Shown here piece by piece: positions 1 to 61,795 of a stretch of DNA of 61,795 bases; within the stretch, counting starts at the first letter, position 1, and the number at the start of each line of letters is the position of its first letter. A model generated the notes under the pieces. The model was not told where the DNA came from. It was given only the letters and a program-made list of their open reading frames with translations, and did not search any database. The stretch is from Flavobacteriaceae bacterium (GTDB lineage: Bacteria > Bacteroidota > Bacteroidia > Flavobacteriales > Flavobacteriaceae). The stretch spans positions 1-61,795 of the forward strand of contig NZFW01000026.1 in the NCBI GenBank assembly GCA_002690805.1, in the 5' to 3' direction. Made by a program: the position numbers and the translations under genes.

Positions 1-118
1 TATCTACATTTTTAGTTTTTAATATTAACTATATGTATGTATTGGTGTTCAACTTATTTTTAATAATTCTCTTATTTAATTTAATATTTAAATTCAGACT
101 ATTCAAACACTATAACTC

Positions 119-313
119 ATGAAAAATAATTTAAAGTTATATCGAACAAAGTCTGGATATACACAAGAAGATATTTCAAAAAAAATTGGTGTTTCTAGAC
201 AAACAATAAACTCAATTGAAAATAACAGATTTCATCCCTCCATATTATTGTGTCTGAAACTTTCAAAAGAATTGGATTGTCGAGTAGATGATTTATTTTT
301 TCTTGAAAGTTGA
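119..313 (+). CDS. Small XRE-family helix-turn-helix regulator
   Basis: A 64-residue protein that is almost only a Cro/CI-type helix-turn-helix. Residues 14-19 (YTQEDI) form the turn after helix 1, and GVSRQTINSIENN (about 24-36) is the recognition-helix region. The tail LDCRVDDLFF is the usual end of the short YozG/YgzD-like XRE family, so it should bind DNA as a dimer without an effector domain. Members of this family usually sit beside a small membrane protein gene; none is visible upstream, where the window begins. The target is unknown; autoregulation is common in the family but no operator is evident. The ATG start gives the full-length fold. Confidence 0.85.
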   Translation: MKNNLKLYRTKSGYTQEDISKKIGVSRQTINSIENNRFHPSILLCLKLSKELDCRVDDLFFLES

Positions 314-332
314 TGTAAGAAAAGTTTAATAG

Positions 333-401
333 GTAAGAATAACCACCCCACAGAATTATTCCCTCACCGTGGAGTAGGATTAAGTGTTCGTTATTCTTTA
401 C
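333..401. repeat. Imperfect long inverted repeat after the XRE gene
   Basis: The 11-base arm at 333-343 (GTAAGAATAAC) is complementary to 390-401 with one bulged base. Inside it a shorter CCAC/GTGG pair can extend the stem. There is no T-run after it, so it does not look like a simple terminator. The rest of the 235-base gap to the next ORF holds nothing else I recognise. Confidence 0.35.
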
Positions 402-547
402 TATCAATTACAAACCTAACTTTCACAATATCAGTTACAACCACTAAACTATGGGAGTCAAATTATAGTTAATATCAATAAAATTTGTGAATATAAGTGC
501 CATCTTCTTTCCCTTATTGGATATAGAAAGATTTCTTAAAAAATGAT

Positions 548-769
548 ATGATTTTAAATCTCGAAACCTCAGTTCCAAGTAATTATTTTCTAAAATTTAT
601 TTATTTATCATTTACTCGATTCTTTATACCTTTAACTGATAATCTCTTTTCTAAAAGCATGTTAGATAATAACTACCTAGAAAAAATAGATGAAAAATTT
701 ATCAAGGGTGAAGAATCTATTTCAATCATAGAAAAATTTAAATTTAATAGGTTGAAAAGTTCAATCTAA
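548..769 (+). CDS. Doubtful short ORF, unknown
   Basis: A 73-codon open frame with a hydrophobic stretch around residues 14-28 and a charged, Lys/Glu-rich C-terminal half. I recognise no family. It could be a small membrane-associated protein or the relic of a longer gene. It lies between the XRE gene and the cupin gene with 41 bases to the latter, on the same strand. Composition resembles real genes nearby, but there is no clear promoter, and homology would be needed to support it. Confidence 0.3.
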   Translation: MILNLETSVPSNYFLKFIYLSFTRFFIPLTDNLFSKSMLDNNYLEKIDEKFIKGEESISIIEKFKFNRLKSSI

Positions 770-810
770 AATGTTTAGAACAATGTCAATATATTCAATG
801 TTAGAGTAAA

Positions 811-1173
811 ATGAAAAATAAAATTAATTTCAAAAAAAAATTTAATCTATTTTCAGACTATTGGACTCCAAAAGTTATTGCTGAAATGAACAATTATCAA
901 TTTAAATTGGTAAAAGTTAAAGGAGAATTCATTTCACATAAACATGATCATACTGATGAAGCTTTTATTGTCATTGATGGGTCTTTGAAAATTGAATTTA
1001 GTAATAAAACCATTAATTTAAATAGTGGAGAAATGTTTGTAGTGCCAAAAGGTGTAAAACATAAACCTTATTCAAAAGAAGAGTGTAAAATTCTTTTAGT
1101 TGAACCTAGGGAAACTATCAATACAGGCAATGTTCAAGGAAAATATACAGCACCTAACAATCAATGGATATAG
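811..1173 (+). CDS. Cupin-domain protein
   Basis: A single-domain cupin of 120 residues. The metal-site motif of the first cupin box is visible as HKHDHTDEAFIVIDG (about residues 43-57: His, His, Glu), and the second box as GEMFVVPKGVKHKPYS (about 73-88, with its His). The last 25 residues (EPRETINTGN, then TAPNNQWI) are characteristic of small stand-alone bacterial cupins that bind a metal and a small ligand. The substrate is not predictable. It is cytoplasmic, with no signal peptide. It converges with pssA, leaving only five bases between the stop codons and no room for a strong terminator. Confidence 0.85.
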   Translation: MKNKINFKKKFNLFSDYWTPKVIAEMNNYQFKLVKVKGEFISHKHDHTDEAFIVIDGSLKIEFSNKTINLNSGEMFVVPKGVKHKPYSKEECKILLVEPRETINTGNVQGKYTAPNNQWI

Positions 1174-1178
1174 ATAAA

Positions 1179-1937
1179 TTAAGCTTGATATAAAATCCAG
1201 TTTCTTACCGCTGAAAGCAATAAGTAAACTAAAACAATTAATGGAAATCCAGCCCCTTGATATAAAAAAATAATAATTAAAGAAATAATAAAAAGAATTA
1301 AAGGGAAAACAAAGGAGATATAACTCGATTTATCATTAAATTTTAAAGAAAATAATCTCCAATCACTATTCATCATAAATACAGATAGAAAAATAAGAAA
1401 TATTAAAACATACGCAGATTTAAAGAACGGAGCAATAAAAGAAAAAGAGGGGTGTGCAATCATCAAAGGAAGACTACAGAAAAACAAGGCATTTGCAGGG
1501 GTTGGTAATCCAAAAAAATCTGAGGAGCTTGATTTAAGCAGGTTAAATTTTGCCAATCTAAACGCTGCTCCTATTGGAAGAATAAAAGCTATCAATGCAA
1601 GAGGAGCTATCGAAAAAACGATAGTTTCTGAAAAAAAATTAAATTTAAAATCATTGATCAAAACACCACTTCTGATAAAAAGTTGATATACAACAATTCC
1701 CGGAGTAAAACCACTCGTAATAATATCTGCCAGTGAATCAAGTTGAAGACCCAAGTCACTAGTGACATTTAGTAGTCGTGCTATCATCCCATCAAATAAA
1801 TCAAATGTTATACCCAACAAAACGCTCCAAAATGCAGCTTCAAACTGATTCAATCCAGCAAAAACACAGGCTAAACACCCACAAAAAAGATTAGCACTTG
1901 TAATTAAATTAGGAATTTGACCAATAATTTTTCGCAT
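1179..1937 (-). CDS. pssA: CDP-diacylglycerol-serine O-phosphatidyltransferase
   Basis: Membrane CDP-alcohol phosphatidyltransferase, expected to condense CDP-diacylglycerol with L-serine to phosphatidylserine, the precursor of phosphatidylethanolamine. The family signature DGxxAR-x8-G-x3-D-x3-D is intact (Asp49, Gly50, Arg54, Gly63, Asp67, Asp71 from this start). Six to eight hydrophobic segments follow. I prefer the ATG at 1937 (protein MRKIIGQIPN) over one 18 bases upstream because the family begins with this short amphipathic stretch and a T-rich leader precedes it. It is divergent from lnt, another envelope-lipid gene. The phosphatidylserine assignment over other CDP-alcohol transferases rests on overall resemblance to Bacteroidetes PssA. 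Confidence 0.88.
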   Translation of the reverse strand: MRKIIGQIPNLITSANLFCGCLACVFAGLNQFEAAFWSVLLGITFDLFDGMIARLLNVTSDLGLQLDSLADIITSGFTPGIVVYQLFIRSGVLINDFKFNFFSETIVFSIAPLALIAFILPIGAAFRLAKFNLLKSSSSDFFGLPTPANALFFCSLPLMIAHPSFSFIAPFFKSAYVLIFLIFLSVFMMNSDWRLFSLKFNDKSSYISFVFPLILFIISLIIIFLYQGAGFPLIVLVYLLLSAVRNWILYQA

Positions 1938-2010
1938 ATATTGGTAAAAAAACAAATATTTATACTAATTCAAGCAAAAAAGTTTAAAAAAATTTAACTT
2001 TCACCCGTAA

Positions 2011-3621
2011 ATGAGGAAAATTAAAAACTCTTGGATATTATCAGTAATTTCAGCAATATTTTTTGTGATGGGCTGGCCAACCTTTGGCCATCCTATTTTC
2101 TTATTTTTTATATTTATTCCCCTTTTTTTTATTGAGGAGCAAATTAATTGCGATAATAAAAAAAATAAATATTTAAGGGTTTGGGGGTATAGTTATTTTA
2201 CTTTTTTTCTCTGGAATTTATCTACAACATGGTGGCTAATAAATGCTTCTTTGACTGGAATGCTAATTGCAAATATTTTTAATTCATTATTTTTAAGTTT
2301 TGTTTTTTTATCATTCCACTGGAGTAAATCTAAGCTAACTCTCAAAGGATCTTATGTTTTTTTTATCAGCGCTTGGATTTGTTTTGAAAAACTTCATCTG
2401 AATTGGAGTATCTCATGGCCTTGGCTAAATTTGGGTAATGGGTTTTCGGAATATATCTATTGGATTCAGTGGTATGAGTATACTGGAACATTTGGAGGGA
2501 CATTGTGGATATTAATTCTAAATATCGGAATTTATGGAACTATCAAAAATTTAAATAAAAAATCCAATATCAGAACTGTATTAAATAATTTTTTTAAATG
2601 GATAATATTAATAGTACTTCCTATTTTAATTTCTTTGATTATATATGTAAATCTGAAGGAAACAAAAGAAAACATTAAAGTCTTAGCTGTTCAGCCAAAT
2701 ATTGATCCTTACGATGAAAAATATCTTTATTCAAACTTTCAATTTCTGGAAAAAATAATCAAACAAACAAATGAATACAAAAATCAAAATATTGATTTCA
2801 TAGTTTTACCTGAGACATATTTTGCTAATGGTTTTGGTGAAAGATTAATTGATTTTGAAATCAATGAATTAAATTTAAAATTAAAAAACTTTATAAGTGA
2901 ATTTAATGAAACTCAACTTATTTCAGGCATACAATTCTTTGATACATATAATAATTTTAATAAAACTGTAACTTCAAATAAAATAAGGAATAATGTTTGG
3001 GCTGATTTTTATAATTCTGCAATTGCAGTTTCAAAAAATCAAATAACGGATTACTATCATAAGTCCAAATTAGTTGTTGGAGTCGAAACTCTTCCATATA
3101 ATAAATTAATAATGCCAGTTTTGGGTGAGTATATGATTGATCTTGGGGGAACAGTCTCAAGTCGTGTAATACAAAAAAATAGATCTATTTTTAAACACCC
3201 AATAAAAAACATTAATGCTGCTCCAGTAATTTGTTATGAATCAATTTATGGAGATTTTAATACAGAATATGTGCGTTTAGGTGCTGATTTTTTTGCAGTA
3301 ATTTCAAATGATGCGTGGTGGGATAATACTCCTGGTCATAAACAATTATTAAGCATAACAAGACTAAGATCTATTGAAAACAGAAGATCTACTGTTAGAA
3401 GTGCAAATACTGGAATTTCTGCATTAATTAATGAGAAAGGTGAATATATAAAATTATTAAATTATGGCACAAAGGGCGCATTGCTTGGTGAAGTACCAAT
3501 CATTAAATCATTTACCTTCTATACAAAATACGGAGATTTAATTGCAAGAGTATCTATATTAATTTTTGTGTTATACTTTTTAATGGCGGTCACTGGTCGA
3601 TACAAACCTAAAAATCAATAA
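2011..3621 (+). CDS. lnt: Apolipoprotein N-acyltransferase
   Basis: Inner-membrane enzyme that adds the third acyl chain to the N-terminal cysteine of lipoproteins, the last step of maturation. The first about 220 residues are membrane segments and the last about 300 a periplasmic nitrilase-like (C-N hydrolase) domain. The Glu-Lys-Cys catalytic triad is present: Glu268 in LPETYF, Lys351 in YYHKSK, Cys408 in VICYES. Length (536) is normal. This fits the many lipoproteins encoded in the window (penicillin acylase, Kazal protein, cyclophilin and others). It is divergent from pssA with a 73-base gap that must hold both promoters. AT-rich complementary sequence at 3625-3644 after the stop may be a weak terminator. 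Confidence 0.95.
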   Translation: MRKIKNSWILSVISAIFFVMGWPTFGHPIFLFFIFIPLFFIEEQINCDNKKNKYLRVWGYSYFTFFLWNLSTTWWLINASLTGMLIANIFNSLFLSFVFLSFHWSKSKLTLKGSYVFFISAWICFEKLHLNWSISWPWLNLGNGFSEYIYWIQWYEYTGTFGGTLWILILNIGIYGTIKNLNKKSNIRTVLNNFFKWIILIVLPILISLIIYVNLKETKENIKVLAVQPNIDPYDEKYLYSNFQFLEKIIKQTNEYKNQNIDFIVLPETYFANGFGERLIDFEINELNLKLKNFISEFNETQLISGIQFFDTYNNFNKTVTSNKIRNNVWADFYNSAIAVSKNQITDYYHKSKLVVGVETLPYNKLIMPVLGEYMIDLGGTVSSRVIQKNRSIFKHPIKNINAAPVICYESIYGDFNTEYVRLGADFFAVISNDAWWDNTPGHKQLLSITRLRSIENRRSTVRSANTGISALINEKGEYIKLLNYGTKGALLGEVPIIKSFTFYTKYGDLIARVSILIFVLYFLMAVTGRYKPKNQ

Positions 3622-3668
3622 TATTTTATTTTTTTAAATAAAACTTTTGTAAAAAAATGATTAAAAAG

Positions 3669-3698
3669 TTGTTCAATTTAATAAAGATTCTATTTTTG
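3669..3698 (+). promoter_or_regulatory. Bacteroidetes-type promoter for the DUF2795 gene
   Basis: TTG at 3669-3671, a 19-base spacer, then TATTTTTG at 3691-3698. This matches the Bacteroidetes -33/-7 consensus and would start transcription near 3705, ten bases before the ATG. Confidence 0.7.
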
Positions 3699-3714
3699 CA
3701 AAAAAATATTACTC

Positions 3715-3936
3715 ATGTATTGGACTTTAGAACTCGCATCTTATTTAAGTGATGCCCCGTGGCCAGCTACAAAAGATGAATTAATAGATTTTTCAATTCG
3801 AACTGGAGCGCCTTTAGAGGTAGTTGAAAATCTTCAATCAATGGAAGATGAAGGTGATGTTTATGAATCAATTGAGGAAATTTGGCCTGATTTTCCAACA
3901 GAAGAGGATTATCTCTGGAACGAAGATGAGTACTAA
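3715..3936 (+). CDS. DUF2795 family small acidic protein
   Basis: A 73-residue, strongly acidic protein (MYWTLELASYLSDAPWPATKDELIDFS at the start) that fits the DUF2795 family. The first two thirds, with WPATKDELIDFSIRTGAP and VVENLQSMEDE, resemble a small helical fold; the C-terminal third is rich in Glu and Asp. No function is established for the family. It has its own consensus promoter and a hairpin after the stop, so it is probably a single-gene unit, although its strongest context is its position directly upstream of secA. Confidence 0.8.
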   Translation: MYWTLELASYLSDAPWPATKDELIDFSIRTGAPLEVVENLQSMEDEGDVYESIEEIWPDFPTEEDYLWNEDEY

Positions 3937-3956
3937 AGTTAATTTCAAATCTTAAT

Positions 3957-3983
3957 AAAAGTCTCGTTTGAGGCTTTTTTTTT
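3957..3983 (+). terminator. Rho-independent terminator after the DUF2795 gene
   Basis: A short stem (AAGTCTC with GAGGCTT, one G-T pair, loop GTTT at 3966-3969) followed by a run of nine T. It also contains the probable -33 region of secA. Confidence 0.75.
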
Positions 3984-3994
3984 GCGTACATTTG
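3967..3994 (+). promoter_or_regulatory. Candidate secA promoter overlapping the terminator
   Basis: TACATTTG at 3987-3994 matches the -7 consensus TAnnTTTG. The nearest TTTG (3967-3970) is in the loop of the preceding terminator, giving a 16-base spacer from its last base, slightly short. Transcription would begin near 4001, about 15 bases before the secA ATG. Confidence 0.5.
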
Positions 3995-4015
3995 AGTATT
4001 TAAAATTAAATTTTA

Positions 4016-7000
4016 ATGAGTTTTTTAAATCGTATTTTAAAAACTTTTTTGGGTGATAAAGCTCAAAAAGATATATCAAAGATTCAACCTCTGGTTTTAA
4101 AAATAAATCAAATTCAAAAAGAGTTTGAATTAATTAGTAATGATGAATTAAGAGATAAAACTTTTACGCTAAAAAAGAAAATTAATAACGGTAGATCAAA
4201 TATAGATTTAGAAATTTTAGATTTAAAAAAAGAAATTGATTCCACAAAAAGCTATGAGGTTAAAGAGCAGTTATATCTCAAAATAGATTCTTTAGAAGAA
4301 GATGCTTATAAGGTTATTCAAAATATTCTTGAAGACATATTACCTGAAGCCTTTGCAATTATTAAAGACACTGCAAGAAGATTCAAATTAAACTCACATC
4401 TTGAAGTTACAGCAACTGATTTTGATCGAAAATTTTCTTCAAAACACGACTACGTTAATTTAAAAGGTGATAAAGCAATTTGGAATAATTATTGGGATGC
4501 TGCTGGAAAGTCAATAATTTGGGATATGATTCATTATGATGTTCAACTTATCGGTGGAATTGCACTACATCAAGGTAAAATTGCTGAAATGCAGACTGGA
4601 GAAGGAAAAACATTAGTTGCAACACTTCCAATGTTTCTAAATGCTTTAACAGGGAAGGGTGTTCATTTAGTAACTGTTAACGATTATTTAGCCAAAAGAG
4701 ACAGTGCATGGATGGCTCCTCTTTTCCAATTTCATGGTCTATCAATTGACTGTATTGATTACTATAAACCAAATAGCCCAGAACGTCGACAAGCTTATAT
4801 GGCAGATATAACATATGGAACAAATAATGAATTTGGATTTGATTATTTGAGAGATAATATGGCGCATGCTCCTGAAGATCTAGTACAAAGAAAACATCAT
4901 TATTCAATTGTGGATGAAGTTGACTCTGTATTAATTGACGATGCAAGAACACCCTTAATAATTTCTGGCCCTACTCCAGAAGGTGACAGACATGAATTTA
5001 ATCAGCTAAAACCTCAAGTTTCTGATCTAGTCTTAAAACAAAAGTCTCTTTTAAATAACTTATTGTCAGAGGCCAAAAGAAAAATAAATGAAGGGAATGA
5101 CGAAGAAGGTGGTAAACTTTTATATCGAGTTTTCAGAGGACTGCCAAAAAATAAAGCACTAATTAAGTTTTTAAGTGAGGAAGGTATTAAGCAATTACTT
5201 CAAAAGAATGAAAATTTTTATATGCAAGATAATAATCGAAATATGCATATAATCGATGATGATTTATATTTTGTAATTGATGAGAAAAATAATCAAATAG
5301 ATTTAACTGAAAAAGGTACAGAATTACTGTCGAGTAAAAGTAATGACTCTAATCTTTTTGTTCTTCCAGACATTGGTTCTGAGATTGCAGATATTGAATC
5401 AAAAAACTTAAAGCCTGAGGAGGAAGCCAAAGAAAAAGAAATATTATTCAAAGACTTCAATATTAAAAGTGAAAGAATTCATTCAATGAATCAACTTCTC
5501 AAAGCATATACATTATTTGAAAAAAATATAGAATATGTTGTTATGGATAATAAAGTTATGATAGTTGATGAACAAACCGGAAGGATTATGGATGGTAGAA
5601 GATACTCAGACGGTCTTCATCAAGCTATTGAGGCAAAAGAAAATGTTAAAATTGAAGCTGCAACCCAAACCTTTGCAACTGTTACACTTCAAAACTACTT
5701 TAGAATGTATCAAAAGTTATCTGGAATGACAGGTACAGCAGTTACAGAAGCTGGAGAATTTTGGGAAATATATAAGTTGGATGTGATTGAAATTCCCACA
5801 AATCAGCCAATAGCAAGAGGCGATGAAAACGATTTAATTTATAAAACAAAAAGAGAAAAATATAATGCGGTTATTAATGAAGTAACAAAGCTTTCAAATG
5901 ATGGGAGACCAGTACTGATTGGTACCACATCTGTAGAGATATCAGAACTTTTAAGTAAAACTTTAACAATTAGAAAAATTAAACACAATGTTTTAAATGC
6001 AAAATTACATAAGAAAGAAGCAGATATAGTAGCGGAGGCAGGAAATCCAGGAATTGTAACTATTGCGACAAATATGGCTGGAAGAGGAACTGATATTAAG
6101 CTCTCTGAAGAAGTTAAAAGTTCTGGAGGACTTGCAATAGTTGGAACAGAGAGACATGACTCAAGAAGAGTCGATAGGCAATTAAGGGGTCGTTCTGGAA
6201 GACAGGGTGATCCAGGTAGCTCTCAGTTTTTTGTTTCACTTGAAGATAATCTAATGAGATTATTTGGCTCGGAGAGAGTTGCCAAAGTAATGGATAGGAT
6301 GGGACTTGAAGAGGGTGAAGTAATTCAGCATTCTATGATGACCAAATCTATAGAAAGAGCTCAAAAAAAAGTAGAAGAAAATAATTTTGGTATTAGAAAG
6401 AGATTACTTGAATATGACGATGTGATGAATGCTCAGCGTGAAGTAATATACAAACGAAGAAAGAATGCTTTAAGTGGAGATAGACTCAAATTAGATATAG
6501 CAAATATGCTATTCGATACTTGCGAAGATATTGTTTTAAGAAACAAAGCATCTAATGATTTTAAAAACTTCGAATTTGAAATAATCAGCAATTTCTCTAT
6601 TACGGCGCCAATAACAATTGATCATTTTGAAGATTCAGTAGAGGATGATTTGGTTCAAGAATTGTATGATTTTTTATTAAAATACTATGATGATAAAACG
6701 AATTCAAATGCAAAATTAGCTTTCTCTGTAATTAAAAATGTATATGAACGCCCAGGAAATAAATTTGAGAGAATTGTTGTTCCATTTTCTGATGGAACAA
6801 AATCTATTAATGTAGTCACAAACTTAAAAAAAGCCTATGAATCGTCAGGGCGGGAATTGGTTAATGATTTTGAAAGAAATATCTCATTGGCTTTTATTGA
6901 TGATATATGGAAAACTCATCTCAGAAAAATGGATGAATTAAAACAATCTGTTCAATTAGCTGTCCATGAACAAAAAGATCCACTGTTAATTTATAAGTTT

Positions 7001-7378
7001 GAATCCTTTCAATTATTCAAAGAAATGATCAACCTATTAAATCGAGATACATTATCTTTTTTAATTAAAGGTAGTCTGCCAGCTCAAAATGAATCATCAA
7101 TTCAAGAGGCAAAAATGACAGCGAACAAACAAAACTATGCTACACAAAAAGATGAAGTTCTAAATACAGATCAAGCTGCTGCACAGAATAGATCTGCTGG
7201 AATAAATGCGAGTTCTCAAAAACAACAAATTGAGACAGTAGTTAGACAAAAGCCTAAAATTGGAAGAAACGAAAAGGTCACTATAAAAAATGTTATGAAT
7301 GGAAGCTCCAAAACTTTAAAGTACAAACAAGCTGAACCAATGATAATAAAGGGTGAATGGGTAATAGTTGATGATTGA
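4016..7378 (+). CDS. secA: Preprotein translocase ATPase SecA
   Basis: The motor that pushes unfolded preproteins through SecYEG. Nucleotide-binding domain 1 has Walker A TGEGKT (Lys198) and the DEVD box at residues 300-303. Domain 2 has TNMAGRGTDI and the arginine-finger region QLRGRSGRQGDPG. The preprotein cross-linking segment and the helical wing and scaffold domains complete the fold. At 1120 residues it is over 200 longer than the E. coli protein, as is usual in Bacteroidetes; much of the extra sequence lies around residues 330-500. The C-terminus ends in a basic, non-cysteine tail, so the zinc-binding SecB/lipid motif is absent. The ATG at 4016 gives the standard N-terminus. Confidence 0.97.
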   Translation: MSFLNRILKTFLGDKAQKDISKIQPLVLKINQIQKEFELISNDELRDKTFTLKKKINNGRSNIDLEILDLKKEIDSTKSYEVKEQLYLKIDSLEEDAYKVIQNILEDILPEAFAIIKDTARRFKLNSHLEVTATDFDRKFSSKHDYVNLKGDKAIWNNYWDAAGKSIIWDMIHYDVQLIGGIALHQGKIAEMQTGEGKTLVATLPMFLNALTGKGVHLVTVNDYLAKRDSAWMAPLFQFHGLSIDCIDYYKPNSPERRQAYMADITYGTNNEFGFDYLRDNMAHAPEDLVQRKHHYSIVDEVDSVLIDDARTPLIISGPTPEGDRHEFNQLKPQVSDLVLKQKSLLNNLLSEAKRKINEGNDEEGGKLLYRVFRGLPKNKALIKFLSEEGIKQLLQKNENFYMQDNNRNMHIIDDDLYFVIDEKNNQIDLTEKGTELLSSKSNDSNLFVLPDIGSEIADIESKNLKPEEEAKEKEILFKDFNIKSERIHSMNQLLKAYTLFEKNIEYVVMDNKVMIVDEQTGRIMDGRRYSDGLHQAIEAKENVKIEAATQTFATVTLQNYFRMYQKLSGMTGTAVTEAGEFWEIYKLDVIEIPTNQPIARGDENDLIYKTKREKYNAVINEVTKLSNDGRPVLIGTTSVEISELLSKTLTIRKIKHNVLNAKLHKKEADIVAEAGNPGIVTIATNMAGRGTDIKLSEEVKSSGGLAIVGTERHDSRRVDRQLRGRSGRQGDPGSSQFFVSLEDNLMRLFGSERVAKVMDRMGLEEGEVIQHSMMTKSIERAQKKVEENNFGIRKRLLEYDDVMNAQREVIYKRRKNALSGDRLKLDIANMLFDTCEDIVLRNKASNDFKNFEFEIISNFSITAPITIDHFEDSVEDDLVQELYDFLLKYYDDKTNSNAKLAFSVIKNVYERPGNKFERIVVPFSDGTKSINVVTNLKKAYESSGRELVNDFERNISLAFIDDIWKTHLRKMDELKQSVQLAVHEQKDPLLIYKFESFQLFKEMINLLNRDTLSFLIKGSLPAQNESSIQEAKMTANKQNYATQKDEVLNTDQAAAQNRSAGINASSQKQQIETVVRQKPKIGRNEKVTIKNVMNGSSKTLKYKQAEPMIIKGEWVIVDD

Positions 7379-7420
7379 TATTAAATGATATATTATTTCA
7401 AAAATTTAAATTAAATATAA

Positions 7421-8680
7421 ATGGAAGCATACGTTAGTGCTCTTTTGATTGCCATACCTAGTTTTACAATCATGGTTATATTAGAAATCGCATATGGACA
7501 TTTTAAAGGTTTACAAACCTATACTTTTAGCGATACACTTACTAGTTTAACATCAGGAATAACTCAAACTATTAAAAATTCTTTGGGTTTAGTTTTCATT
7601 TTAATTTCATATCCATTTTTAGTTGATAAAATAGCAATAATTTTCATTCCAGAAACAATTTGGCTATGGATTATAGCTTTCATTTGCATTGACTTTTCAC
7701 AATACTGGATTCACCGTTTAAAACATAAAGTAAATATTTTTTGGAATATTCATGTAATTCATCACAGTAGCGAAGAGTTCAACCTTGCTTGTGCACTTAG
7801 ACAAAGTATCTCTAACCTAATTGGATTTACTGCTTTATTTCTTTTTCCTGCAGCACTAATTGGAATTCCCTATGAAATAATATCTATACTTACCCCACTT
7901 CACTTATTTTCACAGTTTTGGTACCATACAAGACATATAGGAAAATTAGGTTTTTTGGAGTATTTAATAGTTACACCATCACAGCATAGAGTTCATCACG
8001 CAATAAATCCTGAATATATTGATAAGAATTTATCAGCAATATTTTGTGTCTGGGACAGACTTTTTGGGACCTTTCAAGAAGAACTTGATTATGTTAAACC
8101 AGTTTATGGAGTATTGAAACCAGTTCAAACATGGAATCCTCTTTGGATAAATTTTCAACACTTATGGAGGTTACTAAAGGATGCATTTTACACTAAAGAC
8201 TGGAAAGCTAGATTTTATATTTGGTTTAAACCCACTGGCTGGAGACCAGAGGACGTTAAAAAGAAATTTCCCATCAAAACAATATCCGACGTATATTCTC
8301 AAAAGAAATATAAAACAAGTCAAACTTTTAATAATAAACTCTGGGCTTTATTTCAGTTTATTGGAATAAATTTTATTCTATATTTTTTTCTGAGTTTTTT
8401 TCCAGAATTAACTATTTTTAATAGGCTAGAATTAGGCATAATATTACTTGTAAGTATCTTTGGTTTTACATCTGTTATGGATGGACATAAATGGTCTAAA
8501 ACTTTTGAATTGATTAGATGTTCAATTATTATAGGATATTTATTGTTACCATCTCAATCAAATTTTTATGGTGGACTGTCTTTATTGTTTTTTAATTTTA
8601 TAATTACCTATTTATTAATTACTCTCGTTAGTATTTTTTTTATTTCTCTTCCTGAAAAAATAATTGATGAAAAAAATTGA
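7421..8680 (+). CDS. Sterol desaturase/fatty acid hydroxylase superfamily membrane protein
   Basis: A di-iron membrane oxygenase with the full eight-histidine pattern: HxxxH at His98 and His102, HxxHH at 111-115, and HxxHH at 189-193. Membrane segments precede and separate the motifs. The enzyme should hydroxylate or desaturate a lipid chain at the membrane surface; the exact lipid is not predictable. About 130 residues after the catalytic domain add further hydrophobic helices (around 325-410), as in the longer Flavobacteriia members. The downstream glycosyltransferase overlaps its 3' end by 14 bases, so the two are probably translationally coupled and may act on the same envelope lipid; that link is inference. 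Confidence 0.85.
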   Translation: MEAYVSALLIAIPSFTIMVILEIAYGHFKGLQTYTFSDTLTSLTSGITQTIKNSLGLVFILISYPFLVDKIAIIFIPETIWLWIIAFICIDFSQYWIHRLKHKVNIFWNIHVIHHSSEEFNLACALRQSISNLIGFTALFLFPAALIGIPYEIISILTPLHLFSQFWYHTRHIGKLGFLEYLIVTPSQHRVHHAINPEYIDKNLSAIFCVWDRLFGTFQEELDYVKPVYGVLKPVQTWNPLWINFQHLWRLLKDAFYTKDWKARFYIWFKPTGWRPEDVKKKFPIKTISDVYSQKKYKTSQTFNNKLWALFQFIGINFILYFFLSFFPELTIFNRLELGIILLVSIFGFTSVMDGHKWSKTFELIRCSIIIGYLLLPSQSNFYGGLSLLFFNFIITYLLITLVSIFFISLPEKIIDEKN

Positions 8681-9800
8681 TTATTTATTAATCGGACCTT
8701 CTTTCCCATATAGAGGTGGAATTGCACAAACACAAAACGAATTTGCTTTAAACTTACTGAAACTAGGTAAAAACATCGAGGTCTTTACTTTTAAAAAACT
8801 TTATCCAAAGTTTCTTTTTCCTGGGAAAACTCAATTAACCTCTGAAGAAAAACCATCAAACTTAAAAATTAAGATTAACATACACAGTTATAACCCATTT
8901 AATTGGATTAAAATTGGAAAAGAAATAAATAAAATAAAACCTAAATATATTATTTTTAGATATTACACACCATTATTAGCTTTGTGTTATATTAATATCA
9001 TATCATTTATTAAAAAAGATATAAAAAGTATAGCTTTAGTTGATAATTGGACTCCTCACGAACCAAAATTTTACGATAATTTTTTTAATAAACTTTTTTC
9101 AAAAAAAATTGATAGTTATATAACATTATCTAATAAACTAGCATTAGAATTAAAAATTAAAACTAAGTCTAGAGTGTTTTCAGGATTTCATCCAATAAGT
9201 GAAAACCTTCCCAAAATTATATCTAAGAAAAAAGCTAGAAAAAAATTAGGGTGGGATCCAGATATTCCTATTGTGTTATTTTATGGATTAATTAGGTCAT
9301 ATAAAGGTCTTGATAATCTTTTAAGGGCTTTTGCAAATCCCCCATTATCTTTATCAAAAGCAAAACTTGGAATTGTTGGAGAGTTTTATGAACCAATAGA
9401 TAAATATCAATCGCTTATAAAAAAATTAAAATTAGAAAAAAAAATATATCTGATTCCAAAATATGCTAATATGAAATCAACACAACTCTATTTTTCATCG
9501 GCTGACGTAATAGCACTAACATACAAATCAGCAACTCAAAGTGGTGTAATACCTTTAGCATACCATTTTTTAACTCCAATTTTAGTAACAGATCTGATCG
9601 GTCTTAAAACACCAATTCTAAATGATAAATCAGGTTTAATTTGTTCACAAAAACCAAATGATATTTCGCATAAATTATCAGAAATGTTAATTGAAGATAG
9701 AAAAGAGTTTTTTCAAAAGAACATTAAAAAATCTGTTAAAAAATATTCTTGGGCCGAATATTCAAAACAAGTAACTAATTTTATTGAAAATAAAAATTGA
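8667..9800 (+). CDS. Glycosyltransferase family 4-like protein
   Basis: A GT-B fold glycosyltransferase of 377 residues. The N-terminal domain opens with a typical nucleotide-fold strand and glycine-rich turn (LLIGPSFPYRGGIAQ). The C-terminal domain has FYGLIRSYKGLDNLLRAF (about 208-225) and the donor-site region ending in TQSGVIPLAYHF, consistent with retaining GT4 enzymes. I take the ATG at 8667; the codon just before is TTG. It overlaps the preceding hydroxylase gene by 14 bases and is followed after one base by the ATG of the msrA locus, so all three are probably one transcript. Acceptor and sugar are unknown. Confidence 0.8.
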   Translation: MKKIDYLLIGPSFPYRGGIAQTQNEFALNLLKLGKNIEVFTFKKLYPKFLFPGKTQLTSEEKPSNLKIKINIHSYNPFNWIKIGKEINKIKPKYIIFRYYTPLLALCYINIISFIKKDIKSIALVDNWTPHEPKFYDNFFNKLFSKKIDSYITLSNKLALELKIKTKSRVFSGFHPISENLPKIISKKKARKKLGWDPDIPIVLFYGLIRSYKGLDNLLRAFANPPLSLSKAKLGIVGEFYEPIDKYQSLIKKLKLEKKIYLIPKYANMKSTQLYFSSADVIALTYKSATQSGVIPLAYHFLTPILVTDLIGLKTPILNDKSGLICSQKPNDISHKLSEMLIEDRKEFFQKNIKKSVKKYSWAEYSKQVTNFIENKN

Positions 9801-9801
9801 A

Positions 9802-10455
9802 ATGAAAATAAAAGGTTTTTTACTATAAACACTCATAATATTACAGTCATGTAAAGGAAAAGAAATTAAAAAAACTAAAAAGTATGATGAACCAGAATAT
9901 TTAGCTAAGCTTCAGGATACTGAAAGAGCATATTTTGCCTCTGGATGTTTTTGGTGTGTTGAAGCAATTTTTGAGAGTGTTAAGGGTGTAAAAGAGGTAT
10001 ATTCAGGGTATTCTGGAGGAATAACAACAAACCCTACATACAATCAAATTGGAACAGGAAAAACAGGGCATGCGGAAGCTGTTGAAATTATATATGATCC
10101 AAATATTGTTTCATATGAAATACTTGTTGATGTTTTTTTTGGTTCTCACAATCCAACAACAATGAATCAACAGGGACCAGATAAAGGTTCTCAGTACAGA
10201 TCTATAGCTTTCTACAATAATGAAAAAGAAAAAGAAATAATTTTAAAAAAAATTCAATTTCTTAAAACAAATAAAATTTTTAATAGAGAAATTGTTACTG
10301 AAATTAAAAAGCTAAATAAGTTTTATTATGCTGAAGAATATCATCAAGATTACGAAAAGCTTAATCCCAACAATCCATACGTAAAAAATATATCCATTCC
10401 AAGATTAAATAGATTTAAGAAGAAATTTAAAGAAATTCTAAAAAAAGAACACTAG
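9802..10455 (+). pseudogene. msrA: Lipoprotein-type MsrA with an in-frame stop in the signal peptide
   Basis: The frame from 9931 encodes an intact peptide-methionine (S)-S-oxide reductase: catalytic GCFWC (Cys codon at 9946), then GYSGG, GHAEAVEI and the C-terminal YHQDY. Upstream, the same frame reads back through the lipobox-like LQSC to an ATG at 9802, one base after the glycosyltransferase stop. Together these would make a lipoprotein leader (MKIKGFLL, then TLIILQSC), but codon 9 is TAA (9826-9828). There is no ATG, GTG or TTG between that stop and 10162, which lies past the catalytic site. Either this is a recent nonsense mutation, a one-base sequence error, or initiation uses a rare codon such as ATA. 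The 3' end overlaps the convergent PAP2 gene by four bases. Confidence 0.8.
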
Positions 10456-11024
10456 TAATTATTTTTTATACTTATTAAATTATTCCATATAATTAATACT
10501 AGATATCCAAAAATAGAACCTATTATAGCTCCAGAGATTACATCTAATGGATAATGAACTCCAATATATATTCTGCTATATGCAACTAAAGATGCGAAAA
10601 TTATCAAATAAACTGATATATATTTAAACTTTGAGGAGAGAATACCTGAAAACAAAACTGCTAGGGCAAAAGAATTTGAGGCATGTCCAGAAAAATAACC
10701 AAAAGCTCCACCACATGTCGGCTTAACCAACCGAACTAATCCATAAAGACTTTCTTCATGGCATGGTCTTGGTCTTGAAATTGAATACTTAATCAAATTA
10801 GTAAATTGATCTGTAAAAAGAATTAAAATTGAGACAGTTAGAACCAGATATAAAGAATATTTTAAACTATTATTTTTATAAAAGTATATGACTAGTATAA
10901 GATATATGAAAACATTTAAAAATTTATTTGTAATAAAAAGCCAGAATATATCAAATCTAGAATCTCCTAATCCATTAAGTGCTAGAAAAACTGATTCATC
11001 AAGATCCAATAAATTTTCAAACAT
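10452..11024 (-). CDS. PAP2-family membrane phosphatase
   Basis: A six-helix membrane phosphatase of the PAP2 family with all three signature motifs: Lys79-x6-Arg86-Pro87, SGH at 112-114, and SR-x5-H-x3-D at Ser150, Arg151, His157, Asp161. His114 and His157 should form the phosphohistidine and the general acid pair. Likely substrates are undecaprenyl pyrophosphate or other lipid phosphates on the outer side of the inner membrane. It is the last gene of a minus-strand operon and overlaps the preceding 80-residue gene by one base, so it is probably translated in a coupled way. Confidence 0.88.
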   Translation of the reverse strand: MFENLLDLDESVFLALNGLGDSRFDIFWLFITNKFLNVFIYLILVIYFYKNNSLKYSLYLVLTVSILILFTDQFTNLIKYSISRPRPCHEESLYGLVRLVKPTCGGAFGYFSGHASNSFALAVLFSGILSSKFKYISVYLIIFASLVAYSRIYIGVHYPLDVISGAIIGSIFGYLVLIIWNNLISIKNNY

Positions 11025-11266
11025 TATTTAATACTTTTAATTTCTGAATCGTAAAAATTTAAAGCACTCTCAATTAATATTTCTGAACTTAGCTTAATTT
11101 CATTTTCATCGTCTTTTGAAAATTCTTCAAGCCAGAAAAAATCGTCATTTATAACATTCAAAACAAAACTTGGAAAATGGGTATGAACAATAAATATGTC
11201 ATTAGGATTTTCTGAATTATCTGCAATTAAAAATTTTGGTAAATTTTCATTATTAAATTTTGGCAT
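11024..11266 (-). CDS. Conserved-looking small protein, unknown
   Basis: An 80-residue acidic cytoplasmic protein without signal peptide or membrane helix. Sequence such as DNSENPNDIFIVHTHFPSFVLNVI followed by an acidic stretch is unfamiliar to me. It overlaps the 3' end of the MATE gene by 14 bases and the start of the PAP2 gene by one base, so it is clearly embedded in the operon and almost certainly expressed. Function unknown. Confidence 0.7.
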   Translation of the reverse strand: MPKFNNENLPKFLIADNSENPNDIFIVHTHFPSFVLNVINDDFFWLEEFSKDDENEIKLSSEILIESALNFYDSEIKSIK

Positions 11267-12638
11267 TTTTAAGAATTAATTTTTTTGTAAGATATTGAAA
11301 TCTTAGAAATAAAAGAATTGATGAAGATGTTAAACCTGATAAAAGCCCAAACCATATTCCATTCACTCCAAAATTTAATTTTATTCCTAATATATAAGAA
11401 ATAGGTAATCCAATTAAGACATATGAAAAAAAAGCGATTAGAGCAGGTAGATTCACATCCTGAAGACCTCTCAAAGCACCAAGTACAACAGCTTGAAGAC
11501 CATCGGATATTTGAAAGAAAGCTGATATAATTAACAACCCAGATGAAAGCTTAACTACTTCATAAATATCTTTCACGTTACTTGAATTCTCAAAATCTAA
11601 ATAAAGCCATGGAAGTTGATCATGAAATAAAAGAAAAATTACACAAAAGATAAAATCAAAAATAAAAATTAATAAAAAAATTGAAATTGCAACTCTCCTC
11701 AACTCAATATAATTACTTTTTCCTTTCTGATTACCAACTCTAATCATTGCTGCAACACCAAATCCCATTGCAACCATATAAGTTACAGTTGAAAGATTAA
11801 GTGCGATTTGGTTTGCGGCTTGTGGATTTTTACCCAAGAGTCCTGATAACCAAACAGCACAAGTAAAAAATGTAATCTCAAAAAACATTATTGCCGCACT
11901 AGGAAAACCTATCTTAAAAATTTTAAAAAAAAGAATCTTATCTAATCCTTTTTCAGTAATATTTTTAACATATGGAGCAAATTTTTTATCAATTAATATA
12001 TAAATCATCATAAATAATAATGCTAAAACTCTTGAAATCAATGTTCCAAGTGCAGCACCCTCGATACCCATAGCAGGTGCTCCCCAATTACCAAAAATCA
12101 GCATATAGTTTAAAATGATATTAAAAATATTTGCGAGTAAACTAGCGTACATAGATGGCTTTGTGTAAGATAGGCCGTCTGAAAATTGTTTAAATGCTTG
12201 AAATATTAATAAAGGAATTAAAGATATTGCAACCCAAAACAGGTATTTAAATGCAAGATCAACTACTTCTTTGGGTTGTCCCATTTCATATAGAAAAGGC
12301 TGAGTAATTATAAGAAAAATAGATAAAGCTATACCTAAAAAAATACACGAAAGAAATCCATGAATAAGTACTTTTTTTCCTTTTAAAATATTTCGCTGAC
12401 CATCGGCCTCAGCAATTAATGGAGTAATTGCTGTTGAAAAACCTACACCTACCGACATCGCAACCCAAAAAAAACTATTACCAAGAGATATCGCAGCTAA
12501 AGAAGCAGTTCCAAGCTGTCCTACCATGATATTATCGATTAATTGTACAAATGTATGTCCAAGTAGAGCAGTAATTACAGGTATAGCAAGTTTTAAATTG
12601 TATTTAAATTCTTTAGTGTAGGCAGATAAAAAGCCCAT
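11253..12638 (-). CDS. MATE-family efflux transporter
   Basis: A 461-residue, twelve-helix multidrug and toxin extrusion protein. The N-terminal half has the typical GHTFVQLIDNIMVGQLGTASLAA helix-2 region, and the second half repeats the pattern (QIALNLSTVTYMVAMGFGVAAMIRVG). Members export cationic drugs, metabolites or, in some cases, envelope precursors, using an Na+ or H+ gradient. It lies 26 bases after the M28 peptidase gene in a six-gene minus-strand run. The substrate is unknown. Confidence 0.92.
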   Translation of the reverse strand: MGFLSAYTKEFKYNLKLAIPVITALLGHTFVQLIDNIMVGQLGTASLAAISLGNSFFWVAMSVGVGFSTAITPLIAEADGQRNILKGKKVLIHGFLSCIFLGIALSIFLIITQPFLYEMGQPKEVVDLAFKYLFWVAISLIPLLIFQAFKQFSDGLSYTKPSMYASLLANIFNIILNYMLIFGNWGAPAMGIEGAALGTLISRVLALLFMMIYILIDKKFAPYVKNITEKGLDKILFFKIFKIGFPSAAIMFFEITFFTCAVWLSGLLGKNPQAANQIALNLSTVTYMVAMGFGVAAMIRVGNQKGKSNYIELRRVAISIFLLIFIFDFIFCVIFLLFHDQLPWLYLDFENSSNVKDIYEVVKLSSGLLIISAFFQISDGLQAVVLGALRGLQDVNLPALIAFFSYVLIGLPISYILGIKLNFGVNGIWFGLLSGLTSSSILLFLRFQYLTKKLILKNAKI

Positions 12639-12664
12639 AAAAATATTTTTAATAAAAGTACACT

Positions 12665-14041
12665 TTAAAAACCAAAAGTATCAACTAGGAAAATTAAACT
12701 AGACATTGTTGCTGCTCCTAACTCAAGCTCTCTTTTATTTATGGCATCAAATGTATCATTCGAAGAATGATGATAATCAAAGTATCTTTGAGAGTCAGGT
12801 CTTAATCCTGCTAAAACAGTACCTGAAGGTTTTAAGGGGTTAATATCTGCTCCTCCTCCCCCTTTAGAAAATTCACTGATATAATATGGCTCAAAATATT
12901 TTTTCCATAATTTAATTTTATTGAAAATAATGTCTGAAGAATTAAACGAAAATCCACGAGGGGTAAAGCCTCCTGCATCAGATTCTAAAGCAAAAAGATG
13001 AAACTCTCCTTTTTTTTTGGTGTTTTCAGCATATTTCTTAGCTCCCCTCAAACCATTTTCTTCATTCATGAAGAGAACTACTCTCAATGTATGCTTAGGT
13101 TTGATGCCAAGTGATATAAACTGATTTAAAACCTCCATTGACTGAACAACACCAGCACCATCGTCATGTGACCCATCACCAAGATCCCAAGAATCTAAAT
13201 GCGCACCAACTAAAATAATTTTTTCAGGATAAAGACTACCCTTTATTTCACCTATTACATTATGTGATAGTACATCAGGGTAATTTTGACAATTTTGTTT
13301 AATAAAGAATTTAAGTTTAGGATCCAATTTTAACATTGAACTTAGTAAGTTAGCACCATTAGTGCTAATTGCTGCAGCAGGAATTCTATTTTTTAATTTC
13401 ACATTACCATAATACATTGAACCAGTATGAGGAAAATCATCATTTTTTAAATTCATTGACCTAACTAGTACAGCTTTAGCCCCATATTTTATAGCCACCT
13501 CTGCTCCTCTTGTCCTTTGGTCAACAGAACCAGAATATGATGAAAATGTATTAATTAATTTAGGATCCATTGGACGATTAAAAAAAATAATTTTACCTGT
13601 TATTATATCACGACCAATTTTCTCTAATTCATCAATAGACTGTATTTCTATAACTTCTGCTCTAATCCCTTTATTTGGAGTTGCGACTGAGCCTCCAAGG
13701 GCACAAATAGGAACATTTATTGAATTTCCTGCAGAACTTTCAATGCTAGCATATTCAAAATTTCCCCTAACCCATTTTGGAACCATAACAGGTTCAAGCC
13801 AAACACGATCTAATCCAAGATTCTCAAGTTCTTCTTTACTCCAAAAAACTGCTCTTTCAGCATTTAAAGAACCTGAAAGTCTTCCTCCTATTTGGTTTGA
13901 TAAATGCTCTAACCAATCATAGCTTTTTCCTTTTGTTAAAGAATGATCATAAAATGACTTAATTTGAGATTCAATATCATCTTTTTTCTGTGAATGACAA
14001 TATGCAGAAATCAATAACAAAATAAATATGTATCTGTTCAT
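12665..14041 (-). CDS. Secreted M28-family metallopeptidase
   Basis: A zinc-dependent exopeptidase with a Sec signal peptide (hydrophobic residues 4-16, probable cleavage around 18). The core motifs of M28 are present: GAHLDSWDLGDGSHDDGAG (first His and bridging Asp), NEENGLRG (general-base Glu and ligand), ESDAGG, and YHHSSNDTFD near the C-terminus. An inserted PA domain (about residues 110-230) carries GAKAVLV and AAISTNGA. It resembles carboxypeptidase Q and related aminopeptidases, and likely digests peptides in the periplasm. It starts nine bases after the response-regulator gene. Confidence 0.9.
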   Translation of the reverse strand: MNRYIFILLLISAYCHSQKKDDIESQIKSFYDHSLTKGKSYDWLEHLSNQIGGRLSGSLNAERAVFWSKEELENLGLDRVWLEPVMVPKWVRGNFEYASIESSAGNSINVPICALGGSVATPNKGIRAEVIEIQSIDELEKIGRDIITGKIIFFNRPMDPKLINTFSSYSGSVDQRTRGAEVAIKYGAKAVLVRSMNLKNDDFPHTGSMYYGNVKLKNRIPAAAISTNGANLLSSMLKLDPKLKFFIKQNCQNYPDVLSHNVIGEIKGSLYPEKIILVGAHLDSWDLGDGSHDDGAGVVQSMEVLNQFISLGIKPKHTLRVVLFMNEENGLRGAKKYAENTKKKGEFHLFALESDAGGFTPRGFSFNSSDIIFNKIKLWKKYFEPYYISEFSKGGGGADINPLKPSGTVLAGLRPDSQRYFDYHHSSNDTFDAINKRELELGAATMSSLIFLVDTFGF

Positions 14042-14050
14042 CTTAAAAAT

Positions 14051-15214
14051 TTATTTAGGAGCGAATTGATTTATATTTTTTTTCGTTATTGGGTTGTCTC
14101 CCAAAATCATTAATCTTTCAATGACATTTCTTAATTCTCGAATATTTCCTGACCAAGGATAGTTTTTAAGTGATTCAATAGCTTTAGAATCAAACTCTTT
14201 TAACTCTAATCCTTGATCTTTGGAGAGAACTTTAGTAAAATGTTCAACTAATAAACCAATATCTGATTTACGATCTTTTAATGGAGGAACATTAATTAAA
14301 ATGACAGCAAGTCTATGAAAAAGATCTTCTCTAAACCTACCATTTATGATCTCATTTTTTAAATTTTTATTAGTTGCAGCTATTACCCTAACATTGACTG
14401 TAATATCTTTGTTTCCTCCAACTCTTTGAATTTTATTTTCCTCAAGTGCTCTCAAAACTTTTGCTTGAGCCGCAAGACTCATATCAGCAATTTCATCTAA
14501 AAAAAGTGTACCATTATTGGCAGACTCAAACTTACCTGGTCTATCTTTGACAGCGGAAGTAAAAGCACCTTTTAAATGTCCAAACAACTCACTTTCAATT
14601 AATTCTGAAGGAATGGCTGCACAATTAACTTCAATAAATGGTAATTTTGACCTATCACTCTTTTGATGAAGATTATGAGCTACTAACTCTTTTCCAGTTC
14701 CATTTTCACCAGTTATTAAAACTCTTGCATCAGTGGATGCAACTTTATCAATTAAGTCATGAATTATTTTTATTTCTTTTGACTCTCCAATAATTTGATA
14801 TTTTTTTGCAACCTGTCTTTTTAAAATAATATTTTCGTTTACTAAACTCTTATTTTCAAGTGCATGTCTAACAGAATTTAACAATCGATTTAAGTCTGGA
14901 GGTTTTGATATAAAATCATAAGCTCCAAGCTTCATTGCCTCAACAGCTGTTGAAACATTACCATGACCTGTTAACATTATAAAGGGAAGAGCCTTATTAG
15001 AAACATTTGCATTTTGAAGTACTTCTATACCGTCTAGTTTTGGCATTTTAATATCACATAAAATAAGATCATAACTGTCGTTTTGTATCTTTTTTAGTCC
15101 TTCTTTACCGTCAAAAGCTTCATGAATTTCATAAGATGAGTCTTCCTCAGATAATATACGGAACAAAACTCTTCTTATTGGTTCTTCATCTTCGATAATT
15201 AAAATCTTTGCCAT
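14051..15214 (-). CDS. NtrC-family response regulator lacking a DNA-binding domain
   Basis: An N-terminal receiver (acid pocket Asp9/Glu10, phosphorylation site Asp54, Lys104) is followed by a sigma-54-activating AAA+ domain: Walker A GENGTGKE (169-176), GAFTSA loop (216-221) and a sensor-II region. The protein ends at residue 387 right after the AAA+ C-subdomain, so the usual Fis-type HTH is missing. It should still remodel sigma-54 polymerase but cannot bind an enhancer itself. It is sandwiched between mscS (one-base overlap) and the peptidase gene; no histidine kinase is nearby. My recollection is that other Flavobacteriia carry this same short form. Confidence 0.9.
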   Translation of the reverse strand: MAKILIIEDEEPIRRVLFRILSEEDSSYEIHEAFDGKEGLKKIQNDSYDLILCDIKMPKLDGIEVLQNANVSNKALPFIMLTGHGNVSTAVEAMKLGAYDFISKPPDLNRLLNSVRHALENKSLVNENIILKRQVAKKYQIIGESKEIKIIHDLIDKVASTDARVLITGENGTGKELVAHNLHQKSDRSKLPFIEVNCAAIPSELIESELFGHLKGAFTSAVKDRPGKFESANNGTLFLDEIADMSLAAQAKVLRALEENKIQRVGGNKDITVNVRVIAATNKNLKNEIINGRFREDLFHRLAVILINVPPLKDRKSDIGLLVEHFTKVLSKDQGLELKEFDSKAIESLKNYPWSGNIRELRNVIERLMILGDNPITKKNINQFAPK

Positions 15215-16059
15215 TATTGATATTTATTATTTGTAATTGTGACAGTTCTTTGGGGAAAAGGAATATCTATATTATTTTCTTTAAAAAATTTATTAATTGC
15301 AAATCGCAGATCACTTTTCAATTTATGTAAATTAAAACTATTTGACATAGAAAATACTATTGTAAATTTTAATGCATTATCTCCAAAATCTTCAAAAAGA
15401 ACAAATGGTTTATTCTCTTTATGAATTAAAGGGTGATCTAAAGCTAATTTAATCAGACTTTTTTGTATAAACTCAACATCTGAATTGTAAGCAACTCCAA
15501 CCGATACAGACTCTCTAATTAGAGCTCCATTTTCAGTCCAATTATATAAAATTTTTGTTAAAAACATATGATTAGGAATTATCAGAACCTTATTATCTCT
15601 TGTAACAGCTCTAGTTGTCCTTAATTTAATGTTTTCAACTTTACCAATCTGGCCATCTATTTGAATAATATCTCCAACATGTACCGCTTGATCAGCGATT
15701 ATAAAAACTCCAGAAATTATATCCTGAATAAATGTTTGAAGAGCTAAACCAACTCCCACTAATAAAGCTGCTGAAGCAGCATAAAAACCAGTTAAATCAA
15801 TACCAAGAGTGTCAATGGTTACCAGTGTGACTACTATATATACAAAGTAATTAAAAAAAGAAAATATACTTTTAAACTTGATCTTAGCTTCATCAGCTAG
15901 TGTTTTATGAACTATTTTTTTAATTGCCTTTAATACAAGCCATGTAATAATAAAGGCAAACAAAATTATTAATATAGATCTTGGAGTAATTGAAATAGAA
16001 TCGCCTAACGGTATCTCAATATTTAAAAATCTAATTAATGGATTTTGGGAATAATTCAT
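15214..16059 (-). CDS. MscS-type mechanosensitive channel
   Basis: A 281-residue small-conductance mechanosensitive channel. Three membrane helices lead to a pore helix (GFYAASAALLVGVGLALQTFIQD) and the beta domain opening with FIIADQAVHVGDIIQIDGQIGKVENI, which is the family signature. It opens under membrane tension to release osmolytes. It is the first gene of the minus-strand operon; its 3' end overlaps the response-regulator start by one base. A 19-bp palindrome lies 52 bases upstream and could be its operator. Confidence 0.92.
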   Translation of the reverse strand: MNYSQNPLIRFLNIEIPLGDSISITPRSILIILFAFIITWLVLKAIKKIVHKTLADEAKIKFKSIFSFFNYFVYIVVTLVTIDTLGIDLTGFYAASAALLVGVGLALQTFIQDIISGVFIIADQAVHVGDIIQIDGQIGKVENIKLRTTRAVTRDNKVLIIPNHMFLTKILYNWTENGALIRESVSVGVAYNSDVEFIQKSLIKLALDHPLIHKENKPFVLFEDFGDNALKFTIVFSMSNSFNLHKLKSDLRFAINKFFKENNIDIPFPQRTVTITNNKYQ

Positions 16060-16110
16060 CTTCTAATATAACATAAAATAGAACGAATTTCATTTAATAG
16101 AAGTATTTTA

Positions 16111-16129
16111 AATCATTTCAGAAATGATT
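16111..16129. promoter_or_regulatory. 19-bp perfect palindrome between dnaJ and mscS
   Basis: AATCATTTC, one base, GAAATGATT. The one-base centre cannot form a hairpin loop, and no T-run follows on the minus strand, so it reads better as a protein-binding site upstream of the mscS operon than as the dnaJ terminator. No known regulator is assigned. Confidence 0.4.
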
Positions 16130-16147
16130 AAACACTTGAGCTAATGA

Positions 16148-17254
16148 CTAAGCAAACATATCCTTAACTTTTTCAAAAAATGATTTGTCAGATTTATCTG
16201 GTTTTGGATCAAAATTATCATCATCCATCATACTTTGAAAAAATTTCTTTTGCTCTCTGTTTAATACTTTTGGAGTCCATACATTGATATGAACTAATAA
16301 GTCTCCATTTGAGTAACCATTAATATCTGGAATACCTTTATTTCTTAATCTTAGGGTTTTTCCAGATTGAATTCCAGGATCAAGTTTAACTCGAACTTTT
16401 CCATTTAATAATTGGATATCTTTTGAAACTCCAAGGACTGCCTCTGAGATACTCACGTATAAATCTAAGTGAAGATTTTGACCCTCTCTAGTAAAGTTAT
16501 CATGAGTTTTTTCTTCAATTAAAACTAATAAATCACCTGAAACACCGTTAGATAAGGCAGCATTTCCCTTACCAGATACTTTTAATTGCATGCCTTCTTC
16601 TACCCCTGCAGGTATTTTTATTGATACAGTTTCTTCCTCATTAATCATTCCCTGGGTATCAGAGCCAGAAGGTCTATTTGATATAATTTGTCCAGATCCT
16701 CCGCAAACATTACAGGTAGTTGAAGTTTGCATTCTTCCTAATATAGTATTGGTTATTTTGGTAACCTGACCAGTTCCATTGCAATTACTACATGTAGAAT
16801 ATTCAATTCCAGGAGCCTGAACCTTTCTTTTAACTTTTACTTTTTTTTCAACACCTGAAATTATTTCTTCAAGAGACAGTGAGACTCTAATTCTAAGATT
16901 ACTACCTCTTCTCTGTGTTGATCTTTGTTGACCAAACCCACCTCCAAAACCTCCAAATGCACCTCCAAAAATATCTCCAAATTGACTAAAGATATCGTCC
17001 ATATTCATACCTCCACCTCCAAAACCTCCATTTTCAAAAGCCGCATGTCCATACTGGTCATATTTAGATTTCTTTTCTGGATTTCCTAATATTTCATATG
17101 CTTGAGCTGCTTTTTTGAAGTTAGCCTCTGCAGTTGTGTCTCCAGGATTTTTATCAGGATGAAATTCAATTGCTTTCTTTCTATATGCTTTTTTTATTTC
17201 GCCTGCAGAAGCTCCCTTAGAAATTCCTAAAATATCATAATAATCTTCTTTCAT
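16148..17254 (-). CDS. dnaJ: Chaperone DnaJ
   Basis: Hsp40 co-chaperone that stimulates DnaK ATPase. J domain with HPD at 32-34, Gly/Phe-rich linker (about 75-115), central cysteine region and the two C-terminal substrate-binding beta domains. The cysteine region has only two CxxCxGxG motifs (CSNCNGTG and CNVCGGSG) rather than the canonical four, enough for one zinc site. The loss is clean, with no frameshift, and I believe it is typical for Flavobacteriia. It follows grpE by six bases; dnaK is not in the window. Confidence 0.96.
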   Translation of the reverse strand: MKEDYYDILGISKGASAGEIKKAYRKKAIEFHPDKNPGDTTAEANFKKAAQAYEILGNPEKKSKYDQYGHAAFENGGFGGGGMNMDDIFSQFGDIFGGAFGGFGGGFGQQRSTQRRGSNLRIRVSLSLEEIISGVEKKVKVKRKVQAPGIEYSTCSNCNGTGQVTKITNTILGRMQTSTTCNVCGGSGQIISNRPSGSDTQGMINEEETVSIKIPAGVEEGMQLKVSGKGNAALSNGVSGDLLVLIEEKTHDNFTREGQNLHLDLYVSISEAVLGVSKDIQLLNGKVRVKLDPGIQSGKTLRLRNKGIPDINGYSNGDLLVHINVWTPKVLNREQKKFFQSMMDDDNFDPKPDKSDKSFFEKVKDMFA

Positions 17255-17260
17255 AAACTT

Positions 17261-17800
17261 TTATTTACCTACAACCACTTTTGGGAACCTAACAATCTTT
17301 TCACCTAATTGATATCCTTTTTCAATAACATCAATAATTTTACCTTTTTGATTTTCATTTGGAGCTTTAATTTGAGTAATGGCTTCATGAATTTCAGAAT
17401 CAAAAACATCACCAATTGAAATCTTTACGTCTGAAAGACCATTTGACTTTAAAATTTCACTCATTTTGTTAAAAATGAGTAAGAGGCCCTTAATTTCATC
17501 AGTCTTATTTTTGTCATTGATTTGTGAATTAGCCCTGTCATAATCGTCCAAAATTGGTATTAAGGCTGACATAACTTCTTTATTTGCTGTCTTAAATAAT
17601 TCAATTCTTTCCCTTGAAGTTCTTTTTTTGTAGTTTTCGAATTCAGCAAAAAGACGTAAATACTTTTCTTTTTCTTCTTTTAGTTCAGTTTTGAGTACTA
17701 ATAAAGGGCTACTTGTTTTAGATTTATTTTTTTTCTTTTTTATATCAGAAATTTTTGATTTGGATTTAATTGTGTCTTTCTTAACCTTGGACTTTGACAT
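17261..17800 (-). CDS. grpE: Nucleotide exchange factor GrpE
   Basis: A 179-residue protein with a lysine-rich disordered N-terminus (about 1-30), a long coiled coil (about 30-85, with FAEFENYKKRTSRERIE, the family signature) and the small beta domain ending in VIEKGYQLGEKIVRFPKVVVG. It exchanges nucleotide on DnaK and pairs with the adjacent dnaJ. A consensus Bacteroidetes promoter lies just upstream. Confidence 0.95.
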   Translation of the reverse strand: MSKSKVKKDTIKSKSKISDIKKKKNKSKTSSPLLVLKTELKEEKEKYLRLFAEFENYKKRTSRERIELFKTANKEVMSALIPILDDYDRANSQINDKNKTDEIKGLLLIFNKMSEILKSNGLSDVKISIGDVFDSEIHEAITQIKAPNENQKGKIIDVIEKGYQLGEKIVRFPKVVVGK

Positions 17801-17824
17801 TACTATATTTTATTAATATAAATG

Positions 17825-17856
17825 CAAAGGTATTGCCATTTATTTAAAAATGTCAA
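17825..17856 (-). promoter_or_regulatory. Promoter of grpE-dnaJ
   Basis: Read on the minus strand: TTG (17856-17854), 21 bases, TACCTTTG (17832-17825), matching TAnnTTTG. A direct repeat TGACATTT-TGACATTT spans the -33 element and could be a control site. Confidence 0.65.
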
Positions 17857-17868
17857 AATGTCACCTTA

Positions 17869-18775
17869 TTAGAGTTTCAAATTTCTAATTGCTTGATCAA
17901 TTTTATTAAATCTAAACTTAAACCCTGTCTCTAAAACTTTTTTAGAACTTACTTTATGACTGTCCAATATTAAATGACTTCTTTCCTTCAAAAATATTTT
18001 TAAAATATACTTTGAAATATTAGGTAAAATAATAGGTCTTTTAAGCTTTCTTGCTAAAACTTTTATGAGATTATTTTGAGTAACTGGATTTGGAGCAACT
18101 GCATTATATACACCAGAAAATTTATTTTCTAAACTGTACAGTATTAATTCAGTAAGATCATCAATATGAATCCATGATTGCCACTGATCTCCTGATCCAA
18201 AAGCAGAGCCTAAGCCCATTTTAATCGGTAATGTCATTTTTGATAAAACACCTCCATTATCTGATAATACTAGTCCTATTCTTAATTTACAGAGTTTATT
18301 AGTGTGAACCTCTAGCTCGTTAAGAGAGTTTTCCCATTTTTCAACAACAGTACCTAGAAAACCTTCGTTATTGTATGAGTATGTCTCTTCATAAAACAGA
18401 TTCTTTGAACTTGGATAATATCCAATTGCCGAGGCCGATACTAATCCATCAAGCTTATGATTTATATCTACCAAAGAATTATATATGATTTGAGAAGATA
18501 GGATTCTACTTTGAACTATGTTTTTTTTATTTTTAGTTGTCCACGGTTTTGAAATAGATACTCCAGCAAGATTAATTAAATATGAAACTCCATTAAATGC
18601 ACTTTTATCTATTTTTCCTTTTTGTGGATTCCAATAAAAACCTTTACAATTTGGAATAGAATTAATTTTTTTTTTTATTTGAAGTTAAAAAATTTATAGA
18701 GTAATCGTTACTAAGCAACTTTGTTACTAATTTTCTTCCGATTAAACCTGTAGCTCCCGTAATTAGTATTTTCAT
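17869..18775 (-). pseudogene. TIGR01777-type epimerase (SDR), frameshifted in an A11 run
   Basis: The gene begins at the ATG complementary to 18773-18775 with a Rossmann signature (ITGATGLIGRKLV) and reads for 38 codons until TAA, just past a run of eleven A (18666-18676 on the plus strand as T). With ten A the frame would continue without interruption through the rest of the family: LINLAGVSISKPW, SASAIGYY (catalytic Ser/Tyr region), GLVLSDNGG and the C-terminal DUF1731-like part. Without correction only a TTG-started 201-residue C-terminal piece (from 18474) is open. Possible explanations are a real mutation, a homopolymer sequencing error, or rescue by polymerase slippage on the run. The stop lies 15 bases after the start of mnmD's leader region, on the same strand. 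Confidence 0.85.
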
Positions 18776-18796
18776 ATTGATAACTAAAATAATAGT

Positions 18797-19453
18797 TTAA
18801 TTTTTTGTTACACGTAACATTTCTCTTTTTCCAGGTGGACCAGGAATTTTTTTCACTGTATGACCAATATTTTCCATAATTCTTCTAACTATACCTTTGG
18901 AACAGTAACTAACCCAAATACCATCTTTTTTTAAAAGATCAGTTGATTTCTTCAATATACTTTTACTCCACATCATTGGTTGGGCATGATATGCAAATGC
19001 ATCATAAAAAATAATATCAAAAGAGTTAATGTAATTTGTATTTAGAAAATCATCTTTGATTTTACATAAATTAAAAAATAAAGATATTTGAATAGTTTTA
19101 CCCCAATCTGAATGTAGTATATTTAACTCATTTTTAGAAAGGGTTTTAAGCTTAACTGAATTAATCTCATGATCAGTCAAAGGATACTTATCTATTGAGG
19201 TATAGGATAACTTTACTTGATTTAATTCTGCAAATCTTTTTGCTAACACCGCATTTAATCCTGTTCCAAATCCCATTTCAAAAACTTTTAATTCTTTCAT
19301 ATTTGGTTTGTTTTTAATCATAAAATCTAGACCTTTTAAAATATATACATACTGTGACTCAGTCAAAGCTCCTTTCTTTGAATGATAAGTTTCATTTAAA
19401 ACAGAATTGTAAAAAGAATAACTTCCGTCTTCAGTCAATATTTTTTCTAACAT
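18797..19453 (-). CDS. mnmD: tRNA 5-methylaminomethyl-2-thiouridine methyltransferase, MnmD-like
   Basis: SAM-dependent methyltransferase that should complete mnm5s2U34 in the wobble position of tRNAs for Lys, Glu and Gln. Motif I is VFEMGFGTGLNA (about 59-70), the acidic motif is IIFYDAFAY (about 143-151), and the C-terminal signature SYCSKGIVRR plus GPPGKREMLR is typical of the MnmC methylase domain without the FAD-dependent half. A 218-residue stand-alone protein matches MnmD of organisms that lack bifunctional MnmC. It is divergent from ilvE. Confidence 0.88.
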   Translation of the reverse strand: MLEKILTEDGSYSFYNSVLNETYHSKKGALTESQYVYILKGLDFMIKNKPNMKELKVFEMGFGTGLNAVLAKRFAELNQVKLSYTSIDKYPLTDHEINSVKLKTLSKNELNILHSDWGKTIQISLFFNLCKIKDDFLNTNYINSFDIIFYDAFAYHAQPMMWSKSILKKSTDLLKKDGIWVSYCSKGIVRRIMENIGHTVKKIPGPPGKREMLRVTKN

Positions 19454-19574
19454 TTTGTCAAAAGATATTGGTATTTATTTTTTCTATCATAACTTTAAAA
19501 TTTAAGAAAAAAATTAGTGATCATCATGTAAAATAAATTAATTTTAGTTAAAATAATTTTCAAAAAACTTTGTT

Positions 19575-20621
19575 GTGGAAATAGAATTAAATAAAGAAAC
19601 TAAAATTAACCAAATTGACTTCAAAAATTTATCTTTTGGAGAAACTTTTTCTGACCACATGTTTATTTGTGAATATATAAATGGTGAATGGATTGATCCA
19701 AAAATTACACCTTACAAACCTATTTTACTTGATCCTTCAGTTAGTGCACTACATTATGGACAATCTGTTTTTGAGGGAATGAAAGCTTATAAAGATAATA
19801 ATGGTAAGGTTTGGTTATTTCGGCCAAAAGAAAATTGGGAGCGACTAAATAAATCATGTAAGCGAATGAAAATACCAGAAGTACCAGAAGAATATTTTAT
19901 TAATGGTTTAAAGAAATTAATATCCATTGATTCGAGTTGGGTTCAACCAGGACTTGGCAACTCACTCTATATAAGACCATTTGTTTTTGCGAGTCAAGCT
20001 ACTGTTCAAGCATCTCCATCAAATGAATATAAATTTATTATAATTTGTTCTCCTGCTAAATCATATTATAACAGTTCCCAATTTAATGTTTTAATAGCTG
20101 AAGAATTTAGTAGAGCTGCAGACGGTGGTGTGGGATATGCTAAAGCTGCAGGTAATTATGGAGGCTCATTTTATCCAACATCAATTGCTCAAGAAAAAGG
20201 ATATCATCAAGTAATTTGGACAGATGCTAATGAGCATAAATATATAGAAGAAGCAGGAACTATGAATGTTTTTGTTAGAATTCAAGACACATTAATTACA
20301 GCCCCTATAAATGATAGAATACTAGATGGAATTACACGAAAAAGTGTGATTCAGATCGCAAAGGATCTTGGAATAAAAATAGAAGTTCGTCCAATAAGTA
20401 TAGATGAATTGGTAAATGCATCAAACAATGGCTCTTTAAAAGAAATTTTTGGAGCAGGAACAGCAGTAGTAATTATTCCAATTACAGGCTTTGGTTATAA
20501 AAATTTAGATTATAAAATTGAATCTTTAGAAAATCCCTATGCAGAAAAACTAAAAAAAACAATTACTGATATTCAATATAATATTTCTGATGATCCATAT
20601 AATTGGAGGATGGAAATATAA
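19575..20621 (+). CDS. ilvE: Branched-chain amino-acid aminotransferase
   Basis: Class IV PLP-dependent aminotransferase that interconverts Leu/Ile/Val and their 2-oxo acids with glutamate. The PLP lysine is Lys190 in GVGYAKAAGNYGGS; other signature parts are SALHYGQSVFEGMKAY and YIEEAGTMNVF. Length 348 is normal for the long (eukaryote-like) IlvE subtype. The start is GTG at 19575; there is no ATG in frame that keeps the N-terminal strand. The leader is T-rich without a perfect -7 box. Confidence 0.93.
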   Translation: MEIELNKETKINQIDFKNLSFGETFSDHMFICEYINGEWIDPKITPYKPILLDPSVSALHYGQSVFEGMKAYKDNNGKVWLFRPKENWERLNKSCKRMKIPEVPEEYFINGLKKLISIDSSWVQPGLGNSLYIRPFVFASQATVQASPSNEYKFIIICSPAKSYYNSSQFNVLIAEEFSRAADGGVGYAKAAGNYGGSFYPTSIAQEKGYHQVIWTDANEHKYIEEAGTMNVFVRIQDTLITAPINDRILDGITRKSVIQIAKDLGIKIEVRPISIDELVNASNNGSLKEIFGAGTAVVIIPITGFGYKNLDYKIESLENPYAEKLKKTITDIQYNISDDPYNWRMEI

Positions 20622-20624
20622 TCT

Positions 20625-21017
20625 CTATTCAGTTTTAAATATATTTTTGATATTTGGCTTAAAATAATCTGGTCCTTTTAAAACTTTTCCATCCTTTCTA
20701 TAAATCGGTTTTCCATCCTTTCCCAGTTTACTCATATTGCTTTTCTGAATTGCATCAAAAACTTCTTCAATTTTATTTTGCAAACCATGAGTCAGAATTG
20801 TACCACACAAAATGTACAGCATATCTCCTAGAGCGTCAGCAACCTCAATTAAATCATTATTTTTTGCAGCAATTAAATATTCATCATTTTCCTCTTGCAT
20901 CAAATCATACCTAAGTTTGATTTTATCTAAGCTCAAATTAGTTGTTGGTTTAGAGGCAACATCAATATTAAATGCATCGTGAAATTTCTTTACAGAATCA
21001 ATTGGTTTTTGGATCAT
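20625..21017 (-). CDS. MazG-like nucleoside triphosphate pyrophosphohydrolase
   Basis: An all-alpha NTP pyrophosphohydrolase of 130 residues. The metal-binding acidic motif is visible as QEENDEY and ADALGDMLY, followed by a second helical part and the tail DGKPIYRKDGKVLKGPDYFKPN. It should hydrolyse (deoxy)nucleoside triphosphates to monophosphates as a housecleaning enzyme. I prefer the ATG at 21017 (MIQKPIDSVKKFHDAF) because the ten-codon extension upstream contains promoter-like sequence (TTATTTTGC). Convergent with ilvE with only three bases between. Confidence 0.85.
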   Translation of the reverse strand: MIQKPIDSVKKFHDAFNIDVASKPTTNLSLDKIKLRYDLMQEENDEYLIAAKNNDLIEVADALGDMLYILCGTILTHGLQNKIEEVFDAIQKSNMSKLGKDGKPIYRKDGKVLKGPDYFKPNIKNIFKTE

Positions 21018-21099
21018 AGTTTTTTTTTGCAAAATAACACAAAACATTAAAACCCATTATAAATTAATTGGCTTTGATTACTTTAGTAAAAAAAAAAAA

Positions 21100-21288
21100 A
21101 TGTTCAGCCTCGGGCAGTCAATATTTGCTATACTTTTTATTATAAGTTTTAGTATCATAATTTTTTATTCCTATAAAATTGATCATAAAAATCAAAGAGA
21201 TTACTTTAAAGGAAGCTATAAGGTTATTTTATTTATGATAGGACTACTAATTTCTCTTTTTCTAATTAAGCTATACACTCAAAAATGA
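21100..21288 (+). CDS. Small two-helix membrane protein
   Basis: A 62-residue protein with two hydrophobic helices (about 5-23 and 39-57) separated by a charged loop (KIDHKNQRDYFKGSYK). No family recognised. Its stop overlaps the ATG of the next gene (ATGA), and that gene in turn overlaps the fluoride channel gene the same way, so the three form one operon. It may be a small partner of the GyrI-like membrane protein. Confidence 0.7.
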   Translation: MFSLGQSIFAILFIISFSIIIFYSYKIDHKNQRDYFKGSYKVILFMIGLLISLFLIKLYTQK

Positions 21289-21866
21289 TTAAAAGGTTAA
21301 TAGATAAGTTAAACTATACTTTTAGGGAGTTTTTAATTGTGTCTTCAGTTATTGTATTAATAACCCTTATTATAATTAAACAATCAGAGTTTAAAAGCAT
21401 TGATATATTTAAAGGTAAGCAAATCCACCAAGGAGGATATTATATTGGTAAAATTTTAAAAACCCCAAAAAATATTTTTGATTCAACAATAAAAACTGAA
21501 TTCAAAAATTTAAATAAAGTTATAGAAGACAATAATTTAATTAAAAATGGATATCCTTTTATTATTTATACCTCAAAAACAAATGAATTCATTAAATATA
21601 TTGCTGCCATTCCAGTAAATAATTGTGAAAAAATCAAACAACCAGCTAAATATGTTTGTAATTATTTTCCCAAACAGGATGTTTTAACGGTCATTCATAA
21701 GGGGTTTCTTCAAGATCGAAACAAAGGATGGGAAATTTTAGAAAATGAAATTGCTAAAAATGAAAAGAAGTTGTTAAATGCTCCATTTGAGGTTTTTTGG
21801 AAAGGAATAGAACAAAGTAAAGATTCAACAACATGGCTAACTGGCTTATACTATCCAATAAAATGA
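21285..21866 (+). CDS. Membrane-anchored GyrI-like/effector-binding domain protein (tentative)
   Basis: One N-terminal membrane helix (about residues 16-33) anchors a soluble C-terminal domain of about 150 residues. The order of hydrophobic strands and the elements YPFIIYT, AIPVNNC, VLTVIHKGFLQDRNKGWEIL and the final TGLYYPI resemble the GyrI-like/AraC effector-binding (SHS2) fold, which usually binds small hydrophobic ligands. The match is by eye and only moderate. Situated between a small membrane protein and the fluoride channel gene with ATGA overlaps on both sides. Confidence 0.55.
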   Translation: MIKRLIDKLNYTFREFLIVSSVIVLITLIIIKQSEFKSIDIFKGKQIHQGGYYIGKILKTPKNIFDSTIKTEFKNLNKVIEDNNLIKNGYPFIIYTSKTNEFIKYIAAIPVNNCEKIKQPAKYVCNYFPKQDVLTVIHKGFLQDRNKGWEILENEIAKNEKKLLNAPFEVFWKGIEQSKDSTTWLTGLYYPIK

Positions 21867-22234
21867 ATTTAATAAAAGAATTAATATTAGTTTTTATAGG
21901 AGGTGGAATAGGATGTTGCTTTCGATTCATTATTAGTAAAATAAATCCAGAAAGCTCAGATAGTTTTCCATGGGGTACATTTATAGTAAACTTATTAGGA
22001 TGTTTTTTAATTGGATTATTTATGAACTGGGCAATTAAAAATTATAGATCCGAATGGTTATTATTTCTTACAGTTGGAATATGTGGTGGACTGACGACGT
22101 TTTCAACATTTAGTCATGAATCATTATTTATGTTAAAAAATGGAAACTGGTCAATGTTTTTGATCTATTCAATTTCGAGTTTTATAATTGGAATTTTAGT
22201 TATCAAGATAGGTTATGATTTTTTTAGATATTAA
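21863..22234 (+). CDS. crcB: Fluoride ion channel CrcB/FluC
   Basis: A 123-residue, four-helix fluoride channel that works as an antiparallel dimer to expel fluoride. Signatures are GGGIGCCFRF (helix 1), NLLGCFLIGLF (helix 2 with the conserved Asn) and GICGGLTTFSTFSHE (helix 3 break with the phenylalanine box). I take the ATG at 21863, which overlaps the previous stop; an upstream ATG at 21833 would add ten unlikely residues. No fluoride riboswitch is visible upstream of the operon. Confidence 0.92.
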   Translation: MNLIKELILVFIGGGIGCCFRFIISKINPESSDSFPWGTFIVNLLGCFLIGLFMNWAIKNYRSEWLLFLTVGICGGLTTFSTFSHESLFMLKNGNWSMFLIYSISSFIIGILVIKIGYDFFRY

Positions 22235-22254
22235 ATAAACTATATCTATACGTA

Positions 22255-22269
22255 CCCCCCCCTTTTTTT
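22255..22269. repeat. C8-T7 homopolymer pair upstream of glnB
   Basis: Eight C directly followed by seven T, unusual in this AT-rich sequence. It lies between the crcB stop and the glnB operators and is not part of a hairpin I can see. Confidence 0.6.
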
Positions 22270-22307
22270 AATACATATTAATTTTTTTAATCATTTATTT
22301 TAACAAT

Positions 22308-22380
22308 ACCCTAAAATAATTAGGGTATAAATAAGATATTAATAATAATTAAATGATAATACCCCTAAAATTTTAGGGGT
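22308..22380 (+). promoter_or_regulatory. Tandem palindromic operators upstream of glnB-amt-porin
   Basis: Site 1 is ACCCT (22308-22312), nine bases, AGGGT (22322-22326), inside a longer dyad ATACCCTAA/TTAGGGTAT. Site 2 is ACCCCT (22361-22366), eight bases, AGGGGT (22375-22380), part of a perfect 26-bp palindrome at 22358-22383. Site starts are 53 bp apart. The same pair with nearly the same geometry stands before the GSII gene (32867-32938). A -7-like box TACTTTTA follows at 22396-22403, so site 2 would overlap the -33 region. It is probably the binding site of a nitrogen-responsive regulator. Confidence 0.7.
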
Positions 22381-22424
22381 ATTTTATTTTTATAATACTT
22401 TTACAAAAATAAAATCAAATAGTT

Positions 22425-22763
22425 ATGAAAAAAATAGAAGCAATAATAAGGAAATCAAAATTTGAAGATGTAAAAAAAGCTCTTCACAATGTCGAGGTCA
22501 ACTTCTTTAGTTACTGGGATGTGACTGGAGTTGGGAACGAAAAACAAGGTCATGTTTATAGAGGTATATCATACAGTACTGCTGAAATACAAAGGAGGTT
22601 TTTATCAATCGTTGTTAACGATGACTTTGTTCAGCCCACTATTGACTCAATAATAGAATCTGGTGCAACTGAAAAGGTTGGAGATGGAAAAATATTTGTT
22701 TTGCCTGTTGAAGAAGCGTATCGTATCAGAACTGGAGAAAAAGGAGGCACTTCACTTAACTAA
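22425..22763 (+). CDS. glnB: Nitrogen regulatory protein PII
   Basis: A 112-residue trimeric PII signal protein (GlnB/GlnK type). The N-terminal MKKIEAIIRKSKFEDVKKAL, the T-loop with GHVYRGISY (Tyr50 equals the uridylylated Tyr51 of E. coli) and the B-loop GDGKIFVLPVEEAYRIRTGEKG (ATP and 2-oxoglutarate site) are all present. It senses ATP/ADP and 2-oxoglutarate and, being directly upstream of amt, most likely blocks the ammonium channel when nitrogen is ample, as GlnK does. The leader holds the tandem operators. Confidence 0.95.
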   Translation: MKKIEAIIRKSKFEDVKKALHNVEVNFFSYWDVTGVGNEKQGHVYRGISYSTAEIQRRFLSIVVNDDFVQPTIDSIIESGATEKVGDGKIFVLPVEEAYRIRTGEKGGTSLN

Positions 22764-22788
22764 AATCAATAATTAAATATAAATATTA

Positions 22789-24006
22789 ATGGAAACAACA
22801 ATTTTAACAGTAAATAATGTATGGATGATGATCTGTACAGCTTTAGTGTTTTTTATGCACTTAGGTTTTTCTTTCTTAGAAATAGGTTTAACAAGAAAAA
22901 AAAATACAGTAAACATATTATTTAAAAACTTTTTTGTGATTACTATTGGACTTTTAATGTATGCACTAGGGGGATTCAATTTAATGTATCCAGGATTTGA
23001 AGAAGGTTCTTCAGGAATTTTAAAATTTGCAGGATTTGGAATTACGGCTCCTGAAGGAGGTATGGGTTTTGGTTATGCCGATGGTGGATATACGTGGTGG
23101 ACTGACTTCCTTTTTCAAGGAATGTTTGCAGCAACTGCAGCAACAATTGTATCAGGAGCTGTTGCCGGGAGAATTAAATTAACATCATTTATGTTATTTA
23201 CAATATTTTATGTTGGGCTAGTTTATCCTATTGTTGGATCATGGAAATGGGGTGGTGGATTTTTAGACTCAATGGGATTTTATGATTTTGCTGGATCAAC
23301 ACTAGTTCATTCTGTCGGAGGATGGGCTGCTCTAGTAGGAATATATCTTTTGGGTGCCAGAGCAGGTAAATTTGATGAAAATGGAAAACCAAAAGTTTTG
23401 CCAGCTTCAAATATTCCTCTCGCTGCCTCTGGAGTATTAATACTTTGGTTAGGCTGGTTTGGATTTAATGGTGGATCTGTTTTATCGGCTGACCCTACAC
23501 TTACATCACTTACACTAGTAACAACATGTTTAGCTGCAGCAGCTGGAGGAGTAACCTCAGCGATTTCAGCAAATATCCTTTACAAAAAATATGATTTAAC
23601 AATGTTTATGAATGGAATTCTTGGAGGTTTGGTTGGTATTACAGCTGGAGCAGACCAAATGACCCCAACAGACGCAATCCTTATTGGATTTTTTGCAGGA
23701 ATAATTATTGTTGTTGGTATTTCTTTAATAGATAAATTAAAACTTGATGATCCAGTAGGTGCAGTTGCAGTCCACCTAATATGTGGAATCTGGGGAACAT
23801 TAGCTGTTGGTATTTTTGGTAAAATGGCAGGAGTTAGCCAGTTTATCATTCAATTAAAATCAATACTTATAATAGCCTTATTCTGTATTGTAACATCTTT
23901 TATAATTTTTTACTCAATTAAAAAGCTAATTGGACTTAGAGTTAACAAGGAAGAAGAATCTGAGGGATTAGATATAGCTGAGCACGGAATGAAAGCATAC
24001 GAATAA
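22789..24006 (+). CDS. amt: Ammonium transporter
   Basis: An eleven-helix Amt/Mep/Rh-family ammonium channel of 405 residues. Family landmarks: the region DFAGSTLVHSVGGWAALVG (conserved Asp and first twin His), GWFGFNGGS, and the second pore His in DDPVGAVAVHLICGIWG. The C-terminus ends in a charged tail for PII contact. It lies 25 bases after glnB and 32 before the porin gene in one operon, presumably induced under nitrogen limitation through the shared operators. Confidence 0.95.
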   Translation: METTILTVNNVWMMICTALVFFMHLGFSFLEIGLTRKKNTVNILFKNFFVITIGLLMYALGGFNLMYPGFEEGSSGILKFAGFGITAPEGGMGFGYADGGYTWWTDFLFQGMFAATAATIVSGAVAGRIKLTSFMLFTIFYVGLVYPIVGSWKWGGGFLDSMGFYDFAGSTLVHSVGGWAALVGIYLLGARAGKFDENGKPKVLPASNIPLAASGVLILWLGWFGFNGGSVLSADPTLTSLTLVTTCLAAAAGGVTSAISANILYKKYDLTMFMNGILGGLVGITAGADQMTPTDAILIGFFAGIIIVVGISLIDKLKLDDPVGAVAVHLICGIWGTLAVGIFGKMAGVSQFIIQLKSILIIALFCIVTSFIIFYSIKKLIGLRVNKEEESEGLDIAEHGMKAYE

Positions 24007-24038
24007 TTTAAATCACTAATAATTTTAAAAATATAATC

Positions 24039-25061
24039 ATGAAAAATTTGAAAAAAATAACCCAAGTTTTATTAATATCAACAGTATTTAGTTACGTTTT
24101 TGCTCAAGATGGAGATGAGGAAGCTCCCACTTTCAGTGTTACTGGGTCTGTTGACACCTACCTTCGTTATAACTTATCAAATGACTTTGACACTAAACCT
24201 GGAACATCATTTGCTAATCTGCCTGGGTTTTCACTTGGTATGGCTAATATTATTCTAGGATATGAGGGGGAAAAATCAGGGTTCGTAGCAGATTTAGTTT
24301 ACGGACCAAGAGGAGAAGAAGCTGTTTTTAACTCTAAAGGTTCCAGTAATATAGTAAATCAAATGTATGTTTATTTTGATGTTGGAGAAAACACAACAAT
24401 TACATTAGGTAACTTCAACACCTTCCTTGGTTATGAAGTAATCTCACCTGTTGCTAATTTTAATTATTCTACTTCTTATATGTTTTCATACGGACCTTTT
24501 TCACACACAGGTATTAAAGCAGATTTTACACTCTCAGATAAAAGTTCATTGATGATAGGGTTATTAAATCCTACCGATATGACAGAAAGCAATCCAAATG
24601 ACACATATATGTTGGGAATACAATATGGTTATAGTGGACAATATCTCAATTATCTAGCAGGTCAAGGCTACTCTCAAATTGATTATACAGGAGGTTTTGA
24701 CATAGGAGAATCATTCTTTTTAGGAATTAATGCAACTTCTGCTTCTCAGGATTCTCCAAGTGGTGATGGAGGTTTTTCGGGTGTTGCTCTTTACCCTCAA
24801 CTGACATTATCCGAATCATTCAGCCTTGGATTAAGAGGTGAAATGTTTTCCGATGAAAATGATTTTACTGGTGTTTTTGGTAAAGCTTTAGGTGATGCTG
24901 ACAACACCTCTCTAACTTTAACAGGAAGTTATTCTTCTGGAAATATGATTCTTAAGCCAGAAATAAGAATTGATAGTGCATCTGAAAAAATTTTCAAAGA
25001 TGGAGCAGGTGTATCTGATAATTTAGCCTCATTTATTATTGCAGCCATCTATTCTTTCTAG
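24039..25061 (+). CDS. Outer-membrane beta-barrel porin of the glnB-amt operon
   Basis: Sec signal peptide (residues 1-22, cleavage after VFA), then about 310 residues of alternating polar/hydrophobic strands ending in the aromatic outer-membrane signature IIAAIYSF. It resembles the OmpL-like (BBP2) porins of Bacteroidetes. Its place behind glnB and amt suggests it lets ammonium or small organic nitrogen compounds through the outer membrane when nitrogen is scarce; that role is inference. A strong terminator follows. Confidence 0.8.
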   Translation: MKNLKKITQVLLISTVFSYVFAQDGDEEAPTFSVTGSVDTYLRYNLSNDFDTKPGTSFANLPGFSLGMANIILGYEGEKSGFVADLVYGPRGEEAVFNSKGSSNIVNQMYVYFDVGENTTITLGNFNTFLGYEVISPVANFNYSTSYMFSYGPFSHTGIKADFTLSDKSSLMIGLLNPTDMTESNPNDTYMLGIQYGYSGQYLNYLAGQGYSQIDYTGGFDIGESFFLGINATSASQDSPSGDGGFSGVALYPQLTLSESFSLGLRGEMFSDENDFTGVFGKALGDADNTSLTLTGSYSSGNMILKPEIRIDSASEKIFKDGAGVSDNLASFIIAAIYSF

Positions 25062-25095
25062 GCTGTGTAAATAAGGTTATTTGTTTGGTTTTTTT

Positions 25096-25127
25096 AACCC
25101 CCAGTTTCGTTTCTGGGGGTTTTTTAT
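25096..25127 (+). terminator. Terminator of the glnB-amt-porin operon
   Basis: Nine-base stem AACCCCCAG with CTGGGGGTT (25096-25104 with 25113-25121), loop TTTCGTTT, then T-run. Confidence 0.9.
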
Positions 25128-25145
25128 ATCTTTAAAAAAAAATCC

Positions 25146-26696
25146 ATGAAAAAGCTTTTATATTTTATAGTTTTTAATTTCAGTCTAATAGTTTCAGCTC
25201 AAGAATTATCAAAAGGTCCCTTTTCACAATTAATAATCAGAGGAGCAACTCTAATTAACGGAAATGGAGCTCCTCCAGTTGGCCCAGTAGACTTGGTCAT
25301 AGAGGATGATAGAATTATGGAGATTAGGACTGTTGGTTATCCAGGAATTGAAATTAACCCTAAAAGACGTCCCAAACTAAAAAATGGAGGCAAAGAAATA
25401 GATGCGACAGGAATGTATGTTCTACCAGGCTTTATTGATATGCATGGGCATATTGGAGGTGAATCTCAAGGTGCAGATTGGGACTATGTATTTAAACTTT
25501 GGCTAGCTCACGGTATAACTACGATTAGAGAACCTAGTGGAAGGGGTATTGATTACTCGCTTGACCTTAAAAAAAGATCAGAAAAAAATGAAATAATAGC
25601 TCCAAGAATTATTACTTATACAGCTTTTGGACAAGGAAGTAAAAACGGAATTAATACTCCAGAAGATGCCATTCGTTGGGTGCAACAAAATAAAAAAAAT
25701 GGAGCAGACGGAATCAAATTTTTTGGAGCAGAGCCAAATATTATGAAAGCAGCTCTCGCTGAAAATAAAAAACTTGGACTTGGTTCAGCTTGCCATCACG
25801 CTCAAATGAGTGTAGCTCGATGGAATGTACTTCATTCCGCTAGAGCTGGACTCACTTCAATGGAACATTGGTATGGACTTCCAGAAGCATTATTTGAAGA
25901 CAGAACAATTCAAAATTACCCTCATGACTTTAACTATCAAAATGAACAACACCGATTTGAAGAGGCTGGAAAGCTATGGGAACAAGCTGCACTGCCTTAT
26001 TCTGATCACTGGAACTCTGTTATGAATGAACTATTAGAGTTAGATTTTACTTTAGACCCAACTTTCAATATATATGAAGCAAGTAGGGATTTACATAGAG
26101 CTCGTAGAGCAGAATGGCACGAAAAATATACTCTTCCATCACTGTGGAAGTTTTACGAGCCAAGTAAAATATCTCATGGATCTTATTGGCATTTTTGGGG
26201 AACTGAACAAGAAGTTGCATGGAAAAATAATTTTAAATTGTGGATGACTTTCATTAATGAATATAAAAACAGAGGAGGAAGAGTAACTACTGGATCAGAT
26301 TCAGGTTTTATTTATCAACTTTATGGCTTTGCATACATTAGGGAGCTTGAACTTCTTCGTGAAGCTGGATTTCATCCCCTTGAGATTATTAGATCAGCAA
26401 CTCTTAGCGGTGCAGAGGCATTAGGTATGGATCAAAAGATAGGATCAATCGAGGTTGGAAAACAAGCTGACTTAATTCTAGTTGAAGAAAATCCTTTGGA
26501 AAATTTAAAAGTATTGTACGGAACAGGAGCAATTAAATTAAATGATAATAATGAAATTATAAGGGTTGGTGGAGTAAAATATACGATTAGTAATGGTGTT
26601 GTATATGATTCAAAAAAACTTCTAAAATCTGTAGAAGATATGGTTCATAAAGCAAAAGAGAAAGAAGGTTTTACTATTAAACAGCCAGGAAATTAG
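25146..26696 (+). CDS. Secreted amidohydrolase
   Basis: Metal-dependent amidohydrolase of the imidazolonepropionase-like group with a Sec signal peptide (1-18). Metal ligands are visible: HxH at His100/His102 after LPGFIDM, Lys191 in GADGIKFFGA, His217/218 in ACHHAQ, His241 in SMEHWYG and Asp385 in TTGSDSGF. The C-terminal part (GSIEVGKQADLILVEENPLENL) is the usual end of the composite beta domain. It should hydrolyse a cyclic amide or dipeptide in the periplasm; the substrate is not predictable. Separated from the porin by a terminator, so independently transcribed. Convergent with the next gene, overlapping by 20 bases. Confidence 0.87.
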   Translation: MKKLLYFIVFNFSLIVSAQELSKGPFSQLIIRGATLINGNGAPPVGPVDLVIEDDRIMEIRTVGYPGIEINPKRRPKLKNGGKEIDATGMYVLPGFIDMHGHIGGESQGADWDYVFKLWLAHGITTIREPSGRGIDYSLDLKKRSEKNEIIAPRIITYTAFGQGSKNGINTPEDAIRWVQQNKKNGADGIKFFGAEPNIMKAALAENKKLGLGSACHHAQMSVARWNVLHSARAGLTSMEHWYGLPEALFEDRTIQNYPHDFNYQNEQHRFEEAGKLWEQAALPYSDHWNSVMNELLELDFTLDPTFNIYEASRDLHRARRAEWHEKYTLPSLWKFYEPSKISHGSYWHFWGTEQEVAWKNNFKLWMTFINEYKNRGGRVTTGSDSGFIYQLYGFAYIRELELLREAGFHPLEIIRSATLSGAEALGMDQKIGSIEVGKQADLILVEENPLENLKVLYGTGAIKLNDNNEIIRVGGVKYTISNGVVYDSKKLLKSVEDMVHKAKEKEGFTIKQPGN

Positions 26697-27477
26697 TTCT
26701 TTTATTGATAAATGATAACATTCTTTTATTAAATAACTCAGGCCTTTCGACATTTACAACATGTCCGCAATTTGGTAAAACAATTAATTTAGAATTTCTA
26801 TGTCTACTTACAAGTTTTCTAACAGGAGCTAAAAACAAATAGTCCTGAGCACCCATAATGTATAAAGTTGGAATTTTAAGCTCAACTTGTCTAAATACTT
26901 TTAGTAAAGGAATAATTTCAGCTGTTAATTTATACCAGCGTAAAAATTCTTTTTTATAAAGCTTCTTGGCTTCCCTTACAAATAATAATCGAGACTCCTT
27001 GTGATTTGAGTTTGGCATTACAATCCAGGCAAAAATTTTATAAATTATCATGTAAGGCAAAAATGATTTGGTCCAGTTTCCAAAATACATCATTAATCTT
27101 GATCTAAAATTTAATTTTATTATTGCTCCTGCCATTACCATACTCAAAACTCTGTCTGGAGATATTTCAGCTATCTTTCTAATTAGTATTGTACCCAATG
27201 AAATACCAACAAAATGAGATTTTAATATTTTTTCTTTATTTAAAACATCTATTATATCTTCAGTTACGACTTTAAAAGTATATTTAGGCTGAAAAGGATT
27301 TAAAATTAAACTTTTGGAATTTCCATGCCCTCTTAAATCAATTAATAACAAATTGAAAAACTTAGAAAAAAACCTTATTTGCTTAAACCATATTGAAGAG
27401 CTTCCTCCTGCTCCATGAACAAAAGTAATCCAAGGAGAGTTTATTTTATTACTATGATAAACAGTATAATGAAGCAT
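26677..27477 (-). CDS. Alpha/beta hydrolase
   Basis: A 266-residue alpha/beta-fold hydrolase: oxyanion HGAGG (21-25), DLRGHGNS, nucleophile Ser93 in GISLG, and the catalytic His in LPNCGHVVNVERPELF near residue 238. No signal peptide, so cytoplasmic. Substrate unknown. It starts one base after the pyrF stop and is probably the last gene of the GSIII-purM-prfA-pyrF run. Its 3' end overlaps the amidohydrolase gene. Confidence 0.88.
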   Translation of the reverse strand: MLHYTVYHSNKINSPWITFVHGAGGSSSIWFKQIRFFSKFFNLLLIDLRGHGNSKSLILNPFQPKYTFKVVTEDIIDVLNKEKILKSHFVGISLGTILIRKIAEISPDRVLSMVMAGAIIKLNFRSRLMMYFGNWTKSFLPYMIIYKIFAWIVMPNSNHKESRLLFVREAKKLYKKEFLRWYKLTAEIIPLLKVFRQVELKIPTLYIMGAQDYLFLAPVRKLVSRHRNSKLIVLPNCGHVVNVERPELFNKRMLSFINKRTNFLAV

Positions 27478-28305
27478 TTAAATTATATTAAATTTAATTA
27501 ATTCATTTTCCATTATTTTTTGAAGCTTAATTGCTTCTTTTGCCGCATGATCATCAAAATTAAATCCATTATCAGTATATAATATTTGCCGTGATGAATT
27601 AACAATAAGTCCACATCTACTATTCATTCCAAAAGTAGAAACTTCAGCCAAATTTCCTCCTTGCGCTCCAATACCAGGAATTAAAAGAAATGAATCAGGA
27701 ACAATTTCTCTGATTTTTTTTAAATAACTAGAATTAGTAGCACCCACAACATACATTATTCTGTCAGAATTTTTCCAGGTTTTAGAAAGATGAATGATTT
27801 TTTCATAAAAATCTATTCCGTCAGATTTTGTTAGTTGAAAATCTTTTGACCCCTCATTGGAGGTAAGTGCTAATATTATCGCATATTTATTTTCAAAATC
27901 AAGAAAAGGCTCAATCGAATCTCTACCCATGTAAGGAGATAAGGTTATGGAATCGAAAGAAAAATTTTCAAAAAAAGCTTTGGCATAGCGAGATGCTGTA
28001 TTGCCAATATCAGATCTTTTAGCATCTGCAATAGTAAATATATTAGGATATTCTGAAGAAAGATAATTAATCACCTTCTCAAGTGAATGCCATCCTTTTG
28101 ATCCATAAGTTTCAAAAAATGCAATATTTGGTTTGTATGCAATTGCATACTTATTTGTTGAATCAATGATTTTTTTACAAAAAGAAAAAATAGGATCTTC
28201 TTCGACCAAAATATGTTTCGGAATTTTATCCAAATCTACATCTAAACCGACACATAAATATGAGCGTTTTTTCTTGATTTGATCAAAAAGAAGGGAATAG
28301 TTCAT
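27478..28305 (-). CDS. pyrF: Orotidine 5'-phosphate decarboxylase
   Basis: The type 2 (longer, about 275-residue) OMP decarboxylase that makes UMP, the last step of pyrimidine synthesis. Signature [10 protein letters not shown] at 94-103 with the catalytic Asp-Lys-Asp; [12 protein letters not shown] at the N-terminus and [10 protein letters not shown] at the phosphate site. It overlaps the prfA stop by four bases (ATGA). Confidence 0.95.
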
Positions 28306-29378
28306 ATTATTTCTGCTGAATCTTTTAATCTCTGTGTATTTTGAAAAACTTGAAGCTCTTTAATCAGTTTAGAAATATCACCATTAATTATATTTTGAAG
28401 GTCATAGAGAGTTAATCCTATCCTATGATCAGTTACCCTGCCCTGAGAATAGTTATAGGTTCTGATTTTAGCAGATCTATCACCTGAAGAGACCAAACTA
28501 TTTCTCTTTTCAGAATCAGCCTCTAATTTTTTACTTAATTCTAACTCATAAAGTCTCGATCTTAAAACTTTTAAAGCTTTATCCTTATTTTTATGTTGTG
28601 ATTTTTGGTCTTGACATTGAGCAACGATACCCGAGGGTTCATGAGTTAAACGAACTGCAGAATAAGTAGTATTTACTGACTGTCCACCCGGACCAGAAGA
28701 ACAGAAATAATCAATTCTAACATCATTCATATCAATTTCAATATCAAATTCTTCAGCCTCTGGTAGAACCATCACAGTAGAAGCAGAAGTGTGAACTCTT
28801 CCTTGTGTTTCTGTTTGTGGCACTCTTTGAACTCTGTGAACACCAGATTCAAATTTCAATGTTCCATATACATCTTGGCCAGAAACCTCAAAAATAATTT
28901 CTTTAAATCCACCAGCAGTTCCCTCACTAGAATCTACCAAACTTGTTTTCCATCCTTGATCTTGGCAAAATTTTAAATACATACGATATAAATCTCCAGC
29001 AAAAATACTTGCTTCGTCCCCACCGGTCCCTGCTCTTATTTCAACAACTACATTTTTTGTGTCTTCAGGATCTTTTGGAATCAATAAAAACTTTATCCTT
29101 TCTTCGAGTTCTGGGAGTTGTGATTTAGACTCTTCAATTTGCATTTTTGCCATTTCTAACATTTCAGGATCTTCTTCTTCTTTTAATATCTTTTCAGCTT
29201 CTTCTATATTTGATATCAGTGAAATATAGCTCACACCTTCATCCATGATTTTTTTAAGATCTTTATATTCTTTATTTATTTGAATATATTTCTTTTGATC
29301 AGAAATAATGTCTGGCTGAATGATTAGGTCTGAAACTTCGTCAAACCTTTGCTTTATAATATTTAATTTATCAATCAT
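28302..29378 (-). CDS. prfA: Peptide chain release factor 1
   Basis: Recognises UAA and UAG stop codons and triggers peptide release. GGQ is at 231-233. The anticodon-like tripeptide, PAT in E. coli, is PQT here (187-189, in [10 protein letters not shown]), which I believe is usual in Bacteroidetes. Length 358 is normal. It lies between purM (31 bases) and pyrF (overlap). Confidence 0.96.
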
Positions 29379-29409
29379 TAAAAAATATTAGTTTAAAATT
29401 ACAATATAA

Positions 29410-30579
29410 TTAATATATGTAATCACCTTGAGAAGTTTTAAGGGTGAGTTTTTTCACTTTTGAAGATTCTACTCTTCCAATAATTTGCGCAGCAACATTA
29501 AATTCTTTTGATATTGATATTATTTCATTTGCAATAGATTTATCAGCATAGAATTCTAACCTATGTCCCATATTAAATACTTTATACATTTCTTTCCCAG
29601 ATGTTCCAGATTCATTTTGTATTATTTTAAACAATGGTGGTACAGCAAAAAAATTATCCTTTATAACATGAAGTTTATCAATAAAATGAAGGATTTTAGT
29701 CTGTGCTCCACCACTACAGTGAATCATTCCATGAATATTTTTTCTTCCAACTTCTTTGAATATTTTTTGAACAATTGGGGCATATGTTCTGGTAGGAGAC
29801 AAAACTAATTTACCAATATCTATGTCAATTCCCTCTACCTTATCTTGTAACTTTTTACTACCTGAATAAATAAGTGAATCGGGAAGACTCAAGTCATAGC
29901 TTTCAGGATATTTCTTTGCCAAGTATTTAGAAAAAACATCGTGTCGTGCAGAAGTTAGGCCATTGCTACCCATTCCACCATTGTAACTTTTTTCATATGT
30001 AGCTTTACCATATGATTCTAAACCTATAATTACATCTCCGGGAACTATATTGGAATTATCAATCACATCCTCCCTCCTCATTCTTGTTGTAACGGTAGAA
30101 TCAACAATAATAGTCTTAACTATATCACCAACATCAGCTGTTTCTCCTCCAGTTGAAAAAATATTAATATTATGCTTTTGTAAATCTTGAATGAGTTCTT
30201 GCGTTCCATTTATAATAGAAGAAATTACTTCAGAAGGAATTCTATTTTTATTTCTCCCTATAGTTGATGAGAGTAATATGTTATCGATTGCACCAACACA
30301 TAAAAGATCATCAATATTCATTATTAAAGAATCTTGAGCTATACCCTTCCAAACAGATAAATCACCAGTTTCTTTCCAATACATATATGCTAAAGAGGAT
30401 TTTGTTCCTGCTCCATCAGCATGCATAACAATGCAATGATCTTTACTTTGTGAAATATGATCAGGTATTATTTTACAAAAAGCATTTGGAAAAAGTCCTT
30501 TGTCTATTTTTTTTATAGCATTATGAACATCCTCTTTTTGAGCAGAAACACCACGAAGATTATATCTATCAGTTGACAT
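29410..30579 (-). CDS. purM: Phosphoribosylformylglycinamidine cyclo-ligase
   Basis: AIR synthase of purine synthesis, in the longer Bacteroidetes form (389 residues). Signatures include YNLRGVSAQKEDVHNAI, HADGAGTKSSLAY, MNIDDLLCVGA, STGGETADVGDIV and SYGKATYEKSYNGGMGSNGLT. A -7-like TATTTTTG lies on the minus strand at 30603-30596, so it may have its own promoter although GSIII precedes it by 79 bases. Confidence 0.93.
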   Translation of the reverse strand: MSTDRYNLRGVSAQKEDVHNAIKKIDKGLFPNAFCKIIPDHISQSKDHCIVMHADGAGTKSSLAYMYWKETGDLSVWKGIAQDSLIMNIDDLLCVGAIDNILLSSTIGRNKNRIPSEVISSIINGTQELIQDLQKHNINIFSTGGETADVGDIVKTIIVDSTVTTRMRREDVIDNSNIVPGDVIIGLESYGKATYEKSYNGGMGSNGLTSARHDVFSKYLAKKYPESYDLSLPDSLIYSGSKKLQDKVEGIDIDIGKLVLSPTRTYAPIVQKIFKEVGRKNIHGMIHCSGGAQTKILHFIDKLHVIKDNFFAVPPLFKIIQNESGTSGKEMYKVFNMGHRLEFYADKSIANEIISISKEFNVAAQIIGRVESSKVKKLTLKTSQGDYIY

Positions 30580-30658
30580 TATATGTTAGTTAAAGCAAAA
30601 ATACTTTAAGTGTATAAAATTACCTTAAATAATAGAATCTATTTTTTAACATAAAAAT

Positions 30659-32803
30659 TTAACAACTAAATAACAACTCCCTGTATTTTGCTAAAGGCCA
30701 TAGAGTATTATCAACCAATAATTCAAGTTTATCACAGTGATATCTGATAGGGTTCATTTTAGTTAAAACTTTATTTGAATACTCTAAAGCTTTTTTGTGA
30801 TCATTCGAGATTTTATTTGCTTTCTTTCTAGACTCTATCATTAAGTTTACACCTGAATTAATAGCTGCAATATGTTCAGATATTCTCTTAATTAATGACA
30901 TTTGCTCATTTGCATATTTTTTATAGTCACTTCCATAAATCTCTTTAATTCCCTTTACATTTTCTATTAATGTGTTTTGATATTTGATTGCTGTTGGTAT
31001 GATATGATTTCTTGAAATATCTCCAAGTGTTCTTGCTTCAATTTGTATACGCATGATATATTCCTGAAGATCCACAATATATCTTGCCTCAATCTCTCTT
31101 TTTGATAATATATTTAATGATGAGAAAAGTTTAATACTCTTGACCTGTATATATGATTCCAATGACTCAGGAGTGGATTTATTATGACTAAGATTTCTTT
31201 TCTTTGCCTCTTTGATCCATGAATCAGAATAACCATCACCCTCAAATAAAATTGGTTTAATTTTTTTAATTTGATCCCTAAGAATATTAAAAATAGCATC
31301 ATCTTTCTTCATGTTCTTTTTACTGATAAGGTCATCTACTTTTACTTTAAAAGAAATTAACTGTTCTGCGACCATTGCATTTAAAAATGTCATAGGCTTT
31401 GCGCAATTTGCTTTTGAACCAACAGCTCTAAATTCAAATTTATTACCAGTAAATGCAAAAGGAGATGTTCTATTTCTATCCGTATTATCAAGTAAGATTT
31501 CTGGAATCTTACCAATCACATTTAACTTTAAATCTGTCTTCTCCTCAGGGGAGAGTTTTCCTTTAGATACATTTTTTAAATCTTCAATAACTTTAGTTAA
31601 TTGCTCTCCAATAAAAACTGATAAGATTGCAGGAGGAGCCTCATTAGCTCCTAGTCTTAAATCATTACTTGCACTTGCAATGCATGCTCGCAGAAGTTCT
31701 TCATGTTCTAAGACAGCAGATATAGTATTTATAAAAAATGTCAAAAACTGTAGGTTACTCATTGGTGTTTTTCCTGGACTCAAGAGGTTTACTCCTGTAT
31801 TAGTTGCTAAAGACCAATTATTATGTTTTCCTGATCCATTAATACCGTCAAAAGGCTTTTCATGAAATAGAACCTCAAGATCATGTTTATAGGCAACTTT
31901 ATACATTATATCCATTAACAAAGAATTATGATCAACAGATAAATTAACCTCTTCGTGAATCGGAGCTAATTCAAATTGACTTGGAGCAACCTCATTATGT
32001 CTTGTTTTTATTGGAATTCCTAATCTTAAGCACTCGTATTCGAGCTCTTTCATAAACTCTAAGACTCTATTAGGAATGGATCCAAAATAATGATCACTTA
32101 ATTGTTGACCCTTAGAGGACCCATGACCAAGTAAAGTCCTTCCAGTTAATTTAAGATCAGGTCTAGAGTCCATCAAAGATTTATCAATCAAAAAATATTC
32201 TTGTTCCCAACCCAGAGTAGGATATACTTTGGAAACGTTTTTGTCAAAAAATTTACAAACTGAAGTAGCTGCGCTATCTAAAGATGCAATTGATTTAAGT
32301 AATGGTGTTTTATAATCAAGAGCCTCCCCTGTGTAGGAAACAAAGATTGTTGGAATACACAAAGTGGTGTCAAAAATAAATGCAGGCGATGATGGATCCC
32401 ATGCTGTATAACCCCTAGCTTCAAAAGTATTCCTAATTCCACCACTAGGAAAACTGGAAGCGTCAGGTTCTTGTTGAGCAAGTTGAGCACCATCAAATTT
32501 TTCAAGTGGATATCCATCACTCGAGATTTCAAAAAAAGCATCGTGCTTTTCAGCTGTATTTCCTGTAAGAGGCTGAAACCAATGAGAGTAATGAGTAACT
32601 TCTTTGGAAATTGCCCAAGATTTCATAGCTGCAGCAATTTGGTCAGCAAGTGATTTGGAAATTTTTCCTCCTTTATCAATAACTTCTATTAAATTATTAT
32701 ATGATTCTTTGTTTAAATATTGTTTAAAATTACTTTCATTAAACACATTTGTGCCAAAAATTTCAGAATGTTTCAATATATTTTTTTTGAATTTCAATAT
32801 CAA
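30659..32803 (-). CDS. glnN: Type III glutamine synthetase
   Basis: The large (714-residue) GSIII form of glutamine synthetase common in Bacteroidetes, joining ammonia and glutamate with ATP. Core motifs: PGGIRNTFEARGYTAWDP, GWEQEYFLID (metal Glu), TRHNEVAPSQFELAP, GSGKHNNWSL and NRTSPFAFTGNKFEFRA. There is no ATG before the conserved FGTNVFN block; candidate starts are TTG at 32803, 32797 or 32776. A TATATTTG -7-like box overlaps the first of these, which would favour a later one. The N-terminus is about 20 residues shorter than I expect for the family. Divergent from GSII across the shared operators. Confidence 0.92.
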   Translation of the reverse strand: MILKFKKNILKHSEIFGTNVFNESNFKQYLNKESYNNLIEVIDKGGKISKSLADQIAAAMKSWAISKEVTHYSHWFQPLTGNTAEKHDAFFEISSDGYPLEKFDGAQLAQQEPDASSFPSGGIRNTFEARGYTAWDPSSPAFIFDTTLCIPTIFVSYTGEALDYKTPLLKSIASLDSAATSVCKFFDKNVSKVYPTLGWEQEYFLIDKSLMDSRPDLKLTGRTLLGHGSSKGQQLSDHYFGSIPNRVLEFMKELEYECLRLGIPIKTRHNEVAPSQFELAPIHEEVNLSVDHNSLLMDIMYKVAYKHDLEVLFHEKPFDGINGSGKHNNWSLATNTGVNLLSPGKTPMSNLQFLTFFINTISAVLEHEELLRACIASASNDLRLGANEAPPAILSVFIGEQLTKVIEDLKNVSKGKLSPEEKTDLKLNVIGKIPEILLDNTDRNRTSPFAFTGNKFEFRAVGSKANCAKPMTFLNAMVAEQLISFKVKVDDLISKKNMKKDDAIFNILRDQIKKIKPILFEGDGYSDSWIKEAKKRNLSHNKSTPESLESYIQVKSIKLFSSLNILSKREIEARYIVDLQEYIMRIQIEARTLGDISRNHIIPTAIKYQNTLIENVKGIKEIYGSDYKKYANEQMSLIKRISEHIAAINSGVNLMIESRKKANKISNDHKKALEYSNKVLTKMNPIRYHCDKLELLVDNTLWPLAKYRELLFSC

Positions 32804-32866
32804 ATATATAATTTTTTTAAATTTTAACGACTAAACATAGTTAGCTATTAACAAATTGATAAATCT

Positions 32867-32938
32867 ACCCTATAAAAATAAGGGTGTTCACAAAAATTTA
32901 TAAACATATATGATTTTGACCCCTATTAAACGAGGTGT
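32867..32938. promoter_or_regulatory. Tandem palindromic operators between GSIII and GSII
   Basis: Site 1: ACCCT (32867-32871), nine bases, AGGGT (32881-32885). Site 2: ACCCCT (32919-32924), eight bases, AGGTGT (32933-32938), one mismatch from perfect. Site starts are 52 bp apart, against 53 at glnB. A -7-like TATTTTTA follows at 32955-32962, 16 bases after site 2 (15 at glnB). Site 1 is 63 bases upstream of the GSIII start, so it may act on both genes. Confidence 0.7.
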
Positions 32939-32985
32939 CTTTTCAATAAATTACTATTTTTAATTTTTAATTAAAATAACAAATA

Positions 32986-33996
32986 ATGAGTAAATCAAAA
33001 CTTGAATACATATGGCTAGATGGTTACCTACCAACAGCTAATCTCCGAAGTAAAACAAAAGTCTTAGAAAATTTTAATGGCAAGCTTTCTAGCTGTCCAA
33101 TTTGGTCCTTTGATGGATCATCAACACTTCAAGCAGAAGGAGGTTCTTCAGACTGCTTATTAAAACCTGTAGCTATATATCCTGATCCAATGAGAGTTAA
33201 TGGATTCTTAGTAATGACAGAAGTTTTGAATGCTGATGGTTCGGCACATGAATCAAACGCCAGAGCAACAATAGATGATGATGATAATGATTTTTGGTTT
33301 GGCTTTGAACAAGAATATTTCATCATGGATACAGAAACTCAGCTTCCACTAGGGTTTCCTGTTGGTGGGTATCCAGGACCCCAGGGATTATATTATTGTT
33401 CCGTTGGTGGAAAAAATACTCATGGACGAGAGTTTGTTGAAGAACACGCTGACTTGTGCATTGATGCTGGATTAAATTTTGAAGGAATTAATCAAGAGGT
33501 TGCAAGTGGTCAATGGGAGTTTCAGTTATTTGCTAAAGGAGCAAAAAAAGCTGGTGATGAAATATGGATAGCAAGATATTTACTAGACAGACTAACCGAA
33601 CAATATGGATATTATATAGAATATCATCCAAAGCCTGTCAAAGGTGATTGGAATGGATCTGGAATGCATGCAAATTTTTCAAATAATATTCTACGAACAT
33701 GTGGAAATCAAGCTACTTACGAAAAAATATGTGAAGCATTCAGGTCTGTAACTAAAGAACATATTTCTGTTTATGGCCATGACAATGACCAAAGACTAAC
33801 AGGACTTCACGAGACTGCATCCATAAATGATTTTAGCTATGGAGTCTCAGATAGAGGAGCATCTATTCGAATTCCAATTGCCACAGTAGAAAATGGATGG
33901 AAAGGATGGTTAGAGGACAGACGTCCCGCTTCTAATGGTGATCCATACAAAATTGCTTCAAGAATTGTTAAAACTGTTAAATCAGCTAAAATTTAA
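32986..33996 (+). CDS. Type II (eukaryote-like) glutamine synthetase
   Basis: A 336-residue GSII-type glutamine synthetase, decameric in the family. Beta-grasp N-terminus (EYIWLDGY, WSFDGSST) and catalytic domain with FGFEQEYFI, GINQEVASGQWEFQ, NGSGMHANFS, GLHETASINDFSYGVSDRGASIRIP and the final EDRRPASNGDPY. It forms glutamine from ammonia and glutamate. Having both GSIII and GSII side by side is known in Flavobacteriia. Its leader carries the tandem operators also found before glnB. Confidence 0.94.
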   Translation: MSKSKLEYIWLDGYLPTANLRSKTKVLENFNGKLSSCPIWSFDGSSTLQAEGGSSDCLLKPVAIYPDPMRVNGFLVMTEVLNADGSAHESNARATIDDDDNDFWFGFEQEYFIMDTETQLPLGFPVGGYPGPQGLYYCSVGGKNTHGREFVEEHADLCIDAGLNFEGINQEVASGQWEFQLFAKGAKKAGDEIWIARYLLDRLTEQYGYYIEYHPKPVKGDWNGSGMHANFSNNILRTCGNQATYEKICEAFRSVTKEHISVYGHDNDQRLTGLHETASINDFSYGVSDRGASIRIPIATVENGWKGWLEDRRPASNGDPYKIASRIVKTVKSAKI

Positions 33997-34016
33997 ATTA
34001 CAACTGTCTTTAAATT

Positions 34017-34050
34017 AACACCCATTGTTGAAACTTTGGGTGTTTTTTTT
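34017..34050 (+). terminator. Terminator after GSII
   Basis: Eight-base stem AACACCCA with TGGGTGTT (34017-34024 with 34037-34044), then T8. It abuts the stop of the convergent antiporter gene. Confidence 0.85.
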
Positions 34051-34988
34051 TATAAAAATATTCTACCTATAAAGACAATATATGCTATTATTAGAAATAT
34101 ACCCTCAATTCTTCCAAATACAAACTTCTTGTTTATAAAAACTAAGGGAAGAATAAGAAATGCAATAGATAACATCCATACAGAATCACTTTGAATGAGT
34201 TTTTGATCAATATTATCTATAGGAGCTAAAATGGCTGTGATACCCATAACCCCTAGTATATCAAAAATATTTGATCCTATTAAGTTTCCAATTGAAATAC
34301 CTTTTTCTTTATTAATAATAGCAACTATTGAAGTGGATAGCTCTGGAATACTAGTACCAAAAGCAACTACAGAAATACTTATTACTCTCTCACTAATTCC
34401 AATTTGTGATGCAACATCCACAGCTCCTTTTATTAAAACTTCTGAACCAAGCCATAAAAAAAACCCACCAAATACTAAAAGAAAAAATATTCTTAAAAAT
34501 GATAAATCATTTTGATTAGCATTAAGGATATCTTCCTCAATTTCATCTCTTTTAAAAAAAAACAGAAATGCTAAATAAATACAAAGAATGATTAATAAAG
34601 TAATTCCTTCATTTTTACTTAAAGAATTATCATTTACAAGAAAATAATAAAATATTGATGTTATTAGCATCATCACAGGCCAATCAATCTTATAAAATAT
34701 TTTATTTACTTTGATAGGTGAAATAACAACTATAATACCCAAAACAAAAGCTATATTAGCAATATTAGACCCTAGTATATTCCCTAATGCCAAATCAGGA
34801 TGTCCCATAACTGCAGACTGAACACTCACAATTAATTCAGGGGCAGATGTAGCAAAGGAAACTACGGTCATACCCACAATGAACTTTGGAATTTTCAGTT
34901 TTAGAGATGTAGCTATAGATCCATCAAATAGCAACTCGCCTCCCTTAATCAGTATAATAATTCCAACTATAATTGCAATAAAAGACAT
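34050..34988 (-). CDS. Na+/Ca2+ antiporter of the CaCA family
   Basis: A ten-helix cation/Ca2+ exchanger (YrbG-like) of 312 residues. The two inverted alpha repeats are clear: GMTVVSFATSAPELIVS with GNILGSNIANIAFVLG in the first half, VVAFGTSIPELSTS with GNLIGSNIFDILGVMG in the second; the acidic residues in TSxPE bind Ca2+. It exports Ca2+ in exchange for Na+ (possibly K+). A -7-like TATATTTG lies just upstream on the minus strand (35010-35003). Confidence 0.93.
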   Translation of the reverse strand: MSFIAIIVGIIILIKGGELLFDGSIATSLKLKIPKFIVGMTVVSFATSAPELIVSVQSAVMGHPDLALGNILGSNIANIAFVLGIIVVISPIKVNKIFYKIDWPVMMLITSIFYYFLVNDNSLSKNEGITLLIILCIYLAFLFFFKRDEIEEDILNANQNDLSFLRIFFLLVFGGFFLWLGSEVLIKGAVDVASQIGISERVISISVVAFGTSIPELSTSIVAIINKEKGISIGNLIGSNIFDILGVMGITAILAPIDNIDQKLIQSDSVWMLSIAFLILPLVFINKKFVFGRIEGIFLIIAYIVFIGRIFL

Positions 34989-35029
34989 TGGATAAATTTT
35001 GTCAAATATATAATTTTAAAATCAGTTAA

Positions 35030-35488
35030 TTATTTATTAAGATTTAATCTCATTTCCAATAGAGTAGGTTCAAATCCATATTTTAAATATACTGATTTAG
35101 CATTAATATTATTGTCATAAACTTGAAGTCTAACTTCATTCACATCACGATTTTTTGCCCAATTAATTAATCCACTTAAAATAGACTTATTTACACCTTT
35201 ACCCCGATACTCTTTTTTAACATAAAAAAAACCAAAACTTCCAAAATATTTATGTTTTAAATATGGTTTTGCTTTAACTATATCAATAAAACCAGAACCA
35301 ACAAGTTCTTCGTTAACATCTGCGACTAAAACACAAGAATCTTTTGAGTTAATTCTACTTAATATATCATAATAGCTTATTTTCCCTTCTTTTAATGTTG
35401 AATCGAAAGACCGCTCAAATTCAACTAACTCTTGTTCAAACTTTAGTAAAATTTGGATTTCTTCTTTTCTTGCTAATCTAATTTTCAT
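35030..35488 (-). CDS. GNAT-family N-acetyltransferase
   Basis: A 152-residue acetyltransferase with the GNAT acetyl-CoA motif as FYVKKEYRGKGVNKSILSGLINWA (about 90-113) and the C-terminal NINAKSVYLKYGFEPTLLEMRL. The substrate cannot be told; stand-alone members acetylate small amines, antibiotics or protein N-termini. Cytoplasmic, single gene. Confidence 0.88.
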   Translation of the reverse strand: MKIRLARKEEIQILLKFEQELVEFERSFDSTLKEGKISYYDILSRINSKDSCVLVADVNEELVGSGFIDIVKAKPYLKHKYFGSFGFFYVKKEYRGKGVNKSILSGLINWAKNRDVNEVRLQVYDNNINAKSVYLKYGFEPTLLEMRLNLNK

Positions 35489-35627
35489 AAATTTATTTTA
35501 TTATAATTATATGTTGAAAAGAAACAAAATTATTTTATTTTAAATAAGAAATAGTTTCAAAATAGACAAAATCCACAATGCACAACTTTATATGTTATAA
35601 AAAAGTAAAAAAAGAGATAAATAATTT

Positions 35628-35765
35628 ATGATAAAACATCACCAGGAACTAATAAAATGGTTTAAAAAAGAATTTGGGATTACAGATTATGGTATGCTAT
35701 GGGTATCATTTATGGAAGGTTTCATAATTGGGGGAATTATAATTTTCTATATTCTAAAGTCTTAA
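35628..35765 (+). CDS. 45-residue small membrane protein
   Basis: An ATG-started frame of 45 codons: a charged amphipathic N-terminus (MIKHHQELIKWFKKEFGI), then YGMLWVSFMEGFIIGG and a single hydrophobic helix to the end (FIIGGIIIFYILKS). The coding look (amphipathic then membrane segment) and lack of other use for this gap support it. It ends four bases inside the convergent DUF4468-like gene. I recognise no family with certainty. Confidence 0.5.
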   Translation: MIKHHQELIKWFKKEFGITDYGMLWVSFMEGFIIGGIIIFYILKS

Positions 35766-36406
35766 ACCCCAATCTTTTGTTCTATAGAATCAAAGACTTC
35801 TTTTACCTCATTATTTAATGCGTCAGACACTTTAATCATTCTTTTTATAAAAACCCCTTTCTTAATTTCTTTATCAACATATTTAACAGCTTTTTTTGCC
35901 ATAGCATCTCCTTTTTTTTCGATTGCAAGCCAATAACCAAATTGCTTAACATTCATAAAACCCCTAGTTAGAAGATCCCTTATAAATGTTTCATCAACTT
36001 GACCACTTATAATCTCCCAATTAGTTTTAGGCTCACCCTTTTTTCCATCAAAAGAATATATATCGTTTAAATGCATCTCTAATAAAAGTTTATTTTCAGA
36101 AATAAAGAAATTTAATGAACTTGAAACTTTATAATTTGAAGTTGTGTTTTGAGCTGTTTGAATAATTTTTGGACTCATTTTAAAACTCCTTTCTACAATT
36201 ATCTTATTCTCATCATCATATTTAGTTGCATCCTTAGGAGATTCAAAATTTTGACCAATCCATTCTTGAATTAATGAGTGAATTTCTTTTTGAGATAAGC
36301 TTTTTAAATTATATGATTTTTTAAAACCATATAAGTCTTTTGAAAGATCCTGAGAAATAGATGAAAATGAAATAAAAAAAATCATTAACGACAAAAATAA
36401 TCTCAT
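35762..36406 (-). CDS. Secreted DUF4468-like protein
   Basis: A Sec signal peptide (1-18) followed by a domain of about 120 residues whose pattern (SLSQKEIHSLIQEWIGQNF, ENKIIVERSFKM, LNFFISENKLLLEMHLNDI) fits the DUF4468 TBP-like fold of Bacteroidetes exported proteins. The rest is helical and lysine-rich. Function unknown; probably periplasmic. Together with the next gene upstream (25 bases away) it forms a pair of small secreted proteins. Confidence 0.6.
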   Translation of the reverse strand: MRLFLSLMIFFISFSSISQDLSKDLYGFKKSYNLKSLSQKEIHSLIQEWIGQNFESPKDATKYDDENKIIVERSFKMSPKIIQTAQNTTSNYKVSSSLNFFISENKLLLEMHLNDIYSFDGKKGEPKTNWEIISGQVDETFIRDLLTRGFMNVKQFGYWLAIEKKGDAMAKKAVKYVDKEIKKGVFIKRMIKVSDALNNEVKEVFDSIEQKIGV

Positions 36407-36431
36407 AACTTAACTATTTAAATTTTTAAAG

Positions 36432-36776
36432 CTATTTGATTTTCTCCATGATATAGTTTACGGAATCATCTTCTTCATTGTATACGAAAGCTATCTTATA
36501 ACCATTAGTAACAAGTAAGTTTACAACCCCCATTATTCCATTAAATGAAAACTTTTTACCATCATCATCTAAAACATGTCCTTTGCTAATATCCTTAATT
36601 CTAGCTATTTGTCCATAATCTAAAAATACTTTTATTTGAAATGGTTTCAATAATTTTCTTGTAAAATTGATTCTTATGTACTTTGCATCAAGCTCAGAAA
36701 CAGGAATCCCATTAACTGATTGAGAATATGAAGTTATAGTAAATAAAAATATAAGAGTGTAAATAATTTTTTTCAT
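36432..36776 (-). CDS. Small secreted protein, unknown
   Basis: A 114-residue protein with a clear Sec signal peptide (1-18, cleavage after TSYSQ or just before it). The mature part is about 95 residues of mixed strands and one helix (FNGIMGVVNLLVTNGYKIAFVYN). No family recognised. The gene is immediately upstream of, and probably co-transcribed with, the DUF4468-like gene. Confidence 0.7.
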   Translation of the reverse strand: MKKIIYTLIFLFTITSYSQSVNGIPVSELDAKYIRINFTRKLLKPFQIKVFLDYGQIARIKDISKGHVLDDDGKKFSFNGIMGVVNLLVTNGYKIAFVYNEEDDSVNYIMEKIK

Positions 36777-36974
36777 GATTTAATTTTTTTAAATATAAAG
36801 AAATTGTTCAGAAATAATAATATTATTAAGTAAATATGATGCAACGTAATGAAATTATGAATTTATACATGAAGTAATGACCCTTAAAACAAGTAAATTA
36901 ATAAAGATTCGAACCATTTGCTTCAATTTTAGTAAATTATACCAATTAAAAAACATCAATTAAATACAAACAAA

Positions 36975-37178
36975 ATGAAAAAGCTATTTGAATCAAGTTT
37001 ATTGAAATTATTATTTTTTGCATTTGTTGTTGCTTATATAATAACTGCATTTAGTTTTGGTGATGGTTTTGAAATGAACTTAAACGCATTTAATTGGGAT
37101 GTAATTCTTTTAATAAAGTTTATAGTTTGGTTTGTATTAGTTTCGATCATAGAAAGTTTCTTTGTCAAATGGAAATAA
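36975..37178 (+). CDS. Small membrane protein, unknown
   Basis: A 67-residue protein with two hydrophobic helices (about 9-28 and 43-62) around the linker SFGDGFEMNLNAFNWDV. No family recognised. The last codons overlap the ATG of the next small gene (37169), which suggests translational coupling and a joint function. Confidence 0.65.
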   Translation: MKKLFESSLLKLLFFAFVVAYIITAFSFGDGFEMNLNAFNWDVILLIKFIVWFVLVSIIESFFVKWK

Positions 37179-37372
37179 AATATAAACCAATAGTAAGAGG
37201 TTTCACAACTAATGAAACTAAAAGCGAAAGCCAACAAATGTATGGAACGCCGGAAAGCCACGTTTGGGAAATGATGCAAACATCTAGTGCAAGTGTTGTA
37301 ACACTTAATAAAAAAACAGGAGAAATAAGATTTGTAAAAACAAGTGGATATGAAGTTATTAGGCAAAAATAA
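37169..37372 (+). CDS. Small soluble protein, unknown
   Basis: A 67-residue protein starting at an ATG that overlaps the end of the preceding membrane-protein gene by ten bases; a longer frame from 37094 would overlap that gene out of phase and is less likely. Sequence: polar N-terminus, then WEMMQTSSASVVTLNKKTGEIRFVKTSGYEV, which could be a short beta-rich unit. No family recognised. Confidence 0.55.
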   Translation: MEIKYKPIVRGFTTNETKSESQQMYGTPESHVWEMMQTSSASVVTLNKKTGEIRFVKTSGYEVIRQK

Positions 37373-37424
37373 AATTGATTAATAACTAAAGTGTACTATC
37401 ATAAAGAATAATGATTAGTGTACT

Positions 37425-37454
37425 TGAATAACAATTGAATTACGTATATATTTG
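37425..37454 (+). promoter_or_regulatory. Consensus promoter upstream of tRNA-Arg
   Basis: TTG (37425-37427), 19 bases, TATATTTG (37447-37454). Transcription would start near 37461, about 97 bases before the tRNA, leaving a long leader that contains the direct repeat GTGGAAACA (about 37483-37503). Confidence 0.5.
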
Positions 37455-37557
37455 CCCGTAGTAATTAACAAATTATCAAATAGTGGAAACATACGTGGAA
37501 ACAATTTTTTTAAGTCGTAAAATAAAACCTTTGTTAAGTACTATAAATAGTAATAAT

Positions 37558-37631
37558 GGCCTCGTAGCATAACTGAATAGTGCACTTGATTACGGCTCAA
37601 GAGGTTGCAGGTTTGAATCCTGCCGAGGTCA
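37558..37631 (+). tRNA. tRNA-Arg (ACG)
   Basis: A full cloverleaf: acceptor GGCCTCG/CGAGGTC (with one G-T pair) plus discriminator A, D-stem GCAT/GTGC, anticodon stem CTTGA/TCAAG with loop TTACGGC (anticodon ACG at 37592-37594), and T-arm GCAGG-TTTGAAT-CCTGC. CCA is not encoded. A hairpin terminator follows at 37641. Confidence 0.95.
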
Positions 37632-37640
37632 CTTATAAAC

Positions 37641-37672
37641 AAGGGGATTGTAGCAATACAGTCCCTTTTTTT
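37641..37672 (+). terminator. Terminator after tRNA-Arg
   Basis: Imperfect stem AAGGGGATTGT with ACAGTCCCTT, then T7. Confidence 0.75.
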
Positions 37673-37718
37673 GATTCCTCACTTGTACACTATTTACTCA
37701 CAATTCTTTTATTATTTT

Positions 37719-38423
37719 CTAGGTTTTCAATTCACTTTTAGACAATAACAGAGTTTCTTTATAAGAATTTAAAACATCATTTAAAAGCCTTTTATACATA
37801 TTAGAATATAATTTAGCTTGAGATAAAATTCCATAAAATTCATCAGAATTATAAAATTCATTATCAAAGTTAAAATTTGTTAGCGATGGGCTTCCATAAA
37901 AATCACCCTCCAACAAGTTGTAATCAAACCTTATTCTAAACCTAGAATAAGGCAAGTTTCTAAATTTTAAATTAAACTCATCAATTTCTTTTGATTGAGC
38001 AATATTTCTTTCCATCTGGTGATTATACATTTCCAAGAGATTCATTTTCAGGTCTCTGCTAGAAATAAGCTCAAAGGTTCCCGTTGAAATCATTTGATTG
38101 AAAATTCCATCCTGAGGAAAAAAAGAAAAACCAACCTCAACATCTATTAACTTATTAATAACCTCTTTGTCGGACAATAACATATGATTAGAATCAATAT
38201 CATTTTGAATATCATTTATATATTCCTCAGATTTATATAATTGACTCATTAAATCTTCGATTTGTTTAATATCCTTAGTTAATGTTCCTATAAGATCATC
38301 AATGTATTGTTGTTTCTTGTCAAAATTTGCTTTTTCTTCATTCAGATTTCCTACATAAAAAGAGAGAAATACACTAAAAAAAATAACGAATCCCTCCAAA
38401 AAGTATTTTTTATATGATTCCAT
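37719..38423 (-). CDS. DUF6090-like membrane protein, copy 1
   Basis: A 234-residue protein with one N-terminal membrane helix (about 9-26: LEGFVIFFSVFLSFYVGN) and a long, mostly helical exported or cytoplasmic domain. Family-like features are FPQDGIFNQMISTGTFELISSRDLKMNLLEMYN in the middle. The 41862-42560 gene is a paralogue with the same layout (there SFYSQKGVYTQLLESGSLELIRYKTLRLKLLYVY). No biochemical function is known. Divergent from the penicillin acylase gene with a 42-base gap. Confidence 0.7.
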   Translation of the reverse strand: MESYKKYFLEGFVIFFSVFLSFYVGNLNEEKANFDKKQQYIDDLIGTLTKDIKQIEDLMSQLYKSEEYINDIQNDIDSNHMLLSDKEVINKLIDVEVGFSFFPQDGIFNQMISTGTFELISSRDLKMNLLEMYNHQMERNIAQSKEIDEFNLKFRNLPYSRFRIRFDYNLLEGDFYGSPSLTNFNFDNEFYNSDEFYGILSQAKLYSNMYKRLLNDVLNSYKETLLLSKSELKT

Positions 38424-38465
38424 TTAAATAAAATAATATTAAATTATAAAAAATTAAAAATTACA

Positions 38466-40877
38466 ATGATCAATTTTATTAAATCAAGTATAAAATTTAT
38501 TAGTCTAATAATTATTACCTCATGCAATAATTCATTTGATAACAATATAATAAAAGATAAAATAAAAATTAAAGGAATTAATGAAGTTGTTGAAGTTTTA
38601 AGAGATAAATGGGGGGTAAATCACATTTATGCAAAAAACCAAAATGATTTATTTTTTTCACAAGGTTATTTAGCTGCAAAAGACAGGTTGTTTCAATTTG
38701 AAATATGGCGAAGACAAGCCTCAGGAACTGTTGCTGAGATTTTAGGAAAAAAAGAACTTAAACGAGATATCGGATCACGACTTTTCAAATATAGAGGCGA
38801 TATTGAAACTGAATTAAATCACTACCATCCTGATGGATCCAAAATTATTAAAGCATACGTGGAAGGAGTTAATTCATATATTAAAGAAGCTAATGAGAAT
38901 TCTGAATCACTTCCAATTGAATTTAAAATACTTAACATAAAACCAGAATTATGGTCTCCAGAAATTGTTATTTCTAGACATCAAGGTCTTTTAGGAAATA
39001 TTGGATCAGAACTTCAAATAGGAAGAGCTGTAGCAGTTATGGGAGAACAAAAGGTAAAAGATTTACTTTGGCTTCATCCAAAAGATCCTATTTTGAAATT
39101 AGATTCGAAAATTGAAAAAGAACTCTTGTTTGATGATATACTTGAGTTATATTTTTCATTTAGAAAACCATTAGTATTTGACAAAAACTCAATTAACAAA
39201 AAATACATTAATCCTAAAATGGCAGATAATTTTACAACTATTTCCCAAGAAGATTCTCTAGCAATAGGAAGTAATAATTGGGTAGTAAGTGGCACTAAAA
39301 CATCTAATGGCCATGCCTTCATGGCTAATGATCCACATAGAAAAATAGCAGTACCATCTCTTAGATATATGGCTCATCTAGTTTCTCCTAAATGGAATGT
39401 AATTGGTGGTGGTGAACCCGAAATTCCTGGTATTTCAATAGGTCATAATAACTATGGAGCATGGGGCTTAACCGTTTTCAGAACTGACGGAGAAGACCTA
39501 TACCAATATGATTTAAACCCAAAAAATCACATGGAATATATGTTTAATGGTAAGTGGATGAAAATAAAAACTATAATTGAAACTATAAAGGTAAAAGGTG
39601 AGAAAGATCAACAAGTAAAACTAAACTATACTCATCATGGACCCATCACATATATTAACAAAAAAAAGAATAAAGCGTTTGGGGTTAAGTGTGCATGGCT
39701 TGAACCCGGTGGTTCACCGTATTTAGCATCTCTCAGAATGGATCAAGCTAAAAATTGGGAGGAATTCAGGGAAGCCTGCAATTACAGTAATATCCCAGGT
39801 GAAAATATGATATGGGCAGATAAGAATGGAAACATAGGTTGGCAAGCAGTTGGAATAGCCCCCATACGAAATGGTTTTAGCGGTCTAGTTCCAGTTCCAG
39901 GAGATGGATCTTATGAATGGGATGGATATTTACCTATTATTGAAAAACCAAATGAATTTAATCCAAATAAAGGTTTTATTGCAACTGCTAATCAAAATGT
40001 AACACCAAAAGATTATAAAAACTGGAATGCCATTGGATATTCGTGGTCAGATCCCTATCGGGGTGATCGTGTAAATGAATTTTTGAATAATGATAATGAT
40101 CTAAATATGGAAAAAATGAAAAAACTTCAGACAGATGTAATATCATTACCTGCAAAAATCCTTATTCCTTATTTAAATAATATATCCTTTGAAAAAAAGG
40201 AAAATGAAATAAAGAATATATTATTTAATTGGGATTTTAGATTAAATCCTAATTCAATTGCTGCTTCAATATATGTTTCATGGGAGAATGAAATTAAAAA
40301 ACAGGCATTTAATAAATTTGTTCCAGATGATGGTAAAAAATATATAACATCAATACAATTAAAAAAAATAATTGACTGGATACAAAACCCAACAACAAAT
40401 AATTTTGGTGAAAATCCGAATATAGAAAGAGATAATTTTTTAAAAGAATCATTTTTGATAGGCCTTAAAGTATTAGAAAGTAAACTTGGAAAAGACATTA
40501 AAAATTGGGAATATGGTCAAGAAAATTCTAAACATATTAAAATAAATCATTTATTAGGGTCTGTCGTAAATAATAATATTGCAGAAAAACTAAATCTTGG
40601 TCCTTTACCAAGAGGTGGAAATGCATATACACCAGGGTCAACAGGCGCAAACTACAATCAATCTAGTGGGGCTAGTTTCAGAATGATCGTTGATACTGGA
40701 AACTGGGATGAATCAGTTGCTACAAACACTCCTGGTCAATCAGGTGACCCAGAAAGTCCTTTTTATAAAAATCTTTTTGAGGATTGGGCAAAAGATAAAT
40801 ACTTTCCAATATATTATTCAAAAGAAAAAATAAAATCAGTTACTTACAAACAAACATTTTTAATTCCTAAAAAATAG
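38466..40877 (+). CDS. Penicillin acylase-family lipoprotein (Ntn hydrolase)
   Basis: An 803-residue Ntn-hydrolase precursor. N-terminal lipobox IITSC (Cys20) anchors it to a membrane. The predicted autocatalytic cut is before Ser269 in AIGSNNWVVSG, with the conserved SxNxW-type environment and NDPHR soon after; the alpha chain upstream has RDKWGVNHIYAKN and QGYLAAKDRLFQFE. Such enzymes hydrolyse amide bonds of penicillins, acyl-homoserine lactones or other N-acyl compounds; the substrate here is unknown. Not a peptidase of the cell wall. A bidirectional terminator follows. Flanked by two DUF6090-like genes and an OmpA gene. Confidence 0.9.
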   Translation: MINFIKSSIKFISLIIITSCNNSFDNNIIKDKIKIKGINEVVEVLRDKWGVNHIYAKNQNDLFFSQGYLAAKDRLFQFEIWRRQASGTVAEILGKKELKRDIGSRLFKYRGDIETELNHYHPDGSKIIKAYVEGVNSYIKEANENSESLPIEFKILNIKPELWSPEIVISRHQGLLGNIGSELQIGRAVAVMGEQKVKDLLWLHPKDPILKLDSKIEKELLFDDILELYFSFRKPLVFDKNSINKKYINPKMADNFTTISQEDSLAIGSNNWVVSGTKTSNGHAFMANDPHRKIAVPSLRYMAHLVSPKWNVIGGGEPEIPGISIGHNNYGAWGLTVFRTDGEDLYQYDLNPKNHMEYMFNGKWMKIKTIIETIKVKGEKDQQVKLNYTHHGPITYINKKKNKAFGVKCAWLEPGGSPYLASLRMDQAKNWEEFREACNYSNIPGENMIWADKNGNIGWQAVGIAPIRNGFSGLVPVPGDGSYEWDGYLPIIEKPNEFNPNKGFIATANQNVTPKDYKNWNAIGYSWSDPYRGDRVNEFLNNDNDLNMEKMKKLQTDVISLPAKILIPYLNNISFEKKENEIKNILFNWDFRLNPNSIAASIYVSWENEIKKQAFNKFVPDDGKKYITSIQLKKIIDWIQNPTTNNFGENPNIERDNFLKESFLIGLKVLESKLGKDIKNWEYGQENSKHIKINHLLGSVVNNNIAEKLNLGPLPRGGNAYTPGSTGANYNQSSGASFRMIVDTGNWDESVATNTPGQSGDPESPFYKNLFEDWAKDKYFPIYYSKEKIKSVTYKQTFLIPKK

Positions 40878-40894
40878 ACATTTTTACTATAACT

Positions 40895-40925
40895 AAAAAA
40901 AGCTTGAATTTCTTCAAGCTTTTTT
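40895..40925. terminator. Bidirectional terminator between acylase and OmpA genes
   Basis: Stem AAGCTTGAA with TTCAAGCTT (around 40899-40921), flanked by A7 and T7, so it can end transcription from both sides. Confidence 0.85.
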
Positions 40926-40943
40926 ATTGAAATTTATTTCTAA

Positions 40944-41807
40944 CTATTTTATAATTAACTCAACTCTTCTATTATTGTTTCTTCCTTGAGCTGTTGAGTT
41001 ACTTTCTACAGGTTTATCCTCTCCATAACTCTTGGTCGTTATACTTGACTCTTTAACTCCCATATCAATTAAAGCTTTCTTAATCATTGATGCACGATTT
41101 GAAGATAAATTCATGTTAAGTTCTGAAGTTCCATCACTTGATGCATGACCTTCAACACTAATTTTAGCAGAAGGGCTAAGTTTTAAATAATCTGCAATTA
41201 CTTTTATTCTATTGTTATTACGATAGGATAAGATCAGTTTAGAATCGTTCACATTAAAATAAATTGATGTGGGTGGTGGTGGAATTGATGAGTTTTCCTT
41301 TTTAGCTTTTACATCAGATTCAACTTCCATAATAGGCTCTGCATCATTTCCTAAAGAATTATTAGTTTCTTCAACAGGACATCCTTCATTTTCAGGTAAA
41401 CCAGCCTCTTTTGGGCACTTATCATCTTTATCAACTAAACCATCGCCATCTGTGTCCAAAGTTTGCTCGATAATTATAGCTTTAATAGCTTTTTCACTAC
41501 AGTCTAGAACAACCACAGAAGGAACTTCATCTCCATCTTTAATTTTTATAGACTTTTTTCCACAACCTTCTTTTTGATATGAAATCGTTGCAGGAAGACT
41601 CATTGTGGTGGATACTTTATACTTTCCATTTTTTTTTGTCATTGTTCCAGTCCAATAGCCAGCACCTTTTTTACTTATTGGTCTTAATTGAATTCTAACT
41701 TCCTCTAGAGGCGTTTTAGTTTTTTTATCCTGAACAACTCCCTCAACGGAAACTTGTGAAAAAGCAAAACAAGAAAAAAGGGTTAGTATTAAATATTTCA
41801 TTCTCAT
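40944..41807 (-). CDS. OmpA-family protein with CarboxypepD-reg-like and TSP3 segments
   Basis: A 287-residue exported protein: signal peptide (1-17), a beta-sandwich resembling a carboxypeptidase regulatory domain (SVEGVVQDKKTKTPLEEVRIQLRP, about 19-95), one TSP3-like Ca2+ repeat (DTDGDGLVDKDDKCP), a linker, and a C-terminal OmpA peptidoglycan-binding domain (SVEGHASSDGTSELNMNLSSNRAS ... SYGEDKP ... NNRRVELI). It should tie the outer membrane to peptidoglycan. It shares its terminator with the acylase gene. Confidence 0.87.
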   Translation of the reverse strand: MRMKYLILTLFSCFAFSQVSVEGVVQDKKTKTPLEEVRIQLRPISKKGAGYWTGTMTKKNGKYKVSTTMSLPATISYQKEGCGKKSIKIKDGDEVPSVVVLDCSEKAIKAIIIEQTLDTDGDGLVDKDDKCPKEAGLPENEGCPVEETNNSLGNDAEPIMEVESDVKAKKENSSIPPPPTSIYFNVNDSKLILSYRNNNRIKVIADYLKLSPSAKISVEGHASSDGTSELNMNLSSNRASMIKKALIDMGVKESSITTKSYGEDKPVESNSTAQGRNNNRRVELIIK

Positions 41808-41861
41808 ATTAATTTGTTTGAAAAATTTAAATTAGAAAAAAAAAAGAAAGTGTGCAATAAA

Positions 41862-42560
41862 TTAATTTAATTCTTGATCAATTAGTTCCAATATATCATT
41901 TAACTCTTCTTGATATTCCTTTAATACATCAATATAAAATATTATGTAATTGATATTTGCTGCATAAAATCCAATAATAGACTTTGACTTATAATAATTA
42001 TCATTAATCATGTAGGAAGAAATTTTTCTTTCAGAGTACATTAAACTCTTATTAACTTGATCAACGGAAGATAAAACAACTATATCTTCAACTAATTTTT
42101 GATTAGAGTTCCAAATAAAGTCATCAACAAATCGATCGATACCAAGTTTTCTTTCATCAAGATGCTCGTAAACATATAAAAGTTTTAATCTAAGGGTTTT
42201 ATATCTAATTAATTCTAAACTACCAGATTCTAGAAGCTGAGTATAAACACCCTTTTGAGAATAAAAAGAAGTTGGAGTGTTAGTTATAATTTCAAGATAA
42301 TTATTTGCTATTGCTTCCTCAGTCATATTTTGATTATTTAAATAATCATTAACCAACCTATTAGTGGCATTAAATGAGCGGGTTTGAATACTAATTACCT
42401 TATTTATTTGTTTTAAATCTTCATTTATAATTTGACTTAATTCTACAAGCAATCCGTTTTTAATTTCAATATTAGATTGCTTTAACCTGTATGACTCAAT
42501 GAAAAACGAAGCTAAAACACTACAAAAAATTAATCCACCTTCAATAATATATCTTTTCAT
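41862..42560 (-). CDS. DUF6090-like membrane protein, copy 2
   Basis: A 232-residue paralogue of the 37719-38423 gene: one N-terminal membrane helix (about 4-22), then a helical domain with SFYSQKGVYTQLLESGSLELIRYKTLRLKLLYVYEH, matching the other copy's FPQDGIFNQMISTGTFELISSRDL segment. It lies 54 bases upstream of the OmpA gene on the same strand, so the two may be co-transcribed. Function unknown. Confidence 0.68.
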   Translation of the reverse strand: MKRYIIEGGLIFCSVLASFFIESYRLKQSNIEIKNGLLVELSQIINEDLKQINKVISIQTRSFNATNRLVNDYLNNQNMTEEAIANNYLEIITNTPTSFYSQKGVYTQLLESGSLELIRYKTLRLKLLYVYEHLDERKLGIDRFVDDFIWNSNQKLVEDIVVLSSVDQVNKSLMYSERKISSYMINDNYYKSKSIIGFYAANINYIIFYIDVLKEYQEELNDILELIDQELN

Positions 42561-42636
42561 TGTTTTTTTTAAATATAAGTTTTTAAATTATGAAAAATAG
42601 ATTTCAAATTCATATTTTTAGATTCAATAAAAGCAA

Positions 42637-43158
42637 ATGTCAAAAAAAATTTTTAGTCTCACACTTATATTTATTTCATTTTCATGTTTTAATAATAAAT
42701 TAAAAGAAATAAAAAATTTTAATTTCGAAAATCTAAACACCAACCCTAATGTTTCTCAGGTAAACTCAAAGTTTATTGAAGGAATTTCTTCAAAAGATTT
42801 AAAAGCTTTTTTAATAAAAAATAATTTTAAGGAAATCAAAACGAAAGAATTTATTTTTGAGGAAGATGATGCTTATTATAAAATAAATGTTATTGGAAAT
42901 GGAAAAATTCGTGAAATTGAATTTTACACCTCTTCAAAAAATAATTTATTAGAAAAAGCTAGTTTGTTTTTTAAAAAAGCAGCGAAAATACCCATACCTA
43001 ACGTTGACACCTTAAGAATTAAAAATTGGACAGAAACTAATTTAAATGTGGTAAATGAAAGATTATCACAAGCAACAATTTTATCAAATATCCATTTTTT
43101 AATAGAACAAATTAGTTTTGATGAATATAAATATTCAATAAAAAAATATATTCAATAA
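42637..43158 (+). CDS. Lipoprotein, unknown
   Basis: A 173-residue protein with a lipoprotein signal (lipobox ISFSC, Cys at residue 17). The mature part is lysine-rich, with SKFIEGISSKDLKAFLIKNNFKEIK and a beta region (EDDAYYKINVIGNGKIREIEFYTSS) that looks like a small alpha/beta domain. No family recognised. It lies between DUF6090 copy 2 (divergent) and the TSP3 OmpA gene, which has its own promoter. Confidence 0.7.
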   Translation: MSKKIFSLTLIFISFSCFNNKLKEIKNFNFENLNTNPNVSQVNSKFIEGISSKDLKAFLIKNNFKEIKTKEFIFEEDDAYYKINVIGNGKIREIEFYTSSKNNLLEKASLFFKKAAKIPIPNVDTLRIKNWTETNLNVVNERLSQATILSNIHFLIEQISFDEYKYSIKKYIQ

Positions 43159-43185
43159 TTTTAATCAACTCTAATTAGCCTGATT

Positions 43186-43217
43186 TTGCAATAAATAAAA
43201 GCTTTTTTGTATATTTG
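43186..43217 (+). promoter_or_regulatory. Consensus promoter of the TSP3-OmpA gene
   Basis: TTG (43186-43188), 21 bases, TATATTTG (43210-43217); start expected near 43224, fourteen bases before the ATG. A strong match, fitting a high-expression surface protein. Confidence 0.75.
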
Positions 43218-43237
43218 AAAATAATTAAAAAATTAAA

Positions 43238-44536
43238 ATGAAAAAATACATTACTCTCGCAATTGCTATTACCGTTTGGATTTTTAATTCCAATACAGCT
43301 TTAGCTCAAAATGCTCAGAACCCTTGGGCGGTTGGAATAGGTGCTAACATTGTTAGTATAGATGATAGTAACAGTGGATCAGGTACAGGTGTGCCTGCCC
43401 TAAGTCTTACCCGTTATTTGGGTGGAAACTTCTCTATAGGCGCTCAATATTCTGCCAATAGCATAGATGGTTCTGCAGATGACTTTTATACTATTGACGG
43501 TATTGTCAAATATAACATTGTAAAAGAAGGAAAGGTAATTCCTTACCTTTTTGCAGGATACGGTCTCTCAAGATTTGGAAATGATAAAAATGCAGAAGGC
43601 ATGTTTCCATCAAAAGAATCAGCTAGAACTACTGTTGGAGGAGCTGGAGTAAATATCAGATTAAGTGATAAGTGGGCGGCTAATCTTAGTACATCAATGC
43701 GTAACGCTTCTGAAAAAGGTTCTTCGAATCATTTACAACATGTAGTTGGTTTATCTTATGTTTTTGGAACAGGAGATGCTGACGGTGATGGTGTTTCTGA
43801 CAAAAAAGATACATGTCCAGATGTGCCTGGTTTAAAAGAATTCAATGGTTGTCCTGATACTGATGGTGATGGTATACCTGATAATGAAGATTCATGTCCA
43901 GAAGAAGCAGGTACTGCCGAAATGAAAGGTTGTCCTGACACTGATGGTGATGGAATTGCTGATGGAGACGATGCTTGTCCAGAAGCAGCAGGTTCAGCAG
44001 AAATGGGAGGTTGTCCAGACAGTGATGGTGACTCTGTAGCGGACAAAGACGATAAATGTCCTGATGTTGCTGGAGAAGCTGCAAATAATGGTTGTCCATG
44101 GCCAGATTCTGACGGTGATGGTGTTCTCGACAAAGATGATTTGTGCCCTAATGTAGCTGGTGTAGCAGAAAATGGAGGATGTGAAGCAGAACCAACTAAA
44201 TTAATTGAATTTATCACTAATAGTGAATCAAAAATATATTTTGGAACCTCCAGTGTCAAAATTGGTAAAAGCGGTGAAGGCCTTATCAATAATTTAAAGT
44301 CTTTACTAGATGAGTATCCTGATGTAAATATTATTGTTCAGGGTCATGCATCTGACGATGGTTCTGAAAGTTATAATATGAAAATTTCACAAAAACGTGC
44401 AGATGCTGTTGCTGCAGCGCTTCAAGCGGCAGGCATCGATGCTAATCGTATTTCTACTGAAGCTTACGGTGAAACAAAACCTTTATCCGACAGAAAATCC
44501 AGTCGTAGAGTTGAGTTTAATCGTCAAATGAAATAA
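43238..44536 (+). CDS. OmpA-family outer-membrane protein with five TSP3 repeats
   Basis: Signal peptide (1-23, ALA-QNAQN), an N-terminal outer-membrane beta-barrel (about 25-178), five thrombospondin type 3-like repeats (about 179-310; DTDGDGIPDNEDSCP, DTDGDGIADGDDACP, and so on) that bind Ca2+ and form a stiff spacer, then the OmpA domain (VQGHASDDGSESYNMKISQKRADAV ... AYGETKP ... SRRVEFNRQMK). It is likely an abundant structural protein linking outer membrane and peptidoglycan. The high GC of the repeat region, compared with neighbours, comes from GAT/GGT Asp-Gly codons. A consensus promoter precedes and a strong terminator follows. Confidence 0.93.
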   Translation: MKKYITLAIAITVWIFNSNTALAQNAQNPWAVGIGANIVSIDDSNSGSGTGVPALSLTRYLGGNFSIGAQYSANSIDGSADDFYTIDGIVKYNIVKEGKVIPYLFAGYGLSRFGNDKNAEGMFPSKESARTTVGGAGVNIRLSDKWAANLSTSMRNASEKGSSNHLQHVVGLSYVFGTGDADGDGVSDKKDTCPDVPGLKEFNGCPDTDGDGIPDNEDSCPEEAGTAEMKGCPDTDGDGIADGDDACPEAAGSAEMGGCPDSDGDSVADKDDKCPDVAGEAANNGCPWPDSDGDGVLDKDDLCPNVAGVAENGGCEAEPTKLIEFITNSESKIYFGTSSVKIGKSGEGLINNLKSLLDEYPDVNIIVQGHASDDGSESYNMKISQKRADAVAAALQAAGIDANRISTEAYGETKPLSDRKSSRRVEFNRQMK

Positions 44537-44555
44537 ATAAATTTTAAAGCTTATT

Positions 44556-44589
44556 AAAAAAAAACCTCCATATAATGGAGGTTTTTTTT
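44556..44589 (+). terminator. Terminator after the TSP3-OmpA gene
   Basis: Stem CCTCCAT with ATGGAGG (44565-44571 with 44575-44581), flanked by A9 and T8. Confidence 0.92.
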
Positions 44590-44608
44590 ATTAGTCAATA
44601 GACATATT

Positions 44609-44821
44609 ATGAATAAAATTTTAACATTATTAATGTTCTCAGTTTTTATTATTTCTTGTTCTAAGAAAGATGAGACAATACAAGATGATGATTTAAACTC
44701 AATTGTGTGTATTGAAATATATGACCCGGTTTGTGGATCTAATGGAATCACATACAGTAATAGTTGCTTTGCTGAAGCAGCAGGAGTTTATGAATATTCA
44801 TCAGGCGAATGTGGTAGTTAA
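44609..44821 (+). CDS. Kazal-domain lipoprotein
   Basis: A 70-residue lipoprotein: lipobox IISC (Cys17), an acidic linker, then a compact Kazal-type domain with YDPVCGSNGITYSNSCFAEAAG, the family consensus. Only four cysteines are in the domain (CIEIYDPVC ... NSC ... GEC), the reduced pattern seen in bacterial Kazal proteins. Kazal domains inhibit serine proteases; here it would sit on the outer face of a membrane and could protect against own or foreign proteases. It follows a terminator, so it must have its own start or arise by read-through. Confidence 0.85.
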   Translation: MNKILTLLMFSVFIISCSKKDETIQDDDLNSIVCIEIYDPVCGSNGITYSNSCFAEAAGVYEYSSGECGS

Positions 44822-44833
44822 TTAAGTTATAAA

Positions 44834-46594
44834 CTATTTTTTATTTCGATTTCGTTTAGAACTTTTCTTTTTTTTTGAAAACTTAAAAGGATTTGGTTTA
44901 CTTCTACCTGAAAAACTTCTCTTAGAAAAACTACCTCCACTTTTTTTAGATTTTGATTTTTTAGATTTTTTATTTGGATTAAATTTTTCTGTGATTGAAA
45001 CTTCAATATCTCTACTATCTATATTTACAGATCTAAAGCCTTCAATAACTTTTTCTTTCTCATCTGGACCGGATGAAAAGAAAGAAAAGTTCTTCATTAC
45101 ATCAACATGAAAAATTTCATCACCATTTAAACCTAATGTGCCTTTAATTAAATCCTTGAGTGTTCTCCAATCATAATTATCCCTTTCACCAATATTTATA
45201 TGATATCGAACCTCATCCTTTTTATTAATACGAGACTTCGATTCATTTTCTGAAAAACCTTTACCTTTAGGTGTATCCATTACTTTTGACTTACCACTAT
45301 AATAATTATGAAAACGATCAAGCTCAATTGTTACAAGTCTTTTAAGAATGTCTTCTTTAGATAATGAATCTAGTTGTTTCGTGAATGACGGAAGAAGTTT
45401 CTCTGCCGATTCAGAAGGGTTTATGTCACTTAATTTTTTTGCTAAATGAAGCATTTGAGCGTTACAAATCTTATCAGCATCTGGAATAATTTTATGAGCT
45501 ATTTTTGATTGTATAAGTTTTTCAATTGATCTAATTTTTCGATGTTCACTTTGTGTAACTATAATTATGGAAACTCCTTTATTTCCTGCCCTTCCAGTAC
45601 GACCACTTCTGTGAGTGTAAACTTCGCTCTCATCTGGTAATTGATAATTTATTACATGAGTTATATTATCTACATCAATTCCCCGAGCAGCGACATCAGT
45701 AGCTACTAAAAGTTGAATTTGTTTCTTTCTAAAAGAATTCATCACGGTATCTCTTTGATTTTGACTCAAGTCACCATGAATTGCGGCAGCATTATAGCCT
45801 GATTCGATCAAATTCTCTGCGACTCTTTGAGTATCTCTTTTAGTTCTGCAAAACACACATCCAAAAATAGTTGGATGAGCATCAACCAAACGTTTTAATG
45901 CCTCAAATCTTTGACGACCGCTAACAGTATAACATTCATGTGAAACATTTTTGGCTCCAGAATTTTTATTGCCAATAGTTACTTCTTTTGGCGAATTCAT
46001 AAATTTATTGGCAATTTTAGCAACAGATGAGGGCATTGTGGCTGAAAACAACCATGTATTTTTTTCTTTAGGAGCCTGTGAAAGAATTGATGTTATATCA
46101 TCATAAAAACCCATATTTAACATCTCATCTGCTTCATCAAGAATACAATAGTCAATTTTTTTTATGTTTACCATTCCACGTCTTTGCATATCTTGCATCC
46201 TGCCAGGAGTAGCTACAATAATTTGTGCTCCTTTTCTTATTTTATTTGCTTGTTCTTGGATATTAGCCCCTCCGTAAACAGCAACTATATTAACTTTTGG
46301 GATATGTTTTGCGTAGGTTTGCATTTCTTTTGTAATCTGTATGCATAATTCTCTAGTCGGGGATAGGATTAATCCTTGAGTATGCAGGGCATTTACATCA
46401 ATCTTTTGTAATAAAGGCATTCCAAAAGCTGCAGTTTTTCCAGTTCCAGTTTGTGCTAAAGCTACAAGGTCAATATCACTACCCAATAATAACGGAATTG
46501 ACTCTTTTTGAACATCAGTTGGTATTTGAAAACCTAAATCTTCAACTGCTTTAATTATAAAGGGTTCAAGACCTAATTCTTTGAATGACAACAT
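44834..46594 (-). CDS. DEAD-box RNA helicase with DbpA-type RNA-binding domain
   Basis: Helicase core: AQTGTGKTAAFG (motif I), PTRELC, DEAD in CILDEADEML, SATMP, ATDVAARGIDV, HRSGRTGRAG. After residue 450 a DbpA/CsdA-like RNA-binding domain (VRYHINIGERDNYDWRTLKDLIKGTLGLNGDEIFHVDVMKNFSFF) and a very basic, Lys/Ser/Arg-rich tail follow. Probably acts in ribosome assembly or RNA remodelling, as DeaD does. A -7-like TACTTTTG is on the minus strand at 46618-46611. Confidence 0.95.
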   Translation of the reverse strand: MLSFKELGLEPFIIKAVEDLGFQIPTDVQKESIPLLLGSDIDLVALAQTGTGKTAAFGMPLLQKIDVNALHTQGLILSPTRELCIQITKEMQTYAKHIPKVNIVAVYGGANIQEQANKIRKGAQIIVATPGRMQDMQRRGMVNIKKIDYCILDEADEMLNMGFYDDITSILSQAPKEKNTWLFSATMPSSVAKIANKFMNSPKEVTIGNKNSGAKNVSHECYTVSGRQRFEALKRLVDAHPTIFGCVFCRTKRDTQRVAENLIESGYNAAAIHGDLSQNQRDTVMNSFRKKQIQLLVATDVAARGIDVDNITHVINYQLPDESEVYTHRSGRTGRAGNKGVSIIIVTQSEHRKIRSIEKLIQSKIAHKIIPDADKICNAQMLHLAKKLSDINPSESAEKLLPSFTKQLDSLSKEDILKRLVTIELDRFHNYYSGKSKVMDTPKGKGFSENESKSRINKKDEVRYHINIGERDNYDWRTLKDLIKGTLGLNGDEIFHVDVMKNFSFFSSGPDEKEKVIEGFRSVNIDSRDIEVSITEKFNPNKKSKKSKSKKSGGSFSKRSFSGRSKPNPFKFSKKKKSSKRNRNKK

Positions 46595-46794
46595 AAAATA
46601 ATTTGAGGCACAAAAGTAGCCTAATTATTCTTGGTAGTTATTATTTTATCAAAATACTTTGAAATATATATAACTTAAAATAATTTTCGACTTATTATCT
46701 GATCAGAGAAATAGACATAAATCGTAATTGAGTGTTATTCCAAAAAATAAAATCAAGATTTTAATTATATTTAACTAAATATTAATTTGATAAC

Positions 46795-48276
46795 ATGAAA
46801 AAATTACTCCTATCTACCCTAATAAGCTGTTTTTCAATATTTCTTTATGCTCAGGAAATAAAATTACCAATAGATACAATTGTTGTCACACAACATAAAA
46901 CTATAATTAAAGGTCAAGCAATTAGTTATGAAGCACAAACTGGAACACAACCAGTTTGGAATGAAGAAGGTAAACCAATTGCATCTCTTTTTTATACTTA
47001 TTATAGAAGAACTGATATCAAAAATTCCAACCAAAGACCAATAATATTTTCTTTTAACGGAGGTCCTGGGTCAGCATCAGTGTGGATGCATATTGCTTAT
47101 ACTGGACCTAAAATTCTTAAAATTGATGACGAGGGATACCCTGTTCAACCATATGGTTTCAAAACTAACTCCTACTCTATTTTGGATGTTGCTGATATAG
47201 TTTTTATAAACCCTGTTAATACAGGTTATTCAAGGATGATTAAAGTTAACGGTAAACTTCCTGACAGGGATACATTTTTTGGCATTAATGCTGATATTCG
47301 TTATTTGTCAGGTTGGCTTAATACATTTGTTAGTAGAAATAATAGATGGGAATCTTCTAAATACATAATCGGAGAAAGTTACGGTGGAACAAGAGTAATG
47401 GGACTTTCATTGGCATTACAAAATCAACAATGGATGTATTTAAATGGAGTAATTATGGTTTCTCCAGCTGATTATAAAACATTTGATGATAATCCAGTTT
47501 CATCAGCTCTTAACTTACCATATTTTGCTGCAACTGCTTGGTATCACAAGCAGCTTAAACCTGAATTACAACAAAAAGATTTACTAGATGTATTACCAGA
47601 AGTTGAAAAATTTTCAATCAACTCTCTAATTCCTGCACTAGCAAAAGGAGGGTTTATTGATAATGAAGAAAAAAATGTAATAGCTCAAAAAATGTCAGAT
47701 TTTATTGGGATTCCAAAAAAGGTAATTTTACAACAAAATTTAGACCTTCCAACTCAGTACTTTTGGAAAGAATTATTAAGAGATGAAGGAAGAAATATTG
47801 GAAGACTTGATTCAAGGTATCTAGGCATTGACAGAACAGATAGTGGAAGTAGACCAGATTATAGTGCAGAATTAACTTCTTGGTTGCATTCATTTACTCC
47901 TGCAATTAATCACTACATAAAAAATGAATTAAAATTCAAAACAGATATTAAATACAACATGTTCGGACCTGTTCGTCCATGGAATGAAGAAAATGACAAT
48001 ACAAGAGAAAACCTAAGACAAGCAATGGCTCAAAATCCTTATCTCCATGTAATGACTCAGTCAGGTTATTTTGATGGAGCAACAACCTATTTTGCTGCAA
48101 AGTATTCTCAGTGGCAAATGGATCCTAGTGGAAAGCTACGTGACCGTTTTTCATTCAAAGGTTACAGGAGTGGCCACATGATGTATTTAAGGAAAGAAGA
48201 TTTAATTAAAGCTAATGATGATTTAAGGGATTTCATTAAAAAAACCACTACTTATGGAAAACCAGCAAAGTATTAA
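46795..48276 (+). CDS. Secreted S10-family serine carboxypeptidase-like protein
   Basis: A 493-residue alpha/beta-hydrolase peptidase: Sec signal peptide (1-19), oxyanion region FNGGPGSASVWMH, nucleophile Ser195 in GESYGGTR, Asp427 in SGYFDG and His461 in RSGHMMYLRKEDL. S10 enzymes cleave single residues from peptide C-termini at low pH in eukaryotes; bacterial members are likely periplasmic. It overlaps the convergent TIM-barrel gene by four bases. Confidence 0.92.
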   Translation: MKKLLLSTLISCFSIFLYAQEIKLPIDTIVVTQHKTIIKGQAISYEAQTGTQPVWNEEGKPIASLFYTYYRRTDIKNSNQRPIIFSFNGGPGSASVWMHIAYTGPKILKIDDEGYPVQPYGFKTNSYSILDVADIVFINPVNTGYSRMIKVNGKLPDRDTFFGINADIRYLSGWLNTFVSRNNRWESSKYIIGESYGGTRVMGLSLALQNQQWMYLNGVIMVSPADYKTFDDNPVSSALNLPYFAATAWYHKQLKPELQQKDLLDVLPEVEKFSINSLIPALAKGGFIDNEEKNVIAQKMSDFIGIPKKVILQQNLDLPTQYFWKELLRDEGRNIGRLDSRYLGIDRTDSGSRPDYSAELTSWLHSFTPAINHYIKNELKFKTDIKYNMFGPVRPWNEENDNTRENLRQAMAQNPYLHVMTQSGYFDGATTYFAAKYSQWQMDPSGKLRDRFSFKGYRSGHMMYLRKEDLIKANDDLRDFIKKTTTYGKPAKY

Positions 48277-49157
48277 ACATCACAAATTTGAATTGCATCA
48301 GCTAGTCCCCCAATAAGATCTTTCTTGGTTGGAATAAATTCTTGAGCAACATATCCTTTAAAACCAGTTGAAACAATTGCTTCCATTATTGCAGGATAAT
48401 ACAATTCTTGAGTCTCATCTATTTCATGTCTTCCAGGAACTCCTGCAGTGTGATAATGTCCAAAAAATTTATGATTCTCAGTAATTGTTCTAATAACATC
48501 TCCCTCATTAATTTGCATGTGATAAATGTCGTATAAAAGTTTAAAATTATCAGAGTTAATTCTTTTACACAATTCAATTCCCCAATTAGAATTGTCACAC
48601 ATATAATCTTTATGATCTATTTTTGAGTTTAAAAGCTCCATATGAAGAACAACCCCATGCTTTTCGGCCATTGGAATAACTTTACGTAATCCCTCTATGC
48701 AATTTTCAAGTCCTTGCTCATCACTTATATTTCTTCTGCTTCCACTAAAACAAATCAAATTAGTCCACCCTGCATCAGAAACTAAATTAATATGTCTTAG
48801 ATAATTTGAAATTAAATCTTCATGATATTTTGTATCACACCAACCATTTGTTAAACTTCTAGTAGATTTTCCCTCTAAATCCCCATAACACATTGTTGAA
48901 ACTAAATCATGCTTCTTTAAAATATCCCAATTTTCCGATCCCACCAGATCAATCCCAACTAATCCAATGTTTTTGGAAGCTTTAGCTAAATCTTCAAAGG
49001 ATAATTTGTTATAACACCAAGCACTTACAGAATGGTTTATATTTCCTTTTAATTTTGAATATTTTGTTTTCATTTTTTTATTTGAAGAAACAATTGGCAT
49101 TATTCCAACACCTGCAATTCCTGTTCCAATAGTTTTTAAAAGATTTCTTCTATTCAT
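48273..49157 (-). CDS. Twin-Arg exported TIM-barrel sugar isomerase-like protein
   Basis: A 294-residue protein with an N-terminal twin-arginine-like signal (NRRNLLK, then a hydrophobic stretch to about 24) and a xylose-isomerase-like TIM barrel resembling hydroxypyruvate isomerase: VVLHMELLNSK (metal Glu), YDIYHMQINEGD, GHYHTAG and YVAQEF. It may epimerise or isomerise a sugar or ketose in the periplasm. It is the last gene of a minus-strand group with GalE and a Gfo/Idh/MocA oxidoreductase. Confidence 0.83.
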   Translation of the reverse strand: MNRRNLLKTIGTGIAGVGIMPIVSSNKKMKTKYSKLKGNINHSVSAWCYNKLSFEDLAKASKNIGLVGIDLVGSENWDILKKHDLVSTMCYGDLEGKSTRSLTNGWCDTKYHEDLISNYLRHINLVSDAGWTNLICFSGSRRNISDEQGLENCIEGLRKVIPMAEKHGVVLHMELLNSKIDHKDYMCDNSNWGIELCKRINSDNFKLLYDIYHMQINEGDVIRTITENHKFFGHYHTAGVPGRHEIDETQELYYPAIMEAIVSTGFKGYVAQEFIPTKKDLIGGLADAIQICDV

Positions 49158-49192
49158 TTCATTGTTTTGCTAATGAACATAAAAATAAACAA

Positions 49193-50200
49193 TTATTTTT
49201 TATTTATTTCCCAATTCCATGCTGAATACAATGCGTCTGATAATGTATATTTTGATTTCCAATTTAATATTTTTTTTGCTTTTTTGGTATCGGCATATGC
49301 TATTACTACATCTCCTGGTCTTCTTTCTCCAATCTTAAATCTGACTTTTTTACCTATTGTTTCTTCAAATAAAGTAATTAAATTAAACACACTAACACCA
49401 TGTCCAGTTCCAATATTTATAGCTTCTAAAAATTTATTTGATTTGGTCTCGTGTAAAAAATTGATTGCCCTACAATGAGCATTTGATAAATCCATAATAT
49501 GAATATAATCTCGAATACAACTTCCATCAGCAGTTGGATAATCATCTCCAAAAACTGTAAGGATTTCTCTTTCTCCATTTACAACCTGAGTTAAATAAGG
49601 TAAAATATTTTCTGGAATATTTTTAGGATTTTCACCGATAAGACCACCAGGGTGAGCTCCAATTGGATTAAAATAACGAAGAGATATTCCTTTAAAATAT
49701 GGTTGTATATTATATTCTGCTTCAATAATTTGTTCACAAATCTGTTTTGTATGTCCATAAGGTGAGGAAGCAATTCCAAAAGAAATTTCTTCTGTAATTG
49801 GTTGAATTTTAGAATTACCATAAACCGTACAAGATGAACTAAAAATAAGTGGTATGCCTTTTGGCATAAACTCTAAAAGATTAATTGTCCCAATTACATT
49901 GTTTTGATAATATTTTATCGGTTTACTAACACTTTCACTCACTGACTTAAGTGCTGCAAAATGGATAATACCCTCAATATCATAATGCTGTTTGAAAAAG
50001 TCTTTTACTTCATTTTTATGCTTTAAGTCAATTTTATCGAAAGTAGGTTTTACACCAGTAAGAGACTCTATTCTATCTAAAACAGAAACATTACTATTAG
50101 ATAAATTGTCTATAATTGCTACCTCATGTTTATCTTGAATTAAATCAACGACTACATGTGACCCAATATATCCTAGACCTCCTGTTACTAGTATTTTCAA
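49193..50200 (-). CDS. galE: UDP-glucose 4-epimerase
   Basis: An SDR epimerase of 335 residues interconverting UDP-glucose and UDP-galactose. NAD motif GGLGYIGSH (7-15), DNLSNSN, SSSCTVYG (Ser) and YGHTK (catalytic Tyr and Lys), RYFNPIGAHP and GSCIRDYIHI. The start is TTG at 50200; no ATG is in frame upstream of the first strand. It starts 16 bases after the oxidoreductase stop. It feeds exopolysaccharide or lipopolysaccharide sugar synthesis. Confidence 0.94.
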   Translation of the reverse strand: MKILVTGGLGYIGSHVVVDLIQDKHEVAIIDNLSNSNVSVLDRIESLTGVKPTFDKIDLKHKNEVKDFFKQHYDIEGIIHFAALKSVSESVSKPIKYYQNNVIGTINLLEFMPKGIPLIFSSSCTVYGNSKIQPITEEISFGIASSPYGHTKQICEQIIEAEYNIQPYFKGISLRYFNPIGAHPGGLIGENPKNIPENILPYLTQVVNGEREILTVFGDDYPTADGSCIRDYIHIMDLSNAHCRAINFLHETKSNKFLEAINIGTGHGVSVFNLITLFEETIGKKVRFKIGERRPGDVVIAYADTKKAKKILNWKSKYTLSDALYSAWNWEINKK

Positions 50201-50216
50201 TAAAAAAAATTAAAAA

Positions 50217-51689
50217 TTAAATCTCCCAACCAGCTCTATATTCTCTACCAACAAATTGATTAGCTTCCTCTAAATTCGTTATTCTCATTTTATCACCATC
50301 CCATAATAATTTTTTACGAGCGTAATAATTCATTCTATTGTTAGATTCTTTTCTAAGCAAATAACTTTTGATAGCAATATTACCCATTAAGACAGTTTCT
50401 GTAAGAGGCCCTGCATAATCAAATGAAGAAGTTAATGAGAGATGCTCTTTACTATTAAATCCTGCTTTACATGCATCAATCCATTTACGTTGATGGCCAA
50501 ACTCAGGCTCATCTGAATTACTATGATTTGTATCTTTGTCTTCAATTGTAGGCATATTCTTCCTATACATTTTGGGATTATCTCCATATACATCTGTTGT
50601 TATTATCCCTTTTTCTCCTATCATCATGACTCCATTATTACCTCCTCTTCCAGCTAAATCTTCGTTGGGAGGAATCAAATCTGGGTGTGATGGTCTTATT
50701 CCGCCATCAGTCCAAACCATTTCAATTTTATTATCATTTTTTTGAGTAGGGTCAAAATGTAAAGTTACAGATGATGATGGAGGACATCCTTCAGGAATAT
50801 ACTCTGGAGTCCACATTTTAGTATAAACACTCCCAACACTACACTCAACATCAGTTGGATACTTTAATCCTAATGCTCTAAAAGGTATATCTATTATATG
50901 ACACCCCATGTCTCCTAGAGCTCCTGTACCATATGCCCACCAACCTCTCCAATCAAAAGGATGCATACCTGGAATGTAATCTGTTTGGGGAGCAGGTCCT
51001 AACCATAAATCCCAATTTAAACCTTTAGGGAGCTTACTCGCATCAGGCTTTGGCATATTAATACCTTGAGGCCAAACAGGACGATTAGTCCATACATAGA
51101 CCTTAGAAACTTTACCTATTTCTTTATCATCAATCCATTTTTGAACAATTAATTGTGAGGGGTTAGAAGCACCTTGATTTCCCATTTGAGATACAATTTT
51201 ATTATCTCTAGCCATTTCAGTCAAAATTCTTGCTTCTCTAACATTATGAGTTAAGGGTTTTTGAACGTATACATGTTTATTTCTTTCCATAGAATAAACA
51301 GCTGCAGGAGCATGTGAATGATCTGGACCTGAAATAGTCACAGCATCAATCTCTGGATGTTTATCGAGCATTTCTCTGAAATCTTCATAAAATTTAGCCT
51401 TTGGAAACTTTTCTCGACTCTCAACTACACCATGAAGACCATTAGGATGTACATCACATAATGCAACAACCCTTTCTCTTCCATTTACTGAAGCATTTAA
51501 TATATCAGATCGCCCTTTTCCACCGACACCAATTCCTGCTATGGCTAATTGATCACTAGGAGGAATATATCCACTACCCCCAATCACATGTCTTGGAAGA
51601 ATTAGAAAAGATGATGCTAAAATTGATTTTTTTATAAAGTCTCTTCTGCCTTTATCAGTGTTTTTTATATTTCTATTCATTTTAGTCAT
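50217..51689 (-). CDS. Twin-Arg exported Gfo/Idh/MocA-family oxidoreductase
   Basis: A 490-residue NAD(P)-dependent oxidoreductase. The N-terminus has a twin-arginine signal (GRRDFIKKSILAS, from about residue 14, hydrophobic to 36), then the Rossmann part (IAGIGVGGKGRSDI; VYVQKPLTHNVREA with the EKP-like lysine) and the C-terminal GFO domain (GDMGCHIIDIPFRALGLKYP). Long secreted members in Bacteroidetes act on sugars or glycosides. It and the TIM-barrel protein are probably partners. 95 bases separate it from the PNPOx-like gene upstream. Confidence 0.9.
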   Translation of the reverse strand: MTKMNRNIKNTDKGRRDFIKKSILASSFLILPRHVIGGSGYIPPSDQLAIAGIGVGGKGRSDILNASVNGRERVVALCDVHPNGLHGVVESREKFPKAKFYEDFREMLDKHPEIDAVTISGPDHSHAPAAVYSMERNKHVYVQKPLTHNVREARILTEMARDNKIVSQMGNQGASNPSQLIVQKWIDDKEIGKVSKVYVWTNRPVWPQGINMPKPDASKLPKGLNWDLWLGPAPQTDYIPGMHPFDWRGWWAYGTGALGDMGCHIIDIPFRALGLKYPTDVECSVGSVYTKMWTPEYIPEGCPPSSSVTLHFDPTQKNDNKIEMVWTDGGIRPSHPDLIPPNEDLAGRGGNNGVMMIGEKGIITTDVYGDNPKMYRKNMPTIEDKDTNHSNSDEPEFGHQRKWIDACKAGFNSKEHLSLTSSFDYAGPLTETVLMGNIAIKSYLLRKESNNRMNYYARKKLLWDGDKMRITNLEEANQFVGREYRAGWEI

Positions 51690-51783
51690 TATTAATTTTT
51701 ATAATATGGTTAAGATTTCAAGTATTAATTTATTTTCTAATTTCTTTGACAAGTTTAAAATTACAAATTTTATAAATACTTTT

Positions 51784-52314
51784 CTATGGAGCAATATAAA
51801 AACCTTTCCAAGAGTCCTCTGCACTATAAAAACATCGAATGTTTTGATATTTATTTAATTGCAAACACTCTATAGTCATGGCCTGAAAAGATATTTGTGA
51901 AAAATTAATTTTATCACCATGCTTCAAGCTTGCAGGGTCTTCAATTTTTGTTCCAGGCGGAATATCAGAGGTATAATTTCTTTTAGAATATTCAGATAAT
52001 GAATTAAAAATGTTTAAATCAGAATTAATATTAACCACTCCAGCTTTGACAATGACCTGTAAAAGATTTACTGAATCATAAAATAATAATTGTGCTGACG
52101 AAGATTTATTTAAGTTTTGAATTTTCTTAGATCTTGAATCGGTATAAATAGTAAAAATGATTTTATTAGGATCAAAATCTCTTAAAATTACATTTCTACT
52201 TTTAGGTTCATTGTCTTGTATAGTTGATAAAACAAAAGTTCTAAAAGGATAATTTTTATCTTTAATAGAAGTTCTCCATTTTTCTATACAGTTAATAAAT
52301 ATTTTTGAAAGCAC
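51784..52314 (-). CDS. Pyridoxamine 5'-phosphate oxidase-like flavoprotein
   Basis: A 176-residue split-barrel protein of the Alr4036-type PNPOx family: KNYPFRTFVLSTIQDNEPKSRNVILRDF, then FTIYTDSRSKKIQNLN, SAQLLFYDSVNLLQV and IECLQLNKY at the dimer interface. Some members oxidise pyridoxamine phosphate; many are flavin-binding without proven reaction. The start is GTG at 52314. It starts five bases after the DUF3089 stop, probably coupled. Confidence 0.82.
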   Translation of the reverse strand: MLSKIFINCIEKWRTSIKDKNYPFRTFVLSTIQDNEPKSRNVILRDFDPNKIIFTIYTDSRSKKIQNLNKSSSAQLLFYDSVNLLQVIVKAGVVNINSDLNIFNSLSEYSKRNYTSDIPPGTKIEDPASLKHGDKINFSQISFQAMTIECLQLNKYQNIRCFYSAEDSWKGFYIAP

Positions 52315-52319
52315 TTTAT

Positions 52320-53366
52320 TTACCTATTAATTTTGACCCAAGAATTAATCCTTTCAACTGCATTTTTCTGAATATCAAACCAAAATAAATTAATATCAGC
52401 ATAATGATAATTTTTTATAAATCTCAAAAAAAGTCGATTAGGAACTTTCGGGACGGATGTCCACAATAAACCATCAGTTAAATATACTTTTACACTTTTT
52501 GAATATTTATTATTATCAATATATAACAAGCCTTCATGATCTAAAATATTAGACTCTTTACTAAGGTCCCAAGTTATAGGATTAATAACAACACCTCCTT
52601 TAAACCATTCATCATATTTTTTAGGATATTTATTCTTTTTATAAGTATTCCAGCTTACATAACCACCTGTTTTTATATTTGACTCTAAGGGCTTGAGATA
52701 CTTGAAATCAGTAGTTTTAATTTGTGCTCCTATCAAATATGCAGCGACTAAATCTTTTTGTAATTCTGTTCCATCAAAAAATTCTTGTAAAAGTCTTTTT
52801 GCATGAATGGTTCCCTGGCTATGGGAAGCTATAATTATAGGGCGGTTATTTCTATAATACTTCAAAAAGTACTCGAAAGAATTCTTTAAATCAGAATATG
52901 CAAGTTCCCATGCTCTAATACCTTTTTTATCAAATGGAGGTGTAAATATTCTAATGTGAGCTTGTCTATAATAAGGCACATACAAATCTCCTGCTTTTGC
53001 CCATGCAGAGGCTTGATATTTAACAGATTTATTAATTACATCCTCTCGTATTTCATTTTTATAAATATCAGAATTCCAGCTATCATCATCAGGATTTAAT
53101 AGAAGTGTAGGGTAAATAAAAAAAATAGCAGCATTATTATTTTCTTTTTGATTTCCAATTATTTCTTTTAGTGCATTTGGATAATTAGAAGGCAAAACAG
53201 CCCAGGAATTTTCATTTGAATAATCTGGAGAAGACGGAATATTTTCCTCTGAAAAATCAACAGATTTATACTTACTAGATGTAAATGCATTGAGAGTATA
53301 ATTTTTTATCACTGAGCATCTATTAAAAGTAAAAACAACTAATATATAAATTATTATTTTTTTCAT
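52320..53366 (-). CDS. DUF3089 alpha/beta-hydrolase-fold protein (lipoprotein-like)
   Basis: A 348-residue protein with an N-terminal hydrophobic signal ending near Cys17 (FNRCSV), which is lipobox-like but not canonical. The rest fits DUF3089: AAIFFIYPTLLLNPDD, YQASAWAKAGDLYVPYYRQ, PIIIASHSQGTIHAKRLLQEFFD (nucleophile Ser in SHSQG) and YLIGAQI. It is an alpha/beta hydrolase of unknown substrate, likely in the periplasm. First gene of the minus-strand group; divergent from the BNR protein gene across an 85-base gap. Confidence 0.85.
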   Translation of the reverse strand: MKKIIIYILVVFTFNRCSVIKNYTLNAFTSSKYKSVDFSEENIPSSPDYSNENSWAVLPSNYPNALKEIIGNQKENNNAAIFFIYPTLLLNPDDDSWNSDIYKNEIREDVINKSVKYQASAWAKAGDLYVPYYRQAHIRIFTPPFDKKGIRAWELAYSDLKNSFEYFLKYYRNNRPIIIASHSQGTIHAKRLLQEFFDGTELQKDLVAAYLIGAQIKTTDFKYLKPLESNIKTGGYVSWNTYKKNKYPKKYDEWFKGGVVINPITWDLSKESNILDHEGLLYIDNNKYSKSVKVYLTDGLLWTSVPKVPNRLFLRFIKNYHYADINLFWFDIQKNAVERINSWVKINR

Positions 53367-53451
53367 ATTTCAATTAAATTTTTTCAAATATCATATTTTT
53401 TTAATTTAAATAAATTCAATCTGTTTATTATCTTTAATTTTTATTTAAAAT

Positions 53452-56400
53452 ATGAGAACTTATTTATTTATTTCATTAATATCAATATTTGTTATTAACG
53501 CACAAGATTTTGATCCTAAATGGTTAAACAATAACCCAGCTAGAAACATAGGCCCTGGAGGCATGAGTGGAAGAACTACTGCTATCGATGTAGTTCATGA
53601 AAATCCTAAAGTCATATTTATTGGAACTGCTTCTGGAGGGATTTGGAGATCTAAGAGTGGGGGTGTTTCCTGGAAACCTATATTTAATGATCAAATTACT
53701 GCATCTATTGGTTCAATTGCAATTCAACAATCTAATCCTGATGTAATTTGGGCTGGAACAGGAGAAGGGAATCCTAGGAATAGCTTAAATGGTGGTTTTG
53801 GTATTTTTAAGTCATTAGATGGTGGTGATACATGGAAGAGTATGGGTTTGCAATATACCAGACACATTCACAGAATAATAATTCACCCCAATAATCCTGA
53901 CATTGTTTATGTTGCAGCCATAGGCTCACCCTGGGGGGAGCATAAAGAAAGGGGTGTCTATAAAACAATTAATGGAGGTAAAAATTGGAGGAAAATTTTG
54001 AGTGGAAATTTAAATACAGGTGCTGCTGACCTTGTCATGGATCCAAAAAATCCAAATAAACTTATCGCTGCGCTATGGGAACACAAGCGTGAACCATGGT
54101 TTTTTAAATCAGGTGGTGAAAATAGTGGTTTATTCATAACAATTGACGGAGGAGAAAACTGGATTGAAAAAACTAAAGATGATGGTCTTCCAGAAGGAGA
54201 TTTGGGAAGAATTGGATTGGCTTTTGCTACGAACAAAAATAATATTGTGTATGCCTTGGTTGAGGCAAAAAAAAATGGTCTTTATAAATCGGATGATGGT
54301 GGTAAAAAATGGAAATTAATTAATAATAAACCTGGTATAGGAAATCGACCTTTTTATTATTCAGATATTTTTGTCGATCCAAAAAATGAAAACAGAATAT
54401 ACTCAGTATTTACATATGTTAATGTTTCTGAAGATGGAGGTAAGTCTTTTTCTGAATTAATGCCTGCATATGGAGTTTCAAATGGAGTTCATCCTGATCA
54501 TCATGCCTGGTGGATTCATCCAGAAGATGGTGATTTTATAATCGATGGTAATGATGGAGGAATGAATATTTCAAAAGATGGTGGTAAGACATGGAGGTTT
54601 ATTGGAAATATTCCTGTTGCTCAATTTTACCACATAAGTACAGATAACGAATTTCCCTATAATGTGTATGGAGGTATGCAAGATAATGGATCCTGGAGAG
54701 GTCCTGCATATGTATGGAAAACTCAGGGTATTAGAAATTCTTATTGGCAGGAAATCGCATTTGGTGATGGATTTGATGTTGTACCAGATAGAGATAATTC
54801 ACAATTTGGTTATGCAATGAGTCAACAAGGAAATGTTTCAAGATATGATTGGAAAACAGGAAACAATTATACTATTCGTCCAACACATCCTGATCCTGAT
54901 GTCAAACTTCGATTTAATTGGAATGCAGCTATAGGTCAAGATCCTTTTGATAATAGTACTGTTTACTTTGGAAGTCAATTTGTACATAAAAGTTTAGATA
55001 AAGGTCTCACATGGGAAATTATATCTTCTGACCTAACAACAAATGATCCTAACAAACAAAAACAATCTGAAAGTGGTGGCCTCACTCTTGATGCTACAGG
55101 TGCTGAAAACTACTGCACATTAATTGTTATTGAACCTAGTCCAATTGAGCAAAATATGATTTGGGTTGCATCAGATGACGGTAAAGTTCACATAACTAAA
55201 GATGGGGGTGATAATTGGGTAGATGTCACTAAGGGGCTAAAGGGACTCCCAGAGGGCAGTTGGATTCCACAAATTAAAGCCTCTAACAAAAATAAGGGTG
55301 AAGCTTTGCTAATTGCTAATGACTACCGCAGGTTTAATTATGAAGCATACGCATATAGAACAAAAGATTATGGAAAAACTTGGAAAAGAATAGTTGATTC
55401 TAGTGATGTTCCAACCTACACATTAAGTATTGTTGAAGATATTATTAATCCTAATTTAATATTTTTAGGAACTGATGATGGATTATATTTTTCTTTAAAT
55501 GGCGGTGAAATTTGGCAAAAATTTGATTCTAAAACATTTCCAACTGTTTCAACAAAAGATCTAGTAATTCACCCTCGTGAACATGACCTAGTTATTGGTA
55601 CTTTTGGAAGAGCTGCTTGGGTTTTAGATGATATAAGGCCTTTAAGGGAAATAGCAAAAAAACCAGCTATTACAGACGAACTCTTTAAGCTTTTTGAACC
55701 ACCAATTACATATACAGCTTCAATTCAACAGCCAACCGGCAGTCGATTTGGTGGAGATGCACTATTCAACGGAACTAACAGAAATTATGGTGCTCAAATA
55801 AAATATTTTTATAACCCTAAATATCTAAAAGACAATGATTTAAAAAAAGATTCTATTTTATTGAAAATATATAATAATGATAATCTCATACGAACTCTCA
55901 AGAAAAAATCTCCTGATAAAAAAGGAATTTATAAAATTCAATGGTATATGGATGAAAAAGGACCAAAATATCCAAGGAGAAAAATTCGTAAAAATAATAA
56001 TGAAGGTTCAGGGGTTCAAGTTAAACCAGGAACCTATAAGTTAGTAATGCACGTTGGGGAAATCAAAGATGAGAGTTCAATTATCATAAAACCTGATCCG
56101 AGATTAAAATTTTCAAAAAAAACTATAGAAGATTCTTACAATTCTGGAAAAAAATTAGAAAATTTTATTGAGACAGTAAATCAAGTATCTAATCAATTAG
56201 CTGAAAGTATTATTATAGTTAAGGATTTTGAGAAAATAATGGCAAAAGATACATCTACTCACAAAAAACATTTAAAGTTATCCAAAGAAATGATAAAGAA
56301 AATAACTGGAATTCAAGATTTATTTTTTGGCAAAGATGACAAAAGACAAGGAATAATAAGAAGTCCCAAAGAAAATGTTTTATCTAGAATAAGAAAAGCC

Positions 56401-56598
56401 TCTTATTATGCAAGCTCTAGACCCAATGGAATTACTAAAACTGAAAATATATTAATTAATCAAGCAAAAAACGAACTTGAATCTGCATTAGATTCGGTTA
56501 ACTCTTTTTTCATTGACGATTGGAAAGATTATCAATTAAAAATGGAAGAAATAGATTTTTCCCCCTTTAAATCAATAAAGAATTTTAGCTTAAAATAA
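53452..56598 (+). CDS. Large secreted BNR/sortilin-like repeat protein
   Basis: A 1048-residue protein: signal peptide (1-17), then two beta-propellers of Asp-box/BNR repeats (about 18-740; recurring SxDGGxxW such as KSLDGGDTWKSMG, ISKDGGKTWRFIG, ITKDGGDNWVDVT) that resemble the sortilin/VPS10 ectodomain. A C-terminal part (about 745-1048) has a beta domain (GVQVKPGTYKLVMHVG) and helical coiled regions. Such proteins are often labelled glycosyl hydrolase but no catalytic site is evident; ligand binding or protein sorting are equally possible. There is no type IX C-terminal signal that I can recognise. Confidence 0.85.
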   Translation: MRTYLFISLISIFVINAQDFDPKWLNNNPARNIGPGGMSGRTTAIDVVHENPKVIFIGTASGGIWRSKSGGVSWKPIFNDQITASIGSIAIQQSNPDVIWAGTGEGNPRNSLNGGFGIFKSLDGGDTWKSMGLQYTRHIHRIIIHPNNPDIVYVAAIGSPWGEHKERGVYKTINGGKNWRKILSGNLNTGAADLVMDPKNPNKLIAALWEHKREPWFFKSGGENSGLFITIDGGENWIEKTKDDGLPEGDLGRIGLAFATNKNNIVYALVEAKKNGLYKSDDGGKKWKLINNKPGIGNRPFYYSDIFVDPKNENRIYSVFTYVNVSEDGGKSFSELMPAYGVSNGVHPDHHAWWIHPEDGDFIIDGNDGGMNISKDGGKTWRFIGNIPVAQFYHISTDNEFPYNVYGGMQDNGSWRGPAYVWKTQGIRNSYWQEIAFGDGFDVVPDRDNSQFGYAMSQQGNVSRYDWKTGNNYTIRPTHPDPDVKLRFNWNAAIGQDPFDNSTVYFGSQFVHKSLDKGLTWEIISSDLTTNDPNKQKQSESGGLTLDATGAENYCTLIVIEPSPIEQNMIWVASDDGKVHITKDGGDNWVDVTKGLKGLPEGSWIPQIKASNKNKGEALLIANDYRRFNYEAYAYRTKDYGKTWKRIVDSSDVPTYTLSIVEDIINPNLIFLGTDDGLYFSLNGGEIWQKFDSKTFPTVSTKDLVIHPREHDLVIGTFGRAAWVLDDIRPLREIAKKPAITDELFKLFEPPITYTASIQQPTGSRFGGDALFNGTNRNYGAQIKYFYNPKYLKDNDLKKDSILLKIYNNDNLIRTLKKKSPDKKGIYKIQWYMDEKGPKYPRRKIRKNNNEGSGVQVKPGTYKLVMHVGEIKDESSIIIKPDPRLKFSKKTIEDSYNSGKKLENFIETVNQVSNQLAESIIIVKDFEKIMAKDTSTHKKHLKLSKEMIKKITGIQDLFFGKDDKRQGIIRSPKENVLSRIRKASYYASSRPNGITKTENILINQAKNELESALDSVNSFFIDDWKDYQLKMEEIDFSPFKSIKNFSLK

Positions 56599-56605
56599 AT
56601 GTAAA

Positions 56606-57379
56606 ATGAAAAAAATAATAATACTTCTATTTATATCAATTATTTCGTTTAGTTGTGATCAACTAAAAAAAAATCCAACGAATTCATTAACTGAAATTAC
56701 AATTTCTAAAGTTGAGGGCTCTCCTTCATTTAATGATGCTGAACTTGTTTTGAATGAAATTATTTATAAAGAAGACGAAGATAACCAAAACGATACAATC
56801 AACGAGAAAGACAACTATTCATTTTCTTTCAATGTTAATGAATACGAGCTTGGCGATCAGACATCAAAAAAATTCAATTATGAACTTGCAAATTCTGGTA
56901 AAGGCCAACACATCCATTTGATAATTAATAATGGGCCATATTTTGCTAAATACACAAAACAGTTTGAACAAAGTTTTGATAAAGGTAATAATGTTATACT
57001 TGCTTTTTTATCTAGATCTTATCATGAATCTGTTAAAAATCCTAATGCTTATTTTTTTACTCAAATTGGAGAAGGCAATAAAATTGATCTAAATGATGAA
57101 TTTTTATTTTATAGCAGACCTAAGGGTGTTTATGAAGGAGAAGCTGCAAAAAAATTATTATTAGATTTTTATTTAATTAATACAGAAATATCTCCAAAAG
57201 GAAATAAAGTAAGGGCAACTATTCAAGATAAAGAATTTATAATAGATGAATGGTCTCCATATTATATTGAAGGTCTCCCAAAAGGAGAAATCTCAATAAA
57301 ATTAGAATTAATTAATTCTAATGGAAAACTTATAAAATCTCCATTTAATCCGTCCATAAGAAATATAATTCTTAAATAA
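56606..57379 (+). CDS. Conserved Bacteroidetes lipoprotein, unknown
   Basis: A 257-residue lipoprotein (lipobox ISFSC, Cys17). A middle segment GKGQHIHLIINNGPYFAKYT and NVILAFLSRSYHESVKNPNA is a conserved feature of a Bacteroidetes family I know only as hypothetical; the pattern of His residues could be a metal or ligand site. It starts seven bases after the BNR gene stop, so it is probably part of that transcript and may be a partner protein. Confidence 0.75.
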   Translation: MKKIIILLFISIISFSCDQLKKNPTNSLTEITISKVEGSPSFNDAELVLNEIIYKEDEDNQNDTINEKDNYSFSFNVNEYELGDQTSKKFNYELANSGKGQHIHLIINNGPYFAKYTKQFEQSFDKGNNVILAFLSRSYHESVKNPNAYFFTQIGEGNKIDLNDEFLFYSRPKGVYEGEAAKKLLLDFYLINTEISPKGNKVRATIQDKEFIIDEWSPYYIEGLPKGEISIKLELINSNGKLIKSPFNPSIRNIILK

Positions 57380-57402
57380 CTTAGAAGTGGAATATTAAAT
57401 TT

Positions 57403-58200
57403 TTAAAACTCTCTGTTTTTATTTAATTTTTCTTGAATCTCAATTTCTTCTATTGAAATTACTTTCAAAAAAGAAGAATGTTGTTCAATTGCATATTCTA
57501 ATTTCTCAATAATTTTTTCAACAGAATCATTATCATAGTCAATTTTTAGTGGTTTTTTTATAGTCATTGATTGAAGAATATCTCTTTTTTTTATCATTAT
57601 TCCTTTTTTATCAAATGAGCGTCTAAATCCATCAATAACAATCGGAACCACTGTAGGCCTGAATGTTTTGATAATATGCGCTGTGCCTTTTCGTATGGGC
57701 TTAAAAGGATTTGTTGTTCCTTGAGGAAAAGTTACCACCCATCCATCATTTAATGCTTTACCGATATTGGTTATATCAGAAAAATTAACTTTTCTGTTAA
57801 TTTCTTTTCCTTTTTCACGCCAAGTTCTTTCTATTGAAATTGAACCTGCATAAGAGAGTATTCTTGGGAGAAGTCCTGCTTTCATTGTTTCCTTAGCTGC
57901 AACATAATAGATGTTTAATTTTGGATTCCAAATGTATCCAATGTTTTTTATCGAATCAATTCTTCCAGTCAAACAAGCATTAAAAACATGAAACATTGCT
58001 ACAACATCAGCAAAATATGTTTGGTGGTTAGAAACAAATAAAATATTGTTATCTGGTAAGTCTTTTATGATTTCTGATCCCTCAATTTTTAAATTATTAA
58101 ACCCTCTATACCTTCTATGGGTCATAATACCCATATATCGAATCAACCACTTCTTAAAGATTAAATAATGTCCAAAAGGATTTTTTTTAAATAGCAGCAT
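57403..58200 (-). CDS. 1-acyl-sn-glycerol-3-phosphate acyltransferase-like (PlsC)
   Basis: A 265-residue lysophospholipid acyltransferase. The family acyl-acceptor motif is SNHQTYFAD, with His59 and Asp65 five residues apart in place of the usual four (HX4D); FPQGTTNPFKPIRKGTAHII replaces the EGTR block. I recall the same form in other Bacteroidetes, so it is a subgroup trait. It should acylate lysophosphatidate or a related lipid at the inner membrane. One-base overlap with the Nudix gene. Confidence 0.82.
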   Translation of the reverse strand: MLLFKKNPFGHYLIFKKWLIRYMGIMTHRRYRGFNNLKIEGSEIIKDLPDNNILFVSNHQTYFADVVAMFHVFNACLTGRIDSIKNIGYIWNPKLNIYYVAAKETMKAGLLPRILSYAGSISIERTWREKGKEINRKVNFSDITNIGKALNDGWVVTFPQGTTNPFKPIRKGTAHIIKTFRPTVVPIVIDGFRRSFDKKGIMIKKRDILQSMTIKKPLKIDYDNDSVEKIIEKLEYAIEQHSSFLKVISIEEIEIQEKLNKNREF

Positions 58201-58844
58201 TATGTCTTAATTAATTTTAATAAAAACTTAAATTCAGATAAAATCATTGCAGTCGCGCCCCAAACAATATTATCATTAAACTTAAATGCAGGCACATTAT
58301 TTTCATTCATATACTTATTAGAAATTTTAATTTTAATTTGTGATAAATCATTCAATAAAGATTTAAAAGGTACATCAAAAACTTTTTCCACCTCGTTTTT
58401 ATCAATTTTAAAAATAGGTTTTTTCTCATATAAAGATATGAATGGATAAACTATAAAATTACTTGGGGGGATATAAATTGATGTTAAAGCTTTAATGAAT
58501 TTCATTTTCTTAGCATCTAAACCTAATTCTTCTTGAGTCTCTCTAATTGAGGTTATCCAATTTGAACCATCAAATGCTTCTTTTTTTCCACCGGGTAGAC
58601 ATATTTGACCAGAATGAACATCTTTATTAACAGGTCTTTCCATTAAAGCAAAACAAGCATTACCTTGATGATTTGCATAAACACAAATTAAAACGCTTGC
58701 TTTCTTTGCATTTTTTTCATAATCAATATTATTATTTAAATAATTTAATCTCTCATATGAGGACATTTCAAGATGAGCTTTTTGACCAGGTAATGGTATT
58801 TCTTTTAATTTTGTAATGGAATTAAGAAAGAAAGGAAAATTCAT
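58200..58844 (-). CDS. Nudix hydrolase, CoA pyrophosphatase-like
   Basis: A 214-residue Nudix enzyme. The Nudix box is seen as GGKKEAFDGSNWITSIRETQEELGL (about 105-129) with the REtxEE core, and the CoAse features SGQICLPGGKKE and YIPPSNFIVYPF are present, so CoA or acyl-CoA pyrophosphate hydrolysis is likely. The start codon overlaps that of the divergent cyclophilin gene in the tetramer CATG (58842-58845), so its promoter must lie in that gene (a TAATTTTG-like -7 is on the minus strand at 58903-58896). Confidence 0.87.
   Translation of the reverse strand: MNFPFFLNSITKLKEIPLPGQKAHLEMSSYERLNYLNNNIDYEKNAKKASVLICVYANHQGNACFALMERPVNKDVHSGQICLPGGKKEAFDGSNWITSIRETQEELGLDAKKMKFIKALTSIYIPPSNFIVYPFISLYEKKPIFKIDKNEVEKVFDVPFKSLLNDLSQIKIKISNKYMNENNVPAFKFNDNIVWGATAMILSEFKFLLKLIKT
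58782..58813 (+). promoter_or_regulatory. Candidate promoter of the cyclophilin gene, inside the Nudix gene
   Basis: TTG (58782-58784), 21 bases, TAATTTTG (58806-58813), a consensus Bacteroidetes promoter within the divergent Nudix coding sequence; start expected near 58820. Confidence 0.6.
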
Positions 58845-59541
58845 GAAAAAAATTTTGTTAATATGTCTATTGCTTTTTTATTCTTGTCAAAATATCAAAA
58901 TTAATCAAAAGACAACAAAACAAGTAAAACAAGTAAAACAAGTAAAAGAAAAACAAAAAACCAAACCAAATAAATTACAGAAAAATACTTTTGAAAAATT
59001 AAATGAAAAAAATGCTGTTCCATTTTTGTTCGATTATTCAAAAAATAATAAAGAAAACAAAGTTAAACTCAAAACTGAATATGGTGATATAGAAATCTTA
59101 CTATATAAAAATACTAATATTCACAGGGCAAATTTTATTTTTTTAGTGAAAAATAAATATTTTGATGGGACAATCTTCCATAGAGTTGTTCCTAATTTTA
59201 TCATTCAGGGAGGAAATTCAGATAATCCAAAAATAATGATGAAAAGAAAAAAAATTGGTCGATACCTCTTACCACCAGACACCCGAAAAGGAAATAAACA
59301 TCATAGAGGAGTAATTTCAATGCCAAGTAGTGAAATAAAAAATCCTCATAAACTTGCCTCACCATTCGAGTTCTTTATAGTTCAACAAGATCCAGGAGCT
59401 TACCATTTAGATAATGATTATACAGCATTTGGAATTGTTACAAAAGGTATGGATGTGGTCGACAGAATCAATAATGAACCTACAGATAATAGAGAGACTC
59501 CTCATAAAAATATTTATATAAATGCTGTAATTATTGATTAA
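58843..59541 (+). CDS. Cyclophilin-type peptidyl-prolyl isomerase lipoprotein
   Basis: A 232-residue lipoprotein (lipobox LFYSC; Cys about residue 15) followed by a low-complexity Lys-Gln-Val linker and a cyclophilin domain (FDGTIFHRVVPNFIIQGGN; NPHKLASPFEFFIVQQDPGAYHLDNDYTAFGIV). It should speed prolyl isomerisation of outer-membrane or periplasmic proteins. I take the ATG at 58843; an in-frame ATG at 58816 would overlap the Nudix gene further and lacks the signal. The linker contains a tandem DNA repeat (unit CAAGTAAAA, three copies, 58921-58947). Confidence 0.9.
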   Translation: MKKILLICLLLFYSCQNIKINQKTTKQVKQVKQVKEKQKTKPNKLQKNTFEKLNEKNAVPFLFDYSKNNKENKVKLKTEYGDIEILLYKNTNIHRANFIFLVKNKYFDGTIFHRVVPNFIIQGGNSDNPKIMMKRKKIGRYLLPPDTRKGNKHHRGVISMPSSEIKNPHKLASPFEFFIVQQDPGAYHLDNDYTAFGIVTKGMDVVDRINNEPTDNRETPHKNIYINAVIID

Positions 59542-59564
59542 ATAGTTAATACTTATTATATTTG
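59534..59564 (+). promoter_or_regulatory. Consensus promoter of oxyR
   Basis: TTG (59534-59536), 20 bases, TATATTTG (59557-59564); start expected near 59571, fifteen bases before the ATG. Confidence 0.7.
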
Positions 59565-59585
59565 TATATGTAATAGATTATTCTT

Positions 59586-60512
59586 ATGACTATCGTTCAG
59601 CTTAACTATACATTAGCTGTTGCAAAATACGGTAACTTTACTCTTGCAGCTGAAAAATCTAATGTTACACAACCAACTTTAAGCATGCAAGTTCAGAAAT
59701 TAGAAGATGAACTTGGAGTTTCAATATTTAAACGTAACACGAAACCTATCAAAGTTACTGCCCTAGGTGAAAAAATTATTTCACAAGCAAAAAAAATAGT
59801 TGAGGAATCTCAAAAAATGAAATCTCTAATTGATCAAAACAGAGGTATAGTTGAAGGAGATTTTAAATTAGGAATAATTCCAACAGTAATGCCGACACTA
59901 CTTCCTCTTTTTTTAAATACTTTTTTAAAAAAATTTCCAAAAGTTTCATTAAAAATTGATGAACTAAATATTCAAAATTCAATAGATCAAATTATTGATG
60001 AAAGATTAGATGCCTTCATAGGAGCTACGCCCCTTAATAATTCTAAATTAATTGAAAACCCAATCTACTATGAACCATTTGTTGGTTATATACCCCAAAA
60101 CCATCCATTACATAGCATTGAAAAACTAGATATTAGTGATCTAGAGAGCAGTAAAATTCTAATTATAAAGGATGGGCATTGTTTTAGAAATCAAATTTTT
60201 AATTTATGTAATACAAATCTAGATGATTCCTTTTTTAAAATTAAAAGTGGAAGTTTTAAAACTATGATTAATTTAGCTGATGAAGGACTTGGAATGACAA
60301 TTCTTCCCTATATGCACAGTCAATCCATACCAAATAATAAAAAATTAAACCTAATAAATTTTAAAGACCCAGTTCCTGCAAGAGAAATAAGTTTAATTTA
60401 TTCAAAGTCTCAATTTAAACTTCCAATCATTTATGCTTTAAATAAAGTTATTCATGAAATAATACGCGGAACTATTCAGTCTGAAAATGTTAAAGTTATA
60501 TCTCCTCAATAA
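59586..60512 (+). CDS. oxyR: LysR-family peroxide regulator OxyR
   Basis: A 308-residue LTTR: N-terminal winged helix (AVAKYGNFTLAAEKSNVTQPTLSMQVQKLEDELGVSIFKR), then the periplasmic-binding-type effector domain. The OxyR redox pair is intact: Cys199 in DGHCFRNQ and Cys208, at the same numbering as E. coli. On peroxide they form a disulfide and the protein activates antioxidant genes such as catalase and dps; none is adjacent here. A strong own promoter suggests steady production. Confidence 0.92.
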   Translation: MTIVQLNYTLAVAKYGNFTLAAEKSNVTQPTLSMQVQKLEDELGVSIFKRNTKPIKVTALGEKIISQAKKIVEESQKMKSLIDQNRGIVEGDFKLGIIPTVMPTLLPLFLNTFLKKFPKVSLKIDELNIQNSIDQIIDERLDAFIGATPLNNSKLIENPIYYEPFVGYIPQNHPLHSIEKLDISDLESSKILIIKDGHCFRNQIFNLCNTNLDDSFFKIKSGSFKTMINLADEGLGMTILPYMHSQSIPNNKKLNLINFKDPVPAREISLIYSKSQFKLPIIYALNKVIHEIIRGTIQSENVKVISPQ

Positions 60513-60526
60513 ATTATTAAATTCCT

Positions 60527-60555
60527 TGCGAAAAACTTAATTAACCTTATCTTTG
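60527..60555 (+). promoter_or_regulatory. Consensus promoter of the tRNA-Pro genes
   Basis: TTG (60527-60529), 18 bases, TATCTTTG (60548-60555). Start expected near 60562, six bases before the first tRNA. It matches the strongest Bacteroidetes -7 sequence and may also serve the second tRNA. Confidence 0.8.
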
Positions 60556-60567
60556 CCCAATATTTTT

Positions 60568-60642
60568 CGGGGTGTAGCGTAGCCCGGTTATCGCGCCGCG
60601 TTTGGGACGCGGAGGTCGCAGGTTCGAATCCTGCCACCCCGA
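60568..60642 (+). tRNA. tRNA-Pro (TGG)
   Basis: Acceptor CGGGGTG/CACCCCG plus discriminator A, anticodon stem CCGCG/CGCGG with loop TTTGGGA (anticodon TGG at 60603-60605), T-arm GCAGG-TTCGAAT-CCTGC. No encoded CCA. Confidence 0.95.
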
Positions 60643-60765
60643 CAAATTGATGTAAATTAATGATTTGCTGATATTTATTTCCCTTGAAATCAGAGAAGGA
60701 GTGAGTTGATTCAGACTCTGTCAGCTCGATAATTATTTTTTAAAACAGTTACCGAAAGGTTAACT

Positions 60766-60843
<78 letters not shown>

Positions 60844-60866
60844 TAATATTATATTTAAATTTTAAA

Positions 60867-61499
60867 ATGTTAAAACATTTATACTTAGAAGAACGCTTGA
60901 ATGTCTACAGTCATTTTACTGGAGTAATTTTAAGTGTAATTGGTATCCTTAATATTTTTTACAGTTATCCCCCAAAGTCTTTTTTATCAAAAGTTAGTCT
61001 AACAACATATGGCGCTTCAATTGTATTTTTATTCTTGGCATCCAGTATTTATCACTCAATAATTTCAAAAGAAAAAAAAGTAATTTGGCAAAAAATTGAT
61101 CATATTGGAATTTATTTTTTAATTGCCGGAACCTATACTCCTGTAACCATGACAGTTTTAAAAGAAAGTTCTGGGAATGTTATTTTATTTGCAGTATGGA
61201 TGATAGCATTGTTTGGAATAGTCTATAAAATTTATTTCATAAATAAATTTGTAAATCTTTCATTGATACTATATTTACTTATGGGTTGGTTAGTTATAAT
61301 AGATTTTAAAAATATAATTTCTTTATTTCTAAAAGATGAATTGTTTTATTTAATAATTGGAGGATTTTTTTACACTTTTGGTACATTGTTTTATAAATAT
61401 GAAAAAATTTATTTAAACCACTTCTTTTGGCATCTATTTGTTCTTTTAGGTGCTGGTTCTCATTTAGCTATGATAACATTGATTTACAGCCGTTTATAA
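60867..61499 (+). CDS. trhA: Hemolysin III / TrhA family membrane protein
   Basis: A seven-helix membrane protein of 210 residues of the PAQR/HlyIII superfamily: EERLNVYSHFTGVILS, SSIYHS and DHIGIYFLIAGTYTPV, with the conserved His/Asp/His residues that bind zinc (SxxxH, HxxxH near the C-terminus as FFWHLFVLLGAGSHL). In bacteria the family affects membrane lipid homeostasis. I start at the ATG at 60867; an in-frame ATG at 60798 lies in the tRNA. It is 27 bases from the tRNA end. Confidence 0.87.
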   Translation: MLKHLYLEERLNVYSHFTGVILSVIGILNIFYSYPPKSFLSKVSLTTYGASIVFLFLASSIYHSIISKEKKVIWQKIDHIGIYFLIAGTYTPVTMTVLKESSGNVILFAVWMIALFGIVYKIYFINKFVNLSLILYLLMGWLVIIDFKNIISLFLKDELFYLIIGGFFYTFGTLFYKYEKIYLNHFFWHLFVLLGAGSHLAMITLIYSRL

Positions 61500-61581
61500 T
61501 TGTTAATTTTTTCAAAGTATATTTTTAAAAACAGCATACTATTTAAATCAATTCTTATTCTTAAATTAAACAAAAAATTAA

Positions 61582-61795
61582 ATGAATAAATACCTTTATC
61601 TAAATACATTTTTTTTCCTTTTTAGTACTACTATTTCTTGTCAAGAAGTTAATACTCCTGAAATCATAACTGAAAAAAATATTGATTATGAAATTGAAAT
61701 TGTTGCAAAAGACATAGATATTCCATGGGGAATGGATTTTATAAATAATAACGAAATACTTGTTACTGAGAAATCGGGTGTTTTATATAAAATTA
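61582..61795 (+). CDS. PQQ-dependent sugar dehydrogenase-like lipoprotein, cut by the window end
   Basis: The first 71 codons of a longer gene. It starts with a lipoprotein signal (lipobox TISC, Cys20), then IPWGMDF and EILVTEKSGVLYKI, which match the start of the soluble aldose dehydrogenase (Asd/YliI) propeller family that uses PQQ. The rest lies outside the window. Confidence 0.7.
   Translation, partial: MNKYLYLNTFFFLFSTTISCQEVNTPEIITEKNIDYEIEIVAKDIDIPWGMDFINNNEILVTEKSGVLYKI

Follow-up and report, generated by a model that had tools for sequence, protein, structure and literature searches.

The ammonia-assimilation genes in the flavobacterial DNA analyzed here (61,795 nucleotides, the whole of which is called the window) raise the question of whether two spaced palindromes that stand before both glnB and the glutamine synthetase gene GSII are an operator for nitrogen control. 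This had been proposed in a sequence-only reading, which described in each promoter a distal site 1 and a proximal site 2, followed by a -7-like TAnnTTTa box and the start codon at similar distances. For glnB the site pair, the 26-bp palindrome, the -7-like box and the ATG distances were confirmed base for base. By direct reading of the window, site 1 is ACCCTAAAATAATTAGGGT and site 2 is ACCCCTAAAATTTTAGGGGT, the latter lying within a perfect 26-bp palindrome (22358–22383), and the ATG of glnB at 22425 is 44 bases past site 2. The features of this promoter and its operon are as follows.

22308–22326, no strand: distal operator site 1 of the glnB promoter, ACCCT-N9-AGGGT, register CCC-N11-GGG, kept in orthologous promoters
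22341–22349, plus strand: AT-rich middle element of the glnB promoter, located by alignment to model R1 (described below)
22361–22380, no strand: proximal operator site 2 of the glnB promoter, kept in orthologous promoters
22396–22403, plus strand: -7 box TAnnTTTa of the glnB promoter, TACTTTTA, 15 bases past site 2
22425–22763, plus strand: glnB, PII signalling protein (PF00543)
22789–24006, plus strand: amt, ammonium transporter (PF00909)
24039–25061, plus strand: beta-barrel porin-2, BBP2 (PF07642)

The middle element at 22341–22349 is a degenerate counterpart of ATAAAAAT, which is conserved in other glnB and porin promoters. Directly 3' of the porin gene, a strong terminator-like hairpin (AACCCCCAG...CTGGGGGTT, 25096–25121) is followed by a T-run and likely marks the end of the glnB-amt-porin operon. 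At the second locus, the site pair, the -7-like box and the ATG distance were likewise found where the earlier reading had placed them, with one base of the right arm of site 2 deviating in the window and the GSII ATG at 32986, 47 bases past site 2.

32867–32885, no strand: distal operator site 1 of the GSII promoter, ACCCTATAAAAATAAGGGT, by direct reading
32919–32938, no strand: proximal operator site 2 of the GSII promoter, ACCCCTATTAAACGAGGTGT, by direct reading
32955–32962, plus strand: -7 box TAnnTTTa of the GSII promoter, TATTTTTA, 16 bases past site 2
32986–33996, plus strand: GSII (glnII), glutamine synthetase type II
30659–32803, minus strand: GSIII (glnN), glutamine synthetase type III, divergent from GSII

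The GSIII gene of the window probably uses the same operator pair as GSII, because the pair precedes GSIII in genomes that have GSIII only. The neighboring genes had been taken for the ammonia-assimilation set, and PII, Amt, the BBP2 porin, GSIII and GSII were all identified as such.

The earlier reading had named two outcomes that would refute the operator, a lack of conservation in orthologous promoters and random occurrence elsewhere in the genome. For the first of these, PII was searched in 149 genomes of the family together with the named genome contigs, and GSII in the same 149. Throughout the Flavobacteriaceae the palindromes are kept in nitrogen promoters, orthologous and paralogous alike, and the pair precedes all 30 GSII genes examined and most operon-first glnB genes and glnB-porin operons, with site centers 50–54 bp apart. 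In operons that begin with the porin (Leeuwenhoekiella L112, Psychroserpens L099, Aquimarina L111 and L114), it is the porin gene that the pair precedes, a shift which speaks for a role in the promoter. Further targets in family genomes are a second amt, gltB (gltBD), the alanine dehydrogenase gene ald, and GSIII where GSII is missing. Related genomes carry the paired motif at glnB, amt, glutamine synthetase and gltB genes, where the earlier reading had suggested looking for it. Several ammonium-assimilation genes that are not linked to one another share these upstream sites (glnB-amt, porin, second amt, GSII, GSIII, gltB and ald), and as read from the DNA this target list is one coherent, putative ammonium-assimilation regulon.

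The model R1, based on sequence alone and trained on promoters of glnB, the porin and GSII (67 in all), matched 102 of the 149 family genomes at E<=1e-6, namely 85 of the 94 genomes with glnB versus 17 of the 55 without it (Fisher p=5e-14). This count is partly circular, since some of the searched genomes supplied training promoters. A good operator is absent in nine of the 94 family genomes with glnB, which indicates that it is dispensable there. Natural losses were seen in four family genomes (G064, G020, G004 and G060) that keep glnB and/or GSII with no recognizable operator at those genes, and such losses could be of use in finding the factor. The search at the class level is much less circular, the GSIII and amt genes of out-of-family genomes being absent from the training set. 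Among 295 genomes, 19 from outside the family were matched at E<=1e-4, and 16 of these matches lie directly upstream of GSIII (15) or amt (1), so that conservation extends to other families of the class. Two Bacteroidales loci match before a porin-PII-amt operon (L133, 1.4e-8; L116, 1e-4).

Several further observations were made during these searches. On five large viral contigs (L265, L267, L269, L274 and L305), GSII has CCC...GGG dyads about 90 bases upstream, which match the operator model at E values of 5e-6 to 2e-3 and lie beside the terminator-like hairpin of the preceding gene. It is possible that a host nitrogen operator was captured, or that these dyads arose by chance with the hairpin. 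Weak matches (E 3e-5 to 4e-5) were found at orthologous non-nitrogen places beside a ribF-like gene (L400 and L401, from genomes G435 and G360), probably by chance or through another regulator. Tandem repeats of amt and PII, in up to three copies behind one porin, occur in Confluentibacter sediminis and Wenyingzhuangia gilva (L078, 3879–10333; L107, 7195–11000).

Random occurrence was assessed for single sites and for pairs. In the 61.8-kb window, the exact string ACCC-N11-GGGT is found only at the glnB and GSII promoters. In the 1.38-Mb genome it occurs at 12 places versus seven for the reversed control, so one site by itself is weak evidence, and the case rests on the pair, its spacing and its conservation. 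For pair counting, the genome of a relative (G043, 1.69 Mb) was assembled from stretches. Pairs scoring at least 19 number three in the bin of 50–55 bp, and these precede glnB-amt, GSII and a second amt, while all other 5-bp bins between 20 and 150 bp together hold four. In the 50–55 bp bin of this whole genome, strong pairs therefore mark nitrogen genes only, and the test of random occurrence was passed. At a looser cut-off of 16, the background in G043 is about four pairs per bin, so weak lone matches cannot be trusted. Scores of at least 16 were reached by 63 of 103 real promoters versus 6 of 10,300 shuffled ones, and CCC-N11-GGG is present in 66 of 69 promoters versus 0.2 in shuffles.

Of the sites in which both arms are present, 58 of 61 site 1s and 28 of 31 site 2s conform to a single register, CCC-N11-GGG (17 bp), and the dyad is usually framed as ACCC...GGGT around an A/T-tract. 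The sequence-only reading had taken the sites for two kinds with distinct roles (N9 with three C versus N8 with four C); this distinction was not upheld, as both are the same 17-bp dyad and looked different because the C-runs vary in length. The pitch of about five helical turns that it had also pointed out is real, with site centers 52–54 bp apart in 65 of 69 promoters in this register. The box TAnnTTTG begins 25–27 bp past the center of site 2 in 54 of the 65 promoters where it was found. If its first T is taken as -12, which is an assumption, the centers of site 2 and site 1 fall near -38 and -91, respectively. In 31 of 38 glnB and porin promoters a third element, ATAAAAA, follows the midpoint of the pair by 2–4 bp; it is not found at this position in GSII promoters. 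In the GSII promoters of most relatives the right arm of site 2, on the promoter side, is degenerate and the left arm persists. Such one-armed decay can be tolerated by a DNA-binding dimer and would not be by an RNA hairpin. An Rfam scan of the window returned three tRNAs and no other structured RNA.

By function the operator acts like the regulons of GlnR, NtcA or NtrC, and on the features tested it belongs to none of them. GlnR/TnrA of Bacilli, of the MerR family, similarly controls amtB-glnK, glnA and gltAB. The GlnR/TnrA site is the 17-bp dyad TGTNAN7TNACA, whereas the operator here is CCC-N11-GGG and the Bacilli string occurs in one of the 69 promoters. Among the loci examined, none has a glnR-type gene next to GSII or GSIII. 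Paired GlnR sites are described at some promoters, for example the nif promoter of Paenibacillus (PMC9948412, PMC6191146). NtrC with sigma-54 in Proteobacteria has the same physiological targets (glnA and glnK-amtB), but GG-N10-GC occurs in two of the 69 promoters versus 2.2 in shuffles, none of the 69 has GG 11–12 bases before the G of TAnnTTTG, and the promoters here carry this Bacteroidetes housekeeping-type box. In Cyanobacteria, NtcA, of the Crp family, activates glnA, glnB and amt genes from sites that lie a set distance upstream of their promoters; its string GTAN8TAC differs, occurring in one of the 69 promoters versus 1.7 in shuffles, and the Crp site TGTGA-N6-TCACA in none. The tandem Crp-dependent promoters of Escherichia coli have sites near -41 and -93, with two dimers about five turns apart. 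This dimer spacing and a proximal dimer adjoining the promoter are shared with the operator described here, while the DNA sequence is different and the protein family almost certainly so. No enrichment was seen in the 69 promoters for the NarL site (7-2-7), the lux box or the MerR-type dyad ACCCT-N11-AGGGT.

The protein that might bind was sought among the transcription factors of G043, a streamlined, operator-positive genome. These were listed by means of short family consensus sequences, so some may be missed, and were tested for presence in operator-positive versus operator-negative genomes, with one common factor assumed throughout. None of the listed factors tracks the presence and loss of the sites. 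LrpA is absent from two complete operator-positive genomes (G118 and G113). In three genomes (L411, L412 and L413) an ald gene with an operator pair lies 2–3 kb from the LrpA gene, and LrpA could have a local connection with ald, although it is not the general factor. LrpB is unlikely to act class-wide, being clear in two of 11 out-of-family operator-positive genomes among the matches listed (to about E=1e-9); MarR1 was found in six of the 11, and an XRE protein, weakly, in four. For the only recognized Crp-type protein of G043, no clear orthologue exists in the operator-positive genomes G113, G137 and G040, nor for the NarL-type response regulator in G113, and orthologues of ArsR, DtxR and Rrf2 are missing from operator-positive genomes of the family. 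By these absences LrpA, Crp, ArsR, DtxR and Rrf2 are excluded within the family. Fur, the sigma-54 activator and a small MerR protein occur everywhere, also where the operator was lost, as do two OmpR-type regulators, an OxyR-like LysR protein and PadR within the family. The sigma-54 activator of G043 was rejected, as it is universal irrespective of the operator and the promoters are not of the -24/-12 type. About 8 kb from glnB, the window encodes an NtrX-like protein with a receiver and a sigma-54-type AAA+ domain (14051–15214, minus strand). Its linkage to glnB was seen in only four loci of streamlined lineages (L074, L076, L080 and the window) and was discarded as a lead. The copy of L080, read to its end, is truncated and lacks a C-terminal DNA-binding domain.

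Different explanations of the palindromes can be weighed on this evidence. Since the palindrome at 22358–22383 with its T-rich tail was listed by the scan as terminator-like, site 2 could be the intrinsic terminator of the upstream crcB gene and site 1 incidental. However, the pair also stands between divergent genes (GSIII/GSII and gltB/porB), where there is no upstream transcript to end, the hairpin is destroyed in GSII promoters by decay of the right arms of site 2 while the left arms stay, and neither the fixed partner at 53 bp nor the -7 box has a role in termination. This explanation is extremely improbable and was rejected for the divergent placement and the unpreserved hairpin. It is also rather unlikely that several unrelated regulators with similar GC-rich palindromes in AT-rich genomes have converged, without forming one regulon. 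The failure of any single G043 transcription factor to fit the distribution of the operator would agree with this, but GSIII and amt promoters of other families are picked up by a model that was trained on one family's promoters of glnB, the porin and GSII, and it is unlikely that dyad, spacing, -7 distance and target set would all have converged. If instead one factor is responsible, it could be the small MerR-family protein, GlnR/TnrA-like, of 108 aa (G043 C11:66115-66441). Dyads of the form ACCCT...AGGGT are typical of MerR-family operators, and GlnR/TnrA also has a 17-bp dyad; this is the candidate whose family best suits the shape of the dyad. The protein is present in all operator-positive genomes tested, in the family and the class, and its relatives in the PDB include GlnR and TnrA. 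Yet CarH is as close to it as GlnR, its gene is flanked by an M23-like peptidase gene on one side and LemA/TPM-like genes on the other (family assignments by eye), and genomes without the operator have the protein equally, with an identical DNA-binding helix. It does not track the operator, and its identification as the factor is unlikely.

The main rival to an activator is a looping repressor, bound to the same paired dyads and blocking RNA polymerase when nitrogen is plentiful, with site 1 giving stability by looping. Site 2 overlaps the region of a would-be -33 element, perfect palindromes at a five-turn spacing also fit looping, and the decay of the right arm of site 2 in GSII promoters is compatible with repression. 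On the other hand, the -7 box follows site 2 at an almost invariant distance (25–27 bp), whereas repressor sites usually tolerate shifts, and the third element between the sites is fixed in position, which is more typical of polymerase contacts. Repression by looping is thus a possible but doubtful explanation. An activator that contacts the polymerase is favored because the distance to the -7 box and the middle element are fixed and site 2 occupies the -33 position.

The nitrogen-operator interpretation is supported by the conserved pairs at nitrogen promoters, without the protein or the sign of regulation having been demonstrated. Conservation, spacing, target genes and promoter geometry were established by computation. 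That the paired dyads are the sites of one dimeric factor controlling ammonium assimilation as a regulon in Flavobacteriaceae, and beyond them in Bacteroidia, is inferred with fairly high confidence, although no binding protein was found. The common factor, its binding, cooperativity, activation and the response to nitrogen are all inferred, the last from the target genes only. In the proposed mechanism, two dimers would bind one face of the DNA, 53 bp or about five turns apart, and the bound pair would recruit RNA polymerase, with site 1 supporting site 2. The middle A/T element may be contacted by the alpha subunits of the polymerase or may act by bending. Depending on nitrogen status, the pair would switch on PII, Amt, the porin, GSII, GSIII, GOGAT and alanine dehydrogenase. 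Activation rather than repression is inferred with moderate confidence, there being no expression data. Ample ammonium goes with higher expression of amtB and glnK in Prevotella ruminicola (PMC5552732), so regulation could be opposite in sign to the classical kind.

Both in seawater and in the gut, Bacteroidota rank among the most abundant bacteria. In the open PMC literature, subscription papers and preprints being outside the scope, we found neither such an operator described for Bacteroidetes nor the transcription factor that controls ammonium assimilation in Bacteroidota. The pairs occur in most of the family, with traces across the wider class, and are very likely the docking site of an unidentified nitrogen control protein. 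The chances are about even that Bacteroidia have a global nitrogen control of their own, in which a factor outside the known nitrogen-regulator families binds the paired dyads, with the fixed A/T element between them, and drives the regulon throughout the class. With its target list and fixed geometry, a class-wide operator provides a DNA fragment usable as bait for the protein, and a signature by which nitrogen-controlled genes of uncultured marine genomes can be predicted.
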